Part shown: piece by piece, positions 1 to 64,000 of the stretch
Numbering within the stretch: the stretch's first letter is position 1
Layout: each line of letters starts with the position of its first letter
Assembly: GCF_003710805.1 (NCBI RefSeq)
Contig: NZ_RHHB01000002.1
Coordinates: forward strand, 124,001 to 188,000
DNA length: 64,000 bases
Direction of reading: 5' to 3'
Source of the DNA: Agromyces tardus
Lineage (GTDB): Bacteria > Actinomycetota > Actinomycetes > Actinomycetales > Microbacteriaceae
Made by a program: the position numbers and the translations under genes
The notes under the pieces: generated by a model
The model's input: only the letters and a program-made list of their open reading frames with translations
The model's database searches: none
What the model was told of the DNA's origin: nothing

Positions 1-1
1 C

Positions 2-292
2 GACCTCGGCGCGGGCCCCGTGCGCACCTTCGTGCGGATCACGCTCCCGCAGCTCGCGCCCGGCATCGTGGCGGGTGCGCTGCTCGCGTTCACGCTGTCG
101 ATCGACGAGTTCGTGATCGCGTTCTTCACGACCGCACCGACCCAGCCGACGCTGCCGATCGTCATCTACTCGATGGTGCGCTTCGGGGTGACCCCCGAGG
201 TGAACGCCCTCGCCACCCTCCTTCTCCTCGTGAGCATCGTGACCGTCATCGCGGCACAGCGCCTCACCCGACTGACAGGATCCGACCGATGA
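2..292 (+). CDS. Polyamine-type ABC transporter permease, C-terminal part (PotC-like)
   Basis: Truncated by the window start; only the last 96 codons are present. The first codons read DLGAGPVRTFVRITLPQLAPG, which matches the end of the EAA loop of binding-protein-dependent permeases, the cytoplasmic contact with the ATPase. After it come two hydrophobic stretches typical of the last membrane segments, and the sequence TLSIDEFVIAFF is characteristic of PotC/PotH permeases for spermidine or putrescine. The stop overlaps the ATG of the ATPase gene by four bases, so the two are translationally coupled. The substrate is inferred from the ATPase and from the amine-degrading genes downstream; a related substrate such as another cationic solute is possible. 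Confidence 0.85.
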   Translation, partial: DLGAGPVRTFVRITLPQLAPGIVAGALLAFTLSIDEFVIAFFTTAPTQPTLPIVIYSMVRFGVTPEVNALATLLLLVSIVTVIAAQRLTRLTGSDR

Positions 293-1404
293 GCCCCGCC
301 CCCCTGCTCCGCGTCGAAGGCGTCCGCGCCGTCTACGGCGACACCGTCGCGCTGCATGGCGTCTCCCTCGACATCGCCGACAACGAGTTCTTCGCCCTGC
401 TCGGCCCCTCCGGGTGCGGCAAGACGACGCTGCTGCGCTCGATAGCGGGGTTCGAGACGCCCGCGTCGGGCCGCATCGAGGTCGACGGCGAGGACCTGCT
501 GCGGATGCCGCCGCACAAGCGTCCCGTCAACATGATGTTCCAGAGCTACGCGCTCTTCCCGCACCTCTCGGTCGAGCGCAACATCGCCTACGGGCTCGAG
601 GCCGACGGCGTCGCGAAGGCCGAGGTGCGCCGGCGCGTCGGCGAGGTGATGGACATCGTGGGCCTCGGCCCGCTCGCCAAGCGCCGCCCCGCGCAGCTCT
701 CGGGCGGCCAGCGACAGCGGGTGGCGCTGGCGCGCGCGATCGTGAAGCGGCCGCGGCTGCTGCTGCTCGACGAGCCGCTCTCGGCGCTGGACCGCCAGGT
801 GCGCTCGTCGATGCAGCTCGAGCTGAAGCGCCTGCAGCACGAGGTCGGGCTCACGTTCGTCGTCGTGACGCACGACCAGGAGGAGGCCATGTCGATGGCC
901 GATCGCATCGCCGTGCTGCGCGAAGGTCGTCTCGAGCAGCTCGCGACCCCGCAGGAGCTCTATGCGAACCCCGCCTCGCGGTTCGTGGCGTCGTTCATCG
1001 GCACGGCCAATCTCCTCGACGGGGTGGCGACGGCCGACGGCGTCGAGGTGCGCGGTGTCGGCAGCGTCGCGGCGACCCACGCGCTGGCCCCCGGATTGCC
1101 CGCCACTGCGGTCGTGCGCCCCGAGGACGTGCAGCTGTCGACGGATGCCGCGACCGCTGGCCTGCGCGGCACGGTCGTCGACACGTACTTCCTCGGTGGC
1201 GCGTCCACGATCTCGGTCGAGGTGCCCGGCATCCTCGCGCCGATCCTCGCGAGCGTGCACGGGGCGAGCCGCATCGCGCGCGGCGACGAGGTCGGCGTGG
1301 GCTTCGGGCGTGCGGCGGTCGTGGCCGCGGAGCCCGCCGCGGCATCCGTCACCGACCCGGCGGAGCCCCTCGCCGAGCCCGCGGCTCAGGGAGCGAGCGC
1401 GTGA
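289..1404 (+). CDS. potA: Polyamine ABC transporter ATP-binding protein
   Basis: 371 residues, a full-length PotA/MalK-type ATPase driving import through the permease encoded just upstream. Walker A is GPSGCGKT at about residues 39-46, the ABC signature LSGGQRQRVALARA starts near 137, Walker B LLLLDEP near 158-164, and the H-loop histidine lies in VTHDQEEAMSMADR near 195. The region after about residue 240 is the TOBE_2 regulatory domain seen in spermidine/putrescine ATPases. The last 30 residues are Ala/Pro/Glu rich and probably disordered. The gene ends 19 bases inside the convergent TetR gene. The family is certain; polyamine specificity rests on family resemblance and the neighbouring oxidase and dehydrogenase. 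Confidence 0.9.
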   Translation: MSPAPLLRVEGVRAVYGDTVALHGVSLDIADNEFFALLGPSGCGKTTLLRSIAGFETPASGRIEVDGEDLLRMPPHKRPVNMMFQSYALFPHLSVERNIAYGLEADGVAKAEVRRRVGEVMDIVGLGPLAKRRPAQLSGGQRQRVALARAIVKRPRLLLLDEPLSALDRQVRSSMQLELKRLQHEVGLTFVVVTHDQEEAMSMADRIAVLREGRLEQLATPQELYANPASRFVASFIGTANLLDGVATADGVEVRGVGSVAATHALAPGLPATAVVRPEDVQLSTDAATAGLRGTVVDTYFLGGASTISVEVPGILAPILASVHGASRIARGDEVGVGFGRAAVVAAEPAAASVTDPAEPLAEPAAQGASA

Positions 1405-1994
1405 CCGGTCGCGAGGCGGGCGTACGCGACGATGAGCTCGAGGGCTGCGTCGTGGTCGATCGTGGGGTGCTGGGCGATGATGCGGTAGCCGTAGGCGTCC
1501 TCGAGGGCGACGAGGTTGCGGGCGATCGTGAGCGATGGCTGCCCGAGCGTGAAGATGCCGCGGGCGGCGCCCTGCTCGAGCACCACCTGGTACATGCCGA
1601 CCTTGCGGTCGTACAGCGTCGTGAGCAGCGAGGCCATGAGGGGATTGCGGCCCGCAGATCCGCCGAGCTCGCACAGCAGCCGCACCTCGGTGTCGTCGGG
1701 GCCGCTCGGCAGGCCGGACTCGGCGAGCGCGAGGAGCCGAGCGACCGGATCGTCGTCGAGCTGCTCGAGCATGCGCACGCGGCCCTCGTAGAACCGCTCC
1801 ATGCCGGCGCGGTTCGCCTCGAACATCAGTTCGTCGATGTCGGGGTAGTAGTAGAGCACCGCGCCCGAGGTGAGGCCGGCCTCCTCGGCGACGCGGTTCA
1901 GGCGCGCGCCGTCGGGTCCGTGTGCCGCGATCGCTCGCTGCGCCGCCGCGACGAGTTGGCTGCGCCGCTCCTCCTGCCGCTTGGGCCTCGCCAT
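1386..1994 (-). CDS. TetR family transcriptional regulator of the polyamine cluster
   Basis: 202 residues from the ATG at 1994, chosen because GGGAGGGAA stands just upstream and because the protein then begins MARPKRQEERRSQLVAAA, the usual start of a TetR helix-turn-helix domain. The recognition helix region reads LNRVAEEAGLTSGAVLYYYPDIDELM (about residues 30-55). The C-terminal two thirds is a ligand-binding domain without an obvious family. It is transcribed away from the glycosyltransferase/oxidase/dehydrogenase operon and convergent with potA, so it probably represses the divergent operon and itself, with a polyamine or an aldehyde as likely effector (inference). Confidence 0.88.
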   Translation of the reverse strand: MARPKRQEERRSQLVAAAQRAIAAHGPDGARLNRVAEEAGLTSGAVLYYYPDIDELMFEANRAGMERFYEGRVRMLEQLDDDPVARLLALAESGLPSGPDDTEVRLLCELGGSAGRNPLMASLLTTLYDRKVGMYQVVLEQGAARGIFTLGQPSLTIARNLVALEDAYGYRIIAQHPTIDHDAALELIVAYARLATGHALAP

Positions 1995-2011
1995 CGCCGT
2001 TCCCTCCCCGC

Positions 2012-2058
2012 CAGACAGATTGTCTGCATCGCTGGTCAATATTAGGCCGTTCTGACCA
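2012..2058. promoter_or_regulatory. Probable TetR operator region between divergent genes
   Basis: Two inverted repeats are visible between the TetR start and the glycosyltransferase start. CAGACA-GAT-TGTCTG at 2012-2026 is a perfect 6-bp arm palindrome with a 3-bp centre, and TGGTCA (2033-2038) is mirrored by TGACCA (2053-2058). The surrounding bases are AT-richer than anything nearby, as expected for a promoter. Assignment to this TetR is by position. Confidence 0.55.
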
Positions 2059-2128
2059 TATTTCCAGCACATCTTGACGTGACACATTCTTTCCATCAGC
2101 ATTCAAGAAAACCACGAACGGAGTCGCC

Positions 2129-3442
2129 ATGACCGAGGAGCGCCGCACCTTCCTGTTCATGCCCGAGAGCGCCTACGGCCCCACGAACAACTGCATCGGC
2201 ATCGGCAACGAGTTGCTGCGGCGCGGGCACCGCGTGGTGTTCGCCGCCGAGCGCTCCTGGGAGGGCAAGCTCGCCGCGCTCGGGTTCGAGGAGGACCTCG
2301 TCGACCTCGCGCCCGCGCCCGTCGCCGAGGACGGGGCGGAGGTGGAGCAGGACGCCGGGCAGTTCTGGAAGGACTACATCAAGGAGATCTCGCCCGAGTT
2401 CCGCAAGACCACGGCCGAGCAGCTCGAGACGGTCACGCTCCCCATCTGGGAGGAGCTCGTGAACGGCGCGAAGTACTGCGAGCCGCAGCTGCAGGCCATC
2501 ATCGAGCGCGTCCGGCCCGACGTCATCATCGAGGACAACGTGCTCGCCTTCCCGGCGCTCGTGACCGCGGGCGTGCCGTTCGTGCGCATCGTCTCATGCA
2601 ACCCGCTCGAGGTCCCCGGCGACGACATCGCCCCCGCGTTCTCCGGCCTCGGCAAGGACGACCGCGAGGGGTGGGCCGCGTTCCGCGCAGAATACGAGCG
2701 CACGCACCGTCCGCTGTGGGAGGCGTTCGACGCGTGGGTGCAGGAGCAGGGCGCGCCGCCGCTGCCCGACCTCCAGTTCATCCACGAGGGCGACGAGAAC
2801 CTCTACGTCTACCCCGAGGTGCTCGACTACACCGACGAGCGTCCCCTCGGCGAGCACTGGCACCGGCTCGACTCCTCGGTGCGCGAGACCGAGCAGGCGC
2901 CCGCCGACCTGCCCGCCTCGTTCACCGACGGCAGCCGTCCGCTCGTCTACTTCAGCCTCGGCTCGCTCGGCTCGGCCGACGTCGAGCTCATGCAGCGCGT
3001 CATCGGCGCGCTCGCCGACGAACCCGTCAACGTCATCGTCTCGAAGGGGCCGCTGCACGACGAGTTCGAACTCGCCGACAACATGTGGGGCGCCGAGTTC
3101 CTGCCGCAGACGAGGATCCTGCCCCTCGTCGACCTCGTCATCACCCACGGCGGCAACAACACCACCACCGAGGCGCTGCACTTCGGCAAGCCGATGGTGC
3201 TGCTGCCCCTCTTCTGGGACCAGTACGACAACGCGCAACGTGTCGACGAGCTGGGCTTCGGCATCCGCCTCGACCCGTATCGCTTCACCCCCGAGGAACT
3301 GCAGGGCGCCGTGCGCCGCCTGCTCGCCGACACCGCCCTGCGCGAGCGCATCGCCGCCGTCGGCGCCGACATCCGCTCGCGTGCCGGCGTGGCCGCCGCG
3401 GCCGACGTGATCGAGCGCGCCGCCGTGCGGGAGCGAGTGTGA
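2129..3442 (+). CDS. GT1 family UDP-glycosyltransferase (macrolide glycosyltransferase-like)
   Basis: 437 residues. The C-terminal half carries the GT1 donor-site signature THGGNNTTTEALHFGKPM (near residue 340) followed by LPLFWDQYDNAQRV, as in MGT/UGT enzymes that transfer sugars from UDP-sugars to small acceptors. The N-terminal acceptor half begins with a Rossmann-like strand and NNCIGIGNELLRRGHRV, the typical GT1 opening. No signal peptide, so cytoplasmic. It is the first gene of an operon with an amine-oxidising flavoprotein (GTGA overlap) and an aminoaldehyde dehydrogenase. What it glycosylates is unknown; a GT1 enzyme is not part of any textbook polyamine pathway. A GGAG sits 6 bases before the ATG. 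Confidence 0.85.
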   Translation: MTEERRTFLFMPESAYGPTNNCIGIGNELLRRGHRVVFAAERSWEGKLAALGFEEDLVDLAPAPVAEDGAEVEQDAGQFWKDYIKEISPEFRKTTAEQLETVTLPIWEELVNGAKYCEPQLQAIIERVRPDVIIEDNVLAFPALVTAGVPFVRIVSCNPLEVPGDDIAPAFSGLGKDDREGWAAFRAEYERTHRPLWEAFDAWVQEQGAPPLPDLQFIHEGDENLYVYPEVLDYTDERPLGEHWHRLDSSVRETEQAPADLPASFTDGSRPLVYFSLGSLGSADVELMQRVIGALADEPVNVIVSKGPLHDEFELADNMWGAEFLPQTRILPLVDLVITHGGNNTTTEALHFGKPMVLLPLFWDQYDNAQRVDELGFGIRLDPYRFTPEELQGAVRRLLADTALRERIAAVGADIRSRAGVAAAADVIERAAVRERV

Positions 3443-4851
3443 GCGACGTGATGGCGGATGCCGCGGTCGACGCGTTGCGCGACGCGGCACCCCGCGCGTA
3501 CTGGCTCGACCGCGCGGAGGCGCCCGCCGCCCGGCCGGCGCTCGAGGGCGGCGACGAGGCCGACCTCGTGGTCGTCGGCGCCGGGTTCACGGGCCTCTGG
3601 ACCGCGTGGCGCGCCCTCGAGCGCGAGCCCGGCCGATCGGTCGTCGTGCTCGAGGCCGAGCACGTCGCCCACGGCGCGACCGGCCGCAACGGCGGCTTCG
3701 TCGCGAGCTCGCTCACCCATGGGCTCACGCACGGTACCGCGATCTGGCCCGACCAGGTGGGCGCGCTGCACGAGGAGGGCGACCGCAACCTCGCCGAGCT
3801 CGTCGCGACGATCGGGGCGGCGGGTATCGACTGCGACCTCGCGCCGTCGGGCAAGACCACCCTGGCCGTCGAGGAATGGCAGCTCGCCGGACTCGTCGAG
3901 GCGCAGCGGCTCGGCGAGCGGCACGGCGTCGACCTCGAGCTGCAGAGCCGCGACGAGGTGCAGGCCGACGTGCACTCTCCCACGTATCTCGGCGGGCTTC
4001 GCGACCGCACGGGCACGGTGCTCGTCGATCCGGCGCGGCTCGCGTGGGGGATGGCCGCCGAGCTCGAGCGTCGCGGGGTGCGCATCTTCGAGGCATCCGC
4101 CGCGACCGGGCTCGCACGGCAGGGCGCCGTCGTGCGGGTCACGACCGCCCGAGGCCACGTCGACGCGCGCCACGCCGTGATCGCGACGGCGGCGTACCCG
4201 GCCCCGCTCAAGCGGCTCGGGAACTACATCATGCCGCTCTACGACCACGTGCTCATGACCGAGCCGTTGAGCGAGGCGCAGCGCGCGTCGATCGGGTGGG
4301 GCGAGGGGCAGGGCCTCACCGATGCGGGCAACCAGTTCCACTACTACCGGCCGACCGCCGACGGCCGCATCCTCTTCGGCGGCTGGGACGCGGTCTACTA
4401 CCCGGGCGGTCGGGTCGACGCGAGCCTCGAGCAGCGCGACAGCTCGCACGAACTGCTCGCCCGGCACTTCCTCGACACGTTCCCGCAGCTCGCGGGGCTG
4501 CGCTTCACGCACCGGTGGGCCGGTCCCATCGACTCGACCACGCGCTTCACGGCGGCCTACGGCACGGCGTTCGGCGGTCGCATCGCCTACGCGGTGGGAC
4601 ACACGGGGCTCGGCGTGGGTGCGTCGCGGTTCTCGGCGGATGTCGCACTCGACCTGCTGTCGGGCGAGCCCACGTCGCGGCTCCGCTACGACATCGTGCG
4701 CCGCCGGCCGTTCCCCATCCCCCCCGAGCCGTTGCGCAACCCGATCGTGCAGTTCACCCGGCGCTCGATCCTCGCCGCCGACGCCCACGAGGGGCGGCGC
4801 AACCTCTGGCTGCGGACCCTGGACCGCTTCGGCCTGGGCTTCAACTCCTAG
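3439..4851 (+). CDS. FAD-dependent amine oxidoreductase (DAO family, PuuB-like)
   Basis: 470 residues from the GTG at 3439, which overlaps the preceding stop as GTGTGA; an internal ATG at 3451 is the alternative. The dinucleotide-binding motif VVVGAGFTGLWTAW is at residues 44-57 and is followed by GATGRNGGF, which is typical of the gamma-glutamylputrescine oxidase/glycine oxidase branch. NQFHYYRPTADGRILFGG and the C-terminal GHTGLGVGASRF fit the same family. It should oxidise a primary or gamma-glutamylated amine to an aldehyde with release of ammonia and hydrogen peroxide. The aldehyde dehydrogenase next door would take the product. The exact substrate cannot be read from sequence. Confidence 0.87.
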   Translation: MSDVMADAAVDALRDAAPRAYWLDRAEAPAARPALEGGDEADLVVVGAGFTGLWTAWRALEREPGRSVVVLEAEHVAHGATGRNGGFVASSLTHGLTHGTAIWPDQVGALHEEGDRNLAELVATIGAAGIDCDLAPSGKTTLAVEEWQLAGLVEAQRLGERHGVDLELQSRDEVQADVHSPTYLGGLRDRTGTVLVDPARLAWGMAAELERRGVRIFEASAATGLARQGAVVRVTTARGHVDARHAVIATAAYPAPLKRLGNYIMPLYDHVLMTEPLSEAQRASIGWGEGQGLTDAGNQFHYYRPTADGRILFGGWDAVYYPGGRVDASLEQRDSSHELLARHFLDTFPQLAGLRFTHRWAGPIDSTTRFTAAYGTAFGGRIAYAVGHTGLGVGASRFSADVALDLLSGEPTSRLRYDIVRRRPFPIPPEPLRNPIVQFTRRSILAADAHEGRRNLWLRTLDRFGLGFNS

Positions 4852-4914
4852 ACCCGTCACCGGACGAACCACCCCGGCTCGCGGCATCCGTCGCCCGCCC
4901 GAAAGGAACCTCAC

Positions 4915-6369
4915 ATGACCACCGGCACCTTCATCGGCGGCTACCGCCCCGGTTCGGGCGGCGACGCCGTCATCACCAACCCGGCGACCGAGGAGCAGGT
5001 GGCGGCCTTCCGCTCGTCGGGCGTGGCGGAGGTCGAGGAGGCCGCGGCGGCCGCCCGCGCCGCGCAGCCCCAGTGGGCCGCGAAGACGCCGGGGGAGCGC
5101 TCGCTCGCCCTGCTGCGCCTCGCCGACGCGCTCGAGGCCGACGCCGAGCACCTCGCGAAGCTCGAGGTCGAGGACTCCGGCAAGCCGTGGACCACCGCGT
5201 TCGACGGCGAGCTGCCCTTCGGGATCGACAACCTGCGCTTCTTCGCGGGCGCGGCCCGGTCGCTCGACGGCACGGGCGCGGGTTCCTTCTCGAGCGGGTA
5301 CACGTCGATCCTCACGCGCCGCCCCGTCGGTGTGGTCGCGGGGATCACCCCGTGGAACTTCCCGCTCATCATGGCGATCTGGAAGGCCGGGCCGGCGCTC
5401 GCCGCGGGCAACGCCGTGATCGTGAAACCCGCGCCGGCCACGCCGCGCACGACCCTGCGCTTCGCCGAGCTCGCCGTGCAGGCGGGGCTGCCCGAGGGGC
5501 TCTTCAACGTGGTCACGGGCGACGCCGAGGTCGGCCAGGCGCTCGTGACGCACCGGGAGGTCGACATGGTGAGCGTCACGGGGTCGACGCAGACCGGCAA
5601 GGCCGTGATGCGCGGCGCCGTCGAAGGCGTGAAGCGCGTGCACCTCGAACTCGGCGGCAAGGCGCCCGTCATCGTGTTCCGCGATGCGGACCTCGGCGCG
5701 ATGGCGCACGCGGTGGCGCTCGGCGCCACCTACAACACCGGCCAGGACTGCACCGCCGCGACGCGCGTCTACCTCGAGCGCTCGGTGTACGACGACGGGG
5801 TGGCCGCGCTGCGCGCCGCGCTGTCGGGCGTCGTGGCCGGCGACCCGATGGACCCCGCGACCCACATCGGCCCGCTCGTCTCGCGCGCGCACCGCGAGCG
5901 TGTCGAGGGCTTCGTGTCGCGGGCCGTCGGCGAGGGCGCCGAGGCGCTCATCGGCGGGCACGCGATCGACCGGGTCGGCTCGTACTTCGCGCCCACGCTG
6001 CTCGTCGGCGCCGCGCAGTCCTCGGAGATCGTGCAGGGCGAGGTCTTCGGGCCCGTGCTCGTGGCGCTCCCGTTCGACGGCGAGGCCGAGGGCATCGCGC
6101 TCGCGAACGACAGCGCCTACGGCCTGGCGTCGTCGGTGTGGACCTCGGACGTCTCCCGCGCGCTGCGCGTGAGCCAGTCGCTCGACGTCGGGGTCACGTG
6201 GGTGAACGACCACCTCCCGATCGCCTCGGAGGCGCCGCACGGCGGTGTGAAGGGCTCCGGCTTCGGCAAGGACATGTCGATGGAGCCGCTGCTCGACTAC
6301 TCGGTGACGCGGCACCTGATGATCCGGCACGCGGCGCCGCCGGAGACGACGGGGTTCCGGCCGGCCTGA
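4915..6369 (+). CDS. NAD(P)-dependent aldehyde dehydrogenase, aminobutyraldehyde type
   Basis: 484 residues, the usual length for a soluble ALDH. Catalytic cysteine C279 lies in TGQDCTAATR and the general base E245 in LELGGKAPVIVF. The motif TPWNFPLIMAIWKAGPALAAGN and the GSTQTGK nucleotide-binding stretch are intact. Best fit is gamma-aminobutyraldehyde dehydrogenase, the step that turns the putrescine-derived aldehyde into GABA or gamma-glutamyl-GABA; betaine aldehyde dehydrogenase is the main alternative. A GAAAGGA ribosome-binding site precedes the ATG. It closes the polyamine catabolic operon and is followed by the interspersed repeat. Confidence 0.88.
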   Translation: MTTGTFIGGYRPGSGGDAVITNPATEEQVAAFRSSGVAEVEEAAAAARAAQPQWAAKTPGERSLALLRLADALEADAEHLAKLEVEDSGKPWTTAFDGELPFGIDNLRFFAGAARSLDGTGAGSFSSGYTSILTRRPVGVVAGITPWNFPLIMAIWKAGPALAAGNAVIVKPAPATPRTTLRFAELAVQAGLPEGLFNVVTGDAEVGQALVTHREVDMVSVTGSTQTGKAVMRGAVEGVKRVHLELGGKAPVIVFRDADLGAMAHAVALGATYNTGQDCTAATRVYLERSVYDDGVAALRAALSGVVAGDPMDPATHIGPLVSRAHRERVEGFVSRAVGEGAEALIGGHAIDRVGSYFAPTLLVGAAQSSEIVQGEVFGPVLVALPFDGEAEGIALANDSAYGLASSVWTSDVSRALRVSQSLDVGVTWVNDHLPIASEAPHGGVKGSGFGKDMSMEPLLDYSVTRHLMIRHAAPPETTGFRPA

Positions 6370-6380
6370 GCCTCGTCGCC

Positions 6381-6563
6381 GGTCGAGTAGCGCAGCGTAT
6401 CGAGACCTGCCAGGTGCGTCGGTCGAGTGGAGCAGCGTCTCGAGACCTTCGGGGGGCGGGGTCTCGATACGGCGCTGCGCGCCTACTCGACCGGCGGCGC
6501 CTCTACTCGACCGGCGGCTGGCCTGCTCGACCGGCGGCGCCTCTGCTCGACCGGCGGCTGCTG
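6381..6563. repeat. Cluster of interspersed palindromic repeats between convergent genes
   Basis: The repeat has the form GGTCGAGTA-centre-TATCGAGACC, or in the other orientation GGTCTCGATAC-centre-GCCTACTCGACC followed by GGCGG. Copies are at 6381-6407 and 6421-6447 (forward) and 6460-6497 (reverse, with the centre GGCGCTGCGCGCC, a self-complementary stem). Downstream are three shortened copies keeping only CTCGACCGGCGG. The cluster fills the gap between the convergent aldehyde dehydrogenase and YcaQ-like genes, so a terminator role is plausible. Confidence 0.85.
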
Positions 6564-6565
6564 GC

Positions 6566-7681
6566 CTACTCGGCAGAGGGGAGGCCGACCGCGCGCCCGC
6601 CGATCTCGAGTCCGAGCCAGCCCGCGAGCGAGTCGAGTTCGCCGAACACCGCTTCGACGAGGTCGCCCGTGAACGGCTCGTCCTCGTGGATGGCGTCGAC
6701 GCGCAGCACGCCGTTCGTGCGATCGGCGGTCGCGTCGACCTTGCCGACGAGCCGGTCGCCGTGCAGGATCGGCATCGCCCAGTATCCCCACCGCCGCTGG
6801 TCCCGCGGCTTGTACATCTCGAGCACGTACTCGAAGTCGAAGAGCTCGGCGAGGCGCGGGCGGTCGAACACGAGCCGGTCGAGCGGCGACAGGAGTGCCG
6901 TCCGTTCCTCGATCGGTTCGTCGGCGCGTTCGAGCGCCGCGGGGTCGACGCGCCACGCGCCGCGCAGTCCCGCCACGGTCGCCGGCTCGCCGATTCCGCG
7001 TGTGTCGATCGGCTCGCCGGGCGAACCGGCCGCCTTGCGCTGGCGCAGGATGCCGAGCGACGCGAGCCGGCGTTCGTTGCGCATGCGGTAGGCCACCTCC
7101 TCGTCGAGGTCGGGGACGTCGGGGTAGACCCGCTCGGCGAGGTCCCACAGTCGTTCGCCGTTGCGCCGCCCGGCGACGGCGAGGTCGCCGCGCATCATGA
7201 GGCACTCGAGGAGGATCATCACATTTCGATCGTTCGTCCATCCGCTCGACGACCACGGCACGACCGCCGTGTCGGGGATCTCCGACGCCGGCAGCGGACC
7301 CTGGCCGCTCACTCGGATCATGACGTCGCGCCGGAACGGCTCGTTCACCGCGAGCCAGTTCCGTGTGCGCTCGTGCGGCGGCCAGTGCCGCATCGCCGGA
7401 CGGAAGAGGGCGAGATCGTCCATCGGCCGGATCATGAGGTCGAGCTCGAAGAGTGTGCGGTCGACCTCGAGCCCGCGCGCGACCTCTGCCGGGTCGTACC
7501 GCTCGCCGAGCCGGCTCCAGAACACGACGTCGGCACTCGGCGCCACCGCCGAGACGGGGTCGACCTTCACGAACGTGAGCCGTCGCACGGTGTCGAGCAC
7601 GTCGTCGGGGCCGCTCGTCTCGAGTGCCTGGGCACGTACGGCGATGCGTCGCGCCTGCTCCCGCGTCAGTTCGACGGTCAT
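6566..7681 (-). CDS. Winged-helix protein of the YcaQ/AlkZ (HTH_42) family
   Basis: 371 residues. The family signature RRWGYWAMPILHGDRLVGKVD near residue 300 and the N-terminal FVKVDPVSAV identify the HTH_42 group, which contains the DNA interstrand-crosslink glycosylases AlkZ and YcaQ. In characterised members the N-terminal motif is Gln-hydrophobic-Gln or Gln-hydrophobic-Asp; here it is K39-V40-D41, so the first catalytic glutamine is replaced. The protein may therefore be a divergent or inactive glycosylase or a regulator. Its stop codon lies in a degenerate copy of the interspersed repeat (GCCGAGTAG). Family assignment is firm, function is not. Confidence 0.8.
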   Translation of the reverse strand: MTVELTREQARRIAVRAQALETSGPDDVLDTVRRLTFVKVDPVSAVAPSADVVFWSRLGERYDPAEVARGLEVDRTLFELDLMIRPMDDLALFRPAMRHWPPHERTRNWLAVNEPFRRDVMIRVSGQGPLPASEIPDTAVVPWSSSGWTNDRNVMILLECLMMRGDLAVAGRRNGERLWDLAERVYPDVPDLDEEVAYRMRNERRLASLGILRQRKAAGSPGEPIDTRGIGEPATVAGLRGAWRVDPAALERADEPIEERTALLSPLDRLVFDRPRLAELFDFEYVLEMYKPRDQRRWGYWAMPILHGDRLVGKVDATADRTNGVLRVDAIHEDEPFTGDLVEAVFGELDSLAGWLGLEIGGRAVGLPSAE

Positions 7682-7705
7682 GCGGCAACGGTACCCGTCG
7701 AGGCT

Positions 7706-7883
7706 GGTCTCGATACGGCGCTGCGCGCCTACTCGACCGGCGGCAGTCTCGTCGGTCGAGTAGCGGGGGCGTATCGAGACGATCTGAGCTGGGGTCTCGA
7801 TACGGCGCTGCGCGCCTACTCGACCGGCGGGGCGCTGCGCGCCTGCTCGACCTGCGGGGCGCTACGCGCCTGCTCGACCGGCG
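7706..7883. repeat. Interspersed repeat cluster running into the end of trhO
   Basis: Full copies at 7706-7743 (reverse), 7754-7780 (forward) and 7793-7830 (reverse). Two shortened copies, 7831-7857 and 7858-7883, each carry the inner stem and the CTCGACC tail. The last three copies lie inside the trhO reading frame and supply its last codons and its stop. The other copies fill the gap before the YcaQ-like gene. Confidence 0.85.
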
Positions 7884-8769
7884 CCGCGTGGCGCCCGCAC
7901 GGCGCGGCGCCGCACGACTCGCAGCGCACGAGCTGGGTGCGGCACGCGGCATCCGTGCAGTTCACCGTGCGGTTCGTGGCCGCGCCGCAGCCCTCGCACT
8001 CGCCGATGACGGCGGCGTGGTCGCTGAAGTCGACCGACCCGCGCCCGTCGAACACGTACAGCGAGCCCTGCCACAGGCCGTCGTCGCCGAAGCGCTCGCC
8101 GTAGCGCACGATGCCGCCGTCGAGTTGGTAGACCTCGCCGAAGCCGCGGCTCGCCATGAGGCTCGACAGGACCTCGCAGCGGATGCCGCCCGTGCAGTAC
8201 GTGACCACCGGGCGCCCCTTCAGCTCGTCGTACTCGCCCGAGTCGAGCAGCTCGACGAAATCGCGCGTCGTCTCGACGTCGGGCACCACGGCGTCGCGGA
8301 ACCGGCCGATCGCCGCCTCGAGCGCGTTGCGCCCGTCGAAGAAGACCACGTCGTCGCCGCGCTCGGCCACGAGCTCGTGCAGCCCCTCGGGGGTGAGCTT
8401 CGTGCCGCCGCCGAGTACGCCGTGCGCATCGACGCGCAGTTCGCCGGGCGCGCCGAACGACACGATCTCGTCGCGCACCTTCACGCTGAGCTTCGGGAAG
8501 TCGAGGCTCGCACCGGACTCGTCGAGCCCGGTGCCCTCGCTCCACTTGAAGTCGATGTGCTTGAACGGCGGGTAGTCGCGGGTCTTGCGCACGTACCGCT
8601 TGAGCGCGCCCATCTCGCCGCCGAGCGTGCCGTTGAGCCCGTGCTCGGAGATCAGGATGCGCCCGCGCAGTCCGAGCGACTCGGCGAGGTCGCGCTGCCA
8701 CAGTCGCACCGCATCGGGATCGGCGAGCGGCGTGAACACGTAGTAGAGCAGGATCTTCGCGAGCGGCAC
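7816..8769 (-). CDS. trhO: tRNA uridine-34 hydroxylase, rhodanese domain (TrhO/YceA)
   Basis: 317 residues from a GTG start preceded by AGGA. N-terminal UPF0176-type domain, then a rhodanese domain with the active-site loop [10 protein letters not shown], catalytic cysteine C192. The C-terminal part has the family's cysteine pairs ECEGCG, NCTDAAC and RCESCG, probably a small metal site. TrhO makes 5-hydroxyuridine at position 34 of several tRNAs with oxygen as donor. The last 22 residues, [20 protein letters not shown] plus VE, are a threefold echo created by the interspersed repeat and are not part of the normal protein; the stop codon is the TAG inside the repeat. Confidence 0.88.
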
Positions 8770-8914
8770 CGAGCGATCCTACGGCGCTTCGCTGGGCGGA
8801 TGCCACGGCCGTCCACTGCCGTTCCGAACCGCCGCGCGAGCTCTGCCGTGCGCCGCGGCGCCGACGTAGGCTGGCCGCGACAGCGGGACGCTCACCCTAC
8901 CGAGGAGGATCGCC

Positions 8915-9451
8915 ATGCTCGACGTCGACCCCTATGCGGCACTCCAGCGGTTGCGGCCGGTCGGAAGCTTCACAGTGACGAGCGCCGACTTCGCCGACGG
9001 CGGCCCGCTCGCCCGCCCGCAGTGGAGCACGGGCGCCGGCGGCGTCGACCGCTCGCCCCAGCTCTCGTGGTCGGGCTTCCCCGACCGCACGCGCAGCTTC
9101 GTCGTGACGTGCCTCGACCCCGACGCGCCCACCGGCTCGGGCTGGTGGCACTGGGCCGTGGTGAACCTGCCGCTCTCGGTGACGAGCCTCGAGGCCGGCG
9201 TGGGCGGTCCGGGCGGGCCCGCGCTCCCGGCCGGCACCATCGTGCTGCGCAACGACGACGGCGAGCGCGGCTATGCCGGCGGGGGGCCACCGCGAGGCAC
9301 GGGCGTGCACCGCTACGTCTTCGTCGTGCACGCGCTCGACGTGCCGAGCCTCGACCTCGATCCGGATGCCACGCCCGCCGTGCTCGGCATCCGGTGCTTC
9401 TTCCACGCGCTCGCCCGCGGCATCCTCGTGGGCACCGTCTCGCGGGACTGA
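8915..9451 (+). CDS. YbhB/YbcL-family PEBP (Raf kinase inhibitor-like) protein
   Basis: 178 residues with a strong GAGGAGG site 7 bases before the ATG. Diagnostic phosphatidylethanolamine-binding protein motifs are DPDAPTGSGWWHWAVVNLP near residue 69 and GTGVHRYVFVVHALD near 128, matching the bacterial TIGR00481 group. No signal peptide, so cytoplasmic. These proteins bind anionic ligands in a shallow pocket; the bacterial role is not established. It is a single-gene unit, with trhO transcribed away from it. Confidence 0.88.
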   Translation: MLDVDPYAALQRLRPVGSFTVTSADFADGGPLARPQWSTGAGGVDRSPQLSWSGFPDRTRSFVVTCLDPDAPTGSGWWHWAVVNLPLSVTSLEAGVGGPGGPALPAGTIVLRNDDGERGYAGGGPPRGTGVHRYVFVVHALDVPSLDLDPDATPAVLGIRCFFHALARGILVGTVSRD

Positions 9452-9540
9452 GCGGGTAGTCGACTCCTCCGCGTTCATGTCGCTGGACGCAGGCATCGCG
9501 GTGGGCATAGGCCCGGCGGCGGAGCGGCCGGCGGCCTGGA

Positions 9541-10014
9541 TCAGCGTTCGGACCCCAACCAGCCCGGTGCGTCGAGGCGGAAGAGCTCGCCCGGCGCGAA
9601 GCGGCGCAGGTCGGAGCGGAGCTCGGTGAGTCGCTGTTCGCCGATGGCCTCAGCCCACTCGGTCTGGATCTCGTCGAACGCGCGAGCCGAGAGTTCCAGG
9701 AACTCGACGCCCCTGACCGTGAGGCGCACGATCTTGGCGCGGGCATCGGTCGGTGAGGCGGTTCTCTCGACGTAGCCCTGCTTCTCGAGATTGGCGATCG
9801 TCTTTCCGGCAGCCTGCTTCGAAACAGCGAGGCGTGCGGCCAGTTCGACCGCAGTGGTCCCCCGGACGCCGATGGCTTGGAAGACGAAGCCGTGAATGGG
9901 TCGCAAGTCGGGGTGCCCGCGCTCCGCGAGGTCCGCGTGCGTCGCATCGACGATGGAGCGGAAGGCTCCGAACAGGAGCAGTGGCAACTCGTATCCGGGG
10001 GGACGCTCAGCCAT
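9541..10014 (-). CDS. MarR family transcriptional regulator
   Basis: 157 residues from the ATG at 10014 (a TTG at 10023 is possible). The winged-helix core reads VELAARLAVSKQAAGKTIANLEKQGYVERTASPTDARAKIVRLT, a clear MarR domain. No Shine-Dalgarno sequence is visible, so the message may be leaderless. It is divergent from a cupin gene, and the shared promoter region contains nested inverted repeats, which suggests that it controls itself and the cupin gene. Codon choice here and in the cupin gene is somewhat less extreme than in neighbours, a weak hint of later acquisition. Confidence 0.86.
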   Translation of the reverse strand: MAERPPGYELPLLLFGAFRSIVDATHADLAERGHPDLRPIHGFVFQAIGVRGTTAVELAARLAVSKQAAGKTIANLEKQGYVERTASPTDARAKIVRLTVRGVEFLELSARAFDEIQTEWAEAIGEQRLTELRSDLRRFAPGELFRLDAPGWLGSER

Positions 10015-10054
10015 ATAAGTCAATCTGGTTTACTATATGGGTAACCATGTTGAC
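10011..10054. promoter_or_regulatory. Nested inverted repeats, probable MarR operator
   Basis: CCATATA (10011-10017) is mirrored by TATATGG (10034-10040). Overlapping it, GTCAATCTGGTTTAC at 10019-10033 pairs imperfectly with GGTAACCATGTTGAC at 10040-10054 (11 of 15 positions). The block overlaps the start codon of the MarR gene and the likely promoter of the cupin gene, an arrangement that would let one dimer repress both. Confidence 0.6.
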
Positions 10055-10073
10055 TATCTTAGGAGAACCGCTC

Positions 10074-10451
10074 GTGTCGATCATCCGCAGCACCGAATCC
10101 CGACGCATTGAGACCCCGGCCGCTGTCATGCACACCCTGGCGTCGCCGACGCAGGGTGCGGCCGTGAACCCGATCTGGAAGGTCGAAGCCGCCGCGGGGG
10201 TGGCAGGCCCTGTGCATCACATCGACGCCGAACAGGTCTGGACCCTCCTCGAGGGAACCGCCGTGGTGACGATCGACGGTGAACGCGTCGCTCTGGCCGC
10301 TGGAGACACCGCGGTCGTCCCGGCGGAGGCGGAACGGCAGTTCACGTCCGGAGCGAACGGCTTCACGGCCGTCGTCACCGGCCCGGCGGGCATGAGCGCC
10401 TATCTCCCCGGCAGGCCGCACGAGAAGGTCGCGCCCCCGTGGACCGTGTAG
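10074..10451 (+). CDS. Small cupin-domain protein
   Basis: 125 residues from the GTG at 10074, chosen over the in-frame ATG at 10047 because AGGAGA at 10061-10066 sits seven bases before the GTG. The single cupin barrel shows GPVHHIDAEQVWTLLEGTAVVTIDGERVALAAGDTAVVPAE, with the H-H and E positions of motif 1 but no clear third histidine in motif 2. It could bind a metal or a small molecule, or act in sensing or detoxification under the divergent MarR regulator. No specific reaction can be named. Confidence 0.8.
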   Translation: MSIIRSTESRRIETPAAVMHTLASPTQGAAVNPIWKVEAAAGVAGPVHHIDAEQVWTLLEGTAVVTIDGERVALAAGDTAVVPAEAERQFTSGANGFTAVVTGPAGMSAYLPGRPHEKVAPPWTV

Positions 10452-10878
10452 CCGCCGACGTTGCACCTCGCACACCGCGTCTGCCCCTGCTCGAAAGCGA
10501 CCCGCGATCGTCGTCGACGGCGGATCCGTCGCTCCCGCAGTCATCACCGCCGGCCCCGTGCTGCAGCGGACGCGCAACATCGGCCGCAACGCGGGTGACG
10601 ATCCGTGACTGCGAACTGGCGCTTCGCACCTCACCGCCTACCTTCCGGACGCCGCCGACGAACCCAGCTGTTGACACCCGAGCCCGCCCGGTAGCCGGTC
10701 GGTTCGCGTACGGCGATCGTCGTCGACCTTGCGGCGCACGGCCTTCCTCATCGAGGTGCCCGGATGACCCGCCCGGTGATTCCGCCCGCGCAGCCGCCTC
10801 ATCTACGACAGCTGGCGAGGCCGGGAGCCCTCGCCACCGACGCGCTGATCATGAACCGCCTGAGGCTTGCGATTAGAT
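10452..10878. other. Intergenic stretch without a supported gene
   Basis: About 430 bases between the cupin gene and the second MarR gene. Reading frames exist on both strands but have no ribosome-binding site, no family resemblance and a Ser/Pro/Arg-rich composition typical of frame shadows. The base composition is less skewed than in coding DNA. A decayed gene cannot be excluded. The promoter of the downstream MarR gene lies at the right end. Confidence 0.5.
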
Positions 10879-10898
10879 AACAGGTTATATAACCTGTT
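10879..10898. promoter_or_regulatory. Perfect 20-bp palindrome, probable MarR operator
   Basis: AACAGGTTATATAACCTGTT reads the same on both strands and ends three bases before the ATG of the MarR gene at 10902. No ribosome-binding site fits between, so the palindrome occupies the position of the -10 element and the message may be leaderless. This is a classic autorepression arrangement. Confidence 0.7.
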
Positions 10899-10901
10899 GG
10901 C

Positions 10902-11456
10902 ATGACGAACGTCGACAGCACCAGCGGCGACATCGTCGCGAGCCTCGGTCACCTCACGCTGGGGTCGCGACTGAAGCGGCTCGGCGAGCGCCTCCAGGGC
11001 GAGACGACCCGGTTCATCCAGGCGCAGGGGATCGACCTGCCCTCGAGCTGGTTCCCGCTGCTCGCGGCGCTCGACCGCGGGGAGGCGACCGTCGGCGAGC
11101 TGGCCGAGGCGCTCGGCGTCAGCCAGCCCGGCGTCACCCGCAGCGTCGCCAACCTCGCCGGGATCGGACTCGTCCAAGTCGCGACCGGCGACGCCGACCG
11201 CCGACGCCGCACGGTGCGGCTCACCGGCGAGGGCGCCGCACTCGTCGAACGCGCCCGTCGCGAGCTCTGGCCCCGCATCGACGCGGCCGTCGCCGAGGCG
11301 TGCGCCGGCCTCGAGGGATCACTCCTCGAGCAGGTCGGGGTGCTCGAGCGCCGGCTCGACGAGGTCCCGATCGACCGGCGTGCCGCCGCAGTGGCGACCG
11401 TGCCGCCCGTGCCGCCCGCGCCCATGGCGCCCGTGACCGCCGGGAGCCGGCCGTGA
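10902..11456 (+). CDS. MarR family transcriptional regulator
   Basis: 184 residues. The winged helix spans about residues 45-110, with TVGELAEALGVSQPGVTRSVANLAGIGLVQVATGDADRRRRTVRLT. A proline/alanine-rich tail (PPVPPAPMAPV) follows the C-terminal helix. The stop overlaps the start of a GNAT acetyltransferase gene as GTGA, so the two are one transcript. MarR-plus-acetyltransferase pairs are common in actinobacteria and usually respond to small toxic compounds; the effector here is unknown. Confidence 0.88.
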   Translation: MTNVDSTSGDIVASLGHLTLGSRLKRLGERLQGETTRFIQAQGIDLPSSWFPLLAALDRGEATVGELAEALGVSQPGVTRSVANLAGIGLVQVATGDADRRRRTVRLTGEGAALVERARRELWPRIDAAVAEACAGLEGSLLEQVGVLERRLDEVPIDRRAAAVATVPPVPPAPMAPVTAGSRP

Positions 11457-12145
11457 CGCGACATCCGCTCGACCGCCCCGCCTGGAGCGCGCTCACCGGG
11501 GCGCAGCGCCGATTCGCAGTCGGAGGCGACCTCGCCCTCCGGTTCGACCCCGAGATCGGTCCGTTCGCCGCCGCCGTGGATGACGACGCCGAGAGCGCCG
11601 AGGCGCTCGCCGCGCTCGCCCACGAGCACGGCCCGATCGCGCTGCTGCAGGTCGGTCCGGCGCCTGTGCCGCCCGGCACGGTCGAACGGCTGCGCGGCCC
11701 CGGCGTGCAGCTCGTGCTCGAGCGACCCGCTCCGGTGCCGGCGCCCGAGGGCGTCGAGCTCATCGAGCTGGGCGCGAACGATGCCCCAGAGATGCTCGCA
11801 CTCGCTCGGCTCGCCGAACCCGGCCCGTTCGAGGTGCGCACGGTCGAGCTCGGCGGGTTCCTCGGTGTCCGCGACCTCGAGACCGGCGCCCTCGTCGCGA
11901 TGGCGGGCGAGCGTATGCGACCCGAGGGCCACGCCGAGGTGAGCGGCGTGAGCACGCATCCCGATCATCGCGGTCGCGGGCTCGCCGCAGCCCTGTCGAG
12001 CGCCGTCGCGCAGCGGATCCTCGATCGCGGCGAGCGGCCGTTCCTGCACGTCTACGCCCGCAACGCCGTCGCGATCCGGCTCTACGAGCGGCTCGGCTTC
12101 GAGCACCGCACCGGGGTCGAGTTCGTGCTGCTCGAGGCGGCCTGA
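11453..12145 (+). CDS. GNAT family N-acetyltransferase (FR47-like)
   Basis: 230 residues from the GTG at 11453. The acetyl-CoA binding motif A is VSGVSTHPDHRGRGLAAALSSAV near residue 160, followed by LHVYARNAVAIRLYERLGFE, the motif B of the FR47 subgroup. The N-terminal half is a degenerate GNAT fold. It would acetylate an amine of a small molecule or protein; the substrate is not predictable. Translationally coupled to the MarR regulator. Confidence 0.87.
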   Translation: MTRHPLDRPAWSALTGAQRRFAVGGDLALRFDPEIGPFAAAVDDDAESAEALAALAHEHGPIALLQVGPAPVPPGTVERLRGPGVQLVLERPAPVPAPEGVELIELGANDAPEMLALARLAEPGPFEVRTVELGGFLGVRDLETGALVAMAGERMRPEGHAEVSGVSTHPDHRGRGLAAALSSAVAQRILDRGERPFLHVYARNAVAIRLYERLGFEHRTGVEFVLLEAA

Positions 12146-12202
12146 CGCACGTCGGCGCGGCCGCGGGCGTTCAGCGTCGTCGCACCGACCTCGGGCGGGC
12201 CG

Positions 12203-12430
12203 TCACCGCAGGGCGTCGCGCCGTCGACCGAAGACGAGGTACGCGATCGGCCCGACGAAGTTCACGGCGATGACGACGGCCCACACGCCCTTCGGCCCGT
12301 TCACCTGCTCGGCGGGGCGCCTCGCGAGGTCGGTCCACGCTGCGGCCGCGAGCGCGAGCTGAACGGCGCCCGCGACGATCATCCCCGTGCGCTGCTGCGG
12401 CGAGAGATCGCTCCAGTTTCGATTCGGCAT
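12203..12430 (-). CDS. Small membrane protein, PLDc_N-type
   Basis: 75 residues. Two hydrophobic segments, GMIVAGAVQLALAAAAWTDLA (about 16-36) and VWAVVIAVNFVGPIAYLVFG (about 49-68), separated by the motif RRPAEQVNGPKG. This matches the phospholipase D-nuclease N-terminal (PLDc_N) membrane module, which often occurs alone as a small protein of unknown role. A GGGGGAAGCAG stretch just upstream may serve as ribosome-binding site. Confidence 0.75.
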   Translation of the reverse strand: MPNRNWSDLSPQQRTGMIVAGAVQLALAAAAWTDLARRPAEQVNGPKGVWAVVIAVNFVGPIAYLVFGRRRDALR

Positions 12431-12462
12431 CTGCTTCCCCCTCTGCGGATCGTGCCCGGTGC

Positions 12463-13101
12463 CTAGTGCTTGCTACCGCTCAGCGCGAGCACTCCGCCGA
12501 GCCCGATCATCATGACGCCGCCCGTGGCGGCCAGGTGCGCCGCACGCCGCGGCGACCTGCCGAACCAGTCGCGGGCCGCGCTCGCCGCGAGCGCCCACAC
12601 CGAATCGCAGAGCAGCGCGAGCACGACGAACACCGCGCCGAGCTCGAACAGCTGCAGCGGGATGGACCCGGCCGAGTAGTCCACGAACTGGGGCAGCACC
12701 GCGACGAAGAACGCGATCGTCTTGGGGTTCGTGACGCCCACGACGAAGCCCTCGCCGAGCTGTCGCCAGTGCGAGCGCGGTGCGGCCCCGCCGTTGACGG
12801 CGGCCGCGGCATCCGCCCGATGCCGGATCGCCTGGATGCCGAGGTAGACGAGGTAGAGCGCGCCCGCGAACTTGATGACGGTGAACAGCACCACCGACTG
12901 GGCCACGAGTGCGCCGACGCCGAGCGCGACCGCGGCGAGCAGCGGGATCATGCCGATCGCGTTGCCCAGCACGCTGAGGAGACCCCCGATGCGCCCGAGC
13001 GCGAGCGATCGCCCGATGACGAACAGCACGCTCGGCCCCGGGATGACGATGAGCACCACTGAGGTGAGCACGAACGCCCAGAGGTTCGATGCGGGGACCA
13101 T
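12463..13101 (-). CDS. LysE/RhtB family amino-acid exporter
   Basis: 212 residues with about six membrane segments. The N-terminus, FVLTSVVLIVIPGPSVLFVIGRSLALGRIGGLLSVLGNAIG, contains the family signature PGPSxLFVIxxxLxxGRxGGL, and GFVVGVTNPKTIAFFVAVLPQFVD near residue 120 is also diagnostic. It should export an amino acid or homoserine-lactone-like compound using the proton gradient. No regulator is adjacent. Confidence 0.9.
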   Translation of the reverse strand: MVPASNLWAFVLTSVVLIVIPGPSVLFVIGRSLALGRIGGLLSVLGNAIGMIPLLAAVALGVGALVAQSVVLFTVIKFAGALYLVYLGIQAIRHRADAAAAVNGGAAPRSHWRQLGEGFVVGVTNPKTIAFFVAVLPQFVDYSAGSIPLQLFELGAVFVVLALLCDSVWALAASAARDWFGRSPRRAAHLAATGGVMMIGLGGVLALSGSKH

Positions 13102-13158
13102 TCGAGCATAGTACTCCGCGTGTCGCGCGGCGATCCGGGCCGGACGTCCCGGGCTCGC

Positions 13159-13548
13159 CTACTCCTCGTCGGGCTGCGGCGACAGGGGCTGCCCGAGCCG
13201 GACGCGCGTGCCGAAGGGGTCGGCCACGAGCGAGACCCGCTCGCCCCACTCGGTGTCGCTCGGCTCCTCGATCACCGTGACACCGGATGCCGCGAGCGCC
13301 GCCGTGGTCTCGTCGACGTCCTCGACGTAGAACCACAGCAGGATCCCCGCGCCCGCGCCCGCGCCGGCGGTGGCGCCCTCGGCGAGCCCGAGGCCGAGCT
13401 GCGAGGTGCCGGTCTGCAGGGTGACGTAGACCGGATCGCCCGTGGGCGGGAACCGGTAGACGACGTTCGCCCCGAGCCCGTCGCGATAGAACCGCAGCGC
13501 GGCCTCGAGGTCGGGCACCTCGACGATGGGGTACGCGGAATCGATCAT
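13159..13548 (-). CDS. VOC superfamily (glyoxalase/bleomycin resistance-like) protein
   Basis: 129 residues forming a single pair of beta-alpha-beta-beta-beta modules: PIVEVPDLEAALRFYRDGLGANVVYRF at the start and WFYVEDVDETTAALAASGVTVIEEP in the second half, ending with LVADPFGTRVRLGQP. Metal-site residues of true glyoxalase I are not clearly conserved. Function within the VOC superfamily cannot be specified. It stands alone, convergent with nothing and divergent from the hydrolase gene at 13608. Confidence 0.82.
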   Translation of the reverse strand: MIDSAYPIVEVPDLEAALRFYRDGLGANVVYRFPPTGDPVYVTLQTGTSQLGLGLAEGATAGAGAGAGILLWFYVEDVDETTAALAASGVTVIEEPSDTEWGERVSLVADPFGTRVRLGQPLSPQPDEE

Positions 13549-13607
13549 GGGCCCCTCCCTCGAACGCGAGGCTACGCCGCCCCGACCGATGGCGCTAGCG
13601 TGGCACC

Positions 13608-14714
13608 GTGAGCGAGCACATCTCCGCGAGCGTCGCCGACGGAGTCGGCCGCGTGACGCTCGACCGTCCGCAGGCGCTGAACGCGCTCAGCTACGAGATG
13701 ATCCGCTCGCTCACGGCCGTGTTCGACGCGTGGCGGTACGACCCCGAGGTGTCGCTCGTGGTGATCGACGGCGCGGGCGAGCGCGGGTTCTCGGCCGGGG
13801 GCGACATCCGGGAGCTCTACGACTACGCCACGAACGGCGGCATGGCCGAGGCGCTGCGCTTCTTCCGCGACGAGTACCGGCTCGACGCCGCGATCGCGCG
13901 CTACCCGAAGCCCGTCGTCGCGATCATGGACGGCATCACGATGGGCGGCGGCATCGGGCTCGCCGGGCACGCGTCGATCCGCATCGTCACCGAGCGCTCG
14001 CGCGTCGCGATGCCCGAGACCCGCATCGGCTTCACGCCCGACGTCGGCGGGTCCTGGCTGCTGGCGCGGGCCCCGGGCGAACTCGGCGTGCACCTCGCGC
14101 TCAACTCGCGCACGATGGATGCCGCCGACGCCCTGCACGCGGGGTTCGCCGACGCGTTCGTGCCGTCCGAGCACCTCCCGCACCTGCTGCAGGCGCTCGC
14201 CGAACGCGCCGACCCCGGCACGCCCTGGGAGATCGTCATGCTCTTCGACGAGACCCCGGGCCCGTCGACCCTCGCGCAGGCCCGCGACTGGGTCGACGCG
14301 TGCTACTCGGCGCCCACCGTCGCGGGCATCATCGAGCGCCTGCGGGCCTTCTCCGAGGGGCGATCGGATGCCGGCGTGGCACGCCACGCCTCCGATCCAG
14401 CGGCGGCGGCGTACGCGGCTGCCGCCGCCGACGAGCTCGAGACGCTCTCGCCCACGGCCCTCACGGTGACGCTGGAGTCGGTGCGCCGCGCCCGACTGCT
14501 CCCGCGGCTCGAGGACGCGCTCGAGCAGGAGTTCCGCGCGGTGTCGTGGTTCCTCGGGCAGCACGACCTCCGCGAGGGCATCCGGGCGCAGGTCATCGAC
14601 AAGGACCGCGACCCGAAGTGGGATCCGCCGACCCTCGACGGCATCCCGCCGGGGCTCGCGGCGCGGGTGCTCGACGAGCAGCTCTACGATCCCGTCTGGC
14701 CCGACGAGGACTGA
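13608..14714 (+). CDS. 3-hydroxyisobutyryl-CoA hydrolase/enoyl-CoA hydratase family protein
   Basis: 368 residues from a GTG. Length and the sequence GAGERGFSAGGDIRELYDYATNG, AIMDGITMGGGIGLAGHASIRIVTERSRVAMPETRIGFTPDVGGSW fit the HIBYL-CoA hydrolase branch, where the Glu in MPETRIGF and the Asp in FTPDVG are catalytic, more than a plain enoyl-CoA hydratase (about 260 residues). HIBYL-CoA hydrolase acts in valine catabolism. No other valine genes are adjacent, but propionyl-CoA from valine would feed the methylcitrate genes at 16.7-20.7 kb. Confidence 0.83.
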   Translation: MSEHISASVADGVGRVTLDRPQALNALSYEMIRSLTAVFDAWRYDPEVSLVVIDGAGERGFSAGGDIRELYDYATNGGMAEALRFFRDEYRLDAAIARYPKPVVAIMDGITMGGGIGLAGHASIRIVTERSRVAMPETRIGFTPDVGGSWLLARAPGELGVHLALNSRTMDAADALHAGFADAFVPSEHLPHLLQALAERADPGTPWEIVMLFDETPGPSTLAQARDWVDACYSAPTVAGIIERLRAFSEGRSDAGVARHASDPAAAAYAAAAADELETLSPTALTVTLESVRRARLLPRLEDALEQEFRAVSWFLGQHDLREGIRAQVIDKDRDPKWDPPTLDGIPPGLAARVLDEQLYDPVWPDED

Positions 14715-14721
14715 CGCCCGG

Positions 14722-14798
14722 CTGTGCGGCTCGAGGAGGTCGCACAGCGACCCGGTCGTGCGGATCGAGGAGGTCGCGCAGCGACCGTCTCGAGACCC
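14722..14798. repeat. Two direct repeats of 31 bp, variant of the interspersed repeat
   Basis: Units 14722-14752 and 14756-14786 are spaced by 34 bp and share TGCGG-TCGAGGAGGTCGC-CAGCGACC. The second is followed by GTCTCGAGACC, the same end as the forward copies at 6421-6447. The pair fills the gap between the convergent hydrolase and sufU genes. Confidence 0.65.
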
Positions 14799-14805
14799 CC
14801 CGACC

Positions 14806-15261
14806 TCAGAGCGCGTCGTGCGAGCGCGACTTGGCGATCGCCGCTTCGAGCGCGACCCACGAGAGCATCGCGCACTTCACCCGCATGACGTACTTCGAGA
14901 CGCCGTGGAAGGCGATCGCGTCGCCGAGGCGCTCCTCGTCGGGTTCGCCCTCGCCGCGCGACCGGAGCATCATGCGGAACTCCTCGGCGAGCGCGAGCGC
15001 ATCGTCGACGCGAGTGCCGCGCACGAGGTCGACGAGCACCGACGCCGAGGCCATCGAGATGCTGCATCCGTTGCCCTGCCACGCCACCTCGTCGATGCGC
15101 TCATGGGTGGGATCGAGTCGGATGCGCATCGTGAGCTCGTCGCCGCACGTGGGGTTGAGCTCGTGGTGCTCTGCTTGTGCATGCTCGAGCGGGCCCTCGC
15201 CGTGCCGCGCCTTCGAGTGGTCGAGGATGATCTGCTGGTACAGCCCGTCGAGCCCGCTCAC
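14806..15261 (-). CDS. sufU: SUF iron-sulfur cluster protein SufU (Zn-dependent sulfurtransferase)
   Basis: 151 residues from the GTG at 15261, which overlaps the stop of sufS as GTGA. The NifU-like fold carries C39 and D41 in NPTCGDEL, C66 in GNGCSISMASASVL and C130 in RVKCAMLSW, the zinc ligands of SufU. In Gram-positive bacteria SufU accepts persulfide sulfur from SufS and passes it on for cluster assembly. The rest of the suf operon (sufB, C, D) is not in this window, so the pair stands apart from it here. Confidence 0.92.
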   Translation of the reverse strand: MSGLDGLYQQIILDHSKARHGEGPLEHAQAEHHELNPTCGDELTMRIRLDPTHERIDEVAWQGNGCSISMASASVLVDLVRGTRVDDALALAEEFRMMLRSRGEGEPDEERLGDAIAFHGVSKYVMRVKCAMLSWVALEAAIAKSRSHDAL

Positions 15262-16565
15262 GCCGTGACCCCCTGCTCGACGCCGAAGAAGCGGCGCACG
15301 CCCGCGAGCGCCTCGACGAAGCGATCGGCCTCCTCGGCGGTCGTGTAGACGTGGGCGCTCGCTCGCGTCGTGGCCGTGAGCCCGAGTGCCCGGTGCAGTG
15401 GCTGCGCGCAGTGGTGGCCGACGCGCACGACGACACCCGCCTCGTCGAGGAACTGGCCCACGTCGTGCGCGTGCACGCCGTCGACGCCGACGCTCACGAG
15501 CCCCGCCCGCGGTGCGCCGGGCTGCGGACCCACGATGCGCACTCCGGGGATCGCGGCGACACCCTCGACGACGCGCTCGGCGAACGCGGCCTCGTGGCGG
15601 GCGACCTCCTGCATGCCGATCGCGTCGAGATAGCGCACCGCCTCGGCGAGGGCGACCACCTGGGAGACGGGCTGCGTGCCGGCCTCGAAGCGGTGCGGTG
15701 CGGGGAGGAACTCGGCGGTCCCCATGGTGACCTTCGTGATGGTCGAGCCGCCGGTTCGCGCGGGCGGCAGCGCGTCGAGCAGCTCGGCGCGGCCGTAGAG
15801 CACCCCGATCCCGTTGGGTCCCAGCATCTTGTGACCCGAGAACGCGGCGAAGTCCACGCCCATCGCTCCGAAGTCGACGGGGCGGTGCGGCACCGACTGG
15901 CAGGCGTCGAGCAGCACCAGGGCGCCGTGGCGGTGGGCGAGCTCGACCATGTCCGCGACGGGCGCGAGGTACCCGGTGACGTTCGACACCTCCGCGAACG
16001 CGACGATGCGGGTGCGCTCCGAGACGGCCGCCGCGGCGTCGTCGATCGACCACAGACCGTGCTCGTCGACGGGGATGGGGCGCAGGCGGGCGCCCGTCTT
16101 CGCGGCGAGCCGTTGCCACGGAATGAGGTTCGCGTGGTGCTCGGCCTCGGTGAGCACGATCTCGTCGTCGGGGCCGAGGGCGAACCGTGCGGCATCCGCG
16201 CCACCGAGGCCGGCGTTCGCGTCGGCGATGCCGAGTGTGACCATGTTGATGGCGTCGGTGGCGTTCTCGGTCCAGACGACCTCGCGGTCGCCGGCGCCCA
16301 CGAAACGTGCGACCTCCGCGCGGGCGTCCTCGAAGAGGGTGGTCGAGAGGCCGACCGCCGCGCTCGCGCCCCGGTGCACGGGTGCGAGGTGATGTTCGAG
16401 GTACTCGCGTTCGGCGTCGAGCACGGCTCGCGGCCGCTGCGAGGTCGCGGCGGAGTCGAGGTAGGCGGGCGCGAGGCCGCCACTCGTCTGCGTGAAGGCG
16501 GGGAAGTCCAGTCGGATGTCGGCGACCGTGCGGCTGCCGACGGAGTCCGCGTCGGTGTGGGTCAT
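15258..16565 (-). CDS. sufS: Cysteine desulfurase SufS
   Basis: 435 residues from the ATG at 16565; the in-frame ATG at 16574 (MEGMTHTD) is equally possible because GGAGGGG lies directly against the downstream ATG. PLP-binding lysine K246 is in FSGHKMLGPNGIG and the catalytic cysteine C386 in VRVGHHCAQPLHRALG, with ATSQRP and TEAEHHANLIPWQ also typical of the SufS/group II branch. It extracts sulfur from cysteine as a persulfide and hands it to SufU encoded immediately downstream. Confidence 0.93.
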   Translation of the reverse strand: MTHTDADSVGSRTVADIRLDFPAFTQTSGGLAPAYLDSAATSQRPRAVLDAEREYLEHHLAPVHRGASAAVGLSTTLFEDARAEVARFVGAGDREVVWTENATDAINMVTLGIADANAGLGGADAARFALGPDDEIVLTEAEHHANLIPWQRLAAKTGARLRPIPVDEHGLWSIDDAAAAVSERTRIVAFAEVSNVTGYLAPVADMVELAHRHGALVLLDACQSVPHRPVDFGAMGVDFAAFSGHKMLGPNGIGVLYGRAELLDALPPARTGGSTITKVTMGTAEFLPAPHRFEAGTQPVSQVVALAEAVRYLDAIGMQEVARHEAAFAERVVEGVAAIPGVRIVGPQPGAPRAGLVSVGVDGVHAHDVGQFLDEAGVVVRVGHHCAQPLHRALGLTATTRASAHVYTTAEEADRFVEALAGVRRFFGVEQGVTA

Positions 16566-16721
16566 CCCCTCCATCGTCCCACGCCGAGGGCGGGTGGTCG
16601 CCGTGAGCGGCCCTCGAGGTCGGGCGCCGCCGGTGGCGGCTGATGGCGAACCGACGGGCGGGACGAGGCATCCGGCGCCCGCGTCCCGGACTTCCCGGGT
16701 GCCATTCGATAGCGTGGTGGA

Positions 16722-18260
16722 GTGAAGACACATCACCTGCGCACCCACCGGAGTGACGAGAACCTCGCGCGAGAGGGCCAGCTCGCGTGGCAGCTCGCCG
16801 GAGTCGCGATCGACCCCGTCGAGGTCGAGCCGGACGTCGTCGACATGGTCGTCAACCGGGTGATCGACAACGCCGCGGTCGCCGCCGCGGCACTCGCCCG
16901 CAAGCCCGTGGTCTCCGCGCGCAGCCAGGCGCTCTCGCACCCGGTCTCGATCGGCGGCGACGGCGCCACCGTGTTCGGCGCGGACGCCGCGCGGCGCACG
17001 AGTCCCGAGTGGGCGGCGTGGGCGAACGGGGTCGCGGTGCGCGAGCTCGACTTCCACGACACGTTCCTCGCCGCCGAGTACTCGCACCCGGGTGACAACA
17101 TCCCGCCGATCGTCGCCGTCGCGCAGCACCTCGCCGCGGCCCGCGGGCTCACGGGGCGGGAGCTCGTGCGCGGCATCGCGACCGGATACGAGATCCAGAT
17201 CGACCTGGCCAAGGCGATCTCGCTGCACGAGCACAAGATCGACCACGTCGCGCACCTCGGTCCGTCGGCGGCGGCCGGCATCGGCACGCTCCTCGGACTC
17301 GACCGGGAGACGATCTTCCAGGCCATCGGCCAGGCGCTGCACACCACGACGGCCACCCGGCAGTCGCGCAAGGGCGAGATCTCGAGCTGGAAGGCGCACG
17401 CGCCCGCGTTCGCGGGCAAGATGGCCGTCGAAGCGGTCGACCGCGCGATGCGCGGCGAGACCAGCCCGGTTCCCATCTACGAGGGCGAAGACGGCGTGAT
17501 CGCGTGGCTCCTCGGTGGTCCGGATGCCACCTACGAGGTCCCGCTTCCCGAGACCGGCGAGGCCAAGCGCGCCATCCTCGACTCGTACACGAAAGAGCAT
17601 TCCGCCGAGTACCAGGCGCAGGCGTGGATCGACCTCGCCCGCAAGCTCCACGACGAATACCCGCTCATCCTCGACGATCCCGACCGCATCGAGTCGATCA
17701 CGCTGCACACCTCCCACCACACGCACTACGTGATCGGGTCGGGCGCGAACGATCCGCAGAAGTACGACCCCGAGGCATCCCGCGAGACGCTCGACCACTC
17801 GATCCCGTACATCTTCACGGTCGCGCTCCAGGACGGCACGTGGGATCACGTCGAGTCGTACGCACCCGAGCGCGCGCAGCGCCCGGAGACGATCGCGCTG
17901 TGGAAGAAGGTCATGACGGTCGAGGACCCGGAGTGGACGCGCCGCTACCACTCGCTCGACATGGATGAGAAGGCGTTCGGCGGCCGCGTCGTGATCAAGC
18001 TCGCCGACGGCGGGGAGATCGTCGACGAGATCGCCGTGGCCGACGCGCACCCCCTCGGCGCGCGACCCTTCGGACGCGAGCAGTACGTGCACAAGTTCCG
18101 CACCCTCGCGGAGTGGGTGCTCGAGGAGGCGGAGATCGAGCGCTTCCTGGACGTCGCACAACGCCTGCCCGAGCTCGGTCCCGACGAGCTCGGCGGACTC
18201 ACGATCACCGCGGCGCCGGGCGCGCTCGTCGGCGCGGAGATCCCCACGGGCCTGTTCTGA
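16722..18260 (+). CDS. prpD: 2-methylcitrate dehydratase (MmgE/PrpD family)
   Basis: 512 residues from a GTG. PrpD signatures are [28 protein letters not shown] near residue 107 and [23 protein letters not shown] near 225. The enzyme dehydrates 2-methylcitrate to 2-methyl-cis-aconitate in propionate catabolism. The next gene on the same strand, prpC, starts 1.25 kb later; the intervening DNA holds an opposite-strand broken gene and no methylisocitrate lyase, which in related genomes often lies between them. Confidence 0.92.
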
Positions 18261-18334
18261 CCCGAGATCCACGGCGGGCCGGCTGACGACGAGTTCGGCG
18301 GCTGAACGGGTCGCCGAACGCCCGGAATGCGTCG

Positions 18335-19266
18335 TCAACCCGCGGGGAACCAGCGGGAGACGGCCAGCTCACTGCGCCAACCACGTCTCTGCAGGTTCCG
18401 CGCGATGCGCGCGACGAGCAGACGCGGAGTCGCGAGATCGGCGTTGGTGACCTCCATCACGTGCAGGCCCAGGGACTCGAGTTCCGCTTCCCTGGTGCGA
18501 TCATGCCGCCACTGTCGGAGGTCCGTCCGGTGATGATCTCCGTGATACTCGAGTACTTCGCCGTACGCCCGGAACAGCAGATCGACCCGGGCGACGAAGC
18601 GACCCCGGCCGTCGAAGACCTCGACATTGCCCTCCACCGCCGGAAGCCCCGCCAGCGCGACGAGCGCCCGCAGCTCCGACTCCTTCGTTGACTCCGAGCT
18701 CGCATCCACGAGTTCGGCCGCCGCGTGGAGCTTCGCGCGCTGCCGATGGTCGGGGTGTGCTGAGATCGCCGCCCTCAGCCGCTCGGGGTCGACGAGCCGG
18801 CCGCGCACCGCCCAGTCCGCCGCGGCCACGAGTTCGGGAACAGAACAGTACGGCGCCAGGTCGCACCAGGTGCGCGCCGGCGAGCTGAGACGGATGCCGC
18901 TTCGCTCGACGACATCGGTCGCCGTGATCCGGAGGCACCGCCCGGCGACGCCGGCGCGTCGCACGGCCCGACCGGGCGCCGGCACTGCGAGATCGATCCG
19001 AATGTGCTCCCGGAACCGCGTGGGGGTGGGCATCCCGTGCAGGCTGCTGCCGTGGGCCCGCAGATGAACGCGCCTCGTGGCGCGACGAGCAGCGCGGCGC
19101 GGCAGCGTTCGAGGAGCGATGCGCCACGCGGCATCCGCACGCCCCACAACGCGCGATCGAGATCCCGCGCACGGAGGCGGTCGACGCTGACCCCGGCGGC
19201 GACCGCTTCGGCGACGGTGAACGCGCGGCCATCCAACGCGGCCGGGAGTGGTCGAGCAGATCGCAT
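18335..19266 (-). pseudogene. Frameshifted DUF559/AbiEi-like protein gene
   Basis: The N-terminal part, from the ATG at 19266 (MRSARPLPAALDGRAFTVAE), reads in one frame through ICGPTAAAC near 19045. The C-terminal part reads in another frame from LHGMPTPTRFREHIRIDL to the stop at 18335. Joining GPTAAA to LHGMP restores a normal protein, so one base appears to be missing near 19042 in GCAGCAGCC-TGCAC. The N-terminal portion resembles AbiEi-type antitoxins. The C-terminal portion is a DUF559 (Vsr-like) endonuclease domain, VDLLFRAYGEVLEYHGDHHRTDLRQWRHDRTREAELESLGLHVMEVT. It lies between prpD and prpC on the other strand. A sequencing error is the alternative to a true pseudogene. Confidence 0.7.
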
Positions 19267-19511
19267 GACGCGAGCCTGGCTCCCGAACATGCGGGCGGAC
19301 GCCGGGCACCCGCACCCCGTGGCCGTCGGCTCGACGGTTCCCCTGCGGAGGACCACTCCGTCAGGGTGGCGACGCGTTCGAGGGTTCCGGGCACGGGTGA
19401 GCGCCCCGAACTCGTCCTCGACTCGAGCGGCCGCGATGTGGCGCCCGGGCTCTAGGCTGGGGGAGCGGTCGCATGGCGGCGCCCGCGGGCCCACATCCCA
19501 CGAGGAGCACG

Positions 19512-20666
19512 ATGAGCGACACGACGAGCCAGCAGCAGCCCGAGATCTACAAGGGCCTCGCCGGAGTGCCGGTGGACTACACCGCCATCTCCAAGGTCAA
19601 CTCCGACACGAACTCGCTCCTGTACCGGGGCTACCCGGTGCAGCAGCTCGCGGCATCCGTCACCTTCGAGGAGGTCGCCTACCTGCTCTGGAACGGCGAC
19701 CTGCCCAACGCGCAGCAGCTCGGCGCATTCGAGGACCTCGAGCGCTCGCACCGCGGCCTCGACCACGAGGTCAAGCGCATCATCGACGAGCTGCCGCTCA
19801 CCGCGCACCCGATGGACGTCGTGCGCACGGCGGTCAGCGTGATCGGCGCGAGCGACCCCAAGACCCCCGACGACTCGCGCGAGGCGAACCTCGACAAGGC
19901 CGTGCGCCTGTTCGCCAAGCTCCCGTCGATCGTCACCTACGACCAGCGCCGCCGCCACGAGCTCGAGTTCGTCGAGCCGCGCGACGACCTCGGCTACTCG
20001 GCCAACTTCCTCTGGCAGGCGTTCGGCGAGACGCCCGAGCTCGAGGTCGTCAACGCCTTCGACGTGTCGATGATCCTCTACGCCGAGCACTCGTTCAACG
20101 CCTCGACGTTCACGGCGCGCGTCATCGCATCAACGCTCTCCGACCTGTACTCGGCCGTCACCGGCGCCGTGGGCGCGCTCAAGGGCGCCCTGCACGGCGG
20201 CGCGAACGAGGCCGTGATGCATGCGTTCGACGAGATCGGCCCCGGCCCGGGCAGCGCCGAGCGCGCCGCCGCGTGGCTCGACACCGCGCTCGCCGAGAAG
20301 CGCAAGATCATGGGCTTCGGGCACCGCGTGTACAAGCACGGAGACTCTCGCGTGCCCACCATGCGCGACGCCCTCGAGCGCATGGTCGAGCACTACGACC
20401 GCCCCGACCTGCTCGAGCTCTACGTGGCCCTCGAGCAGGGCATGGAGGAGCGCAAGGGCATCAAGCCCAACCTCGACTACCCGGCCGGCCCCACCTACCA
20501 CCTCATGGGCTTCGACACCGAGACGTTCACCCCGCTCTTCGTCGCGAGCCGGGTCACCGGCTGGACCGCGCACATCATGGAGCAGCTCGCGTCGAACGCG
20601 CTCATCCGCCCCCTGTCGGTGTACAACGGGCCCGACGAGCGGCCCGTGCCGGCGCGCGGGGCGTAG
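19512..20666 (+). CDS. prpC: 2-methylcitrate synthase / citrate synthase family
   Basis: 384 residues from the ATG at 19512, chosen for the GAGGAG just upstream. Citrate synthase signatures: LYRGYPVQQLAASVTFEEVAYLLWNGDLP (early), LHGGANEAVM with the substrate-binding histidine and GFGHRVYKHGDSRVP with the catalytic histidine. Length and the opening IYKGLAGVPVDYTAISKV fit the methylcitrate synthase branch (propionyl-CoA plus oxaloacetate). The flanking prpD gene supports that role over housekeeping citrate synthase. A GC-rich hairpin with the ends CGGATGCCGCG/CGCGGCATCCG follows the stop. Confidence 0.92.
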   Translation: MSDTTSQQQPEIYKGLAGVPVDYTAISKVNSDTNSLLYRGYPVQQLAASVTFEEVAYLLWNGDLPNAQQLGAFEDLERSHRGLDHEVKRIIDELPLTAHPMDVVRTAVSVIGASDPKTPDDSREANLDKAVRLFAKLPSIVTYDQRRRHELEFVEPRDDLGYSANFLWQAFGETPELEVVNAFDVSMILYAEHSFNASTFTARVIASTLSDLYSAVTGAVGALKGALHGGANEAVMHAFDEIGPGPGSAERAAAWLDTALAEKRKIMGFGHRVYKHGDSRVPTMRDALERMVEHYDRPDLLELYVALEQGMEERKGIKPNLDYPAGPTYHLMGFDTETFTPLFVASRVTGWTAHIMEQLASNALIRPLSVYNGPDERPVPARGA

Positions 20667-20683
20667 CGGCGGTCACTGGCGAA

Positions 20684-20750
20684 CGGATGCCGCGTGGCGG
20701 GCCGCCGCGCGGCCCTGCGCGTTGCGCACAACGTCGCCCCGCGGCATCCG
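20684..20750 (+). terminator. Hairpin after prpC
   Basis: Outer arms CGGATGCCGCG (20684-20694) and CGCGGCATCCG (20740-20750) are perfectly complementary. The loop itself contains the inner stem GGGCCGC-CGC-GCGGCCC. It begins 18 bases after the stop of prpC and is not followed by a T-run, as is usual for high-GC terminators. The arms are the GGATGCC motif of this genome used as a pair. Confidence 0.6.
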
Positions 20751-20817
20751 GCGGCTGACTGTGCGCACCCGCCAATGATGGACGATCGACCACGGATCGG
20801 GCATACAGTCGTGCACT

Positions 20818-21381
20818 ATGCACATGCTGTTCCGCACCCTGCTGCACCTGCTGTTCTTCTCGCGGCGCCGGCCCGACCTCGACCATCGCGCGGTCGCGCG
20901 CACGCGGTTCATCACGCTGCCGACCGACCTCGACATCAACCGGCACATGAACAACGGCGTCTACTTCTCGATCATGGATGTCGCGCGCTTCGACATGCTC
21001 GTGCGCAACGGCGTCTTCGGCATGATGCGCGACAAGGGCTGGTACCCCGTGGTCGCGAGCGAGACCATCACGTTCCGCAAGTCGCTCAGCCTCTGGGACC
21101 GCTTCACGATCGAGTCGAAGCTCGTCGGGCACGACGACAAGGCCGTCTACATGGAGCAGCGATTCGTGCGACCCGGCGCCGACGGCACCCCCGAGATCTA
21201 CGCGGCCGGGTTCATCCGTGCCCGCTTCCTGCGCAAGGAGGGCGGCACGGTGCCGATGTCGGAGATCATCGAGGCGCTCGGCATCACCGACGCGCACGGC
21301 ATCCCCGAGTGGATCGAGCGGTGGGGCACGGATGTCGCGCTGCCGGCGACGCGCGCGGCGGCACCGTCGGTCTGGGGCTGA
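20818..21381 (+). CDS. Hotdog-fold acyl-CoA thioesterase
   Basis: 187 residues. After a short basic/hydrophobic N-terminus, TLPTDLDINRHMNNGVYFSIMDVARFDML (about residues 40-68) is the 4HBT hotdog signature with the conserved Asp and HMNN; SETITFRKSLSLWDRFTIESKLV is the second half of the fold. Closest in character to the THEM6/mesenchymal stem cell-type thioesterases found in many bacteria. It would hydrolyse an acyl-CoA; the chain length is not predictable. Single gene, convergent with the AI-2E gene across a repeat cluster. Confidence 0.83.
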   Translation: MHMLFRTLLHLLFFSRRRPDLDHRAVARTRFITLPTDLDINRHMNNGVYFSIMDVARFDMLVRNGVFGMMRDKGWYPVVASETITFRKSLSLWDRFTIESKLVGHDDKAVYMEQRFVRPGADGTPEIYAAGFIRARFLRKEGGTVPMSEIIEALGITDAHGIPEWIERWGTDVALPATRAAAPSVWG

Positions 21382-21385
21382 CGCG

Positions 21386-21505
21386 GGTCTCGATACGGCG
21401 CTGCGCGCCTACTCGACCTGCGGGAGTGCCGTCGGTCGAGTAGCGAAGCGTATCGAGACCAGTGCGGGGTCTCGATACGGCGCTGCGCGCCTACTCGACC
21501 GGCGG
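21386..21505. repeat. Three interspersed repeats between convergent genes
   Basis: Copies at 21386-21423 (reverse), 21434-21460 (forward) and 21468-21505 (reverse). The forward copy has the short centre GCGAAGCG, the reverse copies the long self-complementary centre GGCGCTGCGCGCC. A forward copy followed by a reverse copy can also fold on itself into a long stem. The block starts 4 bases after the thioesterase stop and ends 5 bases before the stop of the convergent membrane protein. Confidence 0.88.
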
Positions 21506-21510
21506 GCGAG

Positions 21511-22620
21511 TCAGGAGCGCGCCTTCCAGGGCACGACGACCTCCTTGATGATGAGCAGGATGCCGGCCGCCACCGGGATCGCCACGAGGGCACCCGGCAG
21601 GCCGGCGAGCGTGCCGCCCGCGAGCGCCGCGATGAGCACGATCGATCCGGGCACCTGCACCGCCTTGCTCATCACCTTGGGCGTGAGGATGTAGGCCTCG
21701 ACCTGCATGTAGACGAGCATCGCGAGGAGCACGATGAGCGCCGCCGTGGGGGAGACGAAGAGCGACAGCACGGTCATGACCGCCGTCGTGAGCACCGTGC
21801 CGATGAGCGGGATGAGCGTGATGAAGAACGCCGCGACCGAGATGACGAGGGCGAACGGCACGCCCACGAGCGTCAGCAGGATGAGGCTGTAGACCGCGTT
21901 GAAGAACGCGAGCACGACCATGCCGCTCAGGTACCGACCGACGTTCTGCATGATCCGCTCGGCGTAGCCGACCACCTGCTCGCGGTGCGACGCCGAGACC
22001 AGGGTGTAGATGGCCGCCTTGGAGGAGTCGAGTGTCGCGATGAAGTAGATCGTCAGGATGAAGACGAAGAACCCCGTCGAGAGTCCGCCGAAGATGGCGA
22101 TGCCGACGTTGAGCGCACCGCCGCCGATCGTCGCCCAGGTGGCCGGATCGCTGATGACGCCGACGACCCACGCGTAGACGGTGCTGAGCACGCCGCCCGA
22201 GCCGGACGACGCATCCTGGAACCACTGCTCCTGCTGGAGGTTGGCATACGCCGCCGGGAGCGTCTTCACGAAGGCGACCGACTGTTCGATGACGATCGGC
22301 AGCACGAGCCAGAGCATCCCGGCGATGACGACGACGAACAGGATGATCACCGTGAGGATCGCGACCCCGCGCTTCATGCCGCGTCGCTCGAACCAGCGCA
22401 CGAGGGGGTCGAGGCCGAGCGTGACGAAGGCCGCCGCGAACACCGAGAACACGACACCCGAGATGCTGACCACCGCGCCGGCGATGCCGAGTGCCGTGAC
22501 GACGCCGAGGGTGGCGACGAACGCCCACACGAACGGCCGCTGCGCCATCAGGTTCACGCCGTGCGCCCGTCGGGCGTCGTTGAGGTCCGCCTCGCGGGCA
22601 CGTCGCTCGATGCTCTTCAC
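21511..22620 (-). CDS. AI-2E family transporter (PerM/YdiK-like membrane protein)
   Basis: 369 residues from a GTG, with seven to eight hydrophobic segments. The C-terminal half, LIPLIGTVLTTAVMTVLSLFVSPTAALIVLLAMLVYMQVEAYILTPKVMSKAV, followed by GTLAGLPGALVAIPVAAGILLIIKEVV, is the family core (PF01594). Members have been linked to autoinducer-2 export, antiporter activity or general export; the substrate is unknown here. It is preceded by a basic cytoplasmic N-terminus (KSIERRAREADLNDARRAHG). Confidence 0.87.
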   Translation of the reverse strand: MKSIERRAREADLNDARRAHGVNLMAQRPFVWAFVATLGVVTALGIAGAVVSISGVVFSVFAAAFVTLGLDPLVRWFERRGMKRGVAILTVIILFVVVIAGMLWLVLPIVIEQSVAFVKTLPAAYANLQQEQWFQDASSGSGGVLSTVYAWVVGVISDPATWATIGGGALNVGIAIFGGLSTGFFVFILTIYFIATLDSSKAAIYTLVSASHREQVVGYAERIMQNVGRYLSGMVVLAFFNAVYSLILLTLVGVPFALVISVAAFFITLIPLIGTVLTTAVMTVLSLFVSPTAALIVLLAMLVYMQVEAYILTPKVMSKAVQVPGSIVLIAALAGGTLAGLPGALVAIPVAAGILLIIKEVVVPWKARS

Positions 22621-22737
22621 GGCGTCAGTCTAGGGGCGGGGAGGCCTCGGACCCGTGGTCCACGACGCACCGCGCCGACCCCAGTCCGGGTCGCAGCGAC
22701 GGCCCGGAGGTGCCGCATCGAGCGGAGGCGTGCCGCC

Positions 22738-23256
22738 TCAGATCTTGGGTGCGGCCGCGGGCGCCGGCACATGCAGTGCGCGGTATGTGTCGACGAGACC
22801 CGGGTCGTAGTCCGACCATTCGGGCATGGGCCGGTGCGCGCGGATGGCGGCGAAGCGGTCGAGGTAGTAGTCCCAGCCCGGCCCGACGCTCGACGCGTCG
22901 TCGGCGTTCGCGAGGCGCTGCGAGAGCGTGAGGGTCGTCATGCCGCCGGCCTCGCGCAGGTGGCAGTGCACGCGCACGGCCGTGGGCCCCTCGCCCACGT
23001 CGGCGTGGAAGCGGTACGGCGCCTGGCACTCGAGGATCGTGGTGTTCTGCCACTCGGCGTCGTCGCCCGACATCCGGAAGCGCACGCCCCCCGTCGACGG
23101 GTTGCCCGTGTACGTGCCGATCCACGCCTGCATGGCGGTGGGGTTCGTGAGCGTGAACCACACCTCCTCGATCGGGGAGTGGAACAGCCGGTCGAACTGC
23201 AGGTACAGGCCGTCGGCCTTGTGTACGTAGTGGCCCGTCGCTCGAGTGATGGTCAT
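22738..23256 (-). CDS. SRPBCC (AHSA1/START-like) domain protein
   Basis: 172 residues. FHSPIEEVWFTLTNPTAMQAWIGTYTGNP near residue 25 and the C-terminal PGWDYYLDRFAAIRAHRPMPEW are typical of the AHSA1 group of ligand-binding SRPBCC proteins. The barrel would bind a hydrophobic ligand; no function is known for the group. Single gene, read away from the small membrane-protein gene at 23328. Confidence 0.83.
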   Translation of the reverse strand: MTITRATGHYVHKADGLYLQFDRLFHSPIEEVWFTLTNPTAMQAWIGTYTGNPSTGGVRFRMSGDDAEWQNTTILECQAPYRFHADVGEGPTAVRVHCHLREAGGMTTLTLSQRLANADDASSVGPGWDYYLDRFAAIRAHRPMPEWSDYDPGLVDTYRALHVPAPAAAPKI

Positions 23257-23327
23257 CTTCGCCCCCCACGCGTGTCGTGTTGCTTCAGGCTAATCCCGGG
23301 TGCGGGCGCAGGGCTAGAGTGGGCGCC

Positions 23328-23696
23328 ATGAGTTCGAAGAGCGCCGGGGGCGCGCACGACGAGACCGCACTGAACGTCAGCGACAACAAGGCCGGACTGT
23401 GGGGCTGGTTCTCCGGCATCATCGTCTTCGCGCTCATCGCCGTGCCGCTCTCGGCGTCGTTCGCGTTCGCCACGAACCCCGGCACGCAGCAGTTGTTCGC
23501 GGGCCGCCTCGAGGATGCCACCAAGGGCGGCTATCAGGCCTTCTGGTGGGTCGTCACCCTCCTCCTGCTCGCGCTGCCCGTGCTCGTGGGCTACGGCGTC
23601 GCCAAGATGTCGGGTCGCGCACTCGCGATCGTGGGCGCGATCGTCGCCCTGTTCGTGATCGCGATCATGGTGCTCGGCCAGGTCTTCATCTTCTAG
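23328..23696 (+). CDS. Small membrane protein with two to three transmembrane segments
   Basis: 122 residues from the ATG at 23328, taken because the upstream extension is basic and unlike the rest. Hydrophobic segments are WFSGIIVFALIAVPLSASFAFA (about 24-45), FWWVVTLLLLALPVLVGYGVA (about 68-88) and ALAIVGAIVALFVIAIMVLGQVF (about 94-118). I do not recognise a family. The hydrophilic N-terminus (SSKSAGGAHDETALNVSDNK) is probably cytoplasmic. A strong hairpin follows. Confidence 0.7.
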   Translation: MSSKSAGGAHDETALNVSDNKAGLWGWFSGIIVFALIAVPLSASFAFATNPGTQQLFAGRLEDATKGGYQAFWWVVTLLLLALPVLVGYGVAKMSGRALAIVGAIVALFVIAIMVLGQVFIF

Positions 23697-23713
23697 GTCG
23701 CCTCCGCGACCAG

Positions 23714-23749
23714 CGGATGCCGCGGGCCGGGTCGGCGCCGCGGCATCCG
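23714..23749. terminator. Bidirectional terminator hairpin between convergent genes
   Basis: Perfect 12-bp arms CGGATGCCGCGG (23714-23725) and CCGCGGCATCCG (23738-23749) around a 12-base loop. It sits 17 bases after the membrane-protein stop and 5 bases before the stop of the convergent flavoprotein gene. Like the prpC hairpin it is built from a GGATGCC/GGCATCC pair. Confidence 0.7.
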
Positions 23750-23754
23750 TCGCG

Positions 23755-25485
23755 CTACGCCGTCTCGCCCTCGAGCAGGGCCATCGCGGCGTTGTGGCCG
23801 CCGATGCCGCTCACCGCGCCGCCGCGCACCGCGCCCGAGCCGCACAGGAGCACGCGCGGATGCCGCGTGGCGACGCCCCAGCGCTCGGCCGGCGTCGTGA
23901 GCGGCGCACCGGGCTCCGCCCACGGCCACGACAGCGACCCGTGGAAGATGTTGCCGCCGGGCATGCGCAGCGCCTCCTCGAGATCGAGGGTGGTCTTCGT
24001 CTCGATGCACGGGCGGCCTGCGGCATCCGTGGCGATCACGCCCTCGATGGGCTCGGCGAGCACCGAGTCCAGCGACGCGAGCACCGCCGCCTGCAGGCGC
24101 TCGCGCAGCTCGTCGTTGCGGTAGCGCTCGAGCAGCCGGTGCGGCACGTGCAGGCCGAACACGGTGAGCGTCTGGGCGCCGGATGCCGCGAGCTCGGGCC
24201 CGAGGATCGAGCGATCGCTCAGCGTATGGCAGTAGATCTCGCACGGCAGCGGCGACGGGATCTCGCCGCGGGCGGCGACCCGGTAGGCGGCGTCGAGCTG
24301 CGACTGGAGCTCGTTGATGTGGAAGGTGCCCGCGAAGGCGGCCTCGGGCGCGACCTCGGTGTCGCGCAGGCGCGGGAGCCGGGTGAGCAGGAGGTTGACC
24401 TTCACCTGGGCCCCCTCTGGGGCGGCGAGCCGGCGGAGGCGCTCGCGCACGACCGGGGGGATGCCGACCGGCGCGTCGGTGACGGAGGGGCGCTCGTCGC
24501 GGGGGGCGATGGGCGTGGAGCCCTCGGCGCCGGCGGCGCGGGCAGCCTCCGCCGCCGTGACGAGCTGGTCGAGCACCGCCGGCGCGACGTTCGCGAGCAC
24601 CGCCTGCGCCGTGACCTCGTGCTCCGCGCCGTCGTGGCGGTAGCGCACGCGTCCCGACGGGTCGACGGCGAGCACCTCGGCCTCCGTGAGGAGCTCGGCG
24701 CCGGCCCCGCGCGCGGCGCGCGTGAGCTCGCCCGTGACGGCGCCCATGCCGCCGACGGGCACGTCCCAGTCGCCCGTGCCGCCGCCGATCACGTGGTAGA
24801 GGAAGCAGCGGTTCGCGTCGAGCGCGGGGTCGTCGAGGTCGGTGAACGTGCCGATGAGTCCGTCGGTCGCGACGACGCCGCGCACGAGGTCGTCGCCCAA
24901 GCGTGCGTCGATCGTCTCGCCGAGCGGGCGCTCGACGAGCCGGGTCCACACGCGGTCGTCGCCGACGAGGTCGCGCGCCTCGTCGCGGGTCGGCAGGGGC
25001 TCGATGAGGGTCGGGAAGAGCGCCTGCGCGACGCGTGCGGTCTCGGCGTGGAAGGCGTGCCACGCGTCGGCGTCGTCGGCCGCGCCGACCCGGGCGAACG
25101 CGTCGCGTGCGGCCGCGGCATCCGCCTCGACGTCGACGAGGAGCCCGCGCGACGGGTCGCGGGGGTCGGGGGTGTACGACGAGAAGCGGCGGCGCACGAG
25201 CCGGATGTCGAGGCCGAGGTCGTCGATGATGCGCTGGGGGAGGAGGCTCACGAGGTACGAGTAGCGGCTGAGACGCGCGTCGACGCCGTCGAACGCCTGC
25301 GCCGACACGGCGGCGCCGCCGAGGTGGTCGTCGCGCTCGAGCAGCAGCACGCGCCTGCCGGCGCGCGCGAGGTACGCGGCGGCGGTGAGTCCGTTGTGTC
25401 CGCCGCCCACGATGACGACGTCGTGGTCGGCGGCGGGGTGCTGATCGGGGCCGTGGTCGGGTGCGGCGTGCGCGTCGGTGGGCAT
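23755..25485 (-). CDS. Phytoene-desaturase-like FAD-dependent oxidoreductase
   Basis: 576 residues from the ATG at 25485, where the protein begins MPTDAHAAPDHGP just ahead of the FAD motif DHDVVIVGGGHNGLTAAAYLARAGRRVLLLER. The length, GGAAVSAQAFDGVDARLSRYSYLVSLLP and the C-terminal CGSGAVRGGAVSGIGGHNAAMALL fit the COG1233/PYROXD2 group of carotenoid-dehydrogenase-like flavoproteins. It lacks neighbouring crtB or crtE, so it is probably not a carotenoid biosynthetic enzyme. Substrate unknown. The WYL regulator gene at 25716 is divergent and may control it. Confidence 0.82.
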   Translation of the reverse strand: MPTDAHAAPDHGPDQHPAADHDVVIVGGGHNGLTAAAYLARAGRRVLLLERDDHLGGAAVSAQAFDGVDARLSRYSYLVSLLPQRIIDDLGLDIRLVRRRFSSYTPDPRDPSRGLLVDVEADAAAARDAFARVGAADDADAWHAFHAETARVAQALFPTLIEPLPTRDEARDLVGDDRVWTRLVERPLGETIDARLGDDLVRGVVATDGLIGTFTDLDDPALDANRCFLYHVIGGGTGDWDVPVGGMGAVTGELTRAARGAGAELLTEAEVLAVDPSGRVRYRHDGAEHEVTAQAVLANVAPAVLDQLVTAAEAARAAGAEGSTPIAPRDERPSVTDAPVGIPPVVRERLRRLAAPEGAQVKVNLLLTRLPRLRDTEVAPEAAFAGTFHINELQSQLDAAYRVAARGEIPSPLPCEIYCHTLSDRSILGPELAASGAQTLTVFGLHVPHRLLERYRNDELRERLQAAVLASLDSVLAEPIEGVIATDAAGRPCIETKTTLDLEEALRMPGGNIFHGSLSWPWAEPGAPLTTPAERWGVATRHPRVLLCGSGAVRGGAVSGIGGHNAAMALLEGETA

Positions 25486-25500
25486 CCATCGAGGGTAGAC

Positions 25501-25624
25501 GAGCGGATGCGGCATCCGCTCGCCGAGCCCCTGCCTGGCCTCGTCGCGAGAACAGGAGCCGGTGCGGCGGAGACCGCGTGTCGTGCCTGCTTCGGTGAGC
25601 GGCGCGGCGTTTCCTCCTGTTCTC
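25501..25624. promoter_or_regulatory. Intergenic region with a 9-bp hairpin and a paired 11-bp inverted repeat
   Basis: Between divergent genes (25485 and 25716). GAGCGGATG-CGG-CATCCGCTC at 25501-25521 is a tight hairpin. GAGAACAGGAG at 25548-25558 is mirrored perfectly by CTCCTGTTCTC at 25614-25624, with 55 bases between. Two such half-sites facing each other across the region could be operators for the adjacent WYL regulator and allow looping; this is inference. Confidence 0.45.
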
Positions 25625-25715
25625 ATGACCCGAGGCGGAGGCAGAGAGGGTGGTCGAACGGCACTCGGCTCGAGTTCCGGACACATTCCGACCGCATCGG
25701 CACGAGAATCGGAGC

Positions 25716-26684
25716 ATGGCCGCGACCACTACGAGGACCCTCGAACTGCTCTCGCTGCTGCAGAGCCACCGGCACTGGACCGCGCGCGAGCTCGTCGAGC
25801 GGCTCGGCGTGAGCGATCGCACGCTGCGCCGCGACGTCGAGCGGCTGCGCGAGCTGGGCTACGGCATCGAGTCGATCCGCGGCGTCGCGGGCGGCTACCG
25901 GCTCGAGGCGGGCACCGGGCTGCCGCCCCTGCTGCTCACCGACGACGAGGGCGTGGCGATCGCGGTGGGCCTGCGCTCGCAGGCGGCGGCCGGCCTGCGC
26001 GGTGCCGAGCACACGACGCTCAGCGCGCTCGGCAAGATCGAGCAGGTGCTGCCGCCCGCGCTGCGCCGGCGCATCGAGGCCCTGCAGTCGCACTCGGCTC
26101 CCGCACCCGGCGAGGGACCGGCGGTCGACAGCGAACTGCTCGGCCTGCTCGCGCTCTGCTGCCGCGACGCCGAGCGCATCCGCATGCGCTACACGGATGC
26201 CGCGGGCATGCCGTCGGCGCGATCGGTCGAGCCGCACCGGCTCGTGCCCCTCGGCCGTCGCTGGTACCTGCTCGCGTGGGACCGCGACCGCGACGACTGG
26301 CGAACGTTCCGCCTCGACCGCATCGCCGACGTGTTCCAGACGCGCGTGCGGTTCGAGCCCAAGCCGCTGAGCGAGGAGGACGCCGTGGCGCACGTGCGGT
26401 CGGCGGTGCGCTGGCGCGACCGGTCGGTCCGCGCGGCGGTGCACCTCGACGCGCCCCTCGCCGAGGTGCAGGCGGCGCTCGGCTCCTGGGGGCGCGACGC
26501 CTACGCCTCGACCGACGGCGTGGGCACGGTGTGGCCCGTCGAGGGCGAGTCCCTGCAGGCCGTCGCGGCCGCGTTGCTGTGGGTTCCGCCGGGCATCGGA
26601 TGCCGCGTGGCGGGCCCGCCCGAGCTCACCGAGTACCTGCGGGCGCAGGCCGAGCGGTTCGCCGCGGCATCCGCTCATGACTGA
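25716..26684 (+). CDS. WYL-domain helix-turn-helix regulator (YafY/PafC-like)
   Basis: 322 residues from the ATG at 25716 with GGAG close upstream. N-terminal HTH_11 domain LELLSLLQSHRHWTARELVERLGVSDRTLRRDVERLRELGYGIES (about residues 8-52). Central WYL domain with SARSVEPHRLVPLGRRWYLLAWDRDRDDWRTFRLDRIADV, and a C-terminal WCX region (about 220-310). Such proteins are repressors or activators that sense nucleic acids or small ligands through the WYL fold. Divergent from the flavoprotein gene, the likeliest target. Confidence 0.87.
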   Translation: MAATTTRTLELLSLLQSHRHWTARELVERLGVSDRTLRRDVERLRELGYGIESIRGVAGGYRLEAGTGLPPLLLTDDEGVAIAVGLRSQAAAGLRGAEHTTLSALGKIEQVLPPALRRRIEALQSHSAPAPGEGPAVDSELLGLLALCCRDAERIRMRYTDAAGMPSARSVEPHRLVPLGRRWYLLAWDRDRDDWRTFRLDRIADVFQTRVRFEPKPLSEEDAVAHVRSAVRWRDRSVRAAVHLDAPLAEVQAALGSWGRDAYASTDGVGTVWPVEGESLQAVAAALLWVPPGIGCRVAGPPELTEYLRAQAERFAAASAHD

Positions 26685-26773
26685 ACGCGGGCGGCACCGG
26701 AAGGCGGGGAGGGACGGGGATCACCGGGGAGTCGCGCGTGGCTCTGCCGGATCATGCAGCAGCCGCGTTCGGG

Positions 26774-27532
26774 TCACGCGCGCTCGATCGGCGGCCGCCC
26801 GCCGCGAAGCTCGACCACCGCACCGGCGTGGCCGCTGCGGGCGAGCGTCAGTGCGAGTTCGGCCACGTCGGCCGGCGGGATGAGCGGCGGCACGGCCGCG
26901 CGCTCGTCGGCCGAGAGGCTGCTCCATTCGGCGACCGCGCGATCGAGGCCGATCCAGCCGGGCACGATGCACATCACGCGCACCCCGTGGGCCGTGCCGA
27001 GACCGCGGGACGCGGTCGTGAAGCGGATGAGCCCCGCCTTCGCGGCGGCGTACTCGGGCGACCCGTAGGCCGAATCGCCGAGCGCGGCACTCGAGGCGAT
27101 GTTGATCACGGCACCCGCGCCCCGCCGCCGCATCGACGGCAGCGCGAGCTGCGTCAGGAGCATCGGGGCATGCAGGTCGAGGTCCAGGGTCGCCGCCCAC
27201 TCGTCGGGCGGCGCCTCGGGGTACTGGGCGTCCGGACTCCAACCGCCGGCGTTGTTCACCAGCACGAGGGGCCCGCCGTCGGCGTCGGGGGAGTCGCCGG
27301 CCTCGGCGGCCGTGATGATACGCGCGGCATCCGACGGGCGGCGCACGTCGCCCACGACCGTGCGCGCGGAAACGCCCGAGGCACGGACGAGCCGTGCGGT
27401 CGCGCGTGCCCCCTCGGCATCGACGTCGGCGATCACGATGTCAAGACCGGCCCGCGCGAACCCCTCGGCGAGCGCCCGGCCGAGCCCGCCGCCGGCTCCC
27501 GTGACGATCGCCGTGCCGCCCTGCAGTTCCAT
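26774..27532 (-). CDS. SDR family oxidoreductase
   Basis: 252 residues from the ATG at 27532, preceded by GGGAGGTG. The Rossmann motif TAIVTGAGGGLGRALAEGFARAG has the classical TGxxxGxG, NNAGGW follows at about residue 90, and the catalytic Ser-Tyr-Lys is INIASSAALGDSAYGSPEYAAAKAGL. It ends with GAVVELRGGRPPIERA, lacking the usual DGG end but otherwise complete. Substrate unknown. It is transcribed away from the VOC-like gene at 27615. Confidence 0.85.
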   Translation of the reverse strand: MELQGGTAIVTGAGGGLGRALAEGFARAGLDIVIADVDAEGARATARLVRASGVSARTVVGDVRRPSDAARIITAAEAGDSPDADGGPLVLVNNAGGWSPDAQYPEAPPDEWAATLDLDLHAPMLLTQLALPSMRRRGAGAVINIASSAALGDSAYGSPEYAAAKAGLIRFTTASRGLGTAHGVRVMCIVPGWIGLDRAVAEWSSLSADERAAVPPLIPPADVAELALTLARSGHAGAVVELRGGRPPIERA

Positions 27533-27614
27533 GTGGACACCTCCCGGCACACGGTAACGTCCGCCGCCCACACGGGCACTGGCGGATGTCGGCGGCCCGC
27601 GGTTGGCTGGGGCG

Positions 27615-28034
27615 ATGGACATCGCATTCGTCGCGGGCTTCGGCCCGATCGGCACCGCCGACTCGGCCTCGCACGACTTCTGGGCGGGTGCGTTCGGCAT
27701 CCCGTTCCACGAGAACGCGCCGGGCTACTTCCACACCGAGGAGCTGCCCGGGGTGCGGGCCTTCGCGATCTGGCCGCTCAGCCAGGCAGCCGAGGCCACG
27801 TTCGGCACGACCGAGTGGCCCGTCGACCGGCGCGTGCCGCAGGCGTGGATCGAGTTCGACGTCGCCTCGCCCGAGGCCGTGGCACCCGCCGTCGAGGAGC
27901 TCCGGGCGGCCGGGCACGAGATCCTCGTCGACGCACACCTCGAACCGTGGGGGCAGACGACCTCGCGGCTCATGAGCCCCGAGGGCCTGCTCGTCGGCGT
28001 GAGCTACACGCCGTGGATGCATCCGGCCGAGTGA
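27615..28034 (+). CDS. VOC-like (glyoxalase-fold) protein
   Basis: 139 residues from the ATG at 27615 (an upstream TTG at 27603 is possible). The sequence DIAFVAGFGPIGTADSASHDFWAGAFGIPFHENAPGYFHTEELPGVRAFAIWPL and the later QAWIEFDVASPEAVAPAVEELRAAGHEILVDAHLEPWGQTTSRLMSPEGLLVGVSYTPW are the two halves of a VOC fold. Residues for a specific metal site are not evident. No function can be assigned. Confidence 0.8.
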   Translation: MDIAFVAGFGPIGTADSASHDFWAGAFGIPFHENAPGYFHTEELPGVRAFAIWPLSQAAEATFGTTEWPVDRRVPQAWIEFDVASPEAVAPAVEELRAAGHEILVDAHLEPWGQTTSRLMSPEGLLVGVSYTPWMHPAE

Positions 28035-28085
28035 GCCCGGCGGGGTGGGCCCCTGCGTGAGCCCGCAGTGCCGGGCGGCTCGGCG

Positions 28086-28475
28086 CTACTCCGTGGCGCG
28101 CTCGAGCGTGCCGATCTCGGCGCCCGACGCATCGGAGACCGTGAGCGTGTCGCCCGAGACCACGGCCGTCGCGAGTCCGGAGAGCCAGTCGTCGACCCCC
28201 TCGCAGGCCATGCGCGTCGACGCCACCTGGCTGAACGTCACGTTCGCCCCGTCGGCGGTCCACGACCCGACGAGGCGGTTGCAGCCGTCGGTGCCCGTGA
28301 GGCCGCCGTCGTCGGCGAGCACGAGGGAGGGCTCGGTGCGCGTCGCGGTGTCGCCCCACGTGCCGACCGGGTCGGCAGCGTCGCCCCCGCCGGGGTTGGC
28401 GGCGCAGGCGGTGAGCGCGCCGGCGGCCAGGAGGATCGATCCCGCGAGGGTCCAGCGTCGAAGCGTCGATGACAT
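28086..28475 (-). CDS. META-domain lipoprotein (HslJ-like)
   Basis: 129 residues. Signal peptide RRWTLAGSILLAAGALTAC with lipobox LTAC, so probably anchored to the outer face of the membrane. The rest is one META-like domain with GCNRLVGSWTADGANVTFSQVASTRMACEG, whose GCN and the second cysteine are typical of the family, followed by TLTVSDASGAEIGTLERA. META proteins are associated with stress or motility in other bacteria; the role is unknown here. Confidence 0.83.
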   Translation of the reverse strand: MSSTLRRWTLAGSILLAAGALTACAANPGGGDAADPVGTWGDTATRTEPSLVLADDGGLTGTDGCNRLVGSWTADGANVTFSQVASTRMACEGVDDWLSGLATAVVSGDTLTVSDASGAEIGTLERATE

Positions 28476-28540
28476 GCGGTCACCGTAACCCGGCGGGGGG
28501 CGCGGCGTCAGCCCCAGTGGGAGGGCAGCGCCGTGTCGTC

Positions 28541-29557
28541 TCAGCCCTCCGAGGCGGGCGGCGACGAGAGTGCCGCGGCCCGGGCGAGCGCGTCGCGCGC
28601 GGCGACGACGGCGGGACGCCGGGCGGCGGCACGACGGGTCGACGAGAACACGGCGCGCTGGGGGTCGCCCGGCAGGGGTGAGAGACGGACGCTCGGGCGC
28701 TCGCCCGCCCAGACGAGGTCGGGGAGGAGCCCGGCGGCGTTGCCCGAGCGGATGAGGCGGATGTGCGCCATGAGGTCGGCCGTCTCGAAGCGCACGTCGG
28801 GCTCGAAGCCCGCCTGCCGGCACAGCTGCTCCGCCCACTCGCGCGAGGCGGTGCCCCGCGGCTCCATGACCCAGGGCATGGATGCCGCCGCGGCGAGGCC
28901 GGCGAGGTCGGCGGCGGGGGTCTCGATACGCGCCTGCGGCGCTACTCGACCGGCGGAGGGGGTCTCGATACGCGCCTGCGGCGCTCCTCGACCGGCGGGG
29001 GCGCCTCGACCCGCAGGGGCGTGCGCGGGCGGGAGGGCGAGGCGGATCGCGTCCTGGGCGAGGGGGACCCGGTCGAGCTCCGGATGCAGCGGCCGCGTGT
29101 AGCCCGGGTACTGCTCCGCCACGACGAGGTCGAAGTCGCGGGCGGCCACGTCGAAGAGTGCGAGCTCGGGCTCGCGCTCGGTGACCTCGACACGCAGTGC
29201 CGGGTGCTCCGCGGCGAGCAGTGTGAGCGCCTGCGGCACCACCGCGTGGGCGGCCGACTGGAACACGGCGATGCGCACCGTGCCGCCGACGGTCGTGAGG
29301 GAGCGCGCGACATCCGCCTCGGCCTCTTCGAGCCGTTCGAGCACGACCTGCGCATGCCCGACGAGCAGTTCGGCCTGCGGGGTGAGCTGCACGCGCCGGC
29401 CGACCTGCACGAGCAGGGGAACGCCGACCTCCTTCTCGAGCTGGCTGAGCTGCTGGGACACCGACGAGGGGCTGTACGAGAGGGCGTCGGCGACCGCCGA
29501 GAGCGTGCCGCGCTGGCTGAGTTCGACCAGCAGGCGCAGGCGTCGCACGTCGAGCAT
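28541..29557 (-). CDS. LysR family regulator divergent from putA, with internal repeat insertion
   Basis: 338 residues from the ATG at 29557, preceded by GGAGG with six-base spacing. The HTH is LDVRRLRLLVELSQRGTLSAVADALSYSPSSVSQQLSQLEKEVGVPLL. The substrate-binding domain follows from about residue 90. Between residues near 185 and 220 the sequence GAPQARIETPSAGRVAPQ plus ARIETP is encoded by two in-frame copies of the interspersed repeat, and it separates LALPPAHAPA from LAGLAAAASMPWVMEP, which are normally close together. The frame is kept, so the gene may still work. The 185-base gap to putA suggests it controls putA or proline use. Confidence 0.85.
   Translation of the reverse strand: MLDVRRLRLLVELSQRGTLSAVADALSYSPSSVSQQLSQLEKEVGVPLLVQVGRRVQLTPQAELLVGHAQVVLERLEEAEADVARSLTTVGGTVRIAVFQSAAHAVVPQALTLLAAEHPALRVEVTEREPELALFDVAARDFDLVVAEQYPGYTRPLHPELDRVPLAQDAIRLALPPAHAPAGRGAPAGRGAPQARIETPSAGRVAPQARIETPAADLAGLAAAASMPWVMEPRGTASREWAEQLCRQAGFEPDVRFETADLMAHIRLIRSGNAAGLLPDLVWAGERPSVRLSPLPGDPQRAVFSSTRRAAARRPAVVAARDALARAAALSSPPASEG
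28919..28998. repeat. Two interspersed repeats inside the LysR coding sequence
   Basis: Copies at 28919-28956 and 28961-28998 start 42 bases apart, exactly 14 codons, so both are read in the same frame by the LysR gene. A third fragment, CCTCGACCCGCAGG, follows at about 29003-29016. These are the only copies in the window that are clearly in the middle of a gene. The centres are GCGCCTGCGGCGC rather than the GGCGCTGCGCGCC of the other sites. Confidence 0.85.
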
Positions 29558-29742
29558 GGGCGGCCTCCGGCATCCGTGGGTCTCGGTCGCGGCGTGCCGG
29601 TCGGGGCGCCGCGGGATCATTCGGGAATCATGAACAGTATGCATCGGATTCATTCGCTGTACTGAACGGATGCAACGGCGCACACTGGAAGGGCCGGCGC
29701 GCACCACCCCCACGCGCCCTCGAGACGAAGGACATCGCAGTC

Positions 29743-32700
29743 GTGACCACATCGAAGCTGCTCGCGGACGCCGTTCCCACCACCGACAACGTCGTCGCAC
29801 TCGTCGAGCGCTGGCTCGCCGAAGCGAAGCACCACCCCGTCGACCCCGCGGCGCAGCGCCTCGCCGGCGTGCTCAAGGACCCGAACGGCCTCGCCTTCAC
29901 GGTGGGCTTCGTCGACGGCGTCATGCGCCCCGAAGACCTCGGCGTCGCCGGCCGCAACCTCGCCGAGGTCGCGAAGCTCACGCCGAAGTTCCTGCCTGCG
30001 TACCTCAAGGGCGCGATCCGACTGGGCGGCGCGATGGCGCCGGCCTTCCCGTGGCTCGTGATCCCGATCGCTCGCCGTGTGCTGCGCGCCATGGTCGGCC
30101 ACCTCGTGCTCGACGCCACCCCCGCGAAGCTCGGCCCCGCGATCGCGAAGCTGCGCGAGTCGGGCAACCGCCTGAACCTCAACCTGCTCGGCGAGGCCGT
30201 GCTCGGCGAGCAGGAGGCCGACCGCCGCCTGCAGGGCACCTACGATTTCCTCGCCCGCGACGACGTCGACTACGTGTCGATCAAGGTGTCGAGCGTGGTC
30301 AGCCAGCTCTCGATGTGGTCGTTCGACGAGGCCGTCGAGAAGGTCGTCGCCAAGCTCACGCCGCTGTACGAGCTCGCGGCGAAGGGGTCGGCCCAGGGCA
30401 AGGCGAAGTTCATCAACCTCGACATGGAGGAGTACCGCGACCTCGACCTCACGATCGCGGTCTTCAAGAAGGTGCTCGACCAGCCGCAGCTGCACGGCCT
30501 CGAGGCCGGCATCGTGCTGCAGACCTACCTCCCCGACGCGCTCGGTGCGATGCAGGACCTCACCGCGTGGGCGCAGGCTCGCCGCGCCGCTGGCGGTGCG
30601 CCCATCAAGGTGCGCATCGTCAAGGGCGCCAACCTCGCCATGGAGCACGTCGACGCCGCCATCCACGACTGGCCGCTCGCGACGTACGGCACCAAGCAGG
30701 ACTCCGACACGAACTACAAGCGCGTCCTGCACTGGTCGATGGCGCCCGAGCGCATCGACGCCGTGAAGCTCGGCGTCGCCGGCCACAACCTCTTCGACGT
30801 CGCCCACGCCTTCCTCACCGCCAAGGAGCGCGGGATCGAGCAGGGCGTCGAGTTCGAGATGCTGCTCGGCATGGCCACCGGGCAGGCCGCCGCCGTGCGC
30901 GGCGACGTCGGCCGCCTGCTGCTCTACACGCCCGTCGTGAACCCCACCGAGTTCGACGTGGCGATCGCCTACCTGATCCGCCGCCTCGAGGAGAACGCGA
31001 GCCAGGACAACTTCATGTCGGCCGTGTTCGAGCTCGGCGACGACCGCGGCCTGTTCGATCGCGAGCGGCAGCGCTACGAGCGTTCGCTCGCGGCCCTCGA
31101 GGCCGACGCGGATGTCGCGCCCGCGCCGAACCGCAGCCAGGACCGCCGCACCGAGCGTGCCGCCGCCGCATCCGTCATCGCCGCCGCCGAGGCGTCGACC
31201 GCGGAGCCGCTCGCGCCCGCCGCGGCCCCCGGCGAGGAGCACGAGGGATCGCTCACGAGTGTCGTGCTCGGCCTCACCCGCGGCTCGACCGGCGATCTCG
31301 AGCTCGCGGATGCCGCCGCATCCGGCTCCGCCGCCACCCCCGGATTCCACAACGAGCCCGACACCGACCCGGCGCTCGCCGCGAACCGCGAATGGGGCCG
31401 CAGCATCCTCGCCCGCGTTCCCGGATCGACCGCCGGCGTCGACGCCGTGCGGGCCGCTCGCATCGACGACGCCGCGACCCTCGCACAGCTGATGGCCGCG
31501 GTGACCGAGCGCGGCGCCGAGTGGGGGCGTCGCTCGGGCGACGAGCGCGCCGCCGTGCTGCACCGCGCGGGCCTCGCGCTCGCCGCGAACCGCGACCGGC
31601 TCATCGAGGTCATGGCCGCCGAGACCGGCAAGACCATCGCCGAGGCCGACCCCGAGATCAGCGAGGCGATCGACTTCGCGCACTACTACGCCGAGCGCGC
31701 CCGCGAGCTCGATCGGGTGCAGGGCGCCACGTTCGTGCCGTCGAAGCTCACCGTGGTGACACCGCCGTGGAACTTCCCCGTCGCGATCCCCGCGGGCGGC
31801 GTGCTCGCGGCGCTCGCCGCGGGCTCGGGCGTCATCATCAAGCCCGCGAAGCTCGCCCAACGATCCGGCGCGGTCATGGTCGAGGCGCTGTGGGAGGCGG
31901 GCATCCCCAAGGACCTCCTGGCGCTCGTCGACCTCGGCAACCGCGACCTCGGCACCCAGCTCGTCTCCGACGAGCGGGTCGACCGCGTCATCCTCACGGG
32001 GGCCTACGAGACGGCGGAGCTGTTCCGCTCGTTCCGCAAGGACCTGCCCCTGCTCGCCGAGACGAGCGGCAAGAACGCGATCATCGTGACGCCGTCGGCC
32101 GACCTCGACCTCGCGGCATCCGACGTCGCGAAGAGCGCCTTCGGGCACGCCGGCCAGAAGTGCTCGGCCGCGTCGCTCGTGATCCTCGTGGGCTCGGTCG
32201 CGAAGTCCGAGCGCTTCCAGCGCCAGCTCGTCGACGCCGTCACCTCGATGCGCGTCGGCTGGCCCGAGCACGCGACGAGCCAGATCGGCCCGATCGTCGA
32301 GCCCGCGAACGGCAAGCTCCTGCACGCCCTCACGACCCTCGGCATCGGCGAGGAGTGGCTCGTCGAGCCGCGTCGACTCGACGGCACGAACCGGCTCTGG
32401 TCGCCCGGCATCCGCACGGGCGTGAAGGCCGGGTCCTACTTCCACCTCACCGAGTTCTTCGGCCCCGTGCTCGGCATCATGCACGCGAAGGACCTCGACG
32501 AGGCGATCCGCATGCAGAACGCCGTCGATTACGGCCTCACCGCGGGCCTGCACTCGCTCGACGCCGGCGAGCTCGCGACGTGGCTCGACCGCGTCGAGGC
32601 GGGCAACCTCTACGTGAACCGCGGCATCACCGGCGCGATCGTGCAGCGCCAGCCCTTCGGCGGCTGGAAGCGCTCCTCGGTCGGCGCGGGCGCGAAGGCC

Positions 32701-33372
32701 GGCGGCCCGAACTACCTGTTCGGCCTCGGCGACTGGGTGCCCGACCACGGCGAGCAGAGCCGGTCGCTGCACCTGCGCGGCCTCGAGCAGCGCGTCTCCG
32801 AGCTCATCGAGGCGTCGCAGTCGTCGCTCGACTACGAGTCGTTCGAGGTGCTGCGCCGGTCGGCGCTCAGCGACGAGGTCGCCTGGGCCGAGGAGTACGG
32901 CACGGTCAAGGACGTCTCGGGCGTCGGCGTCGAGCGCAACCTCTTCCGCTACCTGCCGCTGCCCGTCACGATCCGCCTGAGCGAGGACGCGACCCTCGCC
33001 GACGGCCTCCGCGTGATCGCGGCCGGCCTCCTCGCGAAGTCGCGCTTCAGCGTGTCGACCGCGCACGAGCTGCCCAAGGGCGTGCGCTCGATCCTCGCGG
33101 CCCGCGACATCCGGGTCGTGCGCGAAGGCGACAGCGGCTGGCTCGAGCGCGCGGCCGCGGGCGGCATCACGACCTCGCGCGTGCGTCTCGTCGGCGGCTC
33201 GGCCTCGGCGCTCGCCGAGGCGACCAACGGCACGCCCGACCTCGCGGTGTGGTCGCACCCCGTCACCCCGTCGGGCCGCGTCGAGCTGCTCCCCTTCCTG
33301 CACGAGCAGGCCGTCTCGATCACCAACCACCGCTTCGGCAACCCGACGACGATCTCCGAGGGTGTCATCTAG
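29743..33372 (+). CDS. putA: Bifunctional proline dehydrogenase / glutamate-semialdehyde dehydrogenase
   Basis: 1209 residues from a GTG preceded by GAAGGAC. The proline dehydrogenase (FAD, TIM barrel) occupies roughly residues 60-430, ending with YLIRRLEENASQDNFMSAV. A linker of about 100 Ala/Ser/Glu-rich residues follows. The aldehyde dehydrogenase covers about 540-1030 with glutamate E773 in LAETSGKNAI and cysteine C807 in GHAGQKCSAASLV. The last 170 residues are a C-terminal domain found in long PutA proteins. There is no N-terminal ribbon-helix-helix domain, so it is not an autorepressor, which fits the divergent LysR gene. It turns proline into glutamate. Confidence 0.95.
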   Translation: MTTSKLLADAVPTTDNVVALVERWLAEAKHHPVDPAAQRLAGVLKDPNGLAFTVGFVDGVMRPEDLGVAGRNLAEVAKLTPKFLPAYLKGAIRLGGAMAPAFPWLVIPIARRVLRAMVGHLVLDATPAKLGPAIAKLRESGNRLNLNLLGEAVLGEQEADRRLQGTYDFLARDDVDYVSIKVSSVVSQLSMWSFDEAVEKVVAKLTPLYELAAKGSAQGKAKFINLDMEEYRDLDLTIAVFKKVLDQPQLHGLEAGIVLQTYLPDALGAMQDLTAWAQARRAAGGAPIKVRIVKGANLAMEHVDAAIHDWPLATYGTKQDSDTNYKRVLHWSMAPERIDAVKLGVAGHNLFDVAHAFLTAKERGIEQGVEFEMLLGMATGQAAAVRGDVGRLLLYTPVVNPTEFDVAIAYLIRRLEENASQDNFMSAVFELGDDRGLFDRERQRYERSLAALEADADVAPAPNRSQDRRTERAAAASVIAAAEASTAEPLAPAAAPGEEHEGSLTSVVLGLTRGSTGDLELADAAASGSAATPGFHNEPDTDPALAANREWGRSILARVPGSTAGVDAVRAARIDDAATLAQLMAAVTERGAEWGRRSGDERAAVLHRAGLALAANRDRLIEVMAAETGKTIAEADPEISEAIDFAHYYAERARELDRVQGATFVPSKLTVVTPPWNFPVAIPAGGVLAALAAGSGVIIKPAKLAQRSGAVMVEALWEAGIPKDLLALVDLGNRDLGTQLVSDERVDRVILTGAYETAELFRSFRKDLPLLAETSGKNAIIVTPSADLDLAASDVAKSAFGHAGQKCSAASLVILVGSVAKSERFQRQLVDAVTSMRVGWPEHATSQIGPIVEPANGKLLHALTTLGIGEEWLVEPRRLDGTNRLWSPGIRTGVKAGSYFHLTEFFGPVLGIMHAKDLDEAIRMQNAVDYGLTAGLHSLDAGELATWLDRVEAGNLYVNRGITGAIVQRQPFGGWKRSSVGAGAKAGGPNYLFGLGDWVPDHGEQSRSLHLRGLEQRVSELIEASQSSLDYESFEVLRRSALSDEVAWAEEYGTVKDVSGVGVERNLFRYLPLPVTIRLSEDATLADGLRVIAAGLLAKSRFSVSTAHELPKGVRSILAARDIRVVREGDSGWLERAAAGGITTSRVRLVGGSASALAEATNGTPDLAVWSHPVTPSGRVELLPFLHEQAVSITNHRFGNPTTISEGVI

Positions 33373-33386
33373 CGAGCGGATGCCGC

Positions 33387-33444
33387 GTGGGGCCTGTGAG
33401 TCCCCACGAGCGGAGGGGGCGGCGCAACCCGCCGTCCCCCTCCG
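33387..33444 (+). terminator. Double hairpin after putA
   Basis: GTGGGG (33387-33392) pairs with CCCCAC (33402-33407). A larger stem CGGAGGGGGCGGCG (from 33411) pairs with CGCCGTCCCCCTCCG (to 33444) with one bulged base. It starts 15 bases after the putA stop and is followed by TCTTCG. Good candidate for intrinsic termination of a long message. Confidence 0.75.
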
Positions 33445-33550
33445 TCTTCGGCCGGCTCGACGCCGGCGCGTCCCCGACGCCCACAGGGTTCCCGCGTGGC
33501 GCACCCCCGGGTGGTCGGCGCCCGGCTGGCGCAGGAGGTAGCGTCATCCG

Positions 33551-34717
33551 GTGCGGATCGCGATCGTGGGGGCGGTGCTGCTGCTCGCGGGCGCCGCGGC
33601 GGCGATCGCCGGCGTGCTTCCGGCCGAGGACATCGTCGCGCTCGTCGGGCGCGTCGCCCCGATCCTCGCGTTCGTCGTGGCGGTGACGATCGTCGCCGAG
33701 CTCGCGGCCGAGGCCGCCGTGTTCCGGGTGATCGCCGAGCGGCTCGCGGGCGTCGCGCGCGGCCGGGCCTTCGTGCTGTGGCTGCTCGTGCTCGCGCTCG
33801 CGGCGGCCTCCACGATCTTCCTCTCCCTCGACACCACGGCGGTGCTGCTGACGCCGATCGTCGTGTCGCTCGCCGCGCACGCGCGCATCTCGCCGATCCC
33901 GTTCGCGCTCACGACCGTGTGGATCGCGAACACCGGGTCGCTGCTGCTCCCGGTCTCGAACCTGACGAACCTGCTCGCGGCGGAGCACTTCGGGCTGCAC
34001 CCGCTCGAGTTCGCGGCGCTCACGTTCGCGCCGGCCGTCGTGGCGATCGTGGTGCCCGCGATCATCATCTTCGTGACGAGGCCGCGCCAACTCCTCGTGC
34101 GGTTCGAGCCGGAGCGCGGCACGCCCCCCGAGGATCGGGTGCTGTTCGGGATCGCGGCGACGACGCTCGCGCTCCTCGTCCCGGCCCTCGTCTCCGGGAT
34201 CGAGGTCTGGATCCCCGCGGCCATCGCGGCGGCCGTGCTGGCGATAGCGTTCGCGGTGCGTCGCCCGGCGGTCCTGCGCCCGTCCCTCGTGCCGTGGCCG
34301 CTCGTGGTCTTCGCCTCGGGGCTCTTCCTCGCGGTGGAGGCGCTGCACGCGGCCGGCACGACCGGCGTGCTCGGCACGCTCGCGGGAACGGGCGACGGGC
34401 CGCTCGAGCTGCTCCGGCTGGCGGGGCTCGGCGCGGCATCCGCCAATGCCGTGAACAACCTGCCCGCGTACCTGGCGCTCGAGCCGTTCGCGGACGACCC
34501 GGTGCGGATCGTCGCCCTCCTGATCGGCGTGAACGCAGGTGCGATCATCACCCCGTGGGGGTCGCTCGCGACCCTGCTCTGGCACTCCCGCCTCGTGTCG
34601 ATGGAGGTCGAGATCTCCTGGCGCCGCTTCATGCTGCTCGGCCTGCTGGCGGCTCCGCTCACCGTCGTGGCCGCGACGCTCGCACTGTCGTTCGCCCAGG
34701 GCACGGCGACGGGCTGA
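33551..34717 (+). CDS. Ion-transporter superfamily permease (ArsB/SLC13-like)
   Basis: 388 residues from a GTG, about ten membrane segments. STIFLSLDTTAVLLTPIVVSLAAHARISPIPFALTTVWIANTGSLLLPVSNLTNLL (about residues 90-145) and the second inverted half LGAASANAVNNLPAYLALEP and GVNAGAIITPWGSLATLLWH are the two hairpin regions of the ArsB/NhaD/DASS superfamily. Family membership is clear; substrate (arsenite, dicarboxylate, sodium) is not. No arsR or arsC is adjacent, so arsenite export is not supported by context. Confidence 0.83.
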   Translation: MRIAIVGAVLLLAGAAAAIAGVLPAEDIVALVGRVAPILAFVVAVTIVAELAAEAAVFRVIAERLAGVARGRAFVLWLLVLALAAASTIFLSLDTTAVLLTPIVVSLAAHARISPIPFALTTVWIANTGSLLLPVSNLTNLLAAEHFGLHPLEFAALTFAPAVVAIVVPAIIIFVTRPRQLLVRFEPERGTPPEDRVLFGIAATTLALLVPALVSGIEVWIPAAIAAAVLAIAFAVRRPAVLRPSLVPWPLVVFASGLFLAVEALHAAGTTGVLGTLAGTGDGPLELLRLAGLGAASANAVNNLPAYLALEPFADDPVRIVALLIGVNAGAIITPWGSLATLLWHSRLVSMEVEISWRRFMLLGLLAAPLTVVAATLALSFAQGTATG

Positions 34718-34796
34718 CCTGCGCGCAGCCCGGGTGGCGTGCCGCGCAGGACGATCGTCACGTCACCGGCATCCGGAGCGCACCTAGGCTCGGGGT

Positions 34797-35735
34797 GTGG
34801 CTGCACACGCACCGATCGTCACGCTCACGATGAACCCCGCCGTCGACGTGAGCAGCTCGACGGACGTGGTCGAGCCCGAGCACAAGCTCCGCTGCGGACC
34901 GAGCCGGTTCGACCCGGGCGGTGGCGGCGTCAACGTCACGCGGGCGATCCGCAACCTCGGCGGCAACTCGATCGCGATCTACCCGCTGGGCGGACCGAGC
35001 GGACAGGCCTACCGCGGCTTCCTCGAGGCGGAGGGGATCGTGGGACGGGTCATCACGATCGCGGGCAACACGCGTGAGAGCTTCACGATCGACGAGCTCT
35101 CGACGGGGCGTCAGTTCCGGTTCGTGCTGCAGGGCCCCACGTTGCGGGAGCCCGAGTGGCGCGCATGCCTCTCGGTGGTGGGCGACATGCTGCCCGTCGG
35201 CGGCTACCTCGTCGCGAGCGGCAGCCTGCCGCCGGGCGTGCCCGACGGGTTCTACGCGCTGCTCGCGCGCATCTCCGCCAGGAACGGCGTGCGGCTCGTC
35301 GTCGACACGTCGGGGCCGGCGCTCGCAGCGGCGCTCGAGGCCGGCGTGTTCCTCGTGAAGCCGAGCCTGCGGGAGTTGGGCGAGCTCGTCGGCGCCGACG
35401 GCACCCTCGACGCCGACGAGCAGGTCGAGGCCGCGCAGGAGATCGTCGCCGAGGGGCGCGCCGAGATCGTGGCGCTCACCCTCGGCGGCGCGGGCGCGCT
35501 GCTCGTGACGGCCGACGAGGTGCTCCGGCTGCCGACGCCCCGGGCCCAGGTGAAGAGCGTCGTCGGCGCGGGCGACTCGTTCCTCGCCGCACTGGTGCTG
35601 CGGCTGGCCCAGGGCAGGTCCCTGGCCGAGGCGTTCCGTTCCGCGGTCGCCGCGGGCACGGCGGCGGCGATGGCGCCGGCGACGGAGCTCTGCCGCGCGG
35701 CCGACGTCGCGCGGCTCGAGGCCGAGCTGGCGTAG
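34797..35735 (+). CDS. PfkB-family sugar kinase (1-phosphofructokinase-like)
   Basis: 312 residues from a GTG. TLTMNPAVDVSSSTDVVEPEHKLRCGPSRFDPGGGGVNVTRAIRNLGGNSIAIYPLGGPSG is the N-terminal half typical of FruK/LacC-type hexose-phosphate kinases, and KSVVGAGDSFLAALVL holds the catalytic aspartate and anion hole near residue 255. A fru PTS operon is not adjacent, so it may be a PfkB-type 6-phosphofructokinase rather than FruK. Followed directly by the tandem repeat array. Confidence 0.86.
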   Translation: MAAHAPIVTLTMNPAVDVSSSTDVVEPEHKLRCGPSRFDPGGGGVNVTRAIRNLGGNSIAIYPLGGPSGQAYRGFLEAEGIVGRVITIAGNTRESFTIDELSTGRQFRFVLQGPTLREPEWRACLSVVGDMLPVGGYLVASGSLPPGVPDGFYALLARISARNGVRLVVDTSGPALAAALEAGVFLVKPSLRELGELVGADGTLDADEQVEAAQEIVAEGRAEIVALTLGGAGALLVTADEVLRLPTPRAQVKSVVGAGDSFLAALVLRLAQGRSLAEAFRSAVAAGTAAAMAPATELCRAADVARLEAELA

Positions 35736-35746
35736 CCGGGGTCGTC

Positions 35747-35920
35747 GGTCGAGGAGCGAAGCGTATCGAGGCCCTCGCCGGTCGAGTAGCGAAGCGTATC
35801 GAGGCCCTCGCCGGTCGAGTAGCGAAGCGTATCGAGGCCCTCGCCGGTCGAGTGGCGAAGCGTATCGAGGCCCGGCGGGAGTGGTCTCGATACGGCGCTG
35901 CGCGCCTACTCGACCGGCGG
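35747..35920. repeat. Tandem 33-bp array of the interspersed repeat plus one inverted copy
   Basis: Four forward copies start at 35747, 35780, 35813 and 35846 with an exact 33-bp period; each is GGTCGAGTA-GCGAAGCG-TATCGAGGCC followed by CTCGCC. Copies 1 and 4 differ by single bases (GAGGAG, GAGTGG). A reverse copy with the long centre lies at 35883-35920. The array fills the gap between the convergent PfkB and protease genes. It is not a CRISPR array because there are no unique spacers. Confidence 0.9.
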
Positions 35921-35927
35921 AATCGGG

Positions 35928-36404
35928 TCAGCGACCGCGGTTCGCCCGCCGCGTTCGGCGCGGGGCGCGCCCGCCGAGGAACGACTCGCCCGCGTCCACG
36001 ATGAAGCCCTGCCGCAGGGCCTCGCGGCCGATCAGCATCCGGAACCCCATCTCGTCGCGATTGCTGAGGTTCATCTCCGCGGTGACCGTGCGCCCGAGCA
36101 GCACGAGGTCCATGAGCACCACGATGCGCTCGTCGACGTGGCCCGAGGAACTGCGCACGTGGCGCCGATCGTGCACCGGGCACTCCACGACCACGGCGTC
36201 GTCGTTGGAGTTCTGCCAGGGGCGCACGCCGAAGCGCACGAGGTCGAGTCCGTCGCGCTGGATCTCCTCGACGTCGAACGCGTGCAGTGACGAGGTACGG
36301 GCCCCGGTGTCGAGCTTCGCCTTGATCCACGGGACGCCGATGCCGGGCAGGCTCACCCACTCGCGCCACCCCGCGATGGTGCTTGAATGGATGGGCTCTG
36401 TCAC
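35928..36404 (-). CDS. RimK-associated retropepsin-like protease (COG4067, RimB-like)
   Basis: 158 residues from a GTG. The active-site motif is LDTGARTSSLHA (D32-T33-G34), a single-domain retropepsin-like aspartic protease, and MLIGREALRQGFIVDAG near the C-terminus is the family's second landmark. These proteins, once called ATP-dependent zinc proteases, are usually encoded next to rimK; in E. coli the homologue removes glutamate from ribosomal protein S6. Here it is divergent from rimK with only 26 bases between the start codons. Confidence 0.87.
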   Translation of the reverse strand: MTEPIHSSTIAGWREWVSLPGIGVPWIKAKLDTGARTSSLHAFDVEEIQRDGLDLVRFGVRPWQNSNDDAVVVECPVHDRRHVRSSSGHVDERIVVLMDLVLLGRTVTAEMNLSNRDEMGFRMLIGREALRQGFIVDAGESFLGGRAPRRTRRANRGR

Positions 36405-36430
36405 ACGCTTATCTTCTCAGGGGCTCAACG

Positions 36431-37633
36431 ATGAAACTTGCGATCCTCTCGCGCGCCCCTCAGGCGTACTCCACGCAGCGCCTTCGCACTGCGGCGCAGC
36501 AGCGAGGACACACCGTGCGGGTGCTCAACACGCTGCGGTTCGCGATCGACCTCTCGGGCGCCGAGCCCGACCTGCAGTACCGCGGACGCCCGCTCTCGGA
36601 CTACGACGCGATCCTGCCCCGCATCGGCAACTCGATCACCTACTTCGGCACCGCGGTGGTGCGCCAGTTCGAGCAGATGGACGTGTACACGCCCAACACC
36701 GCGAACGGCATCACGAACGCGCGCGACAAGCTCCGCGCGAACCAGATCCTCTCGCGGCACAACATCGGCATGCCCGCCACGACGTTCGTGCGCAACCGCG
36801 CCGACGTGCGCCCCGCGATCGAGCGCGTCGGCGGCGCGCCCGTGGTGATCAAGCTGCTCGAGGGCACGCAGGGCATCGGCGTGATCCTCGCGCCGCAGGC
36901 GAAGGTCGCCGAGGCGATCATCGAGACGCTGCACTCGACGAAGCAGAACGTGCTCATCCAGCGGTTCATCGCCGAGAGCCGCGGTCGCGACATCCGTGCG
37001 CTCGTCGTGGGCGACCGCGTGGTCGCGGCCATGCGGCGCGTCGCGAGCGGCGACGAGTTCCGCTCGAACGTGCACCGCGGCGGCACAGTCGAGCCCGTCG
37101 AGCTCACGCCCGAATACGAGGAGGCGGCGGTGCGCTCGGCCCAGATCATGGGCCTCAAGGTCGCCGGCGTCGACATGCTCGAGGGCAACGAGGGCCCGCT
37201 CGTGATGGAGGTCAACTCGTCGCCGGGCCTGCAGGGCATCGAGACGGCGACGAACCTCGACGTCGCGGGCGCGATCATCGACTACATCGCCAACCAGGTG
37301 GCGTTCCCCGAGATCGACGTGCGGCAGCGGCTCACGATCTCGACCGGGTACGGGGTCGCCGAGCTGCTCGTGCACGGCAGCGCCGACCTCGTGGGCAAGA
37401 CGCTCGGCGAGTCCGGGCTGTGGGAGCGCGACATCACGGTGCTCACCCTGCACCGCGGCGCCACCGTGATCCCCAATCCGCGCAAGGGCGTGCAGCTCGA
37501 GGCCGAGGACCGACTGCTCTGCTTCGGCAAGCTCGAGGAGATGCGGTCGATGATCCCCGAGCGGCGTCGCCGCCGCGCGAAGGTGCGCAGGCTCCCGAAG
37601 GAGCCCATCCCGGTTCCGGCTGAGCCCGCCTGA
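36431..37633 (+). CDS. rimK: RimK-type glutamate ligase fused to an RCK_C domain
   Basis: 400 residues from the ATG at 36431, with AGGGG seven bases upstream. Residues 1-290 are a complete RimK: MKLAILSRAPQAYSTQRLRTAAQQRGH, the ATP-grasp core with VVIKLLEGTQGIGVILA, and MEVNSSPGLQGIE at the metal site. Classical RimK stops near residue 300. Here residues about 300-370 form an RCK_C (TrkA-C) domain, VAELLVHGSADLVGKTLGES...ITVLTLHRGATVIPNPRKGVQLEAEDRLLCFG, a ligand-sensing fold normally found in potassium channels. The tail is basic (RRRRRAKVRR). It adds glutamates to a protein C-terminus, ribosomal protein S6 in E. coli. Confidence 0.88.
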   Translation: MKLAILSRAPQAYSTQRLRTAAQQRGHTVRVLNTLRFAIDLSGAEPDLQYRGRPLSDYDAILPRIGNSITYFGTAVVRQFEQMDVYTPNTANGITNARDKLRANQILSRHNIGMPATTFVRNRADVRPAIERVGGAPVVIKLLEGTQGIGVILAPQAKVAEAIIETLHSTKQNVLIQRFIAESRGRDIRALVVGDRVVAAMRRVASGDEFRSNVHRGGTVEPVELTPEYEEAAVRSAQIMGLKVAGVDMLEGNEGPLVMEVNSSPGLQGIETATNLDVAGAIIDYIANQVAFPEIDVRQRLTISTGYGVAELLVHGSADLVGKTLGESGLWERDITVLTLHRGATVIPNPRKGVQLEAEDRLLCFGKLEEMRSMIPERRRRRAKVRRLPKEPIPVPAEPA

Positions 37634-37785
37634 TCGGTCGCGATGCCGGCGCCGGCCGGGTCGGCGCGCCGGAGTGAGGTCTCCGTGGGCGAGGCCGGTT
37701 GCCGAGGGCACTCCGCCGCAGAAACGGCACTCTGGTGCGAGCATCGGGCGAGCGGATGCCGCGGGGCGGCGTGAGACCGCTCGTC

Positions 37786-37937
37786 GGTCGAGTAGCCGCG
37801 GAGCGGCCTATCGAGACCCTCGGGTGCGGACCCGGGTCTCGATACGCGCCTGCGGCGCTACTCGACCGGCGGAGGGGTCTCGATACCCGCCTGCGGCGCT
37901 ACTCGACCGGCGGCCTTCGGCGCTCCTCGACCGGCGG
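37786..37937. repeat. Interspersed repeat cluster between convergent rimK and GntR genes
   Basis: A forward copy at 37786-37818 with the centre GCCGCGGAGCGGCC, reverse copies at 37835-37872 and 37876-37913, and a shortened reverse copy at 37914-37937. The last ends 5 bases before the stop of the GntR gene. The centre differs between copies but keeps its self-complementarity, which argues for selection on the stem and not on the sequence. Confidence 0.85.
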
Positions 37938-37942
37938 GTGTG

Positions 37943-38317
37943 TCAGGGGCGGGCGCGCAGCGCGCGCTCCGCGGCGGTCAGCGCGGCATCCGTCGGCACC
38001 CCGAGCCGGCCGGCCACCTCGGCGAATGCGGATGCCGCGGCCTGCAGCGCCTGCTCGGCGGGGTCGCCGGTGGCCCGCACGAACGTGCCATTGCGGCCCC
38101 GGCCCTCGACGATGCCGTCGGCCTCGAGCTCCTTGTAGGCGCGGGCCACGGTGTTCACCGCGAGGCCGAGCTCGTCGGCGAGCGCCCGCACGGTGGGGAG
38201 CTTCGCGCCGGCGGGGAGCTCACCCGAGCGCACAGCGTCGACGACCTGGCTGCGCAGCTGTTCGTAGGGCGGGGTGGTGCGCGACGCGGCGTCGACGACG
38301 AGGCGCAGTCGCGGCAT
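37943..38317 (-). CDS. GntR family regulator, YtrA type
   Basis: 124 residues: a GntR winged helix (TTPPYEQLRSQVVDAVRSGELPAGAKLPTVRALADELGLAVNTVARAYKELEADGIVEGRGRNGTFV) and only a short helical tail of about 40 residues, the YtrA subfamily layout. YtrA-type regulators usually control an ABC transporter operon, but none is adjacent. It follows the Lrp gene with a 3-base gap, so they are co-transcribed. Confidence 0.87.
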   Translation of the reverse strand: MPRLRLVVDAASRTTPPYEQLRSQVVDAVRSGELPAGAKLPTVRALADELGLAVNTVARAYKELEADGIVEGRGRNGTFVRATGDPAEQALQAAASAFAEVAGRLGVPTDAALTAAERALRARP

Positions 38318-38320
38318 CCG

Positions 38321-38758
38321 CTAGTCCCGGTTGCGGTTGACCAGCCGCGAGAGCACGATCGCGCTGCGCGTGTGGTCGACGTTGGGGGCGATGCGCACGC
38401 GCTCGAGCGCATCCTCGAGCGAGGCGATGTCGCGCGCGCGCATGTGCACGATGGCGTCGGCGCTGCCGGTGACGGTGCCCGCGTAGACGACCTCGGGCAC
38501 GCCCTGCAGGATGCGCTGCAGCTCGTCGGGCGCGACCGTGCCGCGGCAGAAGAGCTCGACGTAGGCCTCGGTGCTCATGCCGTCGACCGCGGGGTCGACC
38601 TGGATCGTGAACGAGCGGATGACGCCGTCGGCGACCAGGCGGTCGACACGCCGCTTCACGGCCGACGCCGACAACCCGACCGACGAACCGATATCGCCGT
38701 AGCCGGCCCGGGAGTTCTGCCGCAGCAGGTCGAGGATCGCTCGGTCCAGGTTGTCCAT
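38321..38758 (-). CDS. Lrp/AsnC family transcriptional regulator
   Basis: 145 residues. HTH LDRAILDLLRQNSRAGYGDIGSSVGLSASAVKRRVDRLVADGVIRSF, then the RAM ligand-binding domain with VYAGTVTGSADAIVHMRARDIASLEDALERVRIAPNV. Lrp proteins respond to amino acids. In relatives a similar Lrp gene often stands beside dimethylargininase or arginine genes; here ddaH lies 8 kb away, so a link is only suggestive. Confidence 0.88.
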   Translation of the reverse strand: MDNLDRAILDLLRQNSRAGYGDIGSSVGLSASAVKRRVDRLVADGVIRSFTIQVDPAVDGMSTEAYVELFCRGTVAPDELQRILQGVPEVVYAGTVTGSADAIVHMRARDIASLEDALERVRIAPNVDHTRSAIVLSRLVNRNRD

Positions 38759-38846
38759 GCGCCGAGTGTACGTCGGTGTGTTGCGTCTCCACAGGCCGTG
38801 ACGCCGGTTTCGTGCGCGGATCGTGACAATCCGCGAGCGGGCGGGT

Positions 38847-39515
38847 TCAGGATGCCGCGGTCGGGTCGCCGGCGATCGCCGGCTGTCCCGCGGCCGACGA
38901 GGTCTCCGCGATCGCCGCGTGCCGTTCGCGCAGCCCGTGCATCAGGGCGCCGAGCCCGAGCCGGAACGCACGATCGGCGCCGTATGCGTCGGCGTGGTCG
39001 GGGTCGAGGGCGGAGCGCAGCGCGCCGAGGTCGGCGGCGACCGTCGCCTGCACGAGCAGGTCGCCCGGCGCGACGATGTCGAGTGCGGAGCCGAGCACGT
39101 GCGCCTCGACGGTGCGCATCACGGCCACGGCGTCCCGCGTCGGCCAGCCGCCGTCGAGCAGCGCTGCGACGACGATCTCGTACATCTCGAGGGTCGAGGG
39201 GTCGCGGATCGGCGTCGTGGCGAGCAGGGGGATCACGTTGGGGTGCGCCGCGAACGCGGTCAGGTACGACCGTGCCCACGCCTGCAGCGCGGCATCCCAC
39301 GGCTGCACGGCGAACGCCGACGTGTCGATCTCGGCGACGATGCGCGCGCGCACGAGCTCGATGAGCTCGGAGCGGCTCCCGACGTGGTTGTAGAGCGAGG
39401 AGACCTGGCGGTCGACGCGGCTCGCGACGGAGCGCATGGTCAGCGCCTCGCCGCCCTCCTCGTCGATGAGGTCGAGCGCGGCGCTCACGAGCTCCTCGCG
39501 CTTCAGTCGGGCCAC
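38847..39515 (-). CDS. TetR family regulator (TetR/TetR_C-type)
   Basis: 222 residues from the GTG at 39515, chosen for the strong GGAGGTGA five bases upstream. HTH: KREELVSAALDLIDEEGGEALTMRSVASRVDRQVSSLYNHVGSRSELIELVRARIV, with the layout of the TetR_C group (drug or metabolite repressors). It is divergent from an amidohydrolase/permease operon, and the intergenic region carries two inverted repeats, so it most likely represses that operon. Confidence 0.87.
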   Translation of the reverse strand: MARLKREELVSAALDLIDEEGGEALTMRSVASRVDRQVSSLYNHVGSRSELIELVRARIVAEIDTSAFAVQPWDAALQAWARSYLTAFAAHPNVIPLLATTPIRDPSTLEMYEIVVAALLDGGWPTRDAVAVMRTVEAHVLGSALDIVAPGDLLVQATVAADLGALRSALDPDHADAYGADRAFRLGLGALMHGLRERHAAIAETSSAAGQPAIAGDPTAAS

Positions 39516-39550
39516 GATTTCACCTCCGGGGTCTTCCGTCGCCGTGTTCG

Positions 39551-39594
39551 GGAGTGTAACGTGCACTCCACGCAAATACGAACAGTGTTCGTAT
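39551..39594. promoter_or_regulatory. Two inverted repeats, probable TetR operators
   Basis: GGAGTG (39551-39556) is mirrored by CACTCC (39564-39569), and ATACGAAC (39576-39583) is mirrored perfectly by GTTCGTAT (39587-39594) around AGT. The second has 8-bp arms, a usual size for a TetR-dimer site, and lies 50 bases before the amidohydrolase start. Confidence 0.65.
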
Positions 39595-39643
39595 ACGGAT
39601 GCCGCCGAGGGGCATCCCCGAGGACGGCGACAGGCGAGATGCG

Positions 39644-41329
39644 ATGACCACGATGTTCTTCCATGGCGGCACGGTGTGGACCGGCGGCGACGCGGGCGCG
39701 GGTCCCGGCGTGGCAACCGGCGCGGATCCCGCGGCCCCGAGCGAGCGCGCGCTGCTGGTGCGCGACGGCGTGATCGTGGCGGTGGGCACCGACGCGGAGC
39801 ACGCGGCATCCGGAGCCGACCTCGTCGTCGACCTCGGGGGCGGGTTCCTGATGCCGTCGTTCGGCGACGGGCACGCGCACCCGCTCTTCGGCGGCATGGA
39901 GGACGAGGGTCCCGACATCCGCTCGGCCGACTCGGTCGCCGGGATCGTCGCGGCCGTGCGCCGGTACGCCGACGAGCATCCCGACGAGGAGTGGATCACC
40001 GGTGCCTCGTACGACGGCAGCCTCGCCGAAGACGGCCTGTTCGACGCGCGCTGGCTCGACGATGCCGTCGCCGACCGGCCGGTGGTGCTGCGGGCGTGGG
40101 ACTACCACACCGTGTGGTGCAACTCGCGGGCGCTCGAGCTCGCGGGCATCGACGCCGGCACGCCGGAACCCGAGCTCGGGGAGATCCCGCGCCGAGCCGA
40201 CGGGACCCCGCTCGGCACGCTGCGCGAGTGGGGCGCCGTCGACCTCGTGTCGGCCGTCATGCCGCCCCGCTCCCTCGAGCAGGGGCTCCGCGCGCTCGAG
40301 CGCGCCGGCCGCTACTACCTCGATCGCGGCGTAACCTGGGTGCAGGACGCGTGGGTCGAACCGGCCGACGTCGACGTCTACGTCGCCGCGGCCGAGTCGG
40401 GCCGCCTGCCACTGCGCTGCAACCTCGCCCTCTACGCCGACCCGCGACGCTTCGCCGCCCAGCTGCCGGGCATGGTCGCCGCGCGCGACCGCGTCGTCGC
40501 GACCGGCTCGCCGCTCCTCACCGCGAACACCGTGAAGTTCTTCGCCGACGGCGTCGTCGAGAACGAGACGGGCGCCCTGCTCGAGCCCTACTGCTCGGGC
40601 CTCCACTCGCACGGCATGTCGGTGTGGGGCGCCGAGCGCCTCGCCGAGGCGGTGCGGGCAGCGGATGCCGCGGGCTTCCAGGTGCACATCCACGCCATCG
40701 GCGACGCGGCCGTTCGCCAGGCGCTCGACGCGATCGAGCAGGCCGTCGCGGCGAACGGACCGCGCGACCGCCGCCCGGTGATCGCCCACGCGCAGCTCGT
40801 CGACGACGCCGACCTCGATCGCTTCGCCGCGCTCGGTGTCATCGCGAACATGCAGCCGCTCTGGGCGCAGCTCGACGCGCTCATGAACGTGCTCACCGTT
40901 CCCCGCCTCGGGCAGGAGCGCAGCGATCGCCAGTACCGCATGCAGTCGATCGCCCGCTCCGGCGCGACGCTGGCTTTCGGATCGGACTGGCCGGTCTCCT
41001 CGGGCGACCCCCGGGACGGCCTCGCGGTCGCGGCCTCGCGGCGCAACGACGACGGCGAGCCCGCGGGCGGCTGGACGCCGCACGAGATCGTGCCGATGCA
41101 CGCAGCGCTCGCGGCCTACACCACGGCGGTCGCCCACCAGGCGTTCGCCGAGCAGGGCACAGCGCCGTGGGGGCGGATCGTCCCCGGCGCGAGCGCCGAC
41201 CTCGTGCACCTCGCGCGCGACCCGCGCGAGGTGGACCCCCACGACCTCCCCGTGATCGAGATTCGCCAGACCTACCTCCGCGGCATCCCCCGTCGCAGCT
41301 CCGAGCGCAGTGTCGCGCTCCACCCTTGA
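39644..41329 (+). CDS. Amidohydrolase family protein (YtcJ/NfdA-like)
   Basis: 561 residues from the ATG at 39644. The metal-site HxH is H77-A-H79 in FGDGHAHPLFGG, and the C-terminal FGSDWPVSSGDPRDGLAVAASRRN contains the conserved aspartate. Length and the motif FADGVVENETGALLEPY fit the YtcJ group of Amidohydro_3 enzymes, which hydrolyse N-substituted formamides, carbamates or similar. It is followed after 13 bases by an amino-acid permease, so the substrate may be an amino-acid derivative taken up by it. Repressed, presumably, by the divergent TetR. Confidence 0.86.
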   Translation: MTTMFFHGGTVWTGGDAGAGPGVATGADPAAPSERALLVRDGVIVAVGTDAEHAASGADLVVDLGGGFLMPSFGDGHAHPLFGGMEDEGPDIRSADSVAGIVAAVRRYADEHPDEEWITGASYDGSLAEDGLFDARWLDDAVADRPVVLRAWDYHTVWCNSRALELAGIDAGTPEPELGEIPRRADGTPLGTLREWGAVDLVSAVMPPRSLEQGLRALERAGRYYLDRGVTWVQDAWVEPADVDVYVAAAESGRLPLRCNLALYADPRRFAAQLPGMVAARDRVVATGSPLLTANTVKFFADGVVENETGALLEPYCSGLHSHGMSVWGAERLAEAVRAADAAGFQVHIHAIGDAAVRQALDAIEQAVAANGPRDRRPVIAHAQLVDDADLDRFAALGVIANMQPLWAQLDALMNVLTVPRLGQERSDRQYRMQSIARSGATLAFGSDWPVSSGDPRDGLAVAASRRNDDGEPAGGWTPHEIVPMHAALAAYTTAVAHQAFAEQGTAPWGRIVPGASADLVHLARDPREVDPHDLPVIEIRQTYLRGIPRRSSERSVALHP

Positions 41330-41342
41330 AAGGATCACCTCG

Positions 41343-42824
41343 ATGTCCCGACTCGATGCCGCCGGCGCGACCGCCGCCGACACGCCCGGCAGCCCGGCCG
41401 CGCCCGGCACGCCCGGCACGCCCGGCACCACGAAGGCCACCCCGAAGGCCACCCCGAACCACGACGGCGCCCACCTGCGGCGCGTGCTCGGCGTGCCCTC
41501 GCTCGTGCTCTTCGGACTCGTGTACATGGTGCCGCTCACCGTCTTCACGACCTACGGCATCGTGACGCAGCTCACCGGCGGGCGCGTGCCGCTCGCCTAC
41601 GTCATCACGCTCGTCGCGATGGCGTTCACCGCCCGGTCGTACGCGCGGATGGCCGTCGCCTACCCGTTCGCGGGGTCGGCGTACGTGTACGCGCAGCGCA
41701 GCTTCGGACCCGGCATCGGCTTCCTCGCCGGCTGGTCGCTCATGCTCGACTACCTGTTCCTGCCGATGATCAACTACCTCGTCATCGGCATCTACCTGAA
41801 CGCGGCCTTCCCCGACGTGCCCCAGTGGGTGTTCATCGTCGCGACGATCGCGCTCGTCACCGTGCTCAACGTGATCGGCATCGTCTCGGTGGCCCGCGCG
41901 AACTTCGTCATCATCGCCGTGCAGACGCTCTTCATCGTCGCGTTCGTCGCACTCAGCGCCACCGTGCTCGGCGGTACCGGCGAGGTCGACCTCGCGGCGC
42001 CGTTCACAGGCGACGGATCGGTCGACGGAGTGGGCGTGCTGTTCGCGGGCGCGGCAGTGCTGTGCCTCTCGTTCCTCGGGTTCGACTCGGTGTCGACCCT
42101 CGCCGAGGAGGCGAAGGAGCCGACCCGCTCGGTGCCCCGCGCGATCATGATCACCACGGTCGCCGCGGGCGTGATCTTCGTGCTGCTGTCGTACCTCTCC
42201 CAGCTCGTCTACCCGTCGAACGCGTTCACGTCCGTCGACTCCGCGGCCCTCGACGTCATGGCAGCCGCCGGCGGGCAGTTCCTCGTCGTGTTCTTCACCG
42301 CGGCGTACATCGCGGGAGCGGCGGGGTCGGCGCTCACCTCGCAGGCGTCCGTGGCGCGCATCCTGTTCGCGATGGGCCGCGACGGCGTGCTGCCGCGTGC
42401 GGTCTTCGGACGCCTGTCAGCTCGGTTCGGCACTCCGGTGCTCTCGATCCTCATCGTGTCGGCGGTCTCGCTCCTCGCCGTCGTCATCGACCTGGGCCTG
42501 CTCGTCGAGATGATCAGCTTCGGCGCCCTCATCGCGTTCTCGGTCGTCAACCTCAGCGTCATCAAGCACTTCTTCGTCGACCGCCGCGAGCGCTCGGGCC
42601 GCGCGGTCGTCGGCAACCTCGTGCTGCCCCTCATCGGCTTCGGGCTCACGCTGTGGCTCTGGACGAGCCTCTCGCCGCGCACGTTCGTCGTGGGCCTCGC
42701 CTGGCTCGCGCTCGGCGTCGTGATCCTCGCGGTGGTCACGCGCGGGTTCCGTCGTCCGACGCCCATGCTCGACCTGCGCGAGGAGGCGCCACTCGACGAG
42801 GTCGCCGCGCTCGGCCGCAAGTGA
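41343..42824 (+). CDS. APC superfamily amino-acid permease
   Basis: 493 residues from the ATG at 41343 with GAAAGGA upstream. Twelve membrane segments begin at about residue 58 with LVLFGLVYMVPLTVFTTYGIV. The family signature EEAKEPTRSVPRAIMITT is near residue 255. The first 50 residues are a low-complexity Pro/Gly/Thr/Ala stretch with GTPGTPGT and KATPKATP repeats, unusual for this family. It should take up the substrate or the product of the amidohydrolase encoded just upstream. Confidence 0.9.
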   Translation: MSRLDAAGATAADTPGSPAAPGTPGTPGTTKATPKATPNHDGAHLRRVLGVPSLVLFGLVYMVPLTVFTTYGIVTQLTGGRVPLAYVITLVAMAFTARSYARMAVAYPFAGSAYVYAQRSFGPGIGFLAGWSLMLDYLFLPMINYLVIGIYLNAAFPDVPQWVFIVATIALVTVLNVIGIVSVARANFVIIAVQTLFIVAFVALSATVLGGTGEVDLAAPFTGDGSVDGVGVLFAGAAVLCLSFLGFDSVSTLAEEAKEPTRSVPRAIMITTVAAGVIFVLLSYLSQLVYPSNAFTSVDSAALDVMAAAGGQFLVVFFTAAYIAGAAGSALTSQASVARILFAMGRDGVLPRAVFGRLSARFGTPVLSILIVSAVSLLAVVIDLGLLVEMISFGALIAFSVVNLSVIKHFFVDRRERSGRAVVGNLVLPLIGFGLTLWLWTSLSPRTFVVGLAWLALGVVILAVVTRGFRRPTPMLDLREEAPLDEVAALGRK

Positions 42825-42910
42825 GATGATCGGCGCGGGGGCCGTTCGCGCGCAGGCCCTCGTGCGGGTCGTCGCGACGAGCGGGCAGTTCGGGAAGGCG
42901 GTGCGGCGGC

Positions 42911-43873
42911 ATGAGGCGCTCACGGCAGTTCCGGTACTGGTTCCCCTTCCTCGCGTCGGTCACGGTGCTGCTGAGCGCGTGCTCGTCGGGCGGCGGCATC
43001 CGTTCGACCGATGAGCCGTCGATGAGCAGTGCGGCGACGGGTCGGGCGAGCGCGCAGCACGATCGTGCCGGAGTGGTCGACATCGGCGCCGGGCGGCAGA
43101 TGTACCTGGCGTGCAGCGGCACCGGTTCGCCGACGGTGGTCCTCGTGTCCGGGCTCGGCGACAACGCCGAGATCTGGAGCACGCCGTCGGCGGTCGCGGA
43201 CCCCGAACCGCCGACCGTCTTCGCCGGCGTCGCCGGATTCACCCGGGTGTGCGCCTACGACCGCCCGGGCACCGCCGACAGCCGGTCCACCGTGGTGGCC
43301 CAGCCCACCAGTGCGCAGACCTCGGCGGACGACCTCGAGGCGCTGCTCGTCGCAGCCGGCGAAGCGCCGCCCTTCGTCCTCGTCGGGCACTCCTACGGCG
43401 GCCCGATCATCCGGCTGTTCGCCGCGGAGCACCCCGCCGGCGTGAGCGGCCTCGTGCTCGTCGACGCGCTCTCGGAGGACCTCGTGGCCGGCCTGAGTCC
43501 GGAACAGGCGGCGCTGTTCGAGGAGCTGAACGCACCACCGCCCCGGTCGGGTGCGGAGACCTTCGACGCCGCCACCGTCTTCGCCGAGCTGCGCGGGTCG
43601 GCCCCGGTGCCCGATGTCCCGGTCACGATCCTGACCGCCGACATCCCGCAGCTCACCCCGGAGGTGGTGGCGTCGGGGCAGCTGCCGCCCGGAGTGGACC
43701 AGGGGTTCGCCGATGCGCTGTGGGCCGCGCAGATGGCCGCCCAGAACGCGCTCCCTGCGAAGTTCGCGCGTTCCGTGCACATCACCCGCACCGGGAGCGA
43801 CCACTACATCCAGCTCGGCAACCCGCAGCTCGTGATCGACGCGATCCGCACGACCGTCGACAGCGCCGGCTGA
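42911..43873 (+). CDS. Secreted alpha/beta-hydrolase lipoprotein
   Basis: 320 residues. Signal peptide FRYWFPFLASVTVLLSAC with lipobox LSAC, so it is probably anchored outside the cell. The alpha/beta-hydrolase fold has the oxyanion region VVLVSGLGDNAEIW, nucleophile elbow GHSYGG (near residue 160) and a late histidine in GSDHYIQLGNP. Esterase or lipase activity is likely; substrate unknown. Not coupled to its neighbours. Confidence 0.85.
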   Translation: MRRSRQFRYWFPFLASVTVLLSACSSGGGIRSTDEPSMSSAATGRASAQHDRAGVVDIGAGRQMYLACSGTGSPTVVLVSGLGDNAEIWSTPSAVADPEPPTVFAGVAGFTRVCAYDRPGTADSRSTVVAQPTSAQTSADDLEALLVAAGEAPPFVLVGHSYGGPIIRLFAAEHPAGVSGLVLVDALSEDLVAGLSPEQAALFEELNAPPPRSGAETFDAATVFAELRGSAPVPDVPVTILTADIPQLTPEVVASGQLPPGVDQGFADALWAAQMAAQNALPAKFARSVHITRTGSDHYIQLGNPQLVIDAIRTTVDSAG

Positions 43874-43932
43874 CCTCCGCCATCGCCTCGGGGCCCGGCC
43901 CGCTCCCCAGCGCCGTCTCCTAGGCTCGAGGA

Positions 43933-44736
43933 ATGACCCTTGACGCACCCGTTCGGCTGGGCGTGCAGCTCCAGCCCCAGCACGCCACCTACCCCCAGAT
44001 CCGCGACGCCGTGCTCCGCATGGAGGACCTCGGCGTCGACATCGTCTTCAACTGGGACCACTTCTTCCCGCTCTCGGGCGACCGCGACGGTCTGCACTTC
44101 GAGGCGTGGACGATGCTCGGCGCGTGGGCCGAGCAGACCGAGCGCGTCGAGTTCGGCACGCTCGTGAACTGCAACTCGTATCGCAACGCCGACCTGCAGG
44201 CCGACATGGCCCGCACGCTCGACCACATCAGCGCGAAGGGCGGCGGGGCCGGCCGGTTCATCTTCGGCACCGGCTCGGGCTGGTTCGAACGCGACTACGA
44301 CGAGTACGGCTACGAGTTCGGCACGGTCGGCTCGCGGCTGAACGACCTGGCCGACGCCCTGCCGCGCGTGCGGGCGCGGTGGGCGAAGCTCAACCCGGCG
44401 CCCACACGCGACATCCCGATCATGATCGGCGGCAAGGGCGAGCAGAAGACGCTGCGCATCGTGGCCGAGCACGCCGACATCTGGCACTCGTTCGTGCCCC
44501 CGGCCGAGATCGCGCACAAGCTCGACGTGCTGCGGGGCTGGGGCGAGCGGGTCGGCCGGGATGTCTCCCAGATCACGATCTCGAACGAGCTCGCCCGCCA
44601 CCGCCTCGACGACGACCACGCCGACGCGCTCCACGACGCCGGCGTGCGCCTCTTCACGCTCGGCATCTCCGGGCCGGCCTACGACGACGCGCCGGTGAAG
44701 CACTGGCTCGAGTGGCGCGACCGCAAGAACGGCTGA
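43933..44736 (+). CDS. LLM class F420-dependent oxidoreductase
   Basis: 267 residues. Luciferase-like monooxygenase fold with LGVQLQPQHATYPQIRDAVLRMEDLGVDIVFNWDHFFPL, a pattern typical of actinobacterial F420-dependent members, and GAGRFIFGTGSGWFERDYDEYGYEFGTVGSRL. These enzymes use deazaflavin F420 to reduce or oxidise a hydride acceptor; the substrate is not predictable. Independent transcription unit. Confidence 0.87.
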   Translation: MTLDAPVRLGVQLQPQHATYPQIRDAVLRMEDLGVDIVFNWDHFFPLSGDRDGLHFEAWTMLGAWAEQTERVEFGTLVNCNSYRNADLQADMARTLDHISAKGGGAGRFIFGTGSGWFERDYDEYGYEFGTVGSRLNDLADALPRVRARWAKLNPAPTRDIPIMIGGKGEQKTLRIVAEHADIWHSFVPPAEIAHKLDVLRGWGERVGRDVSQITISNELARHRLDDDHADALHDAGVRLFTLGISGPAYDDAPVKHWLEWRDRKNG

Positions 44737-44817
44737 GCGGGCGGATGCCGCGGCGCCGCCCCGTTCGCGGCCCCGCGACCGGTCGCCGCGCGTCGGCACT
44801 CGGCGGCCCGATCGGGT

Positions 44818-45567
44818 TCAGAACGAGACGATGAGACCGAGCTCGACCGTGCCCGCCGCGTCGAGGTGCGCCACGGCCAGCCCGTACCCCTGGGCGTAGT
44901 ACTCGATCCGCAGGCCGTCCGCGGGCAGGCGGCCGTCGATGGTGCAGGAGATCGACGACGGTCCGGCGGGCAGCAGCAGGACGAGGCACACCTCGCCGCC
45001 CGTCGTGCGCGCGAGGAAGGCGGCCGGCCCGTCGGTGCGGATCGCGAGCAGCCGGACCGACATCGGGTCGATCGTCGCGTCGACGGTCGCGACCCGCTGC
45101 GCCTCGTTGGCCTGCGGGAGGCGCTCGAAGAGCGGGAGCAGGTCGGTGGCGTCGAGCGGCGTGCCCGGTGCGCGCGAGGCGGACGGCCCGGTGCCCTCCG
45201 ATGCGCCGGAGTCCGCGGGCACCTGCCGCCCGATGCCCAGTCCCACGCCGACGCCGATGACGAGGGCGGCCGCGCCGACCGCGAGCGTCCAGCGGAGGAG
45301 GCGGGACGACCGGGGTGCCGCCGCCGCGGGGGCGCCGCCGTCGGACGCCGTCGGTGCGCCGGCATCCGACGACCGTGTCGCATCGCCCGCATCGGGGGAG
45401 TCCGGCGAGGCGACGGCCGCCTCGACCTGCGGCGCCCGCTCGAGTTCGGCCCCGCGCGAGGCGAGCTGCGCGAGCTCGGCGACGGCCCGGGCGCGTTCGT
45501 CGTCGCTCGCGTCCGCGCCGTAGGCGATCCGCTGCAACTCGCGGATGCGGCCCTCGCTGGCGTCCAC
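44818..45567 (-). CDS. Single-span membrane protein of unknown function (paralogue A)
   Basis: 249 residues from the GTG at 45567, preceded by GAAGGGGG. Cytoplasmic N-terminus with REL-QRIAYGADASDDERARAVAELAQLASRG, then an Ala/Pro/Ser linker. One membrane segment, LLRWTLAVGAAALVIGVGVGLGIG (about residues 95-118), is followed by an extracytoplasmic domain of about 120 residues. This has RLLAIRTDGPAAFLARTTGGEVCLVLLLPAGPSSISCTIDGRLPADGLRIEYYAQGYG with two conserved cysteines. I recognise no catalytic domain. Same architecture and motifs as the neighbour at 45652, so the two are tandem duplicates. Confidence 0.72.
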   Translation of the reverse strand: MDASEGRIRELQRIAYGADASDDERARAVAELAQLASRGAELERAPQVEAAVASPDSPDAGDATRSSDAGAPTASDGGAPAAAAPRSSRLLRWTLAVGAAALVIGVGVGLGIGRQVPADSGASEGTGPSASRAPGTPLDATDLLPLFERLPQANEAQRVATVDATIDPMSVRLLAIRTDGPAAFLARTTGGEVCLVLLLPAGPSSISCTIDGRLPADGLRIEYYAQGYGLAVAHLDAAGTVELGLIVSF

Positions 45568-45651
45568 GCGGCCCCCTTCGGTCACGTCGCTCCGGCCAGC
45601 ATGCATCCGCATGCGGCGGGCTGCAAGCGGCTCCCAGCCCGTTGTCAGGCG

Positions 45652-46479
45652 TCAGCCGGTTGCGCCGGGGAGGTTGACGGTCACCTCACCCGACGGATGC
45701 CACGTGGCGGCGTATGCGGTTCGGCCCGTGCCCCTGGCCTCGATCGAGAGGCCGTCACCGGGGAACCGGCGGTCGCTGGTGCACGCGCTCGCGGTGACGG
45801 TGTCGGGAACGGCGACGATCACGCACACGTCGTCGCCTCCGGCAGCGCGCGCCGCGTGCACGGTGACCCCGTCGACTCGCGACGCGAGGAGCCGGAAGGT
45901 GGTCGGGTCGTACGTCGGGTCGCCCGCCACCGACGCCGGAACGTCCTCGGGTACCTGCGGCCGGTCGAAGACCACGAGCGCTGGGATGTCGCTGACGGGG
46001 ATCATCGACGGACCCCCGGCTTCGGGCCCGACGGGCACGACGCGCGCGCCGAACGACCAGCCCGCGATGACGCCGACGGCGAGCGAGACGGCCGCCGTCG
46101 TCACGATCCAGCGCACGAGCGATCCGACCGCGGGCGATGGGGTGGCGCCGGCCGCCGAGTCCGTCGCCGGTGCGGGCAGCCGAGGCGCGGGCTCTGCGGC
46201 CGGGCCGTCGCCGACTCGTGGGCGGTGTGCCTCGGGGCCGGGCCGGAAGAGCAGCGCGAACGGGTCGTCGCCTCCGGCGGCGGTCGTGGTCGTCGCCGCC
46301 GGGTTCGCGGAGGCGCCCATCGCCGATGGGCGGTGGAACATCGCCGGGGCGGACGCGGTGGCGCCGTCGCGCAGCAGGGCGAGCTCCGCCGCGGCCGACG
46401 CGCGCTCCACGTCGCTCGTGCCCGCCCCGTACGCGAGGCGCTGCAGCAGGGCGATGCGCTCGTCGTCGCGGTGCGGCAT
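45652..46479 (-). CDS. Single-span membrane protein of unknown function (paralogue B)
   Basis: 275 residues from the ATG at 46479, with GGAG eight bases upstream. It begins with RIALLQRLAYGAGTSDVERASAAAELALL, the same motif as paralogue A, then a low-complexity Ala/Thr/Pro region. One membrane segment, IVTTAAVSLAVGVIAGWSFG (about 123-142), precedes an outer domain with RLLASRVDGVTVHAARAAGGDDVCVIVAVPDTVTASACTSDRRFPGDGLSIEARGTG. The two cysteines align with those of A. Function unknown; a sensory or anti-sigma-like role would fit the layout but is speculation. Confidence 0.72.
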   Translation of the reverse strand: MPHRDDERIALLQRLAYGAGTSDVERASAAAELALLRDGATASAPAMFHRPSAMGASANPAATTTTAAGGDDPFALLFRPGPEAHRPRVGDGPAAEPAPRLPAPATDSAAGATPSPAVGSLVRWIVTTAAVSLAVGVIAGWSFGARVVPVGPEAGGPSMIPVSDIPALVVFDRPQVPEDVPASVAGDPTYDPTTFRLLASRVDGVTVHAARAAGGDDVCVIVAVPDTVTASACTSDRRFPGDGLSIEARGTGRTAYAATWHPSGEVTVNLPGATG

Positions 46480-46862
46480 CCGTGGCACTCCGTCGGATTC
46501 GTTCGGGCAAGGGGCAGGGGCTGTGGTCAGGATGCCCCACCCTCGCGGTCACCGCAAGCAGCAACCGGGCGCTGCGGCATCCGCCACTTGGCGCCCGTCA
46601 TACGGCGATACCGTGCAACGACGGGTTCGCGTGCGGCGGATGCGTGCGTATTCGGGCGAAACGCGCACGAATCGTGTTGCGCACGCCGAGAAGCGCCGCG
46701 GCTTTGCCGCCACACTGGAGGTGGCGTCTCGACGACGGCGACAACCGAACGTCGTCCCGAGGCTCGCGAGAGTGACCTGGTCCGCCGACACCACCGACGA
46801 GGAGCGCGGTGCAGCCCGGCGATGCCGGACCGCGCTTCCGCTGAGCCCCTCCAAGGAGTGAG
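46480..46862. promoter_or_regulatory. Leader region of ddaH with an 11-bp palindrome
   Basis: About 380 bases without a supported gene, between the divergent starts of paralogue B and ddaH. CACGA-A-TCGTG lies at 46666-46676 in a locally AT-richer patch (TTCGGGCGAAACGCG nearby) and could be a regulator site, for example for an Lrp protein. The AAGGAG ribosome-binding site of ddaH is at 46854-46859. Confidence 0.45.
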
Positions 46863-47720
46863 ATGTCGACCGTGATCCAGACCGACGCCCAGACCCGTAC
46901 CGCCGAGCGCACCCCGTCCGAGAAGACCGTGCTGATGTGCCGCCCCGAGCACTTCACCGTCGTCTACCAGATCAACCCCTGGATGGACCCCGCCAAGCCG
47001 ACCGACACCGCCCTCGCCGTGGCGCAGTGGCAGGTCCTGCACGACACGTACGTGGGCCTCGGCTTCGACGTGCACCTCATCGACCCCGTCGACGGCCTGC
47101 CCGACATGGTCTACGCGGCCAACGGCGGCACCGTCATCGACGGCATCGCCTACGGCGCGAGCTTCACGCACGCGCAGCGCCAGCCCGAGGGGCCCGCCTA
47201 CATGGAGTGGTTCCGCAGCGCCGGCTTCGACGTGCGCGAGCCCGAGGAGGTCAACGAGGGCGAGGGCGACTTCCTCCTCGTCGGCGACGTCATCCTCGCG
47301 GGCACCGGCTTCCGCAGCGACTCGTCGAGCCACGACGAGCTGCGCCGCATCACCGGCCGCGAGGTCGTCACGCTCACGCTCGTGAACCCGAGCTTCTACC
47401 ACCTCGACACCGCCGTCGCCGTGCTCGACTCCCGCCCCGGCCAGGAGCACATCGCCTACCTGCCGAGCGCGTTCGACGAGCCGTCGCTGGCGATCCTGCG
47501 CGAGCGCTACCCCGACGCGATCCTCGTCTCCGAGGAGGACGCCGCCGTGCTCGGCCTCAACTCCTACAGCGACGGGCGCAACGTCGTCATCGCCGCGCGT
47601 GCGAAGGGCTTCGAGCAGCAGCTGCGCCACGCCGGCTACAACCCGATCGGCGTCGACCTCTCCGAGCTCCTGCTCGGCGGCGGCGGCGTGAAGTGCTGCA
47701 CGCTCGAGCTGCGTCGCTGA
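46863..47720 (+). CDS. ddaH: Dimethylargininase (NG,NG-dimethylarginine dimethylaminohydrolase)
   Basis: 285 residues. FTVVYQINPWMDPAKPTDTALAVAQWQVLHDTYVGLGFDVHLIDPVDGLPDMVYAANGGTV carries the amidinotransferase-fold substrate site (DPVDGLPDMVYAAN), and the catalytic cysteine is in GGGGVKCCTLELRR at the C-terminus, with the histidine in SFYHLDTAV. The enzyme hydrolyses methylated arginine to citrulline and dimethylamine, or arginine itself in some members. A perfect hairpin follows the stop. Confidence 0.9.
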   Translation: MSTVIQTDAQTRTAERTPSEKTVLMCRPEHFTVVYQINPWMDPAKPTDTALAVAQWQVLHDTYVGLGFDVHLIDPVDGLPDMVYAANGGTVIDGIAYGASFTHAQRQPEGPAYMEWFRSAGFDVREPEEVNEGEGDFLLVGDVILAGTGFRSDSSSHDELRRITGREVVTLTLVNPSFYHLDTAVAVLDSRPGQEHIAYLPSAFDEPSLAILRERYPDAILVSEEDAAVLGLNSYSDGRNVVIAARAKGFEQQLRHAGYNPIGVDLSELLLGGGGVKCCTLELRR

Positions 47721-47728
47721 CAGGACGT

Positions 47729-47761
47729 TCGACCCGCCGGGGGAGGCTCCCGGCGGGTCGA
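47729..47761 (+). terminator. Perfect 13-bp-arm hairpin after ddaH
   Basis: Arms TCGACCCGCCGGG (47729-47741) and CCCGGCGGGTCGA (47749-47761) with loop GGAGGCT. It begins eight bases after the ddaH stop and ends eight bases before the next ATG, so the next gene has little room for its own promoter and no clear ribosome-binding site. Confidence 0.8.
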
Positions 47762-47769
47762 CTGTGCGG

Positions 47770-48492
47770 ATGACCGGAACCGGATCCGAGCAGCCCTACC
47801 GCACGCTCTACCGCGTCGCCGGCGTGGCCTCGCTCCTCTTCGTGGGGCTGCTGCTGGCTGCGCTGGCCCTCGACGTGATCGCGCCGCCCCCCGTCACGGG
47901 CGGCGCCGAGACGCTCGAGTTCATCGCCGGGCACAAGGCCGTCTACGTCGCCGAGCAGCTCCTGTGGATCGTGCCGAGCCTCCTGCCCGTCGTGACGTTC
48001 CTCGCGCTGTTCATCGCGCTGCGCTACACCAGTCCGAGCTGGGCGCTCATCGGCGCAGTCGTGGGCGGGCTGCCCTGGGCGCTGCTGCTCGCGATCCCCG
48101 TCTCGAGCCGAGGCTCGCTCGTGCTGGTCACGCTGAGCGACTGGTACGCCGTGGCGGCGACGCCCGAAGCGCGAGCGTCGTATGCGTCGGCCGCGGAGGC
48201 GCTCGTCGCCGAGAACAACACTCCGGGCATCCTGGGGGTGCTCGCTGCGGCGGGAATCCTGCTCGTCTCGCTCGTGATGCTGCGCAGCCCGCTGCCCCGC
48301 ACGGTCGCGTGGCTGGGCATCGCCGCGGGTGCCGTCGGCGTGCTCAGCGAGCTGCTGCGCTACGCCGTGCCGGCGTTCTACTCCGCATACGGCCTGCTCA
48401 TGTGGGCCTGGTTCGTGATGGTGGGCATCTCGCTCCTGCGTCGCGCATCGCGCATGGCGCCCGCTCCACGCCGCGGCGGGTACGATTCCTGA
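47770..48492 (+). CDS. DUF4386-like membrane protein
   Basis: 240 residues from the ATG at 47770 (a GTG at 47764 is an alternative). About six hydrophobic segments: VAGVASLLFVGLLLAALALDVIA near the N-terminus, QLLWIVPSLLPVVTFLALFIAL, WALIGAVVGGLPWALLLAIPV, a hydrophilic loop rich in Ala, and three more at the C-terminal end. The overall pattern resembles DUF4386 proteins; function unknown. It follows the ddaH terminator directly and has the mannosyltransferase 27 bases downstream. Confidence 0.72.
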   Translation: MTGTGSEQPYRTLYRVAGVASLLFVGLLLAALALDVIAPPPVTGGAETLEFIAGHKAVYVAEQLLWIVPSLLPVVTFLALFIALRYTSPSWALIGAVVGGLPWALLLAIPVSSRGSLVLVTLSDWYAVAATPEARASYASAAEALVAENNTPGILGVLAAAGILLVSLVMLRSPLPRTVAWLGIAAGAVGVLSELLRYAVPAFYSAYGLLMWAWFVMVGISLLRRASRMAPAPRRGGYDS

Positions 48493-48519
48493 GTGCCGTC
48501 GCGAGGTGAGGAGCAGCGG

Positions 48520-49305
48520 ATGACCCGGCCGCTGGTGGTGATCCCCACCTACGACGAACGCGAGAACCTCGCGGCGATCGTCGCGCGCGTGCGGGCCGCC
48601 GTGCCCGCGGCATCCGTGCTCGTCGTCGACGACAACTCGCCCGACGGCACCGGGGCGATCGCCGACGGGCTCGCCGCCGCCGACGCCTCGGTGCACGTGC
48701 TGCACCGCCGGGCCAAGAACGGCCTCGGCGCCGCCTACCTCGAGGCCTTCGCGTGGGCGCTCGACCGCGACTTCGACCCGATCGTGCAGCTCGACGCCGA
48801 CGGATCGCACCTGCCCGAGGAGCTGCCCTCGCTCCTCGAGGCACTGCAGACGACGGATGCCGCGGGCCGCACGCCCGACCTCGCCATCGGGTCGCGCTGG
48901 GTGCCCGGGGGCTCGATCGTCAATTGGCCGCGGCACCGCGAACTGCTCTCGCGCACCGGCAGCGCCTACGCGGGCTGGATCCTGCGCCTCCCCGTGCGCG
49001 ACGTGACCGCCGGCTATCGCGCGTTCCGGGCCGACGCGCTGCGCGACCTGCACCTCGAGCTCGTGCACACGCTCGGCTACGGGTTCCAGGTGGACATGCT
49101 CTGGCACGCGCACGAGGCCGGGCTCGTCGCGGTCGAGGTGCCCGTGACGTTCGTGGAGCGCGAGCACGGGCACTCGAAGATGAGCATCGGGATCGTGCTG
49201 GAGGCGATGGCGCGCGTCACCGCGTGGGGCGTCGGGTCGTGGTTCCGCCGCCGGCGCCAGCCGGCTCGCAACGACGGGCCGGCTGCGAGTCGTTCGCGCG
49301 CCTGA
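48520..49305 (+). CDS. Polyprenol-phosphate mannosyltransferase (GT2, Ppm1/DPM1-like)
   Basis: 261 residues from the ATG at 48520 with GAGGAGC upstream. GT2 fold with VVIPTYDERENLAAIVARVRAAVPAASVLVVDDNSPDGTGAIAD and DADGSHLPEELPSLLEAL (the DxD motif), then VRDVTAGYRAFRADALRDLHLELVHTLGYGFQVDMLWHAHEAGLVAVEVPVTFVEREHGHSKMSIGI, the DPM1 family signature. It transfers mannose from GDP-mannose to polyprenol phosphate for glycolipid and glycoprotein mannosylation at the membrane. No membrane segment in the protein itself, as in actinobacterial Ppm1 catalytic domains. Confidence 0.9.
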   Translation: MTRPLVVIPTYDERENLAAIVARVRAAVPAASVLVVDDNSPDGTGAIADGLAAADASVHVLHRRAKNGLGAAYLEAFAWALDRDFDPIVQLDADGSHLPEELPSLLEALQTTDAAGRTPDLAIGSRWVPGGSIVNWPRHRELLSRTGSAYAGWILRLPVRDVTAGYRAFRADALRDLHLELVHTLGYGFQVDMLWHAHEAGLVAVEVPVTFVEREHGHSKMSIGIVLEAMARVTAWGVGSWFRRRRQPARNDGPAASRSRA

Positions 49306-49317
49306 GGCCCGGTGCGG

Positions 49318-50103
49318 TCAGCGGCGCTCTTCGGCGACCGCGTTGCCGCCGTCGACCGCGATGAGCTGCCCGGTCGTGTAGGCCGCGCCCGGCGTCGCGA
49401 GCCACGCGACCGCGGAGGCGACCTCCTCGGGGCGGCCGCTGCGCTTGAGCGGCACGAGCAGCCCCTCCTCGGCCTCGCTCGGCAACTGGCTCGCGGTGGC
49501 GATCCAGCCCGGCGCGACGGCGTTCGCCGTGATGCCGAAGAGCGCCTCGTCGACGGCGAGCGCGCGCACGTAGCCGAGCATGCCGGCCTTGGCGGCGGCG
49601 TAGCCGACGTCGCCGCGCGAGGCCATGAGCGGGCCCGAGACGCTCGAGACGCAGATCACGCGGCCCCAGCCGACCTCGCGCATGCCCGGCAGCATCGCGC
49701 GGGTCAGCAGGAAGGCCGTCGTGAGGTTCATGGCGAGGCTCGCATTCCAGTCGGCGAGCGACATCGTGGCGTCGCCGTGGAGCATCTCGGGGTCGCCCGT
49801 CGCGATCATGCCGGCGTTGTTCACGACGATGGTGGGGCGGATGCCGCTCGCCGCGAGGTCGGCCGCGAGCGCGTCCACCTGCTCCTCGTCGTCGAGGCGC
49901 GCGACGAGTCCGGTGGCCGTGATGCCGGATGCGCGCAGCTCGGCGGCCCGCTCGAGCACGCGCCCGCTCGTGGCGGTGAGCACGATGCCGGCGCCGAGCT
50001 CGCCGAGGGCGCGTGCCGCCGCGAATCCGATGCCCGCAGGGCTGCCCGCGCCGCTCACGATCGCCACGCGTCCATCGAGGTTCCAGAGGTCCGGGAGGCT
50101 CAT
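49318..50103 (-). CDS. SDR family oxidoreductase
   Basis: 261 residues from the ATG at 50103. VAIVSGAGSPAGIGFAAARALGELGAGIVLTA has the SDR glycine motif. NNAGMIATGDPEMLHGDA, CVSSVSGPLMASRGDVGYAAAKAGMLGYVRALAVDEA (catalytic Ser-Tyr-Lys) and the C-terminal TTGQLIAVDGGNAVAEER are intact, typical of 3-oxoacyl-ACP reductase-type enzymes. Substrate unknown. Convergent with the mannosyltransferase gene, and read in the same direction as the esterase and TetR genes at 50.2-52.2 kb. Confidence 0.87.
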   Translation of the reverse strand: MSLPDLWNLDGRVAIVSGAGSPAGIGFAAARALGELGAGIVLTATSGRVLERAAELRASGITATGLVARLDDEEQVDALAADLAASGIRPTIVVNNAGMIATGDPEMLHGDATMSLADWNASLAMNLTTAFLLTRAMLPGMREVGWGRVICVSSVSGPLMASRGDVGYAAAKAGMLGYVRALAVDEALFGITANAVAPGWIATASQLPSEAEEGLLVPLKRSGRPEEVASAVAWLATPGAAYTTGQLIAVDGGNAVAEERR

Positions 50104-50152
50104 GACCACATCGTACGCACGGGCGTGCGGGTGCCGGGAGGCACTGCTCGGG

Positions 50153-51658
50153 TCAGCCGGCGAGCAGTGGGCGCACGGCCGCGAAGCCGTCGTCGGCCAC
50201 GCTCGACGGGGTGTCGTAGACGCGCGTGGCGCGCGCGGCATCCGTGTACCGCGGCCAGCCGGGGTCGCCCGTCGCGATGAACCCGACCGCGCCCGCGTGC
50301 ACCTCGTCGGCGAGCGCCTGCGGGGGAGCGTCGCCGGCGATGACGGCGACGCGCTCGGCGCCGAGGCAGTCGAAGAAGAAGGGCACGTCGAGGCAGTGCA
50401 GGGCGAAGCCGCGCGTCGGCGACACCCACGAGAAGCGGTAGAGCCACGTGGGCGCCGATCCGCGAGCCGACGCGACGCGCACGGCGAGGGTGCGGAACAG
50501 GCGGTCGGTGAGGTACCGGCCGGCCACCGCCGCGGTGCCGCGTCGGCGCACGTCGCGGTTCGCGGCGAGGTAGGCGGAGCGCGTCCGGCCGCGCAGGCCG
50601 AGCCGGCCGAGCAGGAACGACGCCGGAACGAACCGGAGCTTGCCCTTCGCGCCGTCGAGGATCATCGAGAACTCGTCGTCGGTCGCACCGAGCACGAGTC
50701 GCTTGTCCGCGCCGACGCCCGAGCGGATCGCGTCGAGCGTGCACGTGGGAAGCAACTCGCCGTCGGTCACGGGCGCGAGCGTGAGCCCGTCGTCGACGAA
50801 CCGGCGCAGGCCGTCGAGCGGACTGCCGCCGTCGCCCGCGGCGAGCTCGCGCTGCAGCTCGAGCACGCGCCGCTCGTCGAGGGAGCCGAAGCCCGCGCGG
50901 GTCGGCTCGACGCCGGCCCGGCCGGCGAGGCGCCGCGCGAACTCCTCGGCTCGATCGCGCGTGACGTCGGTCGACACCCCCGAGATGCAGTAGACCGCGT
51001 CGAAGAGGGGCTGTGCTCGTGGCGTGCCGAGCAGCGTGAGCACCGCCCCGCCGCCCGCCGACTGGCCGGCGATCGTCACGCGAGCGGGGTCGCCGCCGAA
51101 CGCCGCGATGTTGTCGCGCACCCACTCGAGCGCGAGGATCCAGTCGAGCACGCCGCGGTTGAGCGGGGCGTCGGCGATCCAGCCGAACCCGTCGAAGCCG
51201 AGCCGGTACGACACCGAGACCGTCACGACGCCGTCGCGGTTGAACGCGGCGCCGTCGTACCACGGGCTCGCCGGGGACCCCGAGACGTAGCCGCCGCCGT
51301 GGATGTAGACGAGCACCGGGAGCGCGGCGCCCGTGCCCGGCTCCGTCGCCGGCGCCGGCGTGAACACGTTGACGTTGAGCGTCGACTCGCCGGGGACCGA
51401 CGGCTCGGGGATGAGCGTCGTGTCGTCGTCGGGACCCCGCTGCGGCGTCGCGCCGTACTCGAGGGCGTCGCGCACGCCCTCCCACGGGCGGTGCGGCACC
51501 GGCGCGGCGAACCGCAGTTCGCCGACGGGCGGCTCGGCGAAGGGGATGCCGAGGAACGCGGCCGAGCGGTTGCCCGCGGCATCCGCTCGCCATCGGCCGC
51601 GCACGCGGCCCGCCAGGGTGTCGACCTCGACGAGGGTGTCGGTTGCGTGCGCGTGCAT
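50153..51658 (-). CDS. Carboxylesterase family protein (type B)
   Basis: 501 residues. AGNRSAAFLGIPFAEPPVGELRFAAPVPHRPWEGVRDALEYG, then VYIHGGGYVSGSP (oxyanion hole), RVTIAGQSAGGGAVLTLLGTP (nucleophile serine) and DEFSMILDG, with the histidine in RGFALHCLDVPFFFD, are the carboxylesterase signatures. No signal peptide, so cytoplasmic. It follows the TetR gene by seven bases in one transcript. Esters or acetylated sugars are possible substrates, which fits the divergent glycoside operon. Confidence 0.87.
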   Translation of the reverse strand: MHAHATDTLVEVDTLAGRVRGRWRADAAGNRSAAFLGIPFAEPPVGELRFAAPVPHRPWEGVRDALEYGATPQRGPDDDTTLIPEPSVPGESTLNVNVFTPAPATEPGTGAALPVLVYIHGGGYVSGSPASPWYDGAAFNRDGVVTVSVSYRLGFDGFGWIADAPLNRGVLDWILALEWVRDNIAAFGGDPARVTIAGQSAGGGAVLTLLGTPRAQPLFDAVYCISGVSTDVTRDRAEEFARRLAGRAGVEPTRAGFGSLDERRVLELQRELAAGDGGSPLDGLRRFVDDGLTLAPVTDGELLPTCTLDAIRSGVGADKRLVLGATDDEFSMILDGAKGKLRFVPASFLLGRLGLRGRTRSAYLAANRDVRRRGTAAVAGRYLTDRLFRTLAVRVASARGSAPTWLYRFSWVSPTRGFALHCLDVPFFFDCLGAERVAVIAGDAPPQALADEVHAGAVGFIATGDPGWPRYTDAARATRVYDTPSSVADDGFAAVRPLLAG

Positions 51659-51665
51659 GTGCGGT

Positions 51666-52244
51666 TCAGGCCTTCCGGGTGATGAGGTGCCAGAGGTAGG
51701 CGATGTGCTCGGGCATGTCGATCGACGGGTCGAGCATCCACTGGGTCTGGAGCCCGTCGGCGGCAGCGAGGAAGAGCCCCGCGGCCAGCTCGGGATCGAT
51801 GTCGGGATCGACCCGCCCCGCGGCCTGCTCGAGCCGGATCTGCTCGGCGAAGCGCCGGCGGAACTCGGCGTAGCGCTGGATGAAGAACTCGCGCGCGGGG
51901 TGGTCGGGGTCGCCCGCTTCGGTCGACACCTGCGCGTAGAGCTGCACGAGACCGGGCACCTCGGCGTTGTGGCGCACGACGCCGAGGAACCCCTCCATGA
52001 AGTCGGTCGTGTCGGGCTCGAACGCCGAGGCGTCGACCTCGTCGCGCTTGCGGAGGATCTCCTGGAAGAGCTCCTCCTTCGACGAGAAGTAGTGCAGCAG
52101 GCCGGCCTGGCTGAGGCCGACGGCCTCGGCGAGCTCCCGCACCGAGGTGCGACGGTACCCGTTGCGCGCGATCACCTCGAGGGCGGCGGTGAGGATCTCC
52201 TCCCGCTTCGCCACGCCCTTGGCGTATGAACCGCGTTGTGCCAT
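51666..52244 (-). CDS. TetR family regulator of the glycoside/esterase divergon
   Basis: 192 residues from the ATG at 52244 (MAQRGSYAKGVAKREEILTAALEVIARNGYRRTSVRELAEAVGLSQAGLLHYFSSKEELFQEIL). The upstream extension of the frame carries no family resemblance. The C-terminal ligand domain contains FIQRYAEFRRRFAEQIRLEQAAGRV. It is co-transcribed with the esterase gene and divergent from an MFS transporter/beta-glucosidase operon, and an inverted repeat lies between, so it likely controls both sides in response to a sugar or glycoside. Confidence 0.87.
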   Translation of the reverse strand: MAQRGSYAKGVAKREEILTAALEVIARNGYRRTSVRELAEAVGLSQAGLLHYFSSKEELFQEILRKRDEVDASAFEPDTTDFMEGFLGVVRHNAEVPGLVQLYAQVSTEAGDPDHPAREFFIQRYAEFRRRFAEQIRLEQAAGRVDPDIDPELAAGLFLAAADGLQTQWMLDPSIDMPEHIAYLWHLITRKA

Positions 52245-52278
52245 GCGCCCAGCGTAAACCGAGCACTGCTTGAAATTG

Positions 52279-52301
52279 AAAACCGAGCGATGTATGGTTT
52301 T
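52279..52301. promoter_or_regulatory. Inverted repeat, probable TetR operator
   Basis: AAAACC (52279-52284) is mirrored by GGTTTT (52296-52301) over an 11-base centre. The half-site AAACCGAGC also occurs just upstream at about 52256 as AAACCGAGCACTG, giving direct repeats on the TetR side. The region is the AT-richest for several hundred bases and should hold both promoters. Confidence 0.55.
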
Positions 52302-52340
52302 GCCACCCTCACCGATGAGGCACCCCCGAAAGGACCGCAC

Positions 52341-53618
52341 ATGACGATGGCGTCAGCCCCTGCGCCCACCCTCGAAGCCGACGGCACCGACGAACCTCGC
52401 CCCCTCGTGCGGGGCACCGTCAGGCGCCTGCTCGGCTGGATCATCCCGGCGAACATGTCGATCTTCGTGCTGTGGGGCGCGATCCCCGGCCTGCTGCTCG
52501 CGACCCAGGTGCAGCAGATCGACGAGGCGAACAAGGTCGGCAACCTCGCCGTCGTCACGACGATCGGCGCCTTCGCGGCGATGCTCGCCCAGCCGATCGC
52601 CGGCCAGGTCTCCGACCGCACGCGCAGCCGCTTCGGGCGTCGTGCCCCGTGGATGGTCGCGGGCGTGCTCATCGGCGGCCTCGCTCTCGTGGGCATGGGC
52701 CTCGCGAACACCATCGCCCAGATCGCCATCGCCTGGGTCATCGTGCAGGTCGCCTACAACTTCACGCAGGGGCCGCTGTCGGCGATCCTGCCCGACCGCG
52801 TGCCCCGCGCGGCCCGGGGCACGTTCTCGGCGCTCGCCGGCCTCGGCGCCATGCTCGGCGCGCTCGGCGGCCAGATCGTCGGCTCGATGCTGCTCTCGAA
52901 CATCCCCGCGGCCTACGTCGTGCTCGCCGGCACCGCGATCGTCGTGATCGTGCTCTTCGTGGTGTTCAACCCCGACCACTCGTCGACGGACCTCGCGCGC
53001 GAGCCGTTCTCGGTCGTCGAGTTCCTCAAGACGTTCTGGGTCAGCCCCGTGCAGCACCCCGACTTCTTCTGGGCCTTCACCGGCCGCCTGCTGCTCTACA
53101 CGGGCTACTTCGCCGTGGTCGGCTACCAGCTCTTCATCCTGCAGGACTTCATCGGACTCGGCGACGCCGCAGGCTCCGTCATCCCGATCTTCGGCCTCGC
53201 GTCGCTCGCGGGCATCGTCGTCTCGACGCTCGTCTCGGGCCCGCTGTCCGACAAGCTCGGTCGTCGCAAGATCTTCGTGTTCCTCTCGTCGGTCGTCACC
53301 GGCGTCGCGTTCCTCGTGCCGCTCGTCATGCCCACGTTCGAGGGCTGGCTCATCTTCTCGGTCGTGTCGGGCCTCGGCTTCGGCATGTTCGGCGCCGTCG
53401 ACACCGCCCTCATGAGCGAGGTGCTGCCGTCGGCGAAGTCGTTCGCGAAGGACCTCGGCGTCGTGAACATCGCCGCGACCCTGCCGCAGACGCTCGCCCC
53501 CGCCGTCGCCGGCGCGATCGTGCTCGCCTTCGGCGGCTACGCCGCGCTGTTCCCGATCGCGATCCTGCTCTCGGTGCTCGGCGCGTTCGCCGTGTGGCCG
53601 ATCAAGGCGGTGCGCTGA
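52341..53618 (+). CDS. MFS transporter, glycoside/sugar type
   Basis: 425 residues from the ATG at 52341 with GAAAGGA five bases upstream. Twelve membrane segments. The first cytoplasmic loop motif is GQVSDRTRSRFGRRAPWMVAG, which matches the GPH/YcaD-type MFS pattern (D-R-x-S-R-x-G-R-R), and SGPLSDKLGRRKIFVF is its echo between segments 8 and 9. With the beta-glucosidase encoded 43 bases downstream, import of an oligosaccharide or glycoside is the simplest reading. Confidence 0.88.
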   Translation: MTMASAPAPTLEADGTDEPRPLVRGTVRRLLGWIIPANMSIFVLWGAIPGLLLATQVQQIDEANKVGNLAVVTTIGAFAAMLAQPIAGQVSDRTRSRFGRRAPWMVAGVLIGGLALVGMGLANTIAQIAIAWVIVQVAYNFTQGPLSAILPDRVPRAARGTFSALAGLGAMLGALGGQIVGSMLLSNIPAAYVVLAGTAIVVIVLFVVFNPDHSSTDLAREPFSVVEFLKTFWVSPVQHPDFFWAFTGRLLLYTGYFAVVGYQLFILQDFIGLGDAAGSVIPIFGLASLAGIVVSTLVSGPLSDKLGRRKIFVFLSSVVTGVAFLVPLVMPTFEGWLIFSVVSGLGFGMFGAVDTALMSEVLPSAKSFAKDLGVVNIAATLPQTLAPAVAGAIVLAFGGYAALFPIAILLSVLGAFAVWPIKAVR

Positions 53619-53661
53619 TGACGGATGCCGCGCCCACGACCACACCTGAAAGGATCCACCC

Positions 53662-55968
53662 ATGACCGAAACGCTCAGCCACGCGGCATCCGCTGCCGAC
53701 ATCGTCGACGGACTGACCCTCGAGCAGAAGGCCGCCCTCACGAGCGGCGCGAGCTTCTGGCGCACCAAGCAGGTCGGCCCCGTGCCGTCGATCATGCTCA
53801 CCGACGGCCCGCACGGCGTGCGCAAGCAGGACGAGAGCGCCGACCACCTCGGCATCAACGACTCGGTGAAGGCCACGTGCTTCCCGCCCGCCGTGGCGCT
53901 CGGCTCGTCGTTCGACCCCGAGCTGCTCGAGCGCGTGGGCGTCGCCCTCGGCGAGGAGGCGCGCGCCGAGGGCGTGGGGGTGCTGCTCGGCCCGGGCATC
54001 AACATCAAGCGCTCGCCCCTGTGCGGCCGCAACTTCGAGTACCTCTCGGAGGACCCGATCGTCTCGGGCGTGCTCGGATCGGCGCTCGTGCGCGGCCTGC
54101 AGTCGCAGGGCGTGGGGGCATCGCTCAAGCACTACGCGGCGAACAACCAGGAGGACGACCGCATGCGCGTATCGGCCGACATCGACCCGCGGCCGCTGCG
54201 CGAGATCTACCTGCGCGGCTTCCAGCGCGTCGTCGAGGACGAGCAGCCGTGGACCGTCATGTGCTCGTACAACCGCGTCAACGGCATCCCCGCGTCGGAG
54301 CACCACTGGCTGCTCACCGAGGTGCTGCGGGACGACTGGGGCTTCGACGGCCTCGTCGTGTCGGACTGGGGCGCCGTCACGAACCGTGTGAATGCGCTCG
54401 CCGCGGGCCTCGACCTCGAGATGCCCGCCAACGACGGCCGCTCCGACGCGCAGCTCGTCGCGGCCGTGCGGGCCGGCGAGCTCGACGAGTCGGTGCTCGA
54501 CACCGGCGCGACGCGGGTCGTCTCGCTCGTGCAGCGGGCGCTCGCGGGCGCCGACGCCGATGCCTCCTACGACCGCGACGCGCACCACGGGCTCGCCCGC
54601 GAGGCCGCGGCGGCGAGCATCGTGTTGCTGCGCAACGAGGGCGGGGTGCTGCCGCTCGCGCCCGAGGCATCCGTCGCCGTGATCGGCGAGTTCGCCCGCA
54701 CGCCCCGCTTCCAGGGCGGCGGCAGCTCGCACATCAACCCGACCCGCGTCGACAGCGCGCTCGAGGCGATCCGCGAGGTCGCCGGCGCCGGCGCGGTCGC
54801 GTTCGCGCCCGGCTTCACGATCGACGGGTCGGATGCCGCGGGGCTCGCCGACGAGGCCGTGGCCGCCGCATCCGCCGCCGACGTGGCCGTGCTCTTCCTC
54901 GGCCTGCCCGCGAGCCTCGAGTCGGAGGGCTACGACCGCCGCGACATCGAGCTCCCCGTGGAGCAGCTCGAGCTCGTCGACCGCGTGCTCGCCGTGAACC
55001 CGAACACCGTCGTGGTGCTCTCGAACGGCGGCGTCGTGCGGCTCGCGCCGTTCGCCGAGCGCGTGCCCGCGATCCTCGAGACGTGGCTGCTCGGCCAGGC
55101 CGGCGGCGGCGCCGTCGCCGACGTGCTGTACGGCGCCGTGAACCCCGCGGGGCGGCTCACCGAGACGGTGCCCGTGCGCCTGCAGGACACTCCCGCGTGG
55201 GGCAACTTCCCCGGCGAACACGGCCACGTGCGCTACGGCGAGGGACTGCTCGTGGGCTACCGCTGGTACGACGCGCGCGAACTCGATGTCACCTACCCCT
55301 TCGGGCACGGACTCTCGTACACGACCTTCGAGTACGGCGACGCGGTCGTCTCCTCGGATGACGACGGCCTCGCGCTGCGCGTACCGGTGACGAACACCGG
55401 CGAGCGCGACGGCGCCGAGGTCGTGCAGGTCTACACCTCGCTGCCCGGCTCCGCCGTGGCCCGTGCACCCCGGGAGCTCAAGGGCTTCGCGAAGGTCGCG
55501 CTCGCCGCGGGGGAGCGCCGCGAGGTCGAGGTGCGCGTGCGCCGCAGCGACCTCGCCTACTGGGACACCCGGGTCGACCTGTGGCTCGTCGAGGGCGGCG
55601 AGTACACGGTCGAGGTCGGGGCGTCGAGCCGCGACATCCGCGGGGCCGTGACCGTCGACGTCGAGGGCGACCCCGTGCGGGTGCCGCTCACGGTCGAGTC
55701 GACGATCGCCGAGGTCATGGCGCACCCCGTCGCCGGACCGATGGTCGCCCCCGCCTTCGCGGCGATGGCCGCCGACATGCTGGGCGGCGCGCACGCCGAC
55801 GGCGAGGCGACGGCGGAGTCGGCCGGCGGGCTCGGCATCGACGCCGAGGGCATGATGCAGATGATGGGCGCGATGCCGATCGGTCGCGCCGTCATGTTCC
55901 CGGGGTCGCCGTTCGGGTTCGAGCAGCTCGAGCAGCTCATCGCGTCCGCCAACGCGCCGCAGGCGTAG
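53662..55968 (+). CDS. Glycoside hydrolase family 3 beta-glucosidase
   Basis: 768 residues with GAAAGGA upstream. The N-terminal GH3 barrel contains SYNRVNGIPASEHHWLLTEVLRDDWGFDGLVVSDWGAV, where D235 of VSDWG is the nucleophile. The C-terminal GH3 domain, with FQGGGSSHINPTRVDSALEAI, follows from about residue 310. A fibronectin III-like domain (ELKGFAKVALAAGERREVEVRVRRSDLAYWD) lies near 600-665. The last 90 residues have methionines and GHxx repeats (MMQMMGAMPIGRAVMFPGSPFGFEQLEQL), unusual for the family. No signal peptide, so it acts on sugars imported by the adjacent transporter. Confidence 0.92.
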   Translation: MTETLSHAASAADIVDGLTLEQKAALTSGASFWRTKQVGPVPSIMLTDGPHGVRKQDESADHLGINDSVKATCFPPAVALGSSFDPELLERVGVALGEEARAEGVGVLLGPGINIKRSPLCGRNFEYLSEDPIVSGVLGSALVRGLQSQGVGASLKHYAANNQEDDRMRVSADIDPRPLREIYLRGFQRVVEDEQPWTVMCSYNRVNGIPASEHHWLLTEVLRDDWGFDGLVVSDWGAVTNRVNALAAGLDLEMPANDGRSDAQLVAAVRAGELDESVLDTGATRVVSLVQRALAGADADASYDRDAHHGLAREAAAASIVLLRNEGGVLPLAPEASVAVIGEFARTPRFQGGGSSHINPTRVDSALEAIREVAGAGAVAFAPGFTIDGSDAAGLADEAVAAASAADVAVLFLGLPASLESEGYDRRDIELPVEQLELVDRVLAVNPNTVVVLSNGGVVRLAPFAERVPAILETWLLGQAGGGAVADVLYGAVNPAGRLTETVPVRLQDTPAWGNFPGEHGHVRYGEGLLVGYRWYDARELDVTYPFGHGLSYTTFEYGDAVVSSDDDGLALRVPVTNTGERDGAEVVQVYTSLPGSAVARAPRELKGFAKVALAAGERREVEVRVRRSDLAYWDTRVDLWLVEGGEYTVEVGASSRDIRGAVTVDVEGDPVRVPLTVESTIAEVMAHPVAGPMVAPAFAAMAADMLGGAHADGEATAESAGGLGIDAEGMMQMMGAMPIGRAVMFPGSPFGFEQLEQLIASANAPQA

Positions 55969-55987
55969 CGACCGCGCTCGGCATCGG

Positions 55988-56014
55988 GCCCGTCGCCCCT
56001 TCAGGGCGGCGGGC
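55988..56014 (+). terminator. Hairpin after the beta-glucosidase gene
   Basis: GCCCGTCGCCC (55988-55998), loop CTTCA, GGGCGGCGGGC (56004-56014). One T-G wobble among 11 pairs. It is followed by TCGTTCGT. Confidence 0.75.
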
Positions 56015-56072
56015 TCGTTCGTCTGCCTGCGGGGCCTCGCGGACCGGGCCCACGGCGGCCGGACGTCATCGG

Positions 56073-56088
56073 ATCGTAAGGATCTCCC
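56073..56088. promoter_or_regulatory. CGTAAG element upstream of the MTAP-like gene
   Basis: The sequence GATCGTAAGGATCTCC, 37 bases before the start codon, shares the core CGTAAGG with elements at 60007-60022 and 63768-63845. Those are upstream of the other transcription units of the 56-64 kb cluster. Position suggests a promoter or the binding site of the cluster's own response regulator. Confidence 0.5.
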
Positions 56089-56124
56089 TTCCGCGGCACG
56101 GGGCGCGCGCGGCAGGCTGGGTGG

Positions 56125-56943
56125 ATGACGAGCATCGTGGGCGTGATCGGCGGCTCGGGCCTGGGCGTGCTGGTCGACGGCGGCGAGCCGCGCGAGATCC
56201 CGACGCCGTTCGGTCCGGCGACCGTGACGATCGGCGAGCTCGGCGGGCGGACCATCGCGTTCCTGCCCCGTCACGGCGCCGGGCACACGATCGCGCCGCA
56301 TCGCATCAACGCACGCGCGAACCTGTGGGCGCTCGCGAGCGTCGGGGTGCGCGCCGTGGTGTCGACCGCTGCGGTCGGATCGCTCAGCCCGGGCCACCTG
56401 CCCGAGTCGTTCGCCCTCGCCGACCAGCTCGTCGACCGCACGTTCGGACGCGCCGACACCTACTTCGACTCGGGGCCCGTGCGTCACCTGCCGTTCGCCG
56501 AACCGTTCTGCCCGGTGCTGCGTGGGCTCGCGATCGAGGCGCTGCCGGATGCCGCGCCGCGAGCGACCGTCGCCGTGATCCAGGGGCCCCGGTTCTCGAC
56601 CGCCGCCGAGTCGCGGATCCTCCGCGATGCCGGCGTGGATCTCGTCAACATGACGCTCTGTCCCGAGGTCGCGCTCGCCGCCGAGATCGGCATCGGCACC
56701 GTCGCCATCTGCGTGGTCACCGACACCGACAGCGGCACCTCGGCAGACGATCCCGATGCGGTCACGGCCGAACTCGTCTTCCGCCGCCTCGCCGAGGCGA
56801 AGCCGCGCATCGTCGCTGCGATCGCGCGGATCGTCGCGGCCGTGCCCGGCGACTACGTGCCGCGCCCCCTGATCGACGAGGAGACGGTCGCGGCGCTGCG
56901 AGCACTGCCGGTGCCACCGCCGCCGCTGTCCGTCACGCCATGA
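56125..56943 (+). CDS. S-methyl-5'-thioadenosine phosphorylase-like nucleoside phosphorylase
   Basis: 272 residues. VIGGSGLGVL, AFLPRHGAGHTIAPHRINARANLWALASVGVRAVVSTAAVGSLS, IQGPRFSTAAESRILRDAGVDLVNMTLCPEVALAAEIGI and TDTDSG are the MTAP/PNP family-2 signatures, with N-M-T at the ribose/base site and TDTDSG replacing the usual TDYDxW of MTA phosphorylase. It would release adenine or another base from a 5'-modified nucleoside and give a ribose-1-phosphate derivative. It overlaps the epimerase gene (ATGA). The substitution at the base-site loop leaves the true substrate open. Confidence 0.82.
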   Translation: MTSIVGVIGGSGLGVLVDGGEPREIPTPFGPATVTIGELGGRTIAFLPRHGAGHTIAPHRINARANLWALASVGVRAVVSTAAVGSLSPGHLPESFALADQLVDRTFGRADTYFDSGPVRHLPFAEPFCPVLRGLAIEALPDAAPRATVAVIQGPRFSTAAESRILRDAGVDLVNMTLCPEVALAAEIGIGTVAICVVTDTDSGTSADDPDAVTAELVFRRLAEAKPRIVAAIARIVAAVPGDYVPRPLIDEETVAALRALPVPPPPLSVTP

Positions 56944-58007
56944 TGATGCTCGTCACCGGGGGCGCCGGGTTCATCGGTTCGGAGATCGTGCGTCTCGCGG
57001 TCGATCGAGGCGCGGAGGTGCGCGTGCTCGACTCCCTGCGCCCGGACGTGCACCGAGCACCACGCGGTCCGGTCGGCGGGGTGGAGCTCGTACGGGGAGA
57101 CGTGCGGGACGCCACGGTCCTCGATCGGGCCCTGCGCGGCGTCGACGTGGTCTGCCACCAGGCGGCGAAGGTCGGACTCGGCGTCGACCTCTCGGACGCG
57201 CCCGACTACACCGAGAGCAACGTCACCGGCACCGCCGAGCTCGTCGCCGCGATGGACCGTGCGGGCGTCGGCGGACTCGTGCTCGCGTCGTCGATGGTGG
57301 TGTACGGCGAGGGTGCCTACCGCGATGCGTCCGGCCGCCGCCGTCGCCCCACCCCGCGCGCGACGGACGACCTCGACGCCGGCCGCTTCGAGCCCCGCGA
57401 CCCCGACACGGGCGAGCCGCTCGAGGCCGACTTGATCGACGAGGACGACGTGCTCGACCCCCGCAACGTCTACGCGCTCACGAAGCTGGCCCAGGAGCAC
57501 CTCGCCGCGAGCTGGGCGCGTGCGACCGGTGGCAGGGCGGCGATGCTGCGGTACCACAACGTCTACGGCCCCGGGATGCCGCGCAACACGCCCTATGCCG
57601 GTGTCGCGGCCCTGTTCCGCTCGGCGATCGAGCGCGGCGAGGCGCCGCGCGTCTTCGAGGACGGCCGCCAGCGGCGCGACTTCGTGCACGTGACGGATGT
57701 CGCGACCGCGAACCTCGCCGCCGTCGGCGCACTGCCCGCGCAGGCCTCCGGCACCGCCCGTGCGTTCAACGTGGGCTCCGGCATGGTCTCCACGGTCGGC
57801 GAGGTCGCCGCCGGGCTCGCCCGCGTCATGGGCGGACCCGAACCCGTCGTGACGGGGGAGTACCGCCTCGGCGACGTGCGGCACATCACGGCGTCGGCGG
57901 CGCGGGCCCGGGCCGAGCTCGGCTGGCGGGCGCGGGTGTCGCTCGAGGCCGGGTTGCGTGACTTCGCGCGCTCCGGTGCTGGTGACGACGCCGATCCCGG
58001 CCACTGA
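56940..58007 (+). CDS. NAD-dependent epimerase/dehydratase
   Basis: 355 residues from the ATG at 56940, which overlaps the MTAP stop; ATGs at 56943 and 56946 are alternatives. Extended SDR fold: MLVTGGAGFIGSEIVRLAVDRGAEVRVLDSL (TGxxGFxG), LASSMVVYGEGAYRDASG, and catalytic YALTKLAQEHL (Y-xxx-K). Nucleotide-sugar epimerases have this form. An unusual insertion DLDAGRFEPRDPDTGEPLEADLIDEDD precedes the catalytic helix. It may act on the sugar made from the MTAP-like product (inference). Confidence 0.88.
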   Translation: MMMLVTGGAGFIGSEIVRLAVDRGAEVRVLDSLRPDVHRAPRGPVGGVELVRGDVRDATVLDRALRGVDVVCHQAAKVGLGVDLSDAPDYTESNVTGTAELVAAMDRAGVGGLVLASSMVVYGEGAYRDASGRRRRPTPRATDDLDAGRFEPRDPDTGEPLEADLIDEDDVLDPRNVYALTKLAQEHLAASWARATGGRAAMLRYHNVYGPGMPRNTPYAGVAALFRSAIERGEAPRVFEDGRQRRDFVHVTDVATANLAAVGALPAQASGTARAFNVGSGMVSTVGEVAAGLARVMGGPEPVVTGEYRLGDVRHITASAARARAELGWRARVSLEAGLRDFARSGAGDDADPGH

Positions 58008-58072
58008 GGTGCCTCGCGCCGCGGAGCGAGCGCAGGTGCGGGACAGTCCTGACCGGCGCGGGACAGTGCCGA

Positions 58073-59218
58073 TCAGGCGCTGAGCGACGCGTCCCGGGGC
58101 AGCAGCAGGTCGAAGCGGCATCCGCCCGGCACGTTGCGCACGGCGACCTCGCCTCGGTGCGCGCTCATGATGCCCTTGACGATCGCGAGGCCGAGCCCGG
58201 CGCCGCTCGAGCGGCCGTCGTGGAGGGAGGGCGTGCGCGCCTTCGACCCCCGCCAGGCCGGCTCGAATACGCGGTCGAGGTCGTCCTCGTCGATACCGCC
58301 GCCCGCGTCGATGACCGACACCATCGCGCGGTCGTCGACGAGGTCGACCGCGACGGTGATCGGCGAGCCCTCGGGAGTGTGCTGGATGGCGTTCATGAGC
58401 AGGTTGCCGATCGCGCGCGAGAGCTCGCGAGGATCGGCCATCACCACGAGGTCCTGTGCGAGCGGCGCCTCGACGCGGATCTCGCGACCGCGTGATGCGG
58501 GCCGCAGGTCGGCGACCGTGTCGCTCACGACGTCGTAGAGCGACACCTCCTCGAGCGAGAGCCGCAGCGCGTCGGAGTCGATCTTCGACAACTCGAAGAG
58601 GTCGTCGACCATGCTCGAGAGCTGGTCGACCTGCATGCGCATCTGCCGGTGATAGCGGGCGGGGTCGGGCGCGATCCCGTCCTCGAGGGCCTCGGCCATC
58701 GCCCGGATGCCGGCGAGCGGCGTGCGCAGGTCATGCGAGATCCAGGCGACGAGCTCCCGGCGGGAGGCTTCGATCCGCTGCTCCCGCTCTCGGGACTCTG
58801 CGAGCCTCGCACTCGTCGCGACGAGCTCGTCGGCGAGGTCGTTGAACTCGCTGTTCGAGTACCGGCCGGCCGACTCCAGGCGTTCGCCCGCGCCGATCCG
58901 CCGAGCAGCGGCCGAGAGCGAGCGGGAGTTTCGCGCGACGAGCACGCCGAGCACCGCCACGAGCAAGAGGGACACGATGCCCGAGATGCCCGCCACGGCC
59001 ACCGCGACCGTGAGGTCGTGCTCCGAGAGGTACATCTGGTTCGCGACGCCCACCATGCTCGCGACGACCGACACGATCGCGGCGAGCACGAGCACCCACA
59101 CCTGCACGGCGAGCGACGCTCGCCGCAGCAGCACGAGCGCGGCGACGCCCAGACCGCCGACGACCGCCGTGGTGGCGAGCGCGACGCCGGCGATCGCCGC
59201 AAGATCAGACCACGGCAT
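58073..59218 (-). CDS. Sensor histidine kinase
   Basis: 381 residues from the ATG at 59218; a GTG at 59230 is the alternative. Four hydrophobic segments in the first 95 residues (AAIAGVALATTAVVGGLGVAALVLL, VWVLVLAAIVSVVASMVGVA, LTVAVAVAGISGIVSLLLVAVLGVLVA) and no large outer domain, so the signal is sensed in or near the membrane. HAMP-like linker, then H-box WISHDLRTPLAGIRAMAEAL with phosphorylated His near residue 162, N-box NLLMNAIQHTP, and G-boxes DAGGGIDEDD and SSGAGLGLAIVKGI. Coupled to the response regulator by an overlap of 14 bases. Confidence 0.92.
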   Translation of the reverse strand: MPWSDLAAIAGVALATTAVVGGLGVAALVLLRRASLAVQVWVLVLAAIVSVVASMVGVANQMYLSEHDLTVAVAVAGISGIVSLLLVAVLGVLVARNSRSLSAAARRIGAGERLESAGRYSNSEFNDLADELVATSARLAESREREQRIEASRRELVAWISHDLRTPLAGIRAMAEALEDGIAPDPARYHRQMRMQVDQLSSMVDDLFELSKIDSDALRLSLEEVSLYDVVSDTVADLRPASRGREIRVEAPLAQDLVVMADPRELSRAIGNLLMNAIQHTPEGSPITVAVDLVDDRAMVSVIDAGGGIDEDDLDRVFEPAWRGSKARTPSLHDGRSSGAGLGLAIVKGIMSAHRGEVAVRNVPGGCRFDLLLPRDASLSA

Positions 59219-59954
59219 CCGCAGCACCACCCATCGTGAATCGGTACCCCACGCCCCACACGGTCGTCAGCATCGTCGGAGCACGAGGGTCGAGCTCGAT
59301 CTTCTCGCGGAGGCGGCGCACGTGCACCGTGACCGTCGAGAGGTCGCCGTGCGTCCATCCCCACACCGTGCGCAGCAGGTCCTCTCGGCTGAACACCTGG
59401 TTCGGATGCTTCAGCAGGAACTCGAACAGGTCGAATTCGCGCAGTGTCAGCGGCAGTTCGACGCCGCCCCGGGTCGCGACGCGTGCCGACGGGTCCAGGC
59501 GGAACTCGCCGTACTCGAGTACGGACTCGGGCGTGAACTCGCCGATCGACCGGCGCAGCACCGACTGCACGCGCAGCACGAGCTCGCGCGGCGAGAACGG
59601 CTTCGCGAGGTAGTCGTCGGCGCCGGCCTCGAGGCCCGCGATGCGGTCGTCCTCCGAGCCGAGGGCGGTGAGCAGGATGACCGGGGTCGACATCCGCTCG
59701 CGCAGTCGACGGAACACCTCGAGGCCGTCGATGCCGGGGAGCATGCGGTCGAGCACGATCAGGTCGGGCGCGAGGCGGTCGGCCGCCTGCAGCGCCGCGA
59801 ACCCGTCACTCGCCTCCTCGACGACGAATCCGCTCGCTCGCAGGTAGCTCGAGGCGACCTCGGCGACCGTCGGGTCGTCGTCGACGAGCAGGACCCGTCG
59901 GCCCACGAGGTCCTCGTTGCCGGTCGACGAGGGAGCAGCGGGGGACACGCTCAC
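59205..59954 (-). CDS. OmpR-family response regulator
   Basis: 249 residues from a GTG. Receiver domain with DDD at 25-27 and phosphoacceptor D69 in LIVLDRMLPGIDGLEVF, then T and K in LLTALGSEDDRIAGLEAGADDYLAKPFSPREL. The winged-helix DNA-binding domain ends GWTHGDLSTVTVHVRRLREKIELDPRAPTMLTTVWGVGYRF. It probably binds the CGTAAG elements of this cluster, including the one in its own divergent promoter (inference). Confidence 0.93.
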   Translation of the reverse strand: MSVSPAAPSSTGNEDLVGRRVLLVDDDPTVAEVASSYLRASGFVVEEASDGFAALQAADRLAPDLIVLDRMLPGIDGLEVFRRLRERMSTPVILLTALGSEDDRIAGLEAGADDYLAKPFSPRELVLRVQSVLRRSIGEFTPESVLEYGEFRLDPSARVATRGGVELPLTLREFDLFEFLLKHPNQVFSREDLLRTVWGWTHGDLSTVTVHVRRLREKIELDPRAPTMLTTVWGVGYRFTMGGAADAVV

Positions 59955-60006
59955 AGACTACGTCCGCTGCGGCGGCGCGTCCGCGACGGTCGGGCATCCG
60001 TCCGTG

Positions 60007-60022
60007 TTCCGTAAGACTTGAC
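60007..60022. promoter_or_regulatory. CGTAAG element in the divergent promoter of regulator and glycosyltransferase
   Basis: TTCCGTAAGACTTGAC. It agrees at 12 to 13 of 16 positions with TTCCGTAAGGTTTCAC at 63836-63851. It lies between the response-regulator start (59954) and the GT2 start (60060), so it could serve both. Confidence 0.55.
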
Positions 60023-60059
60023 CCGCCACCCACGGCTGCCGCATGGCTAGCGTCGGACC

Positions 60060-60728
60060 ATGACCGCTGCCCGCGTCGACCTCGTGCTCCCGTGCCTCGA
60101 CGAGGAGCATGCGCTGCCGTGGGTGCTCGCACGCCTGCCCGCAGGCGTGCGCGCGATCGTCGTCGACAACGGCTCCACCGACCGCTCTGCGGCGATCGCT
60201 CGGGAGCACGGCGCCCGCGTCGTGACCGAACCCCGCCGCGGCTTCGGCGCCGCGGCCAACGCCGGCCTCGAGGCGGCGGATGCCGCGTACGTCGCGTTCT
60301 GCGACGCCGACGCATCGCTCGACCCCGCCGAGCTTCCGCGCCTGCTCGCGCTCGTCGAGGGCGGTGAAGCCGATCTCGTGCTCGGACGTCGCCGCCCGAC
60401 GAGCCGCCGTGCGTGGCCGGTGCACGCCCGCCTCGCCAACCGGGTGCTCGCCGCACGGATGTCGCGCCGCACGGGCGTGCGCCTGCACGACCTCGGACCG
60501 ATGCGCCTGGCCCGCACCGCCGAACTGCGTTCGCTCCGCCTGCGCGACCGGCGCAGCGGCTTCCCGCTCGAGATGGTGCTGCGCGCCGCGACCGCCGGTT
60601 GGGCCATCCGGGAGGTCGACGTCGCCTACGCCCCGCGCGCGGGGCGGTCGAAGGTCACGGGCACGGTGCGCGGCACCGTCACCGCCGTCGCCGACATGTC
60701 GCGGGTCTTCGCGGAGGTCGAACGATGA
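60060..60728 (+). CDS. Family 2 glycosyltransferase
   Basis: 222 residues. GT-A fold with VDLVLPCLDEEHALPWVLARLPAGVRAIVVDNGSTDRSAAIAREHGARVVTEPRRGFGAAANAGLEAA and FCDADASLDPAELPRLLALV (the DxD-like DAD). C-terminal TGVRLHDLGPMRLARTAELRSLRLRDRRSGFPLEMVLRAA resembles the TIGR04283/DPM-like group. No membrane segment. It would pass a sugar from a nucleotide sugar to a small acceptor or a lipid. The stop overlaps the next start (ATGA). Confidence 0.87.
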   Translation: MTAARVDLVLPCLDEEHALPWVLARLPAGVRAIVVDNGSTDRSAAIAREHGARVVTEPRRGFGAAANAGLEAADAAYVAFCDADASLDPAELPRLLALVEGGEADLVLGRRRPTSRRAWPVHARLANRVLAARMSRRTGVRLHDLGPMRLARTAELRSLRLRDRRSGFPLEMVLRAATAGWAIREVDVAYAPRAGRSKVTGTVRGTVTAVADMSRVFAEVER

Positions 60729-61384
60729 CCACGGTGGTCGTCATCGCGAAGGAGTGCCGACCCGGGCGGGTCAAGACCCGGCTCACGCCGCCGTTCTCCC
60801 CCGTCGAGGCGGCCCACCTCGCGGCCGCGAGCCTCGACGACACCCTCGCGGCGGTCGGCGACCTGCCGGTCGCACGGCGCCTGCTCTACTTCGCCGGGAC
60901 CCGCGTGCCCGCGCTGGCACGCGACCTCGGATTCGAGCTGTTGCCGCAGGCCGACGGCGGGCTCGACGCCCGGCTCGCGCACCTCTTCGACGTGCTCGCG
61001 GAGCCGGCCCTGCTCGTGGGCATGGATACGCCGCAGCTCACCACGACGGACGTCGCGCCGGCGTTGGTGGGGCTCGCCGCTCCTCGCTCGGACGCCACGA
61101 GCAGCGCAGTCGACTGCTGGTTCGGGCCGGCTGCCGATGGCGGCTTCTGGGCGCTCGGCATGCGCGAGCCGCGTGGCGACGTCATCCGCGGGGTGCCGAT
61201 GTCCCGGGCCGACACGGGCGCGCTGCAGCGCCGCCGCTTGGAGGCCGAGGGACTTGCGGTGGGCGCGCTGCCGGTGCTCACGGACATCGACACCGCGGAC
61301 GACGCATCCCTCGTCGCAGCCATCGCGCCGAGCTCGCGGTTCGCGCACGAGTTCCGTCGCCTCGGGGCGGGGCGGCCGGCATGA
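60725..61384 (+). CDS. DUF2064 / TIGR04282 glycosyltransferase-like protein
   Basis: 219 residues from the ATG at 60725. VVVIAKECRPGRVKTRLTPPFSPVEAAHLAAASLDDTLAAV is the DUF2064 opening, resembling nucleotidyltransferase folds. GMDTPQLTTTDVAPAL and WFGPAADGGFWALGMREPRGDVIRGVPMSRADTG are the family's metal-site and sugar-site motifs. Members are annotated as arsenosugar-associated glycosyltransferases, or as companions of radical SAM/selenoprotein clusters. Coupled to both neighbours by ATGA overlaps. No ArsM or ArsS is seen here, so an arsenic link is not shown. Confidence 0.83.
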   Translation: MTTVVVIAKECRPGRVKTRLTPPFSPVEAAHLAAASLDDTLAAVGDLPVARRLLYFAGTRVPALARDLGFELLPQADGGLDARLAHLFDVLAEPALLVGMDTPQLTTTDVAPALVGLAAPRSDATSSAVDCWFGPAADGGFWALGMREPRGDVIRGVPMSRADTGALQRRRLEAEGLAVGALPVLTDIDTADDASLVAAIAPSSRFAHEFRRLGAGRPA

Positions 61385-62115
61385 GCACGTCCACCGTCGA
61401 CGGCATCGACGGCGGGGCCTTCGGCGCCGGGCGCGGCGAGCCCTACGGCAGGGCGCTCGCGAACGACCGCGGGACGCTGTCGCTCCGCAGCGTCGACGGT
61501 GCGCACGGGCCGTACCGCCTCGACGTCGGCAGCTGGGTGCGCTCGGCGACGGCCGCCGACCTCACCGTGCTCGACGGCGCGACCGGACCGACGCTCGACG
61601 TCGGCTGCGGGCCGGGGCGGATGGTGCGTGCGGCCGCGGCCCGCTCGATCCCGGCGCTCGGAATCGACATCGCTCCGCACGCCGTCGCCCGCACGCGCGT
61701 CGACGGGAGCCTCGCCCTGCTGCGTTCCGTGTTCGGTCGGGTCCCCCTCGAGGGGCGCTGGCAGCGGGTGCTGCTCATGGACGGCAACGTCGGCATCGGC
61801 GGCGACCCCGAGGCGCTCCTGCGTCGCTGCCGTGCGCTGCTCGCGCCGCTTGGCTCGATCGTCGTCGAGGTCGAGGCGGACCCCGCGCTCGAGGTCCGCT
61901 CGCTCTGCACGGTGGTCGACGACGACGGCAACGAGAGCGAGCCGTTCCCCTGGGCGCGCATCGGATGGGTCGCCGTCGAAGCGGTCGCCCGGCGGGCAGG
62001 CCTCGCTATCGCCGCCCACTGGGTGGCGTCGGGACGTCACTTCGTGCGAGCGGTGCCCGTGCCGTCGTCCGTGGCCGACTCGGTTCCGGTGTCGGCGGCG
62101 GCGCCGGCCCCCTGA
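61381..62115 (+). CDS. Class I SAM-dependent methyltransferase
   Basis: 244 residues from the ATG at 61381. Motif I is TLDVGCGPGRMVRAAAARSIPALGIDIAPHAVARTR; motif post I has the acidic D of GIDI; RVLLMDGNVGIGGDPEALLRRCRALLAPLGSIVVEVEADP is motif II to III. The N-terminal 70 residues, GRGEPYGRALANDRGTLSLRSVDGAHGPYRLDVGSW, precede the Rossmann fold and may bind substrate. It probably methylates the product of this pathway. The C-terminal 26 codons overlap the convergent membrane-protein gene. Confidence 0.85.
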   Translation: MSTSTVDGIDGGAFGAGRGEPYGRALANDRGTLSLRSVDGAHGPYRLDVGSWVRSATAADLTVLDGATGPTLDVGCGPGRMVRAAAARSIPALGIDIAPHAVARTRVDGSLALLRSVFGRVPLEGRWQRVLLMDGNVGIGGDPEALLRRCRALLAPLGSIVVEVEADPALEVRSLCTVVDDDGNESEPFPWARIGWVAVEAVARRAGLAIAAHWVASGRHFVRAVPVPSSVADSVPVSAAAPAP

Positions 62116-62543
62116 GGGGAGCCGACCGTCCGCGCCGACGCTCCCGACCGCCACAGGGCGACGGCCGCGACGGTGGCGAGCACCGCCCATGCCAGCGCGA
62201 GCGACCACGCGTACGAGCCCACCAGGATCGTCGGGTTCGGATTGCCGCGTGTCGACGCGATGATCGCGGGCAACGCGATCGCGGTGAGGATCGCGCCGAC
62301 GAGCAGCGCCCCCTGTGCCACCGCGATGCCGCGCCGGCCCACCCGCCCCCGGGCTCGCGCCGCCCCCAGCCCGATCGCGACCGCGATCGGCGCGATCACC
62401 GCGTCGTGCACGACGATCGCGGCGCCCACCCACACCACGATGCCGAGGTAGCGGTCGGGCGGCACCTCCGTCAGCAGCACGAAGCCGCCGGCGCCCACGA
62501 GCCCCAGGCCGAGGCCGATCAGGATGCCGCGCGCCGCGCTCAT
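62037..62543 (-). CDS. Membrane protein with four transmembrane segments
   Basis: 168 residues from the ATG at 62543, which overlaps the stop of the molybdopterin oxidoreductase gene (ATGA). Segments: RGILIGLGLGLVGAGGFVLL, YLGIVVWVGAAIVVHDAVIAPIAVAIGLG, IAVAQGALLVGAILTAIALPAIIA and YAWSLALAWAVLATVAAVALW. The tail is hydrophilic and overlaps the methyltransferase gene by 79 bases on the other strand. I recognise no family. Coupling to the oxidoreductase suggests a membrane partner. Confidence 0.75.
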   Translation of the reverse strand: MSAARGILIGLGLGLVGAGGFVLLTEVPPDRYLGIVVWVGAAIVVHDAVIAPIAVAIGLGAARARGRVGRRGIAVAQGALLVGAILTAIALPAIIASTRGNPNPTILVGSYAWSLALAWAVLATVAAVALWRSGASARTVGSPQGAGAAADTGTESATDDGTGTARTK

Positions 62544-63724
62544 GCCGCCACCTCGATCGATCGCAGCCACTTCGTCTGCATGACCCCCGGCCGGCCGGGT
62601 GCGATCACGCGGGCGGGGTAGCCGTGGTCGACGTGCAGCACCGAACCGTTGAGCTCGAGTGCGATGAGGGTGAGCGGATCCCGGGCGTACTCGGGCGGCA
62701 TCTCGGTGCGAGCGAAGCTCCCACGCGTCTGGAGGCTCGTGAACACGAGCGGCGTCGTCGGCTCGGCCCCCACCTCCGCCAGCAGGTCGACGAGGCGCAC
62801 GCCGCGCCACGAGGCCGACTGGCTCCAGCCCTCCACGCACGCGATCGGCAGCACGACGTCGGCCTGCGGCATCCGTCGCAGCTCCTCGAGCGAGAACGCT
62901 CGCGAGCCGGCCGGCGTGACGAGCTCGAGCGACCAGCCCGGCGCGACCGCGGTCTCGGTCACGCCTGCCTGCGCGGCAGTGCGATTGACCGGCAGCCCCT
63001 GCGGGCCCACGCCCATGCGGCGGGGTGCGAACACGTTGAACGGGGAGAGCGCGTCGACCGACTGCCCGGCGGTGAGCAGCACGGCGGAGGCGGTGGCGGC
63101 GGTGACCCCGCCGACGAAGGCTCGGCGCGAGACGAAGCGCCCCGCGGCATCCGGATCGTCGCGGGCCGGCCGCCGCCAGAGCCGCGCGATCACGGGAAGC
63201 TTGACGCCGATGTGGATCGCCAGGCTGCCGATCGCGATCCAGGCGAGCGCGAAGTGCGTCGAGCGGAACGAGAACGGGAACGGGTACCACTGCACGATGT
63301 TGAGCAGGCCGATCGTCACCTCGACGAGCGAGACGCCGACGAGCACCGCGATCGACACGCGCTCGAGCAGGTTCGGGAGCGAGCGAACGGGCGGCCACGT
63401 GAAGAGCGCGGGATAGACCGTCCAGAGCTTCCCGAGCAGCAGGGGCACCGACGCGATACCCGAGATCACGTGCAGGCCCTGCGTGAACCGGTAGAGCTCG
63501 GCGGGTCGCGTCGGCAGCGGAATCCACGGCAACGGGTCCTGGAGCAGGTGGCTGTAGAGCCCCGTGGCGAAGCACACGAGGAACGCCGCGGCGAGCAGCC
63601 GGCCGATGACGACGGCCGAGCGCTCGGACTTCACGGGGTCGGCGGCCGCGTCGCGCGCGCGCCGCACGCCGGGCTCGAGCCGGGCGGCGAGCCGCGCCGA
63701 GACGCGTGCGGTGAGGTCGGCCAT
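62540..63724 (-). CDS. Molybdopterin-dependent oxidoreductase with b-type cytochrome-like membrane domain
   Basis: 394 residues. Residues about 40-185 contain four membrane segments with histidines in YSHLLQDPLPW, FTQGLHVISG, STHFALAWIA and AIHIGVKLP, a layout suited to two hemes. A fifth hydrophobic segment after RRAFVGGVTAATASAVLLTAG leads to an outer SUOX-type molybdopterin domain, with VLPIACVEGWSQSASWRGVRLVDLLAE and the molybdenum-ligand cysteine C296. YPARVIAPGRPGVMQTKWLRSIEV at the C-terminus is typical. It would pass electrons between the quinone pool and a substrate outside the membrane. Confidence 0.87.
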   Translation of the reverse strand: MADLTARVSARLAARLEPGVRRARDAAADPVKSERSAVVIGRLLAAAFLVCFATGLYSHLLQDPLPWIPLPTRPAELYRFTQGLHVISGIASVPLLLGKLWTVYPALFTWPPVRSLPNLLERVSIAVLVGVSLVEVTIGLLNIVQWYPFPFSFRSTHFALAWIAIGSLAIHIGVKLPVIARLWRRPARDDPDAAGRFVSRRAFVGGVTAATASAVLLTAGQSVDALSPFNVFAPRRMGVGPQGLPVNRTAAQAGVTETAVAPGWSLELVTPAGSRAFSLEELRRMPQADVVLPIACVEGWSQSASWRGVRLVDLLAEVGAEPTTPLVFTSLQTRGSFARTEMPPEYARDPLTLIALELNGSVLHVDHGYPARVIAPGRPGVMQTKWLRSIEVAA

Positions 63725-63767
63725 GAGTCCAGTCGAGCACTCGGCACCCGACGATGCAGCCGCCAGT

Positions 63768-63851
63768 CCTTACGGTTCGCGAACGGGCGGCCCCGGGGCC
63801 GCGACGGGCGGATGTCGCGACCGCCGCCGTTCGCGTTCCGTAAGGTTTCAC
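63768..63851. promoter_or_regulatory. Two inverted CGTAAG elements between divergent genes
   Basis: On the minus strand AACCGTAAGGACTGGC ends upstream of the oxidoreductase gene (CCTTACGG at 63768-63775 on the plus strand). On the plus strand TTCCGTAAGGTTTCAC begins at 63836, upstream of the gene at 63968. Each faces the gene it would control, as for a site tied to promoter orientation. Confidence 0.55.
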
Positions 63852-63967
63852 GGGCTCCGCTGCGGCATCCTCGTCCGTAGTCTCGCAACAGCGGGCCTCC
63901 CGCAGGCCGGCACGGTCGACTCGCGCCCGTCCCGCGCCCGCGCACCGACCCAGCCACGAGGAGCGGC

Positions 63968-64000
63968 ATGAACGTCGAGACCGACACCGCGCGCGAGCGC
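63968..64000 (+). CDS. Start of a further gene of the cluster (truncated)
   Basis: ATG at 63968 preceded by GAGGAG, reading MNVETDTARER before the window ends. It is under its own CGTAAG element and divergent from the oxidoreductase. Too short to identify. Confidence 0.6.
   Translation, partial: MNVETDTARER

What the first reader, a model, noticed from the sequence alone, without database searches (positions are those of the whole stretch)
56073..64000. Uncharacterised two-component-controlled cluster: nucleoside phosphorylase, epimerase, glycosyltransferases, methyltransferase, molybdopterin oxidoreductase
Seen: MTAP-like and epimerase genes coupled by ATGA; GT2, DUF2064 and methyltransferase coupled by two ATGA overlaps; membrane protein coupled to a heme/molybdopterin oxidoreductase; a kinase-regulator pair in the middle. 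Known: DUF2064/TIGR04282 proteins accompany arsenosugar and rSAM/selenodomain loci, and nucleoside phosphorylases remove the base from 5'-modified adenosines. Inference: a pathway that starts from a 5'-modified nucleoside, frees its ribose-1-phosphate, epimerises, glycosylates and methylates it, with the molybdoenzyme acting at the membrane. I know of no defined product for this gene set in actinobacteria. This is my leading candidate for an undescribed system.
Basis: partly seen in the sequence, partly recalled or inferred. Interest (0 to 1): 0.78.

Follow-up and report, generated by a model that had tools for sequence, protein, structure and literature searches.

The report
Methylthio-sugar decoration pathway beyond mycobacteria
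A soil actinobacterium (Agromyces) carries an extended form of the gene set with which mycobacteria turn a waste nucleoside into a rare sulfur-containing sugar for their cell surface, so this decoration may be far more widespread than thought.

Summary
The genes are present where stated, with the stated ATGA couplings. The set recurs across Actinomycetota. Five of its genes (MTA phosphorylase, epimerase, GT2, DUF2064, GT-C) are orthologues of a mycobacterial locus that I equate with Rv0535-Rv0541c, which makes the methylthioxylose (MTX) cap of lipoarabinomannan (MtxS = GT2, MtxT = GT-C). So the core chemistry has a known product in mycobacteria. New here: (1) the set lies in many genera outside mycobacteria, where a 2024 paper calls the pathway's existence unclear; (2) in Agromyces the MTA phosphorylase is tied to the set (12 of 12 GT-C-positive, 1 of 25 negative genomes) and MtnA was not found, so it looks dedicated; (3) the full form adds a methyltransferase and a membrane molybdoenzyme with a twin-arginine motif and sulfite-oxidase/MsrP-like domain, both absent from the minimal mycobacterial form. 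I infer a methylthio-pentofuranose put on an envelope glycan, the molybdoenzyme acting on its methylthio/sulfoxide group. Sugar, acceptor and added steps are untested.

The parts
56125..56943 (+). S-methyl-5'-thioadenosine phosphorylase (MTAP): predicted to make 5-methylthioribose-1-phosphate from MTA
   Evidence: NF005876 E 1.9e-71 and TIGR01694 E 4.8e-66, both below curated cut-offs; solved MTAPs such as 2a8y E 3.1e-49; H121 and D200-x-D202 invariant in 9 cluster MTAPs
56940..58007 (+). NAD-dependent SDR epimerase (Rv0536/GalE3 orthologue): predicted ribo-to-xylo epimerase
   Evidence: PF01370 E 4.6e-48; Y177xxxK181 and S117 invariant in 17; 54% to L080
58073..59230 (-). sensor histidine kinase
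   Evidence: PF00512, PF02518; kinase in 32 of 61 named loci of 17 kb or more
59205..59954 (-). OmpR-type response regulator
   Evidence: PF00072, PF00486; regulator in 32 of 61
60060..60728 (+). GT2 glycosyltransferase, MtxS orthologue: predicted polyprenyl-phosphate methylthiopentose synthase
   Evidence: PF00535 E 1.6e-22; best NCBIfam match dolichyl-phosphate hexose transferase, below cut-off; D82xD84 and R193..S197 K198 invariant in 17; 52% to L080
60725..61384 (+). DUF2064 / CofC-like protein (Rv0540 orthologue): predicted nucleotidyltransferase that activates the sugar phosphate
   Evidence: PF09837 E 1e-18; TIGR03552 CofC E 3.2e-7, below cut-off; K17 T18 R19, D101, D138 G139 G140 invariant in 18
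61381..62115 (+). class I SAM methyltransferase: predicted tailoring of the sugar, substrate unknown
   Evidence: PF13649 E 3.9e-6; D72-x-GCGPGR invariant in 22
62037..62543 (-). small membrane protein coupled to the molybdoenzyme
   Evidence: no family match; tblastn hit in 17 of 80 named loci
62540..63724 (-). membrane molybdoenzyme: four-helix domain, twin-arginine motif, sulfite-oxidase-fold Mo domain
   Evidence: PF00174 E 1.9e-24; R200, R201, C296 invariant and H85, H157, H171 at least 90% in 40 sequences; model pLDDT 84.8; fold matches sulfite oxidases and 1xdq/1xdy
63968..64000 (+). start of a GT-C fold glycosyltransferase (448 aa, runs on to 65314 in contig terms), MtxT orthologue
   Evidence: model of the A. 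lapidis orthologue pLDDT 94.6, best fold match AftA E 2.5e-4; 43% to L080

Best explanation
A dedicated pathway for a methylthio-pentofuranose decoration of an envelope glycan, orthologous to the mycobacterial MTX pathway and more complete. Predicted steps: (1) MTAP splits 5'-methylthioadenosine into adenine and 5-methylthioribose-1-phosphate; (2) DUF2064 activates the sugar phosphate with a nucleotide; (3) the epimerase changes ribo to xylo (or another) configuration; (4) GT2 moves the sugar to polyprenyl phosphate; (5) after flipping, the GT-C enzyme transfers it to an extracytoplasmic glycan; (6) the methyltransferase tailors the sugar; (7) the exported molybdoenzyme oxidises or, more likely, reduces the methylthio/sulfoxide group, as MsrPQ does for methionine sulfoxide; (8) the kinase/regulator pair adjusts expression. 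Shown here by sequence: gene identity, orthology, co-occurrence, predicted folds of GT-C and of the Mo domain. Reported for mycobacteria (seen in papers that cite the original): steps 4 and 5 and MTA as origin. Inferred: order of steps 2 and 3, the exact sugar, the acceptor, and steps 6 to 8.
For: Five window genes match the mycobacterial locus L080 (MTAP 48%, EPI 54%, GT2 52%, DUF2064 38%, GT-C 43%), which is flanked by FabH (1hzp, E 1.5e-205) and MenB (1q51, E 2e-196), i.e. the Rv0533c-Rv0548c interval (gene order and organism of these entries recalled). MtxS=Rv0539, MtxT=Rv0541c: PMC8780516. Origin from MTA: PMC11127046. In the own genome the window genes are the best matches of L080 GT2 (220 against 77 bits) and EPI (325 against 52). 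Of 61 named loci of 17 kb or more: EPI 56, GT2 56, DUF2064 54, MT 51, MOCO 48, MTAP 39. In 37 Agromyces genomes MTAP and the EPI orthologue fall in the same 13 and GT-C in 12 of these, also in five genomes where GT-C lies apart from the rest. MtnA in 0 of 37. GT-C folds best like AftA. MTX in LAM also occurs as its sulfoxide (PMC9912281).
Against: No product is known for Agromyces. Four of 46 GT-C-positive phylum genomes have no detected MTAP (G086, G113, G311, G348); three of these are at least 96% complete, and G113 and G348 hold most of the set (L092, L098). Many GT-C-positive loci have no MTAP close by (38 of 52 unnamed loci), though most of their genomes have one elsewhere. MTAP and DUF2064 score below curated cut-offs. 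MTX sulfoxide is reported from M. tuberculosis and M. kansasii, while the minimal loci seen here lack the molybdoenzyme, so it is not needed to form sulfoxide. The MTX-mannose antibody S4-20 gave no signal with Gordonia, Nocardia, Rhodococcus, Tsukamurella or four fast-growing mycobacteria (PMC6258851), some of whose relatives hold the set. M. tuberculosis sequences themselves were not compared. Relatedness of genomes inflates the co-occurrence tests.
Confidence: 0.72

Rival explanations
1. The same transport and transfer machinery, but a different pentofuranose (for example ribofuranose, arabinofuranose or plain xylofuranose), with MTAP acting on another nucleoside or not needed.
For: 38 of 52 unnamed loci lack MTAP close by, among them the Streptomyces-like and many deep-branching ones; 4 of 46 GT-C-positive genomes show no MTAP at all; GT-C folds like AftA and AftB, which are arabinofuranosyltransferases.
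Against: In Agromyces MTAP is tied to the set; in the phylum sample 42 of 46 GT-C-positive genomes have MTAP against 197 of 350 others (Fisher 1.5e-6); D-x-D and H121 are kept in 9 cluster MTAPs.
Confidence: 0.18
2. An arsenosugar or other radical-SAM linked pathway, as suggested by the name of the DUF2064 family TIGR04282.
For: DUF2064 matches TIGR04282 (E 2.2e-31) and GT2 weakly TIGR04283 (E 6.5e-10).
Against: Both are under the curated cut-offs (109 of 134 and 39 of 182 bits); none of the nine proteins has a radical-SAM match in Pfam; no further family of that kind stood out among those shared by five or more neighbourhoods, read by eye.
Confidence: 0.02
3. Ordinary methionine salvage with unrelated neighbours: MTAP recycles MTA, and the glycan genes merely lie beside it.
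For: MTAP is a salvage enzyme elsewhere and occurs in many genomes without GT-C (197 of 350).
Against: MtnA was found in 0 of 37 Agromyces genomes; MTAP follows the set within the genus; MTAP-EPI adjacency in 50 of 50 named loci that hold both.
Confidence: 0.05
4. The core pathway is right, but the molybdoenzyme is an unrelated repair or respiratory enzyme, for example a sulfite dehydrogenase or a reductase for protein methionine sulfoxide.
For: It scores better against sulfite dehydrogenase models (55 bits, TIGR04555) than against MsrP (32.5 bits), all far below cut-offs; it is missing from some loci (L058; L120).
Against: It sits in the set in 48 of 61 named loci of 17 kb or more, which asks for a joint role; a sulfoxide of the product is on record.
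Confidence: 0.4

Closest known systems
Methylthioxylose (MTX) capping of mycobacterial lipoarabinomannan (MtxS Rv0539, MtxT Rv0541c; neighbours Rv0535, Rv0536, Rv0540)
   Same: Five orthologous genes, the same MTAP-EPI and GT2-DUF2064 pairs, a GT-C transferase with a lipid-linked donor
   Different: The Agromyces form adds methyltransferase, molybdoenzyme with small membrane partner and a kinase/regulator pair; LAM as acceptor cannot be assumed; the minimal mycobacterial loci lack the additions
Three-component system for extracytoplasmic pentofuranose addition (PNAS 2024, PMC11127046)
   Same: Lipid-linked pentose donor, epimerase, GT-C transferase outside the membrane
   Different: That system starts from PRPP with a polyprenyl phosphoribose synthase and a MATE-family protein (passages); none of the nine window proteins matches such families
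MsrP/MsrQ (periplasmic methionine sulfoxide reductase)
   Same: Exported sulfite-oxidase-fold Mo domain plus membrane domain, thioether/sulfoxide chemistry proposed
   Different: Fused into one protein with a membrane domain that matches no Pfam family; under the MsrP cut-off
TIGR04282/TIGR04283 arsenosugar gene pair
   Same: A DUF2064 gene next to a GT2 gene
   Different: Both under the curated cut-offs, no radical-SAM match in the nine proteins

Membership tests
Mycobacterial MTX pathway | GT-C transferase orthologous to MtxT | tested here: met
   43% to GT-C of L080, a locus flanked by FabH and MenB; one match in the own genome; GT-C fold. The link to Rv0541c is by recalled gene order
Mycobacterial MTX pathway | GT2 orthologous to MtxS | tested here: met
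   54% best match of L080 GT2 in the own genome, next 77 bits
Mycobacterial MTX pathway | MTA phosphorylase, epimerase and DUF2064 neighbours | tested here: met
Mycobacterial MTX pathway | direct sequence comparison with M. tuberculosis Rv0535-Rv0541c | not tested
   no M. tuberculosis genome was pinned down
Mycobacterial MTX pathway | product is 5-deoxy-5-methylthio-xylofuranose on mannose caps of LAM | not testable with these tools
   needs chemistry
MsrP/MsrQ | sulfite-oxidase fold with Cys ligand and twin-arginine motif | tested here: met
   C296, R200, R201 invariant in 40; fold; the motif's role is recalled
MsrP/MsrQ | over the MsrP family cut-off | tested here: not met
   NF003767 32.5 of 207 bits
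MsrP/MsrQ | separate MsrQ membrane partner | tested here: not met
   membrane domain is fused and has no Pfam match; the small membrane protein has none either
Arsenosugar TIGR04282/TIGR04283 pair | both families over their cut-offs | tested here: not met
   109 of 134 and 39 of 182 bits
Three-component pentofuranose system | polyprenyl phosphoribose synthase and MATE-family protein in the set | tested here: not met
   no such Pfam match in the nine window proteins; the GT-C gene and the rest of the genome were not scanned for them
Methionine salvage | MtnA in genomes that have the MTAP | tested here: not met
   0 of 37 Agromyces

The most novel reading that the evidence does not exclude
Across Actinomycetota, far beyond LAM producers, cells put a methylthio-pentofuranose on their envelope, tailor it with a methyltransferase, and keep its sulfur redox state under enzymatic control with a fused molybdenum/cytochrome-like enzyme outside the membrane: a redox-active sugar coat, of which the tuberculosis MTX cap is a stripped-down remnant.
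Probability: 0.4. Interest if true: 0.8.

Novelty: new variant of a known kind. Interest (0 to 1): 0.62.

Why it matters
MTX has been described as a unique residue of LAM of the M. tuberculosis complex (PMC10675199, passages), although it is also reported from M. kansasii (PMC9912281), and it is the target of a urine test for tuberculosis (PMC6258851). If many environmental actinobacteria make MTX or a close variant, its origin, function and specificity need another look. The full cluster also holds what the minimal mycobacterial loci lack: genes that may explain MTX sulfoxide chemistry, in organisms in which the pathway can be studied easily. It further gives a dedicated use for MTA in bacteria in which the salvage isomerase MtnA was not found.

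Tried and rejected
Considered and rejected: arsenosugar pathway (family scores); plain methionine salvage; chance neighbours (control: neighbourhoods of MTAP genes lying apart from GT-C in G108, G081 and G138 gave no other member of the set, L115-L117).

Led nowhere: the IS6110 primer pattern in 396 genomes of the mycobacterial genus gave 0 matches, so no M. tuberculosis genome was pinned down. The MTA/SAH nucleosidase family TIGR01704 was absent from all 37 Agromyces genomes and so did not tell cluster-bearing from other genomes. A PDB search with the MTAP of L080 listed 13 sequences, but the output names no organisms. Paper searches for DUF2064 with glycosyltransferase and for MTA phosphorylase with Agromyces gave 0 papers each; methylthioxylose with Nocardia gave 2, 5-deoxy-5-methylthio with cell wall polysaccharide 1; a search on Agromyces walls listed 10 of 48 papers, none of the 10 holding the word Agromyces. 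The key paper, Angala 2017, is not held, so whether it already lists orthologues outside mycobacteria is unknown to me.

Papers: passages seen of PMC11127046, PMC8780516, PMC8081860, PMC10675199, PMC3229680, PMC9912281, PMC3089613 (36, reference list only), PMC6258851; search listings only for the rest. Angala 2017 was seen only as a cited reference.

Recalled, from no call: M. tuberculosis gene order Rv0533c-Rv0548c and the organism of PDB 1hzp and 1q51; that 1xdq/1xdy is YedY/MsrP; the meaning of the D-x-D, His, R-S-K, K-T-R and Y-x-x-x-K motifs; the twin-arginine export rule; MsrPQ chemistry; that f21 is Streptomyces-like before names came (and the tree bear it out).


Full report
What is there. 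The window lies in an Agromyces genome: the same-genus genomes G013 and G015 have the GT-C gene on contigs of exactly the lengths (326807 and 789644) of named A. lapidis and A. terreus contigs with the same gene. The nine genes of the finding are real, with ATGA overlaps at 56940, 60725, 61381 and, on the minus strand, 62540-62543. Beyond the window edge the next gene starts at 63968 and encodes a 448-residue polytopic protein. A model of its A. lapidis orthologue has mean pLDDT 94.6; its best solved fold match is the arabinofuranosyltransferase AftA (E 2.5e-4, TM 0.45), then ArnT (3.0e-3), with AftB and PimE lower. It is a GT-C enzyme and the missing transferase of the set.

Does the set move together? 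The GT-C protein was searched in 396 genomes spread over the phylum: 46 have it, in 28 of 236 genera; a few of these matches are weak. In 52 fetched neighbourhoods (11 from Agromyces, 41 from 40 of the other 45 positive phylum genomes, several cut short by contig ends) EPI is found in 42, GT2 in 41, DUF2064 in 40, MT in 35, MOCO in 33, the kinase in 32, MTAP in 14. They come from Agromyces, Microbacterium, Curtobacterium, Homoserinibacter, Nocardioides, Marmoricola, Brevibacterium, Williamsia, Gordonia, Streptomyces, Asanoa, Amycolatopsis, Nesterenkonia, Nocardia, Rhodococcoides, Mycobacterium and others. Among the 61 loci of 17 kb or more: EPI 56, GT2 56, DUF2064 54, MT 51, MOCO 48, MTAP 39, kinase 32, regulator 32. 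The other 19 loci are shorter. Some carry GT-C alone (L126, L149, L189, L198).

A link that does not rest on adjacency. Of 37 Agromyces genomes 12 have GT-C. MTAP is in 13 and the EPI orthologue (over 300 bits) in the same 13 (weaker matches of 210-222 bits occur in G021, G023 and, as a second copy, G028). The odd one, G014, is an assembly of about 840 contigs. 12 of 12 GT-C genomes have MTAP against 1 of 25 others (Fisher 7.0e-9; related genomes are not independent). In five genomes GT-C lies apart from the rest, yet both are present (L062-L066 with L108-L112). MtnA, which would take methylthioribose-1-phosphate into methionine salvage, is in 0 of 37. So in Agromyces the MTA phosphorylase looks dedicated to this pathway. 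Over the phylum the link is looser: 42 of 46 GT-C genomes against 197 of 350 others have MTAP (Fisher 1.5e-6); four GT-C genomes lack it, and many genomes without GT-C, Streptomyces-like ones among them, have it.

What it is. Locus L080, from genome G206, has MTAP, EPI, GT2, DUF2064 and GT-C and none of the other genes within 20 kb. It groups with named Mycobacterium and Mycolicibacterium rows in the GT-C tree. On one side lies FabH (best solved match 1hzp, E 1.5e-205), on the other MenB (1q51, E 2e-196). I recall these as M. tuberculosis FabH (Rv0533c) and MenB (Rv0548c), so L080 corresponds to Rv0535-Rv0541c. Rv0539 is MtxS, which forms the lipid-linked MTX donor, and Rv0541c is MtxT, which transfers MTX to the mannose caps of LAM (PMC8780516, passages). 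The pathway is reported to start from MTA, and the same 2024 paper calls it unclear whether it exists outside LAM assembly (PMC11127046, passages). The window genes are the best matches of the L080 GT2 and EPI in their genome by wide margins (220 to 77 and 325 to 52 bits); GT-C has one match there, MTAP one, and DUF2064 scores 109 against 33.5 bits for the next.

History. In a GT-C tree of 78 rows (quick method, SH-aLRT only) the four minimal loci L077, L079, L080, L081 form one clade (100) inside a mycobacterial clade (100) in which the five rows of the sister group carry most or all of the added genes, as do Gordonia, one Williamsia and Rhodococcoides around it; exceptions are L198 (GT-C alone) and Nocardia australiensis L195, which also shows the minimal set. 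The simplest reading is that methyltransferase, molybdoenzyme and kinase/regulator were lost in that mycobacterial branch, and again elsewhere, so the full form is the older one. Some long branches (L105, L096) and 23 weakly supported forks are in the tree.

The added enzymes. The molybdoenzyme model (pLDDT 84.8) has four long helices, then an S-R-R-x-F-V motif, a fifth helix and a Mo domain. In 40 sequences R200, R201 and C296 are invariant and H85, H157, H171 at least 90% conserved. The Mo domain matches sulfite oxidases and the bacterial enzyme 1xdy/1xdq; the membrane domain had no significant fold match. I infer an exported Mo domain fed by a heme-carrying membrane domain, a fused counterpart of MsrPQ. 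MTX is found in LAM together with its sulfoxide (PMC9912281, passages), so a thioether/sulfoxide role is the most economical idea; reductase is favoured because the sulfoxide is seen in mycobacteria although the minimal loci lack the enzyme (other copies elsewhere in those genomes were not sought). The methyltransferase has a full SAM motif in 22 sequences; its substrate is open. The antibody S4-20, which needs MTX on mannose, gave signals with the six slow-growing mycobacteria in the table but none with M. smegmatis, M. fortuitum, M. abscessus, M. chelonae, Gordonia, Nocardia, Rhodococcus or Tsukamurella (PMC6258851, passages). Both Gordonia loci here and one of two Williamsia loci carry the full set. 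This fits a modified sugar or another acceptor, but equally no product at all in the strains tested.

Against the reading. No chemistry is known for Agromyces; MTAP and DUF2064 miss curated cut-offs; four GT-C genomes lack MTAP; the sugar could be another pentofuranose. Two Agromyces loci lack the kinase pair, and L058 and L120 lack the molybdoenzyme, so these are not needed for the core.

Verdict. I rate it a new variant of a known kind, of real interest because it is widespread, has extra enzymes and can be tested in environmental laboratory strains.

Noticed in passing
window 56940-58007 and epimerases of L056-L199: The epimerase has an insert at about residues 125-170 that carries a C-x-x-C pair in 79 of 106 relatives, perhaps a zinc ribbon; the pair is missing in the window protein and in the Agromyces sequences of that count.
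   Followed up: partly
L120 (Agromyces humatus), L058 (G029): Natural variants: L120 shows no hit to methyltransferase, molybdoenzyme or small membrane protein; L058 none to the last two.
   Followed up: no
L062-L066, L113: In five Agromyces genomes the GT-C gene sits alone, far from the otherwise complete set; in G012 there is a further GT-C-like copy in pieces.
   Followed up: partly
L009:13391-15007 (minus strand): Beside GT-C lies a secreted-looking protein with repeated segments (read by eye); it is not among the families shared by five or more neighbourhoods.
   Followed up: no
window 52236-53618 and 53662-55968: A transporter-like and a beta-glucosidase-like gene (read by eye) lie just upstream of the set; neither is among the families shared by five or more neighbourhoods.
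   Followed up: no
all 37 Agromyces genomes G000-G036: Neither MtnA nor the MTA/SAH nucleosidase family TIGR01704 was found, so the fate of MTA in the 24 genomes without MTAP is unclear.
   Followed up: no
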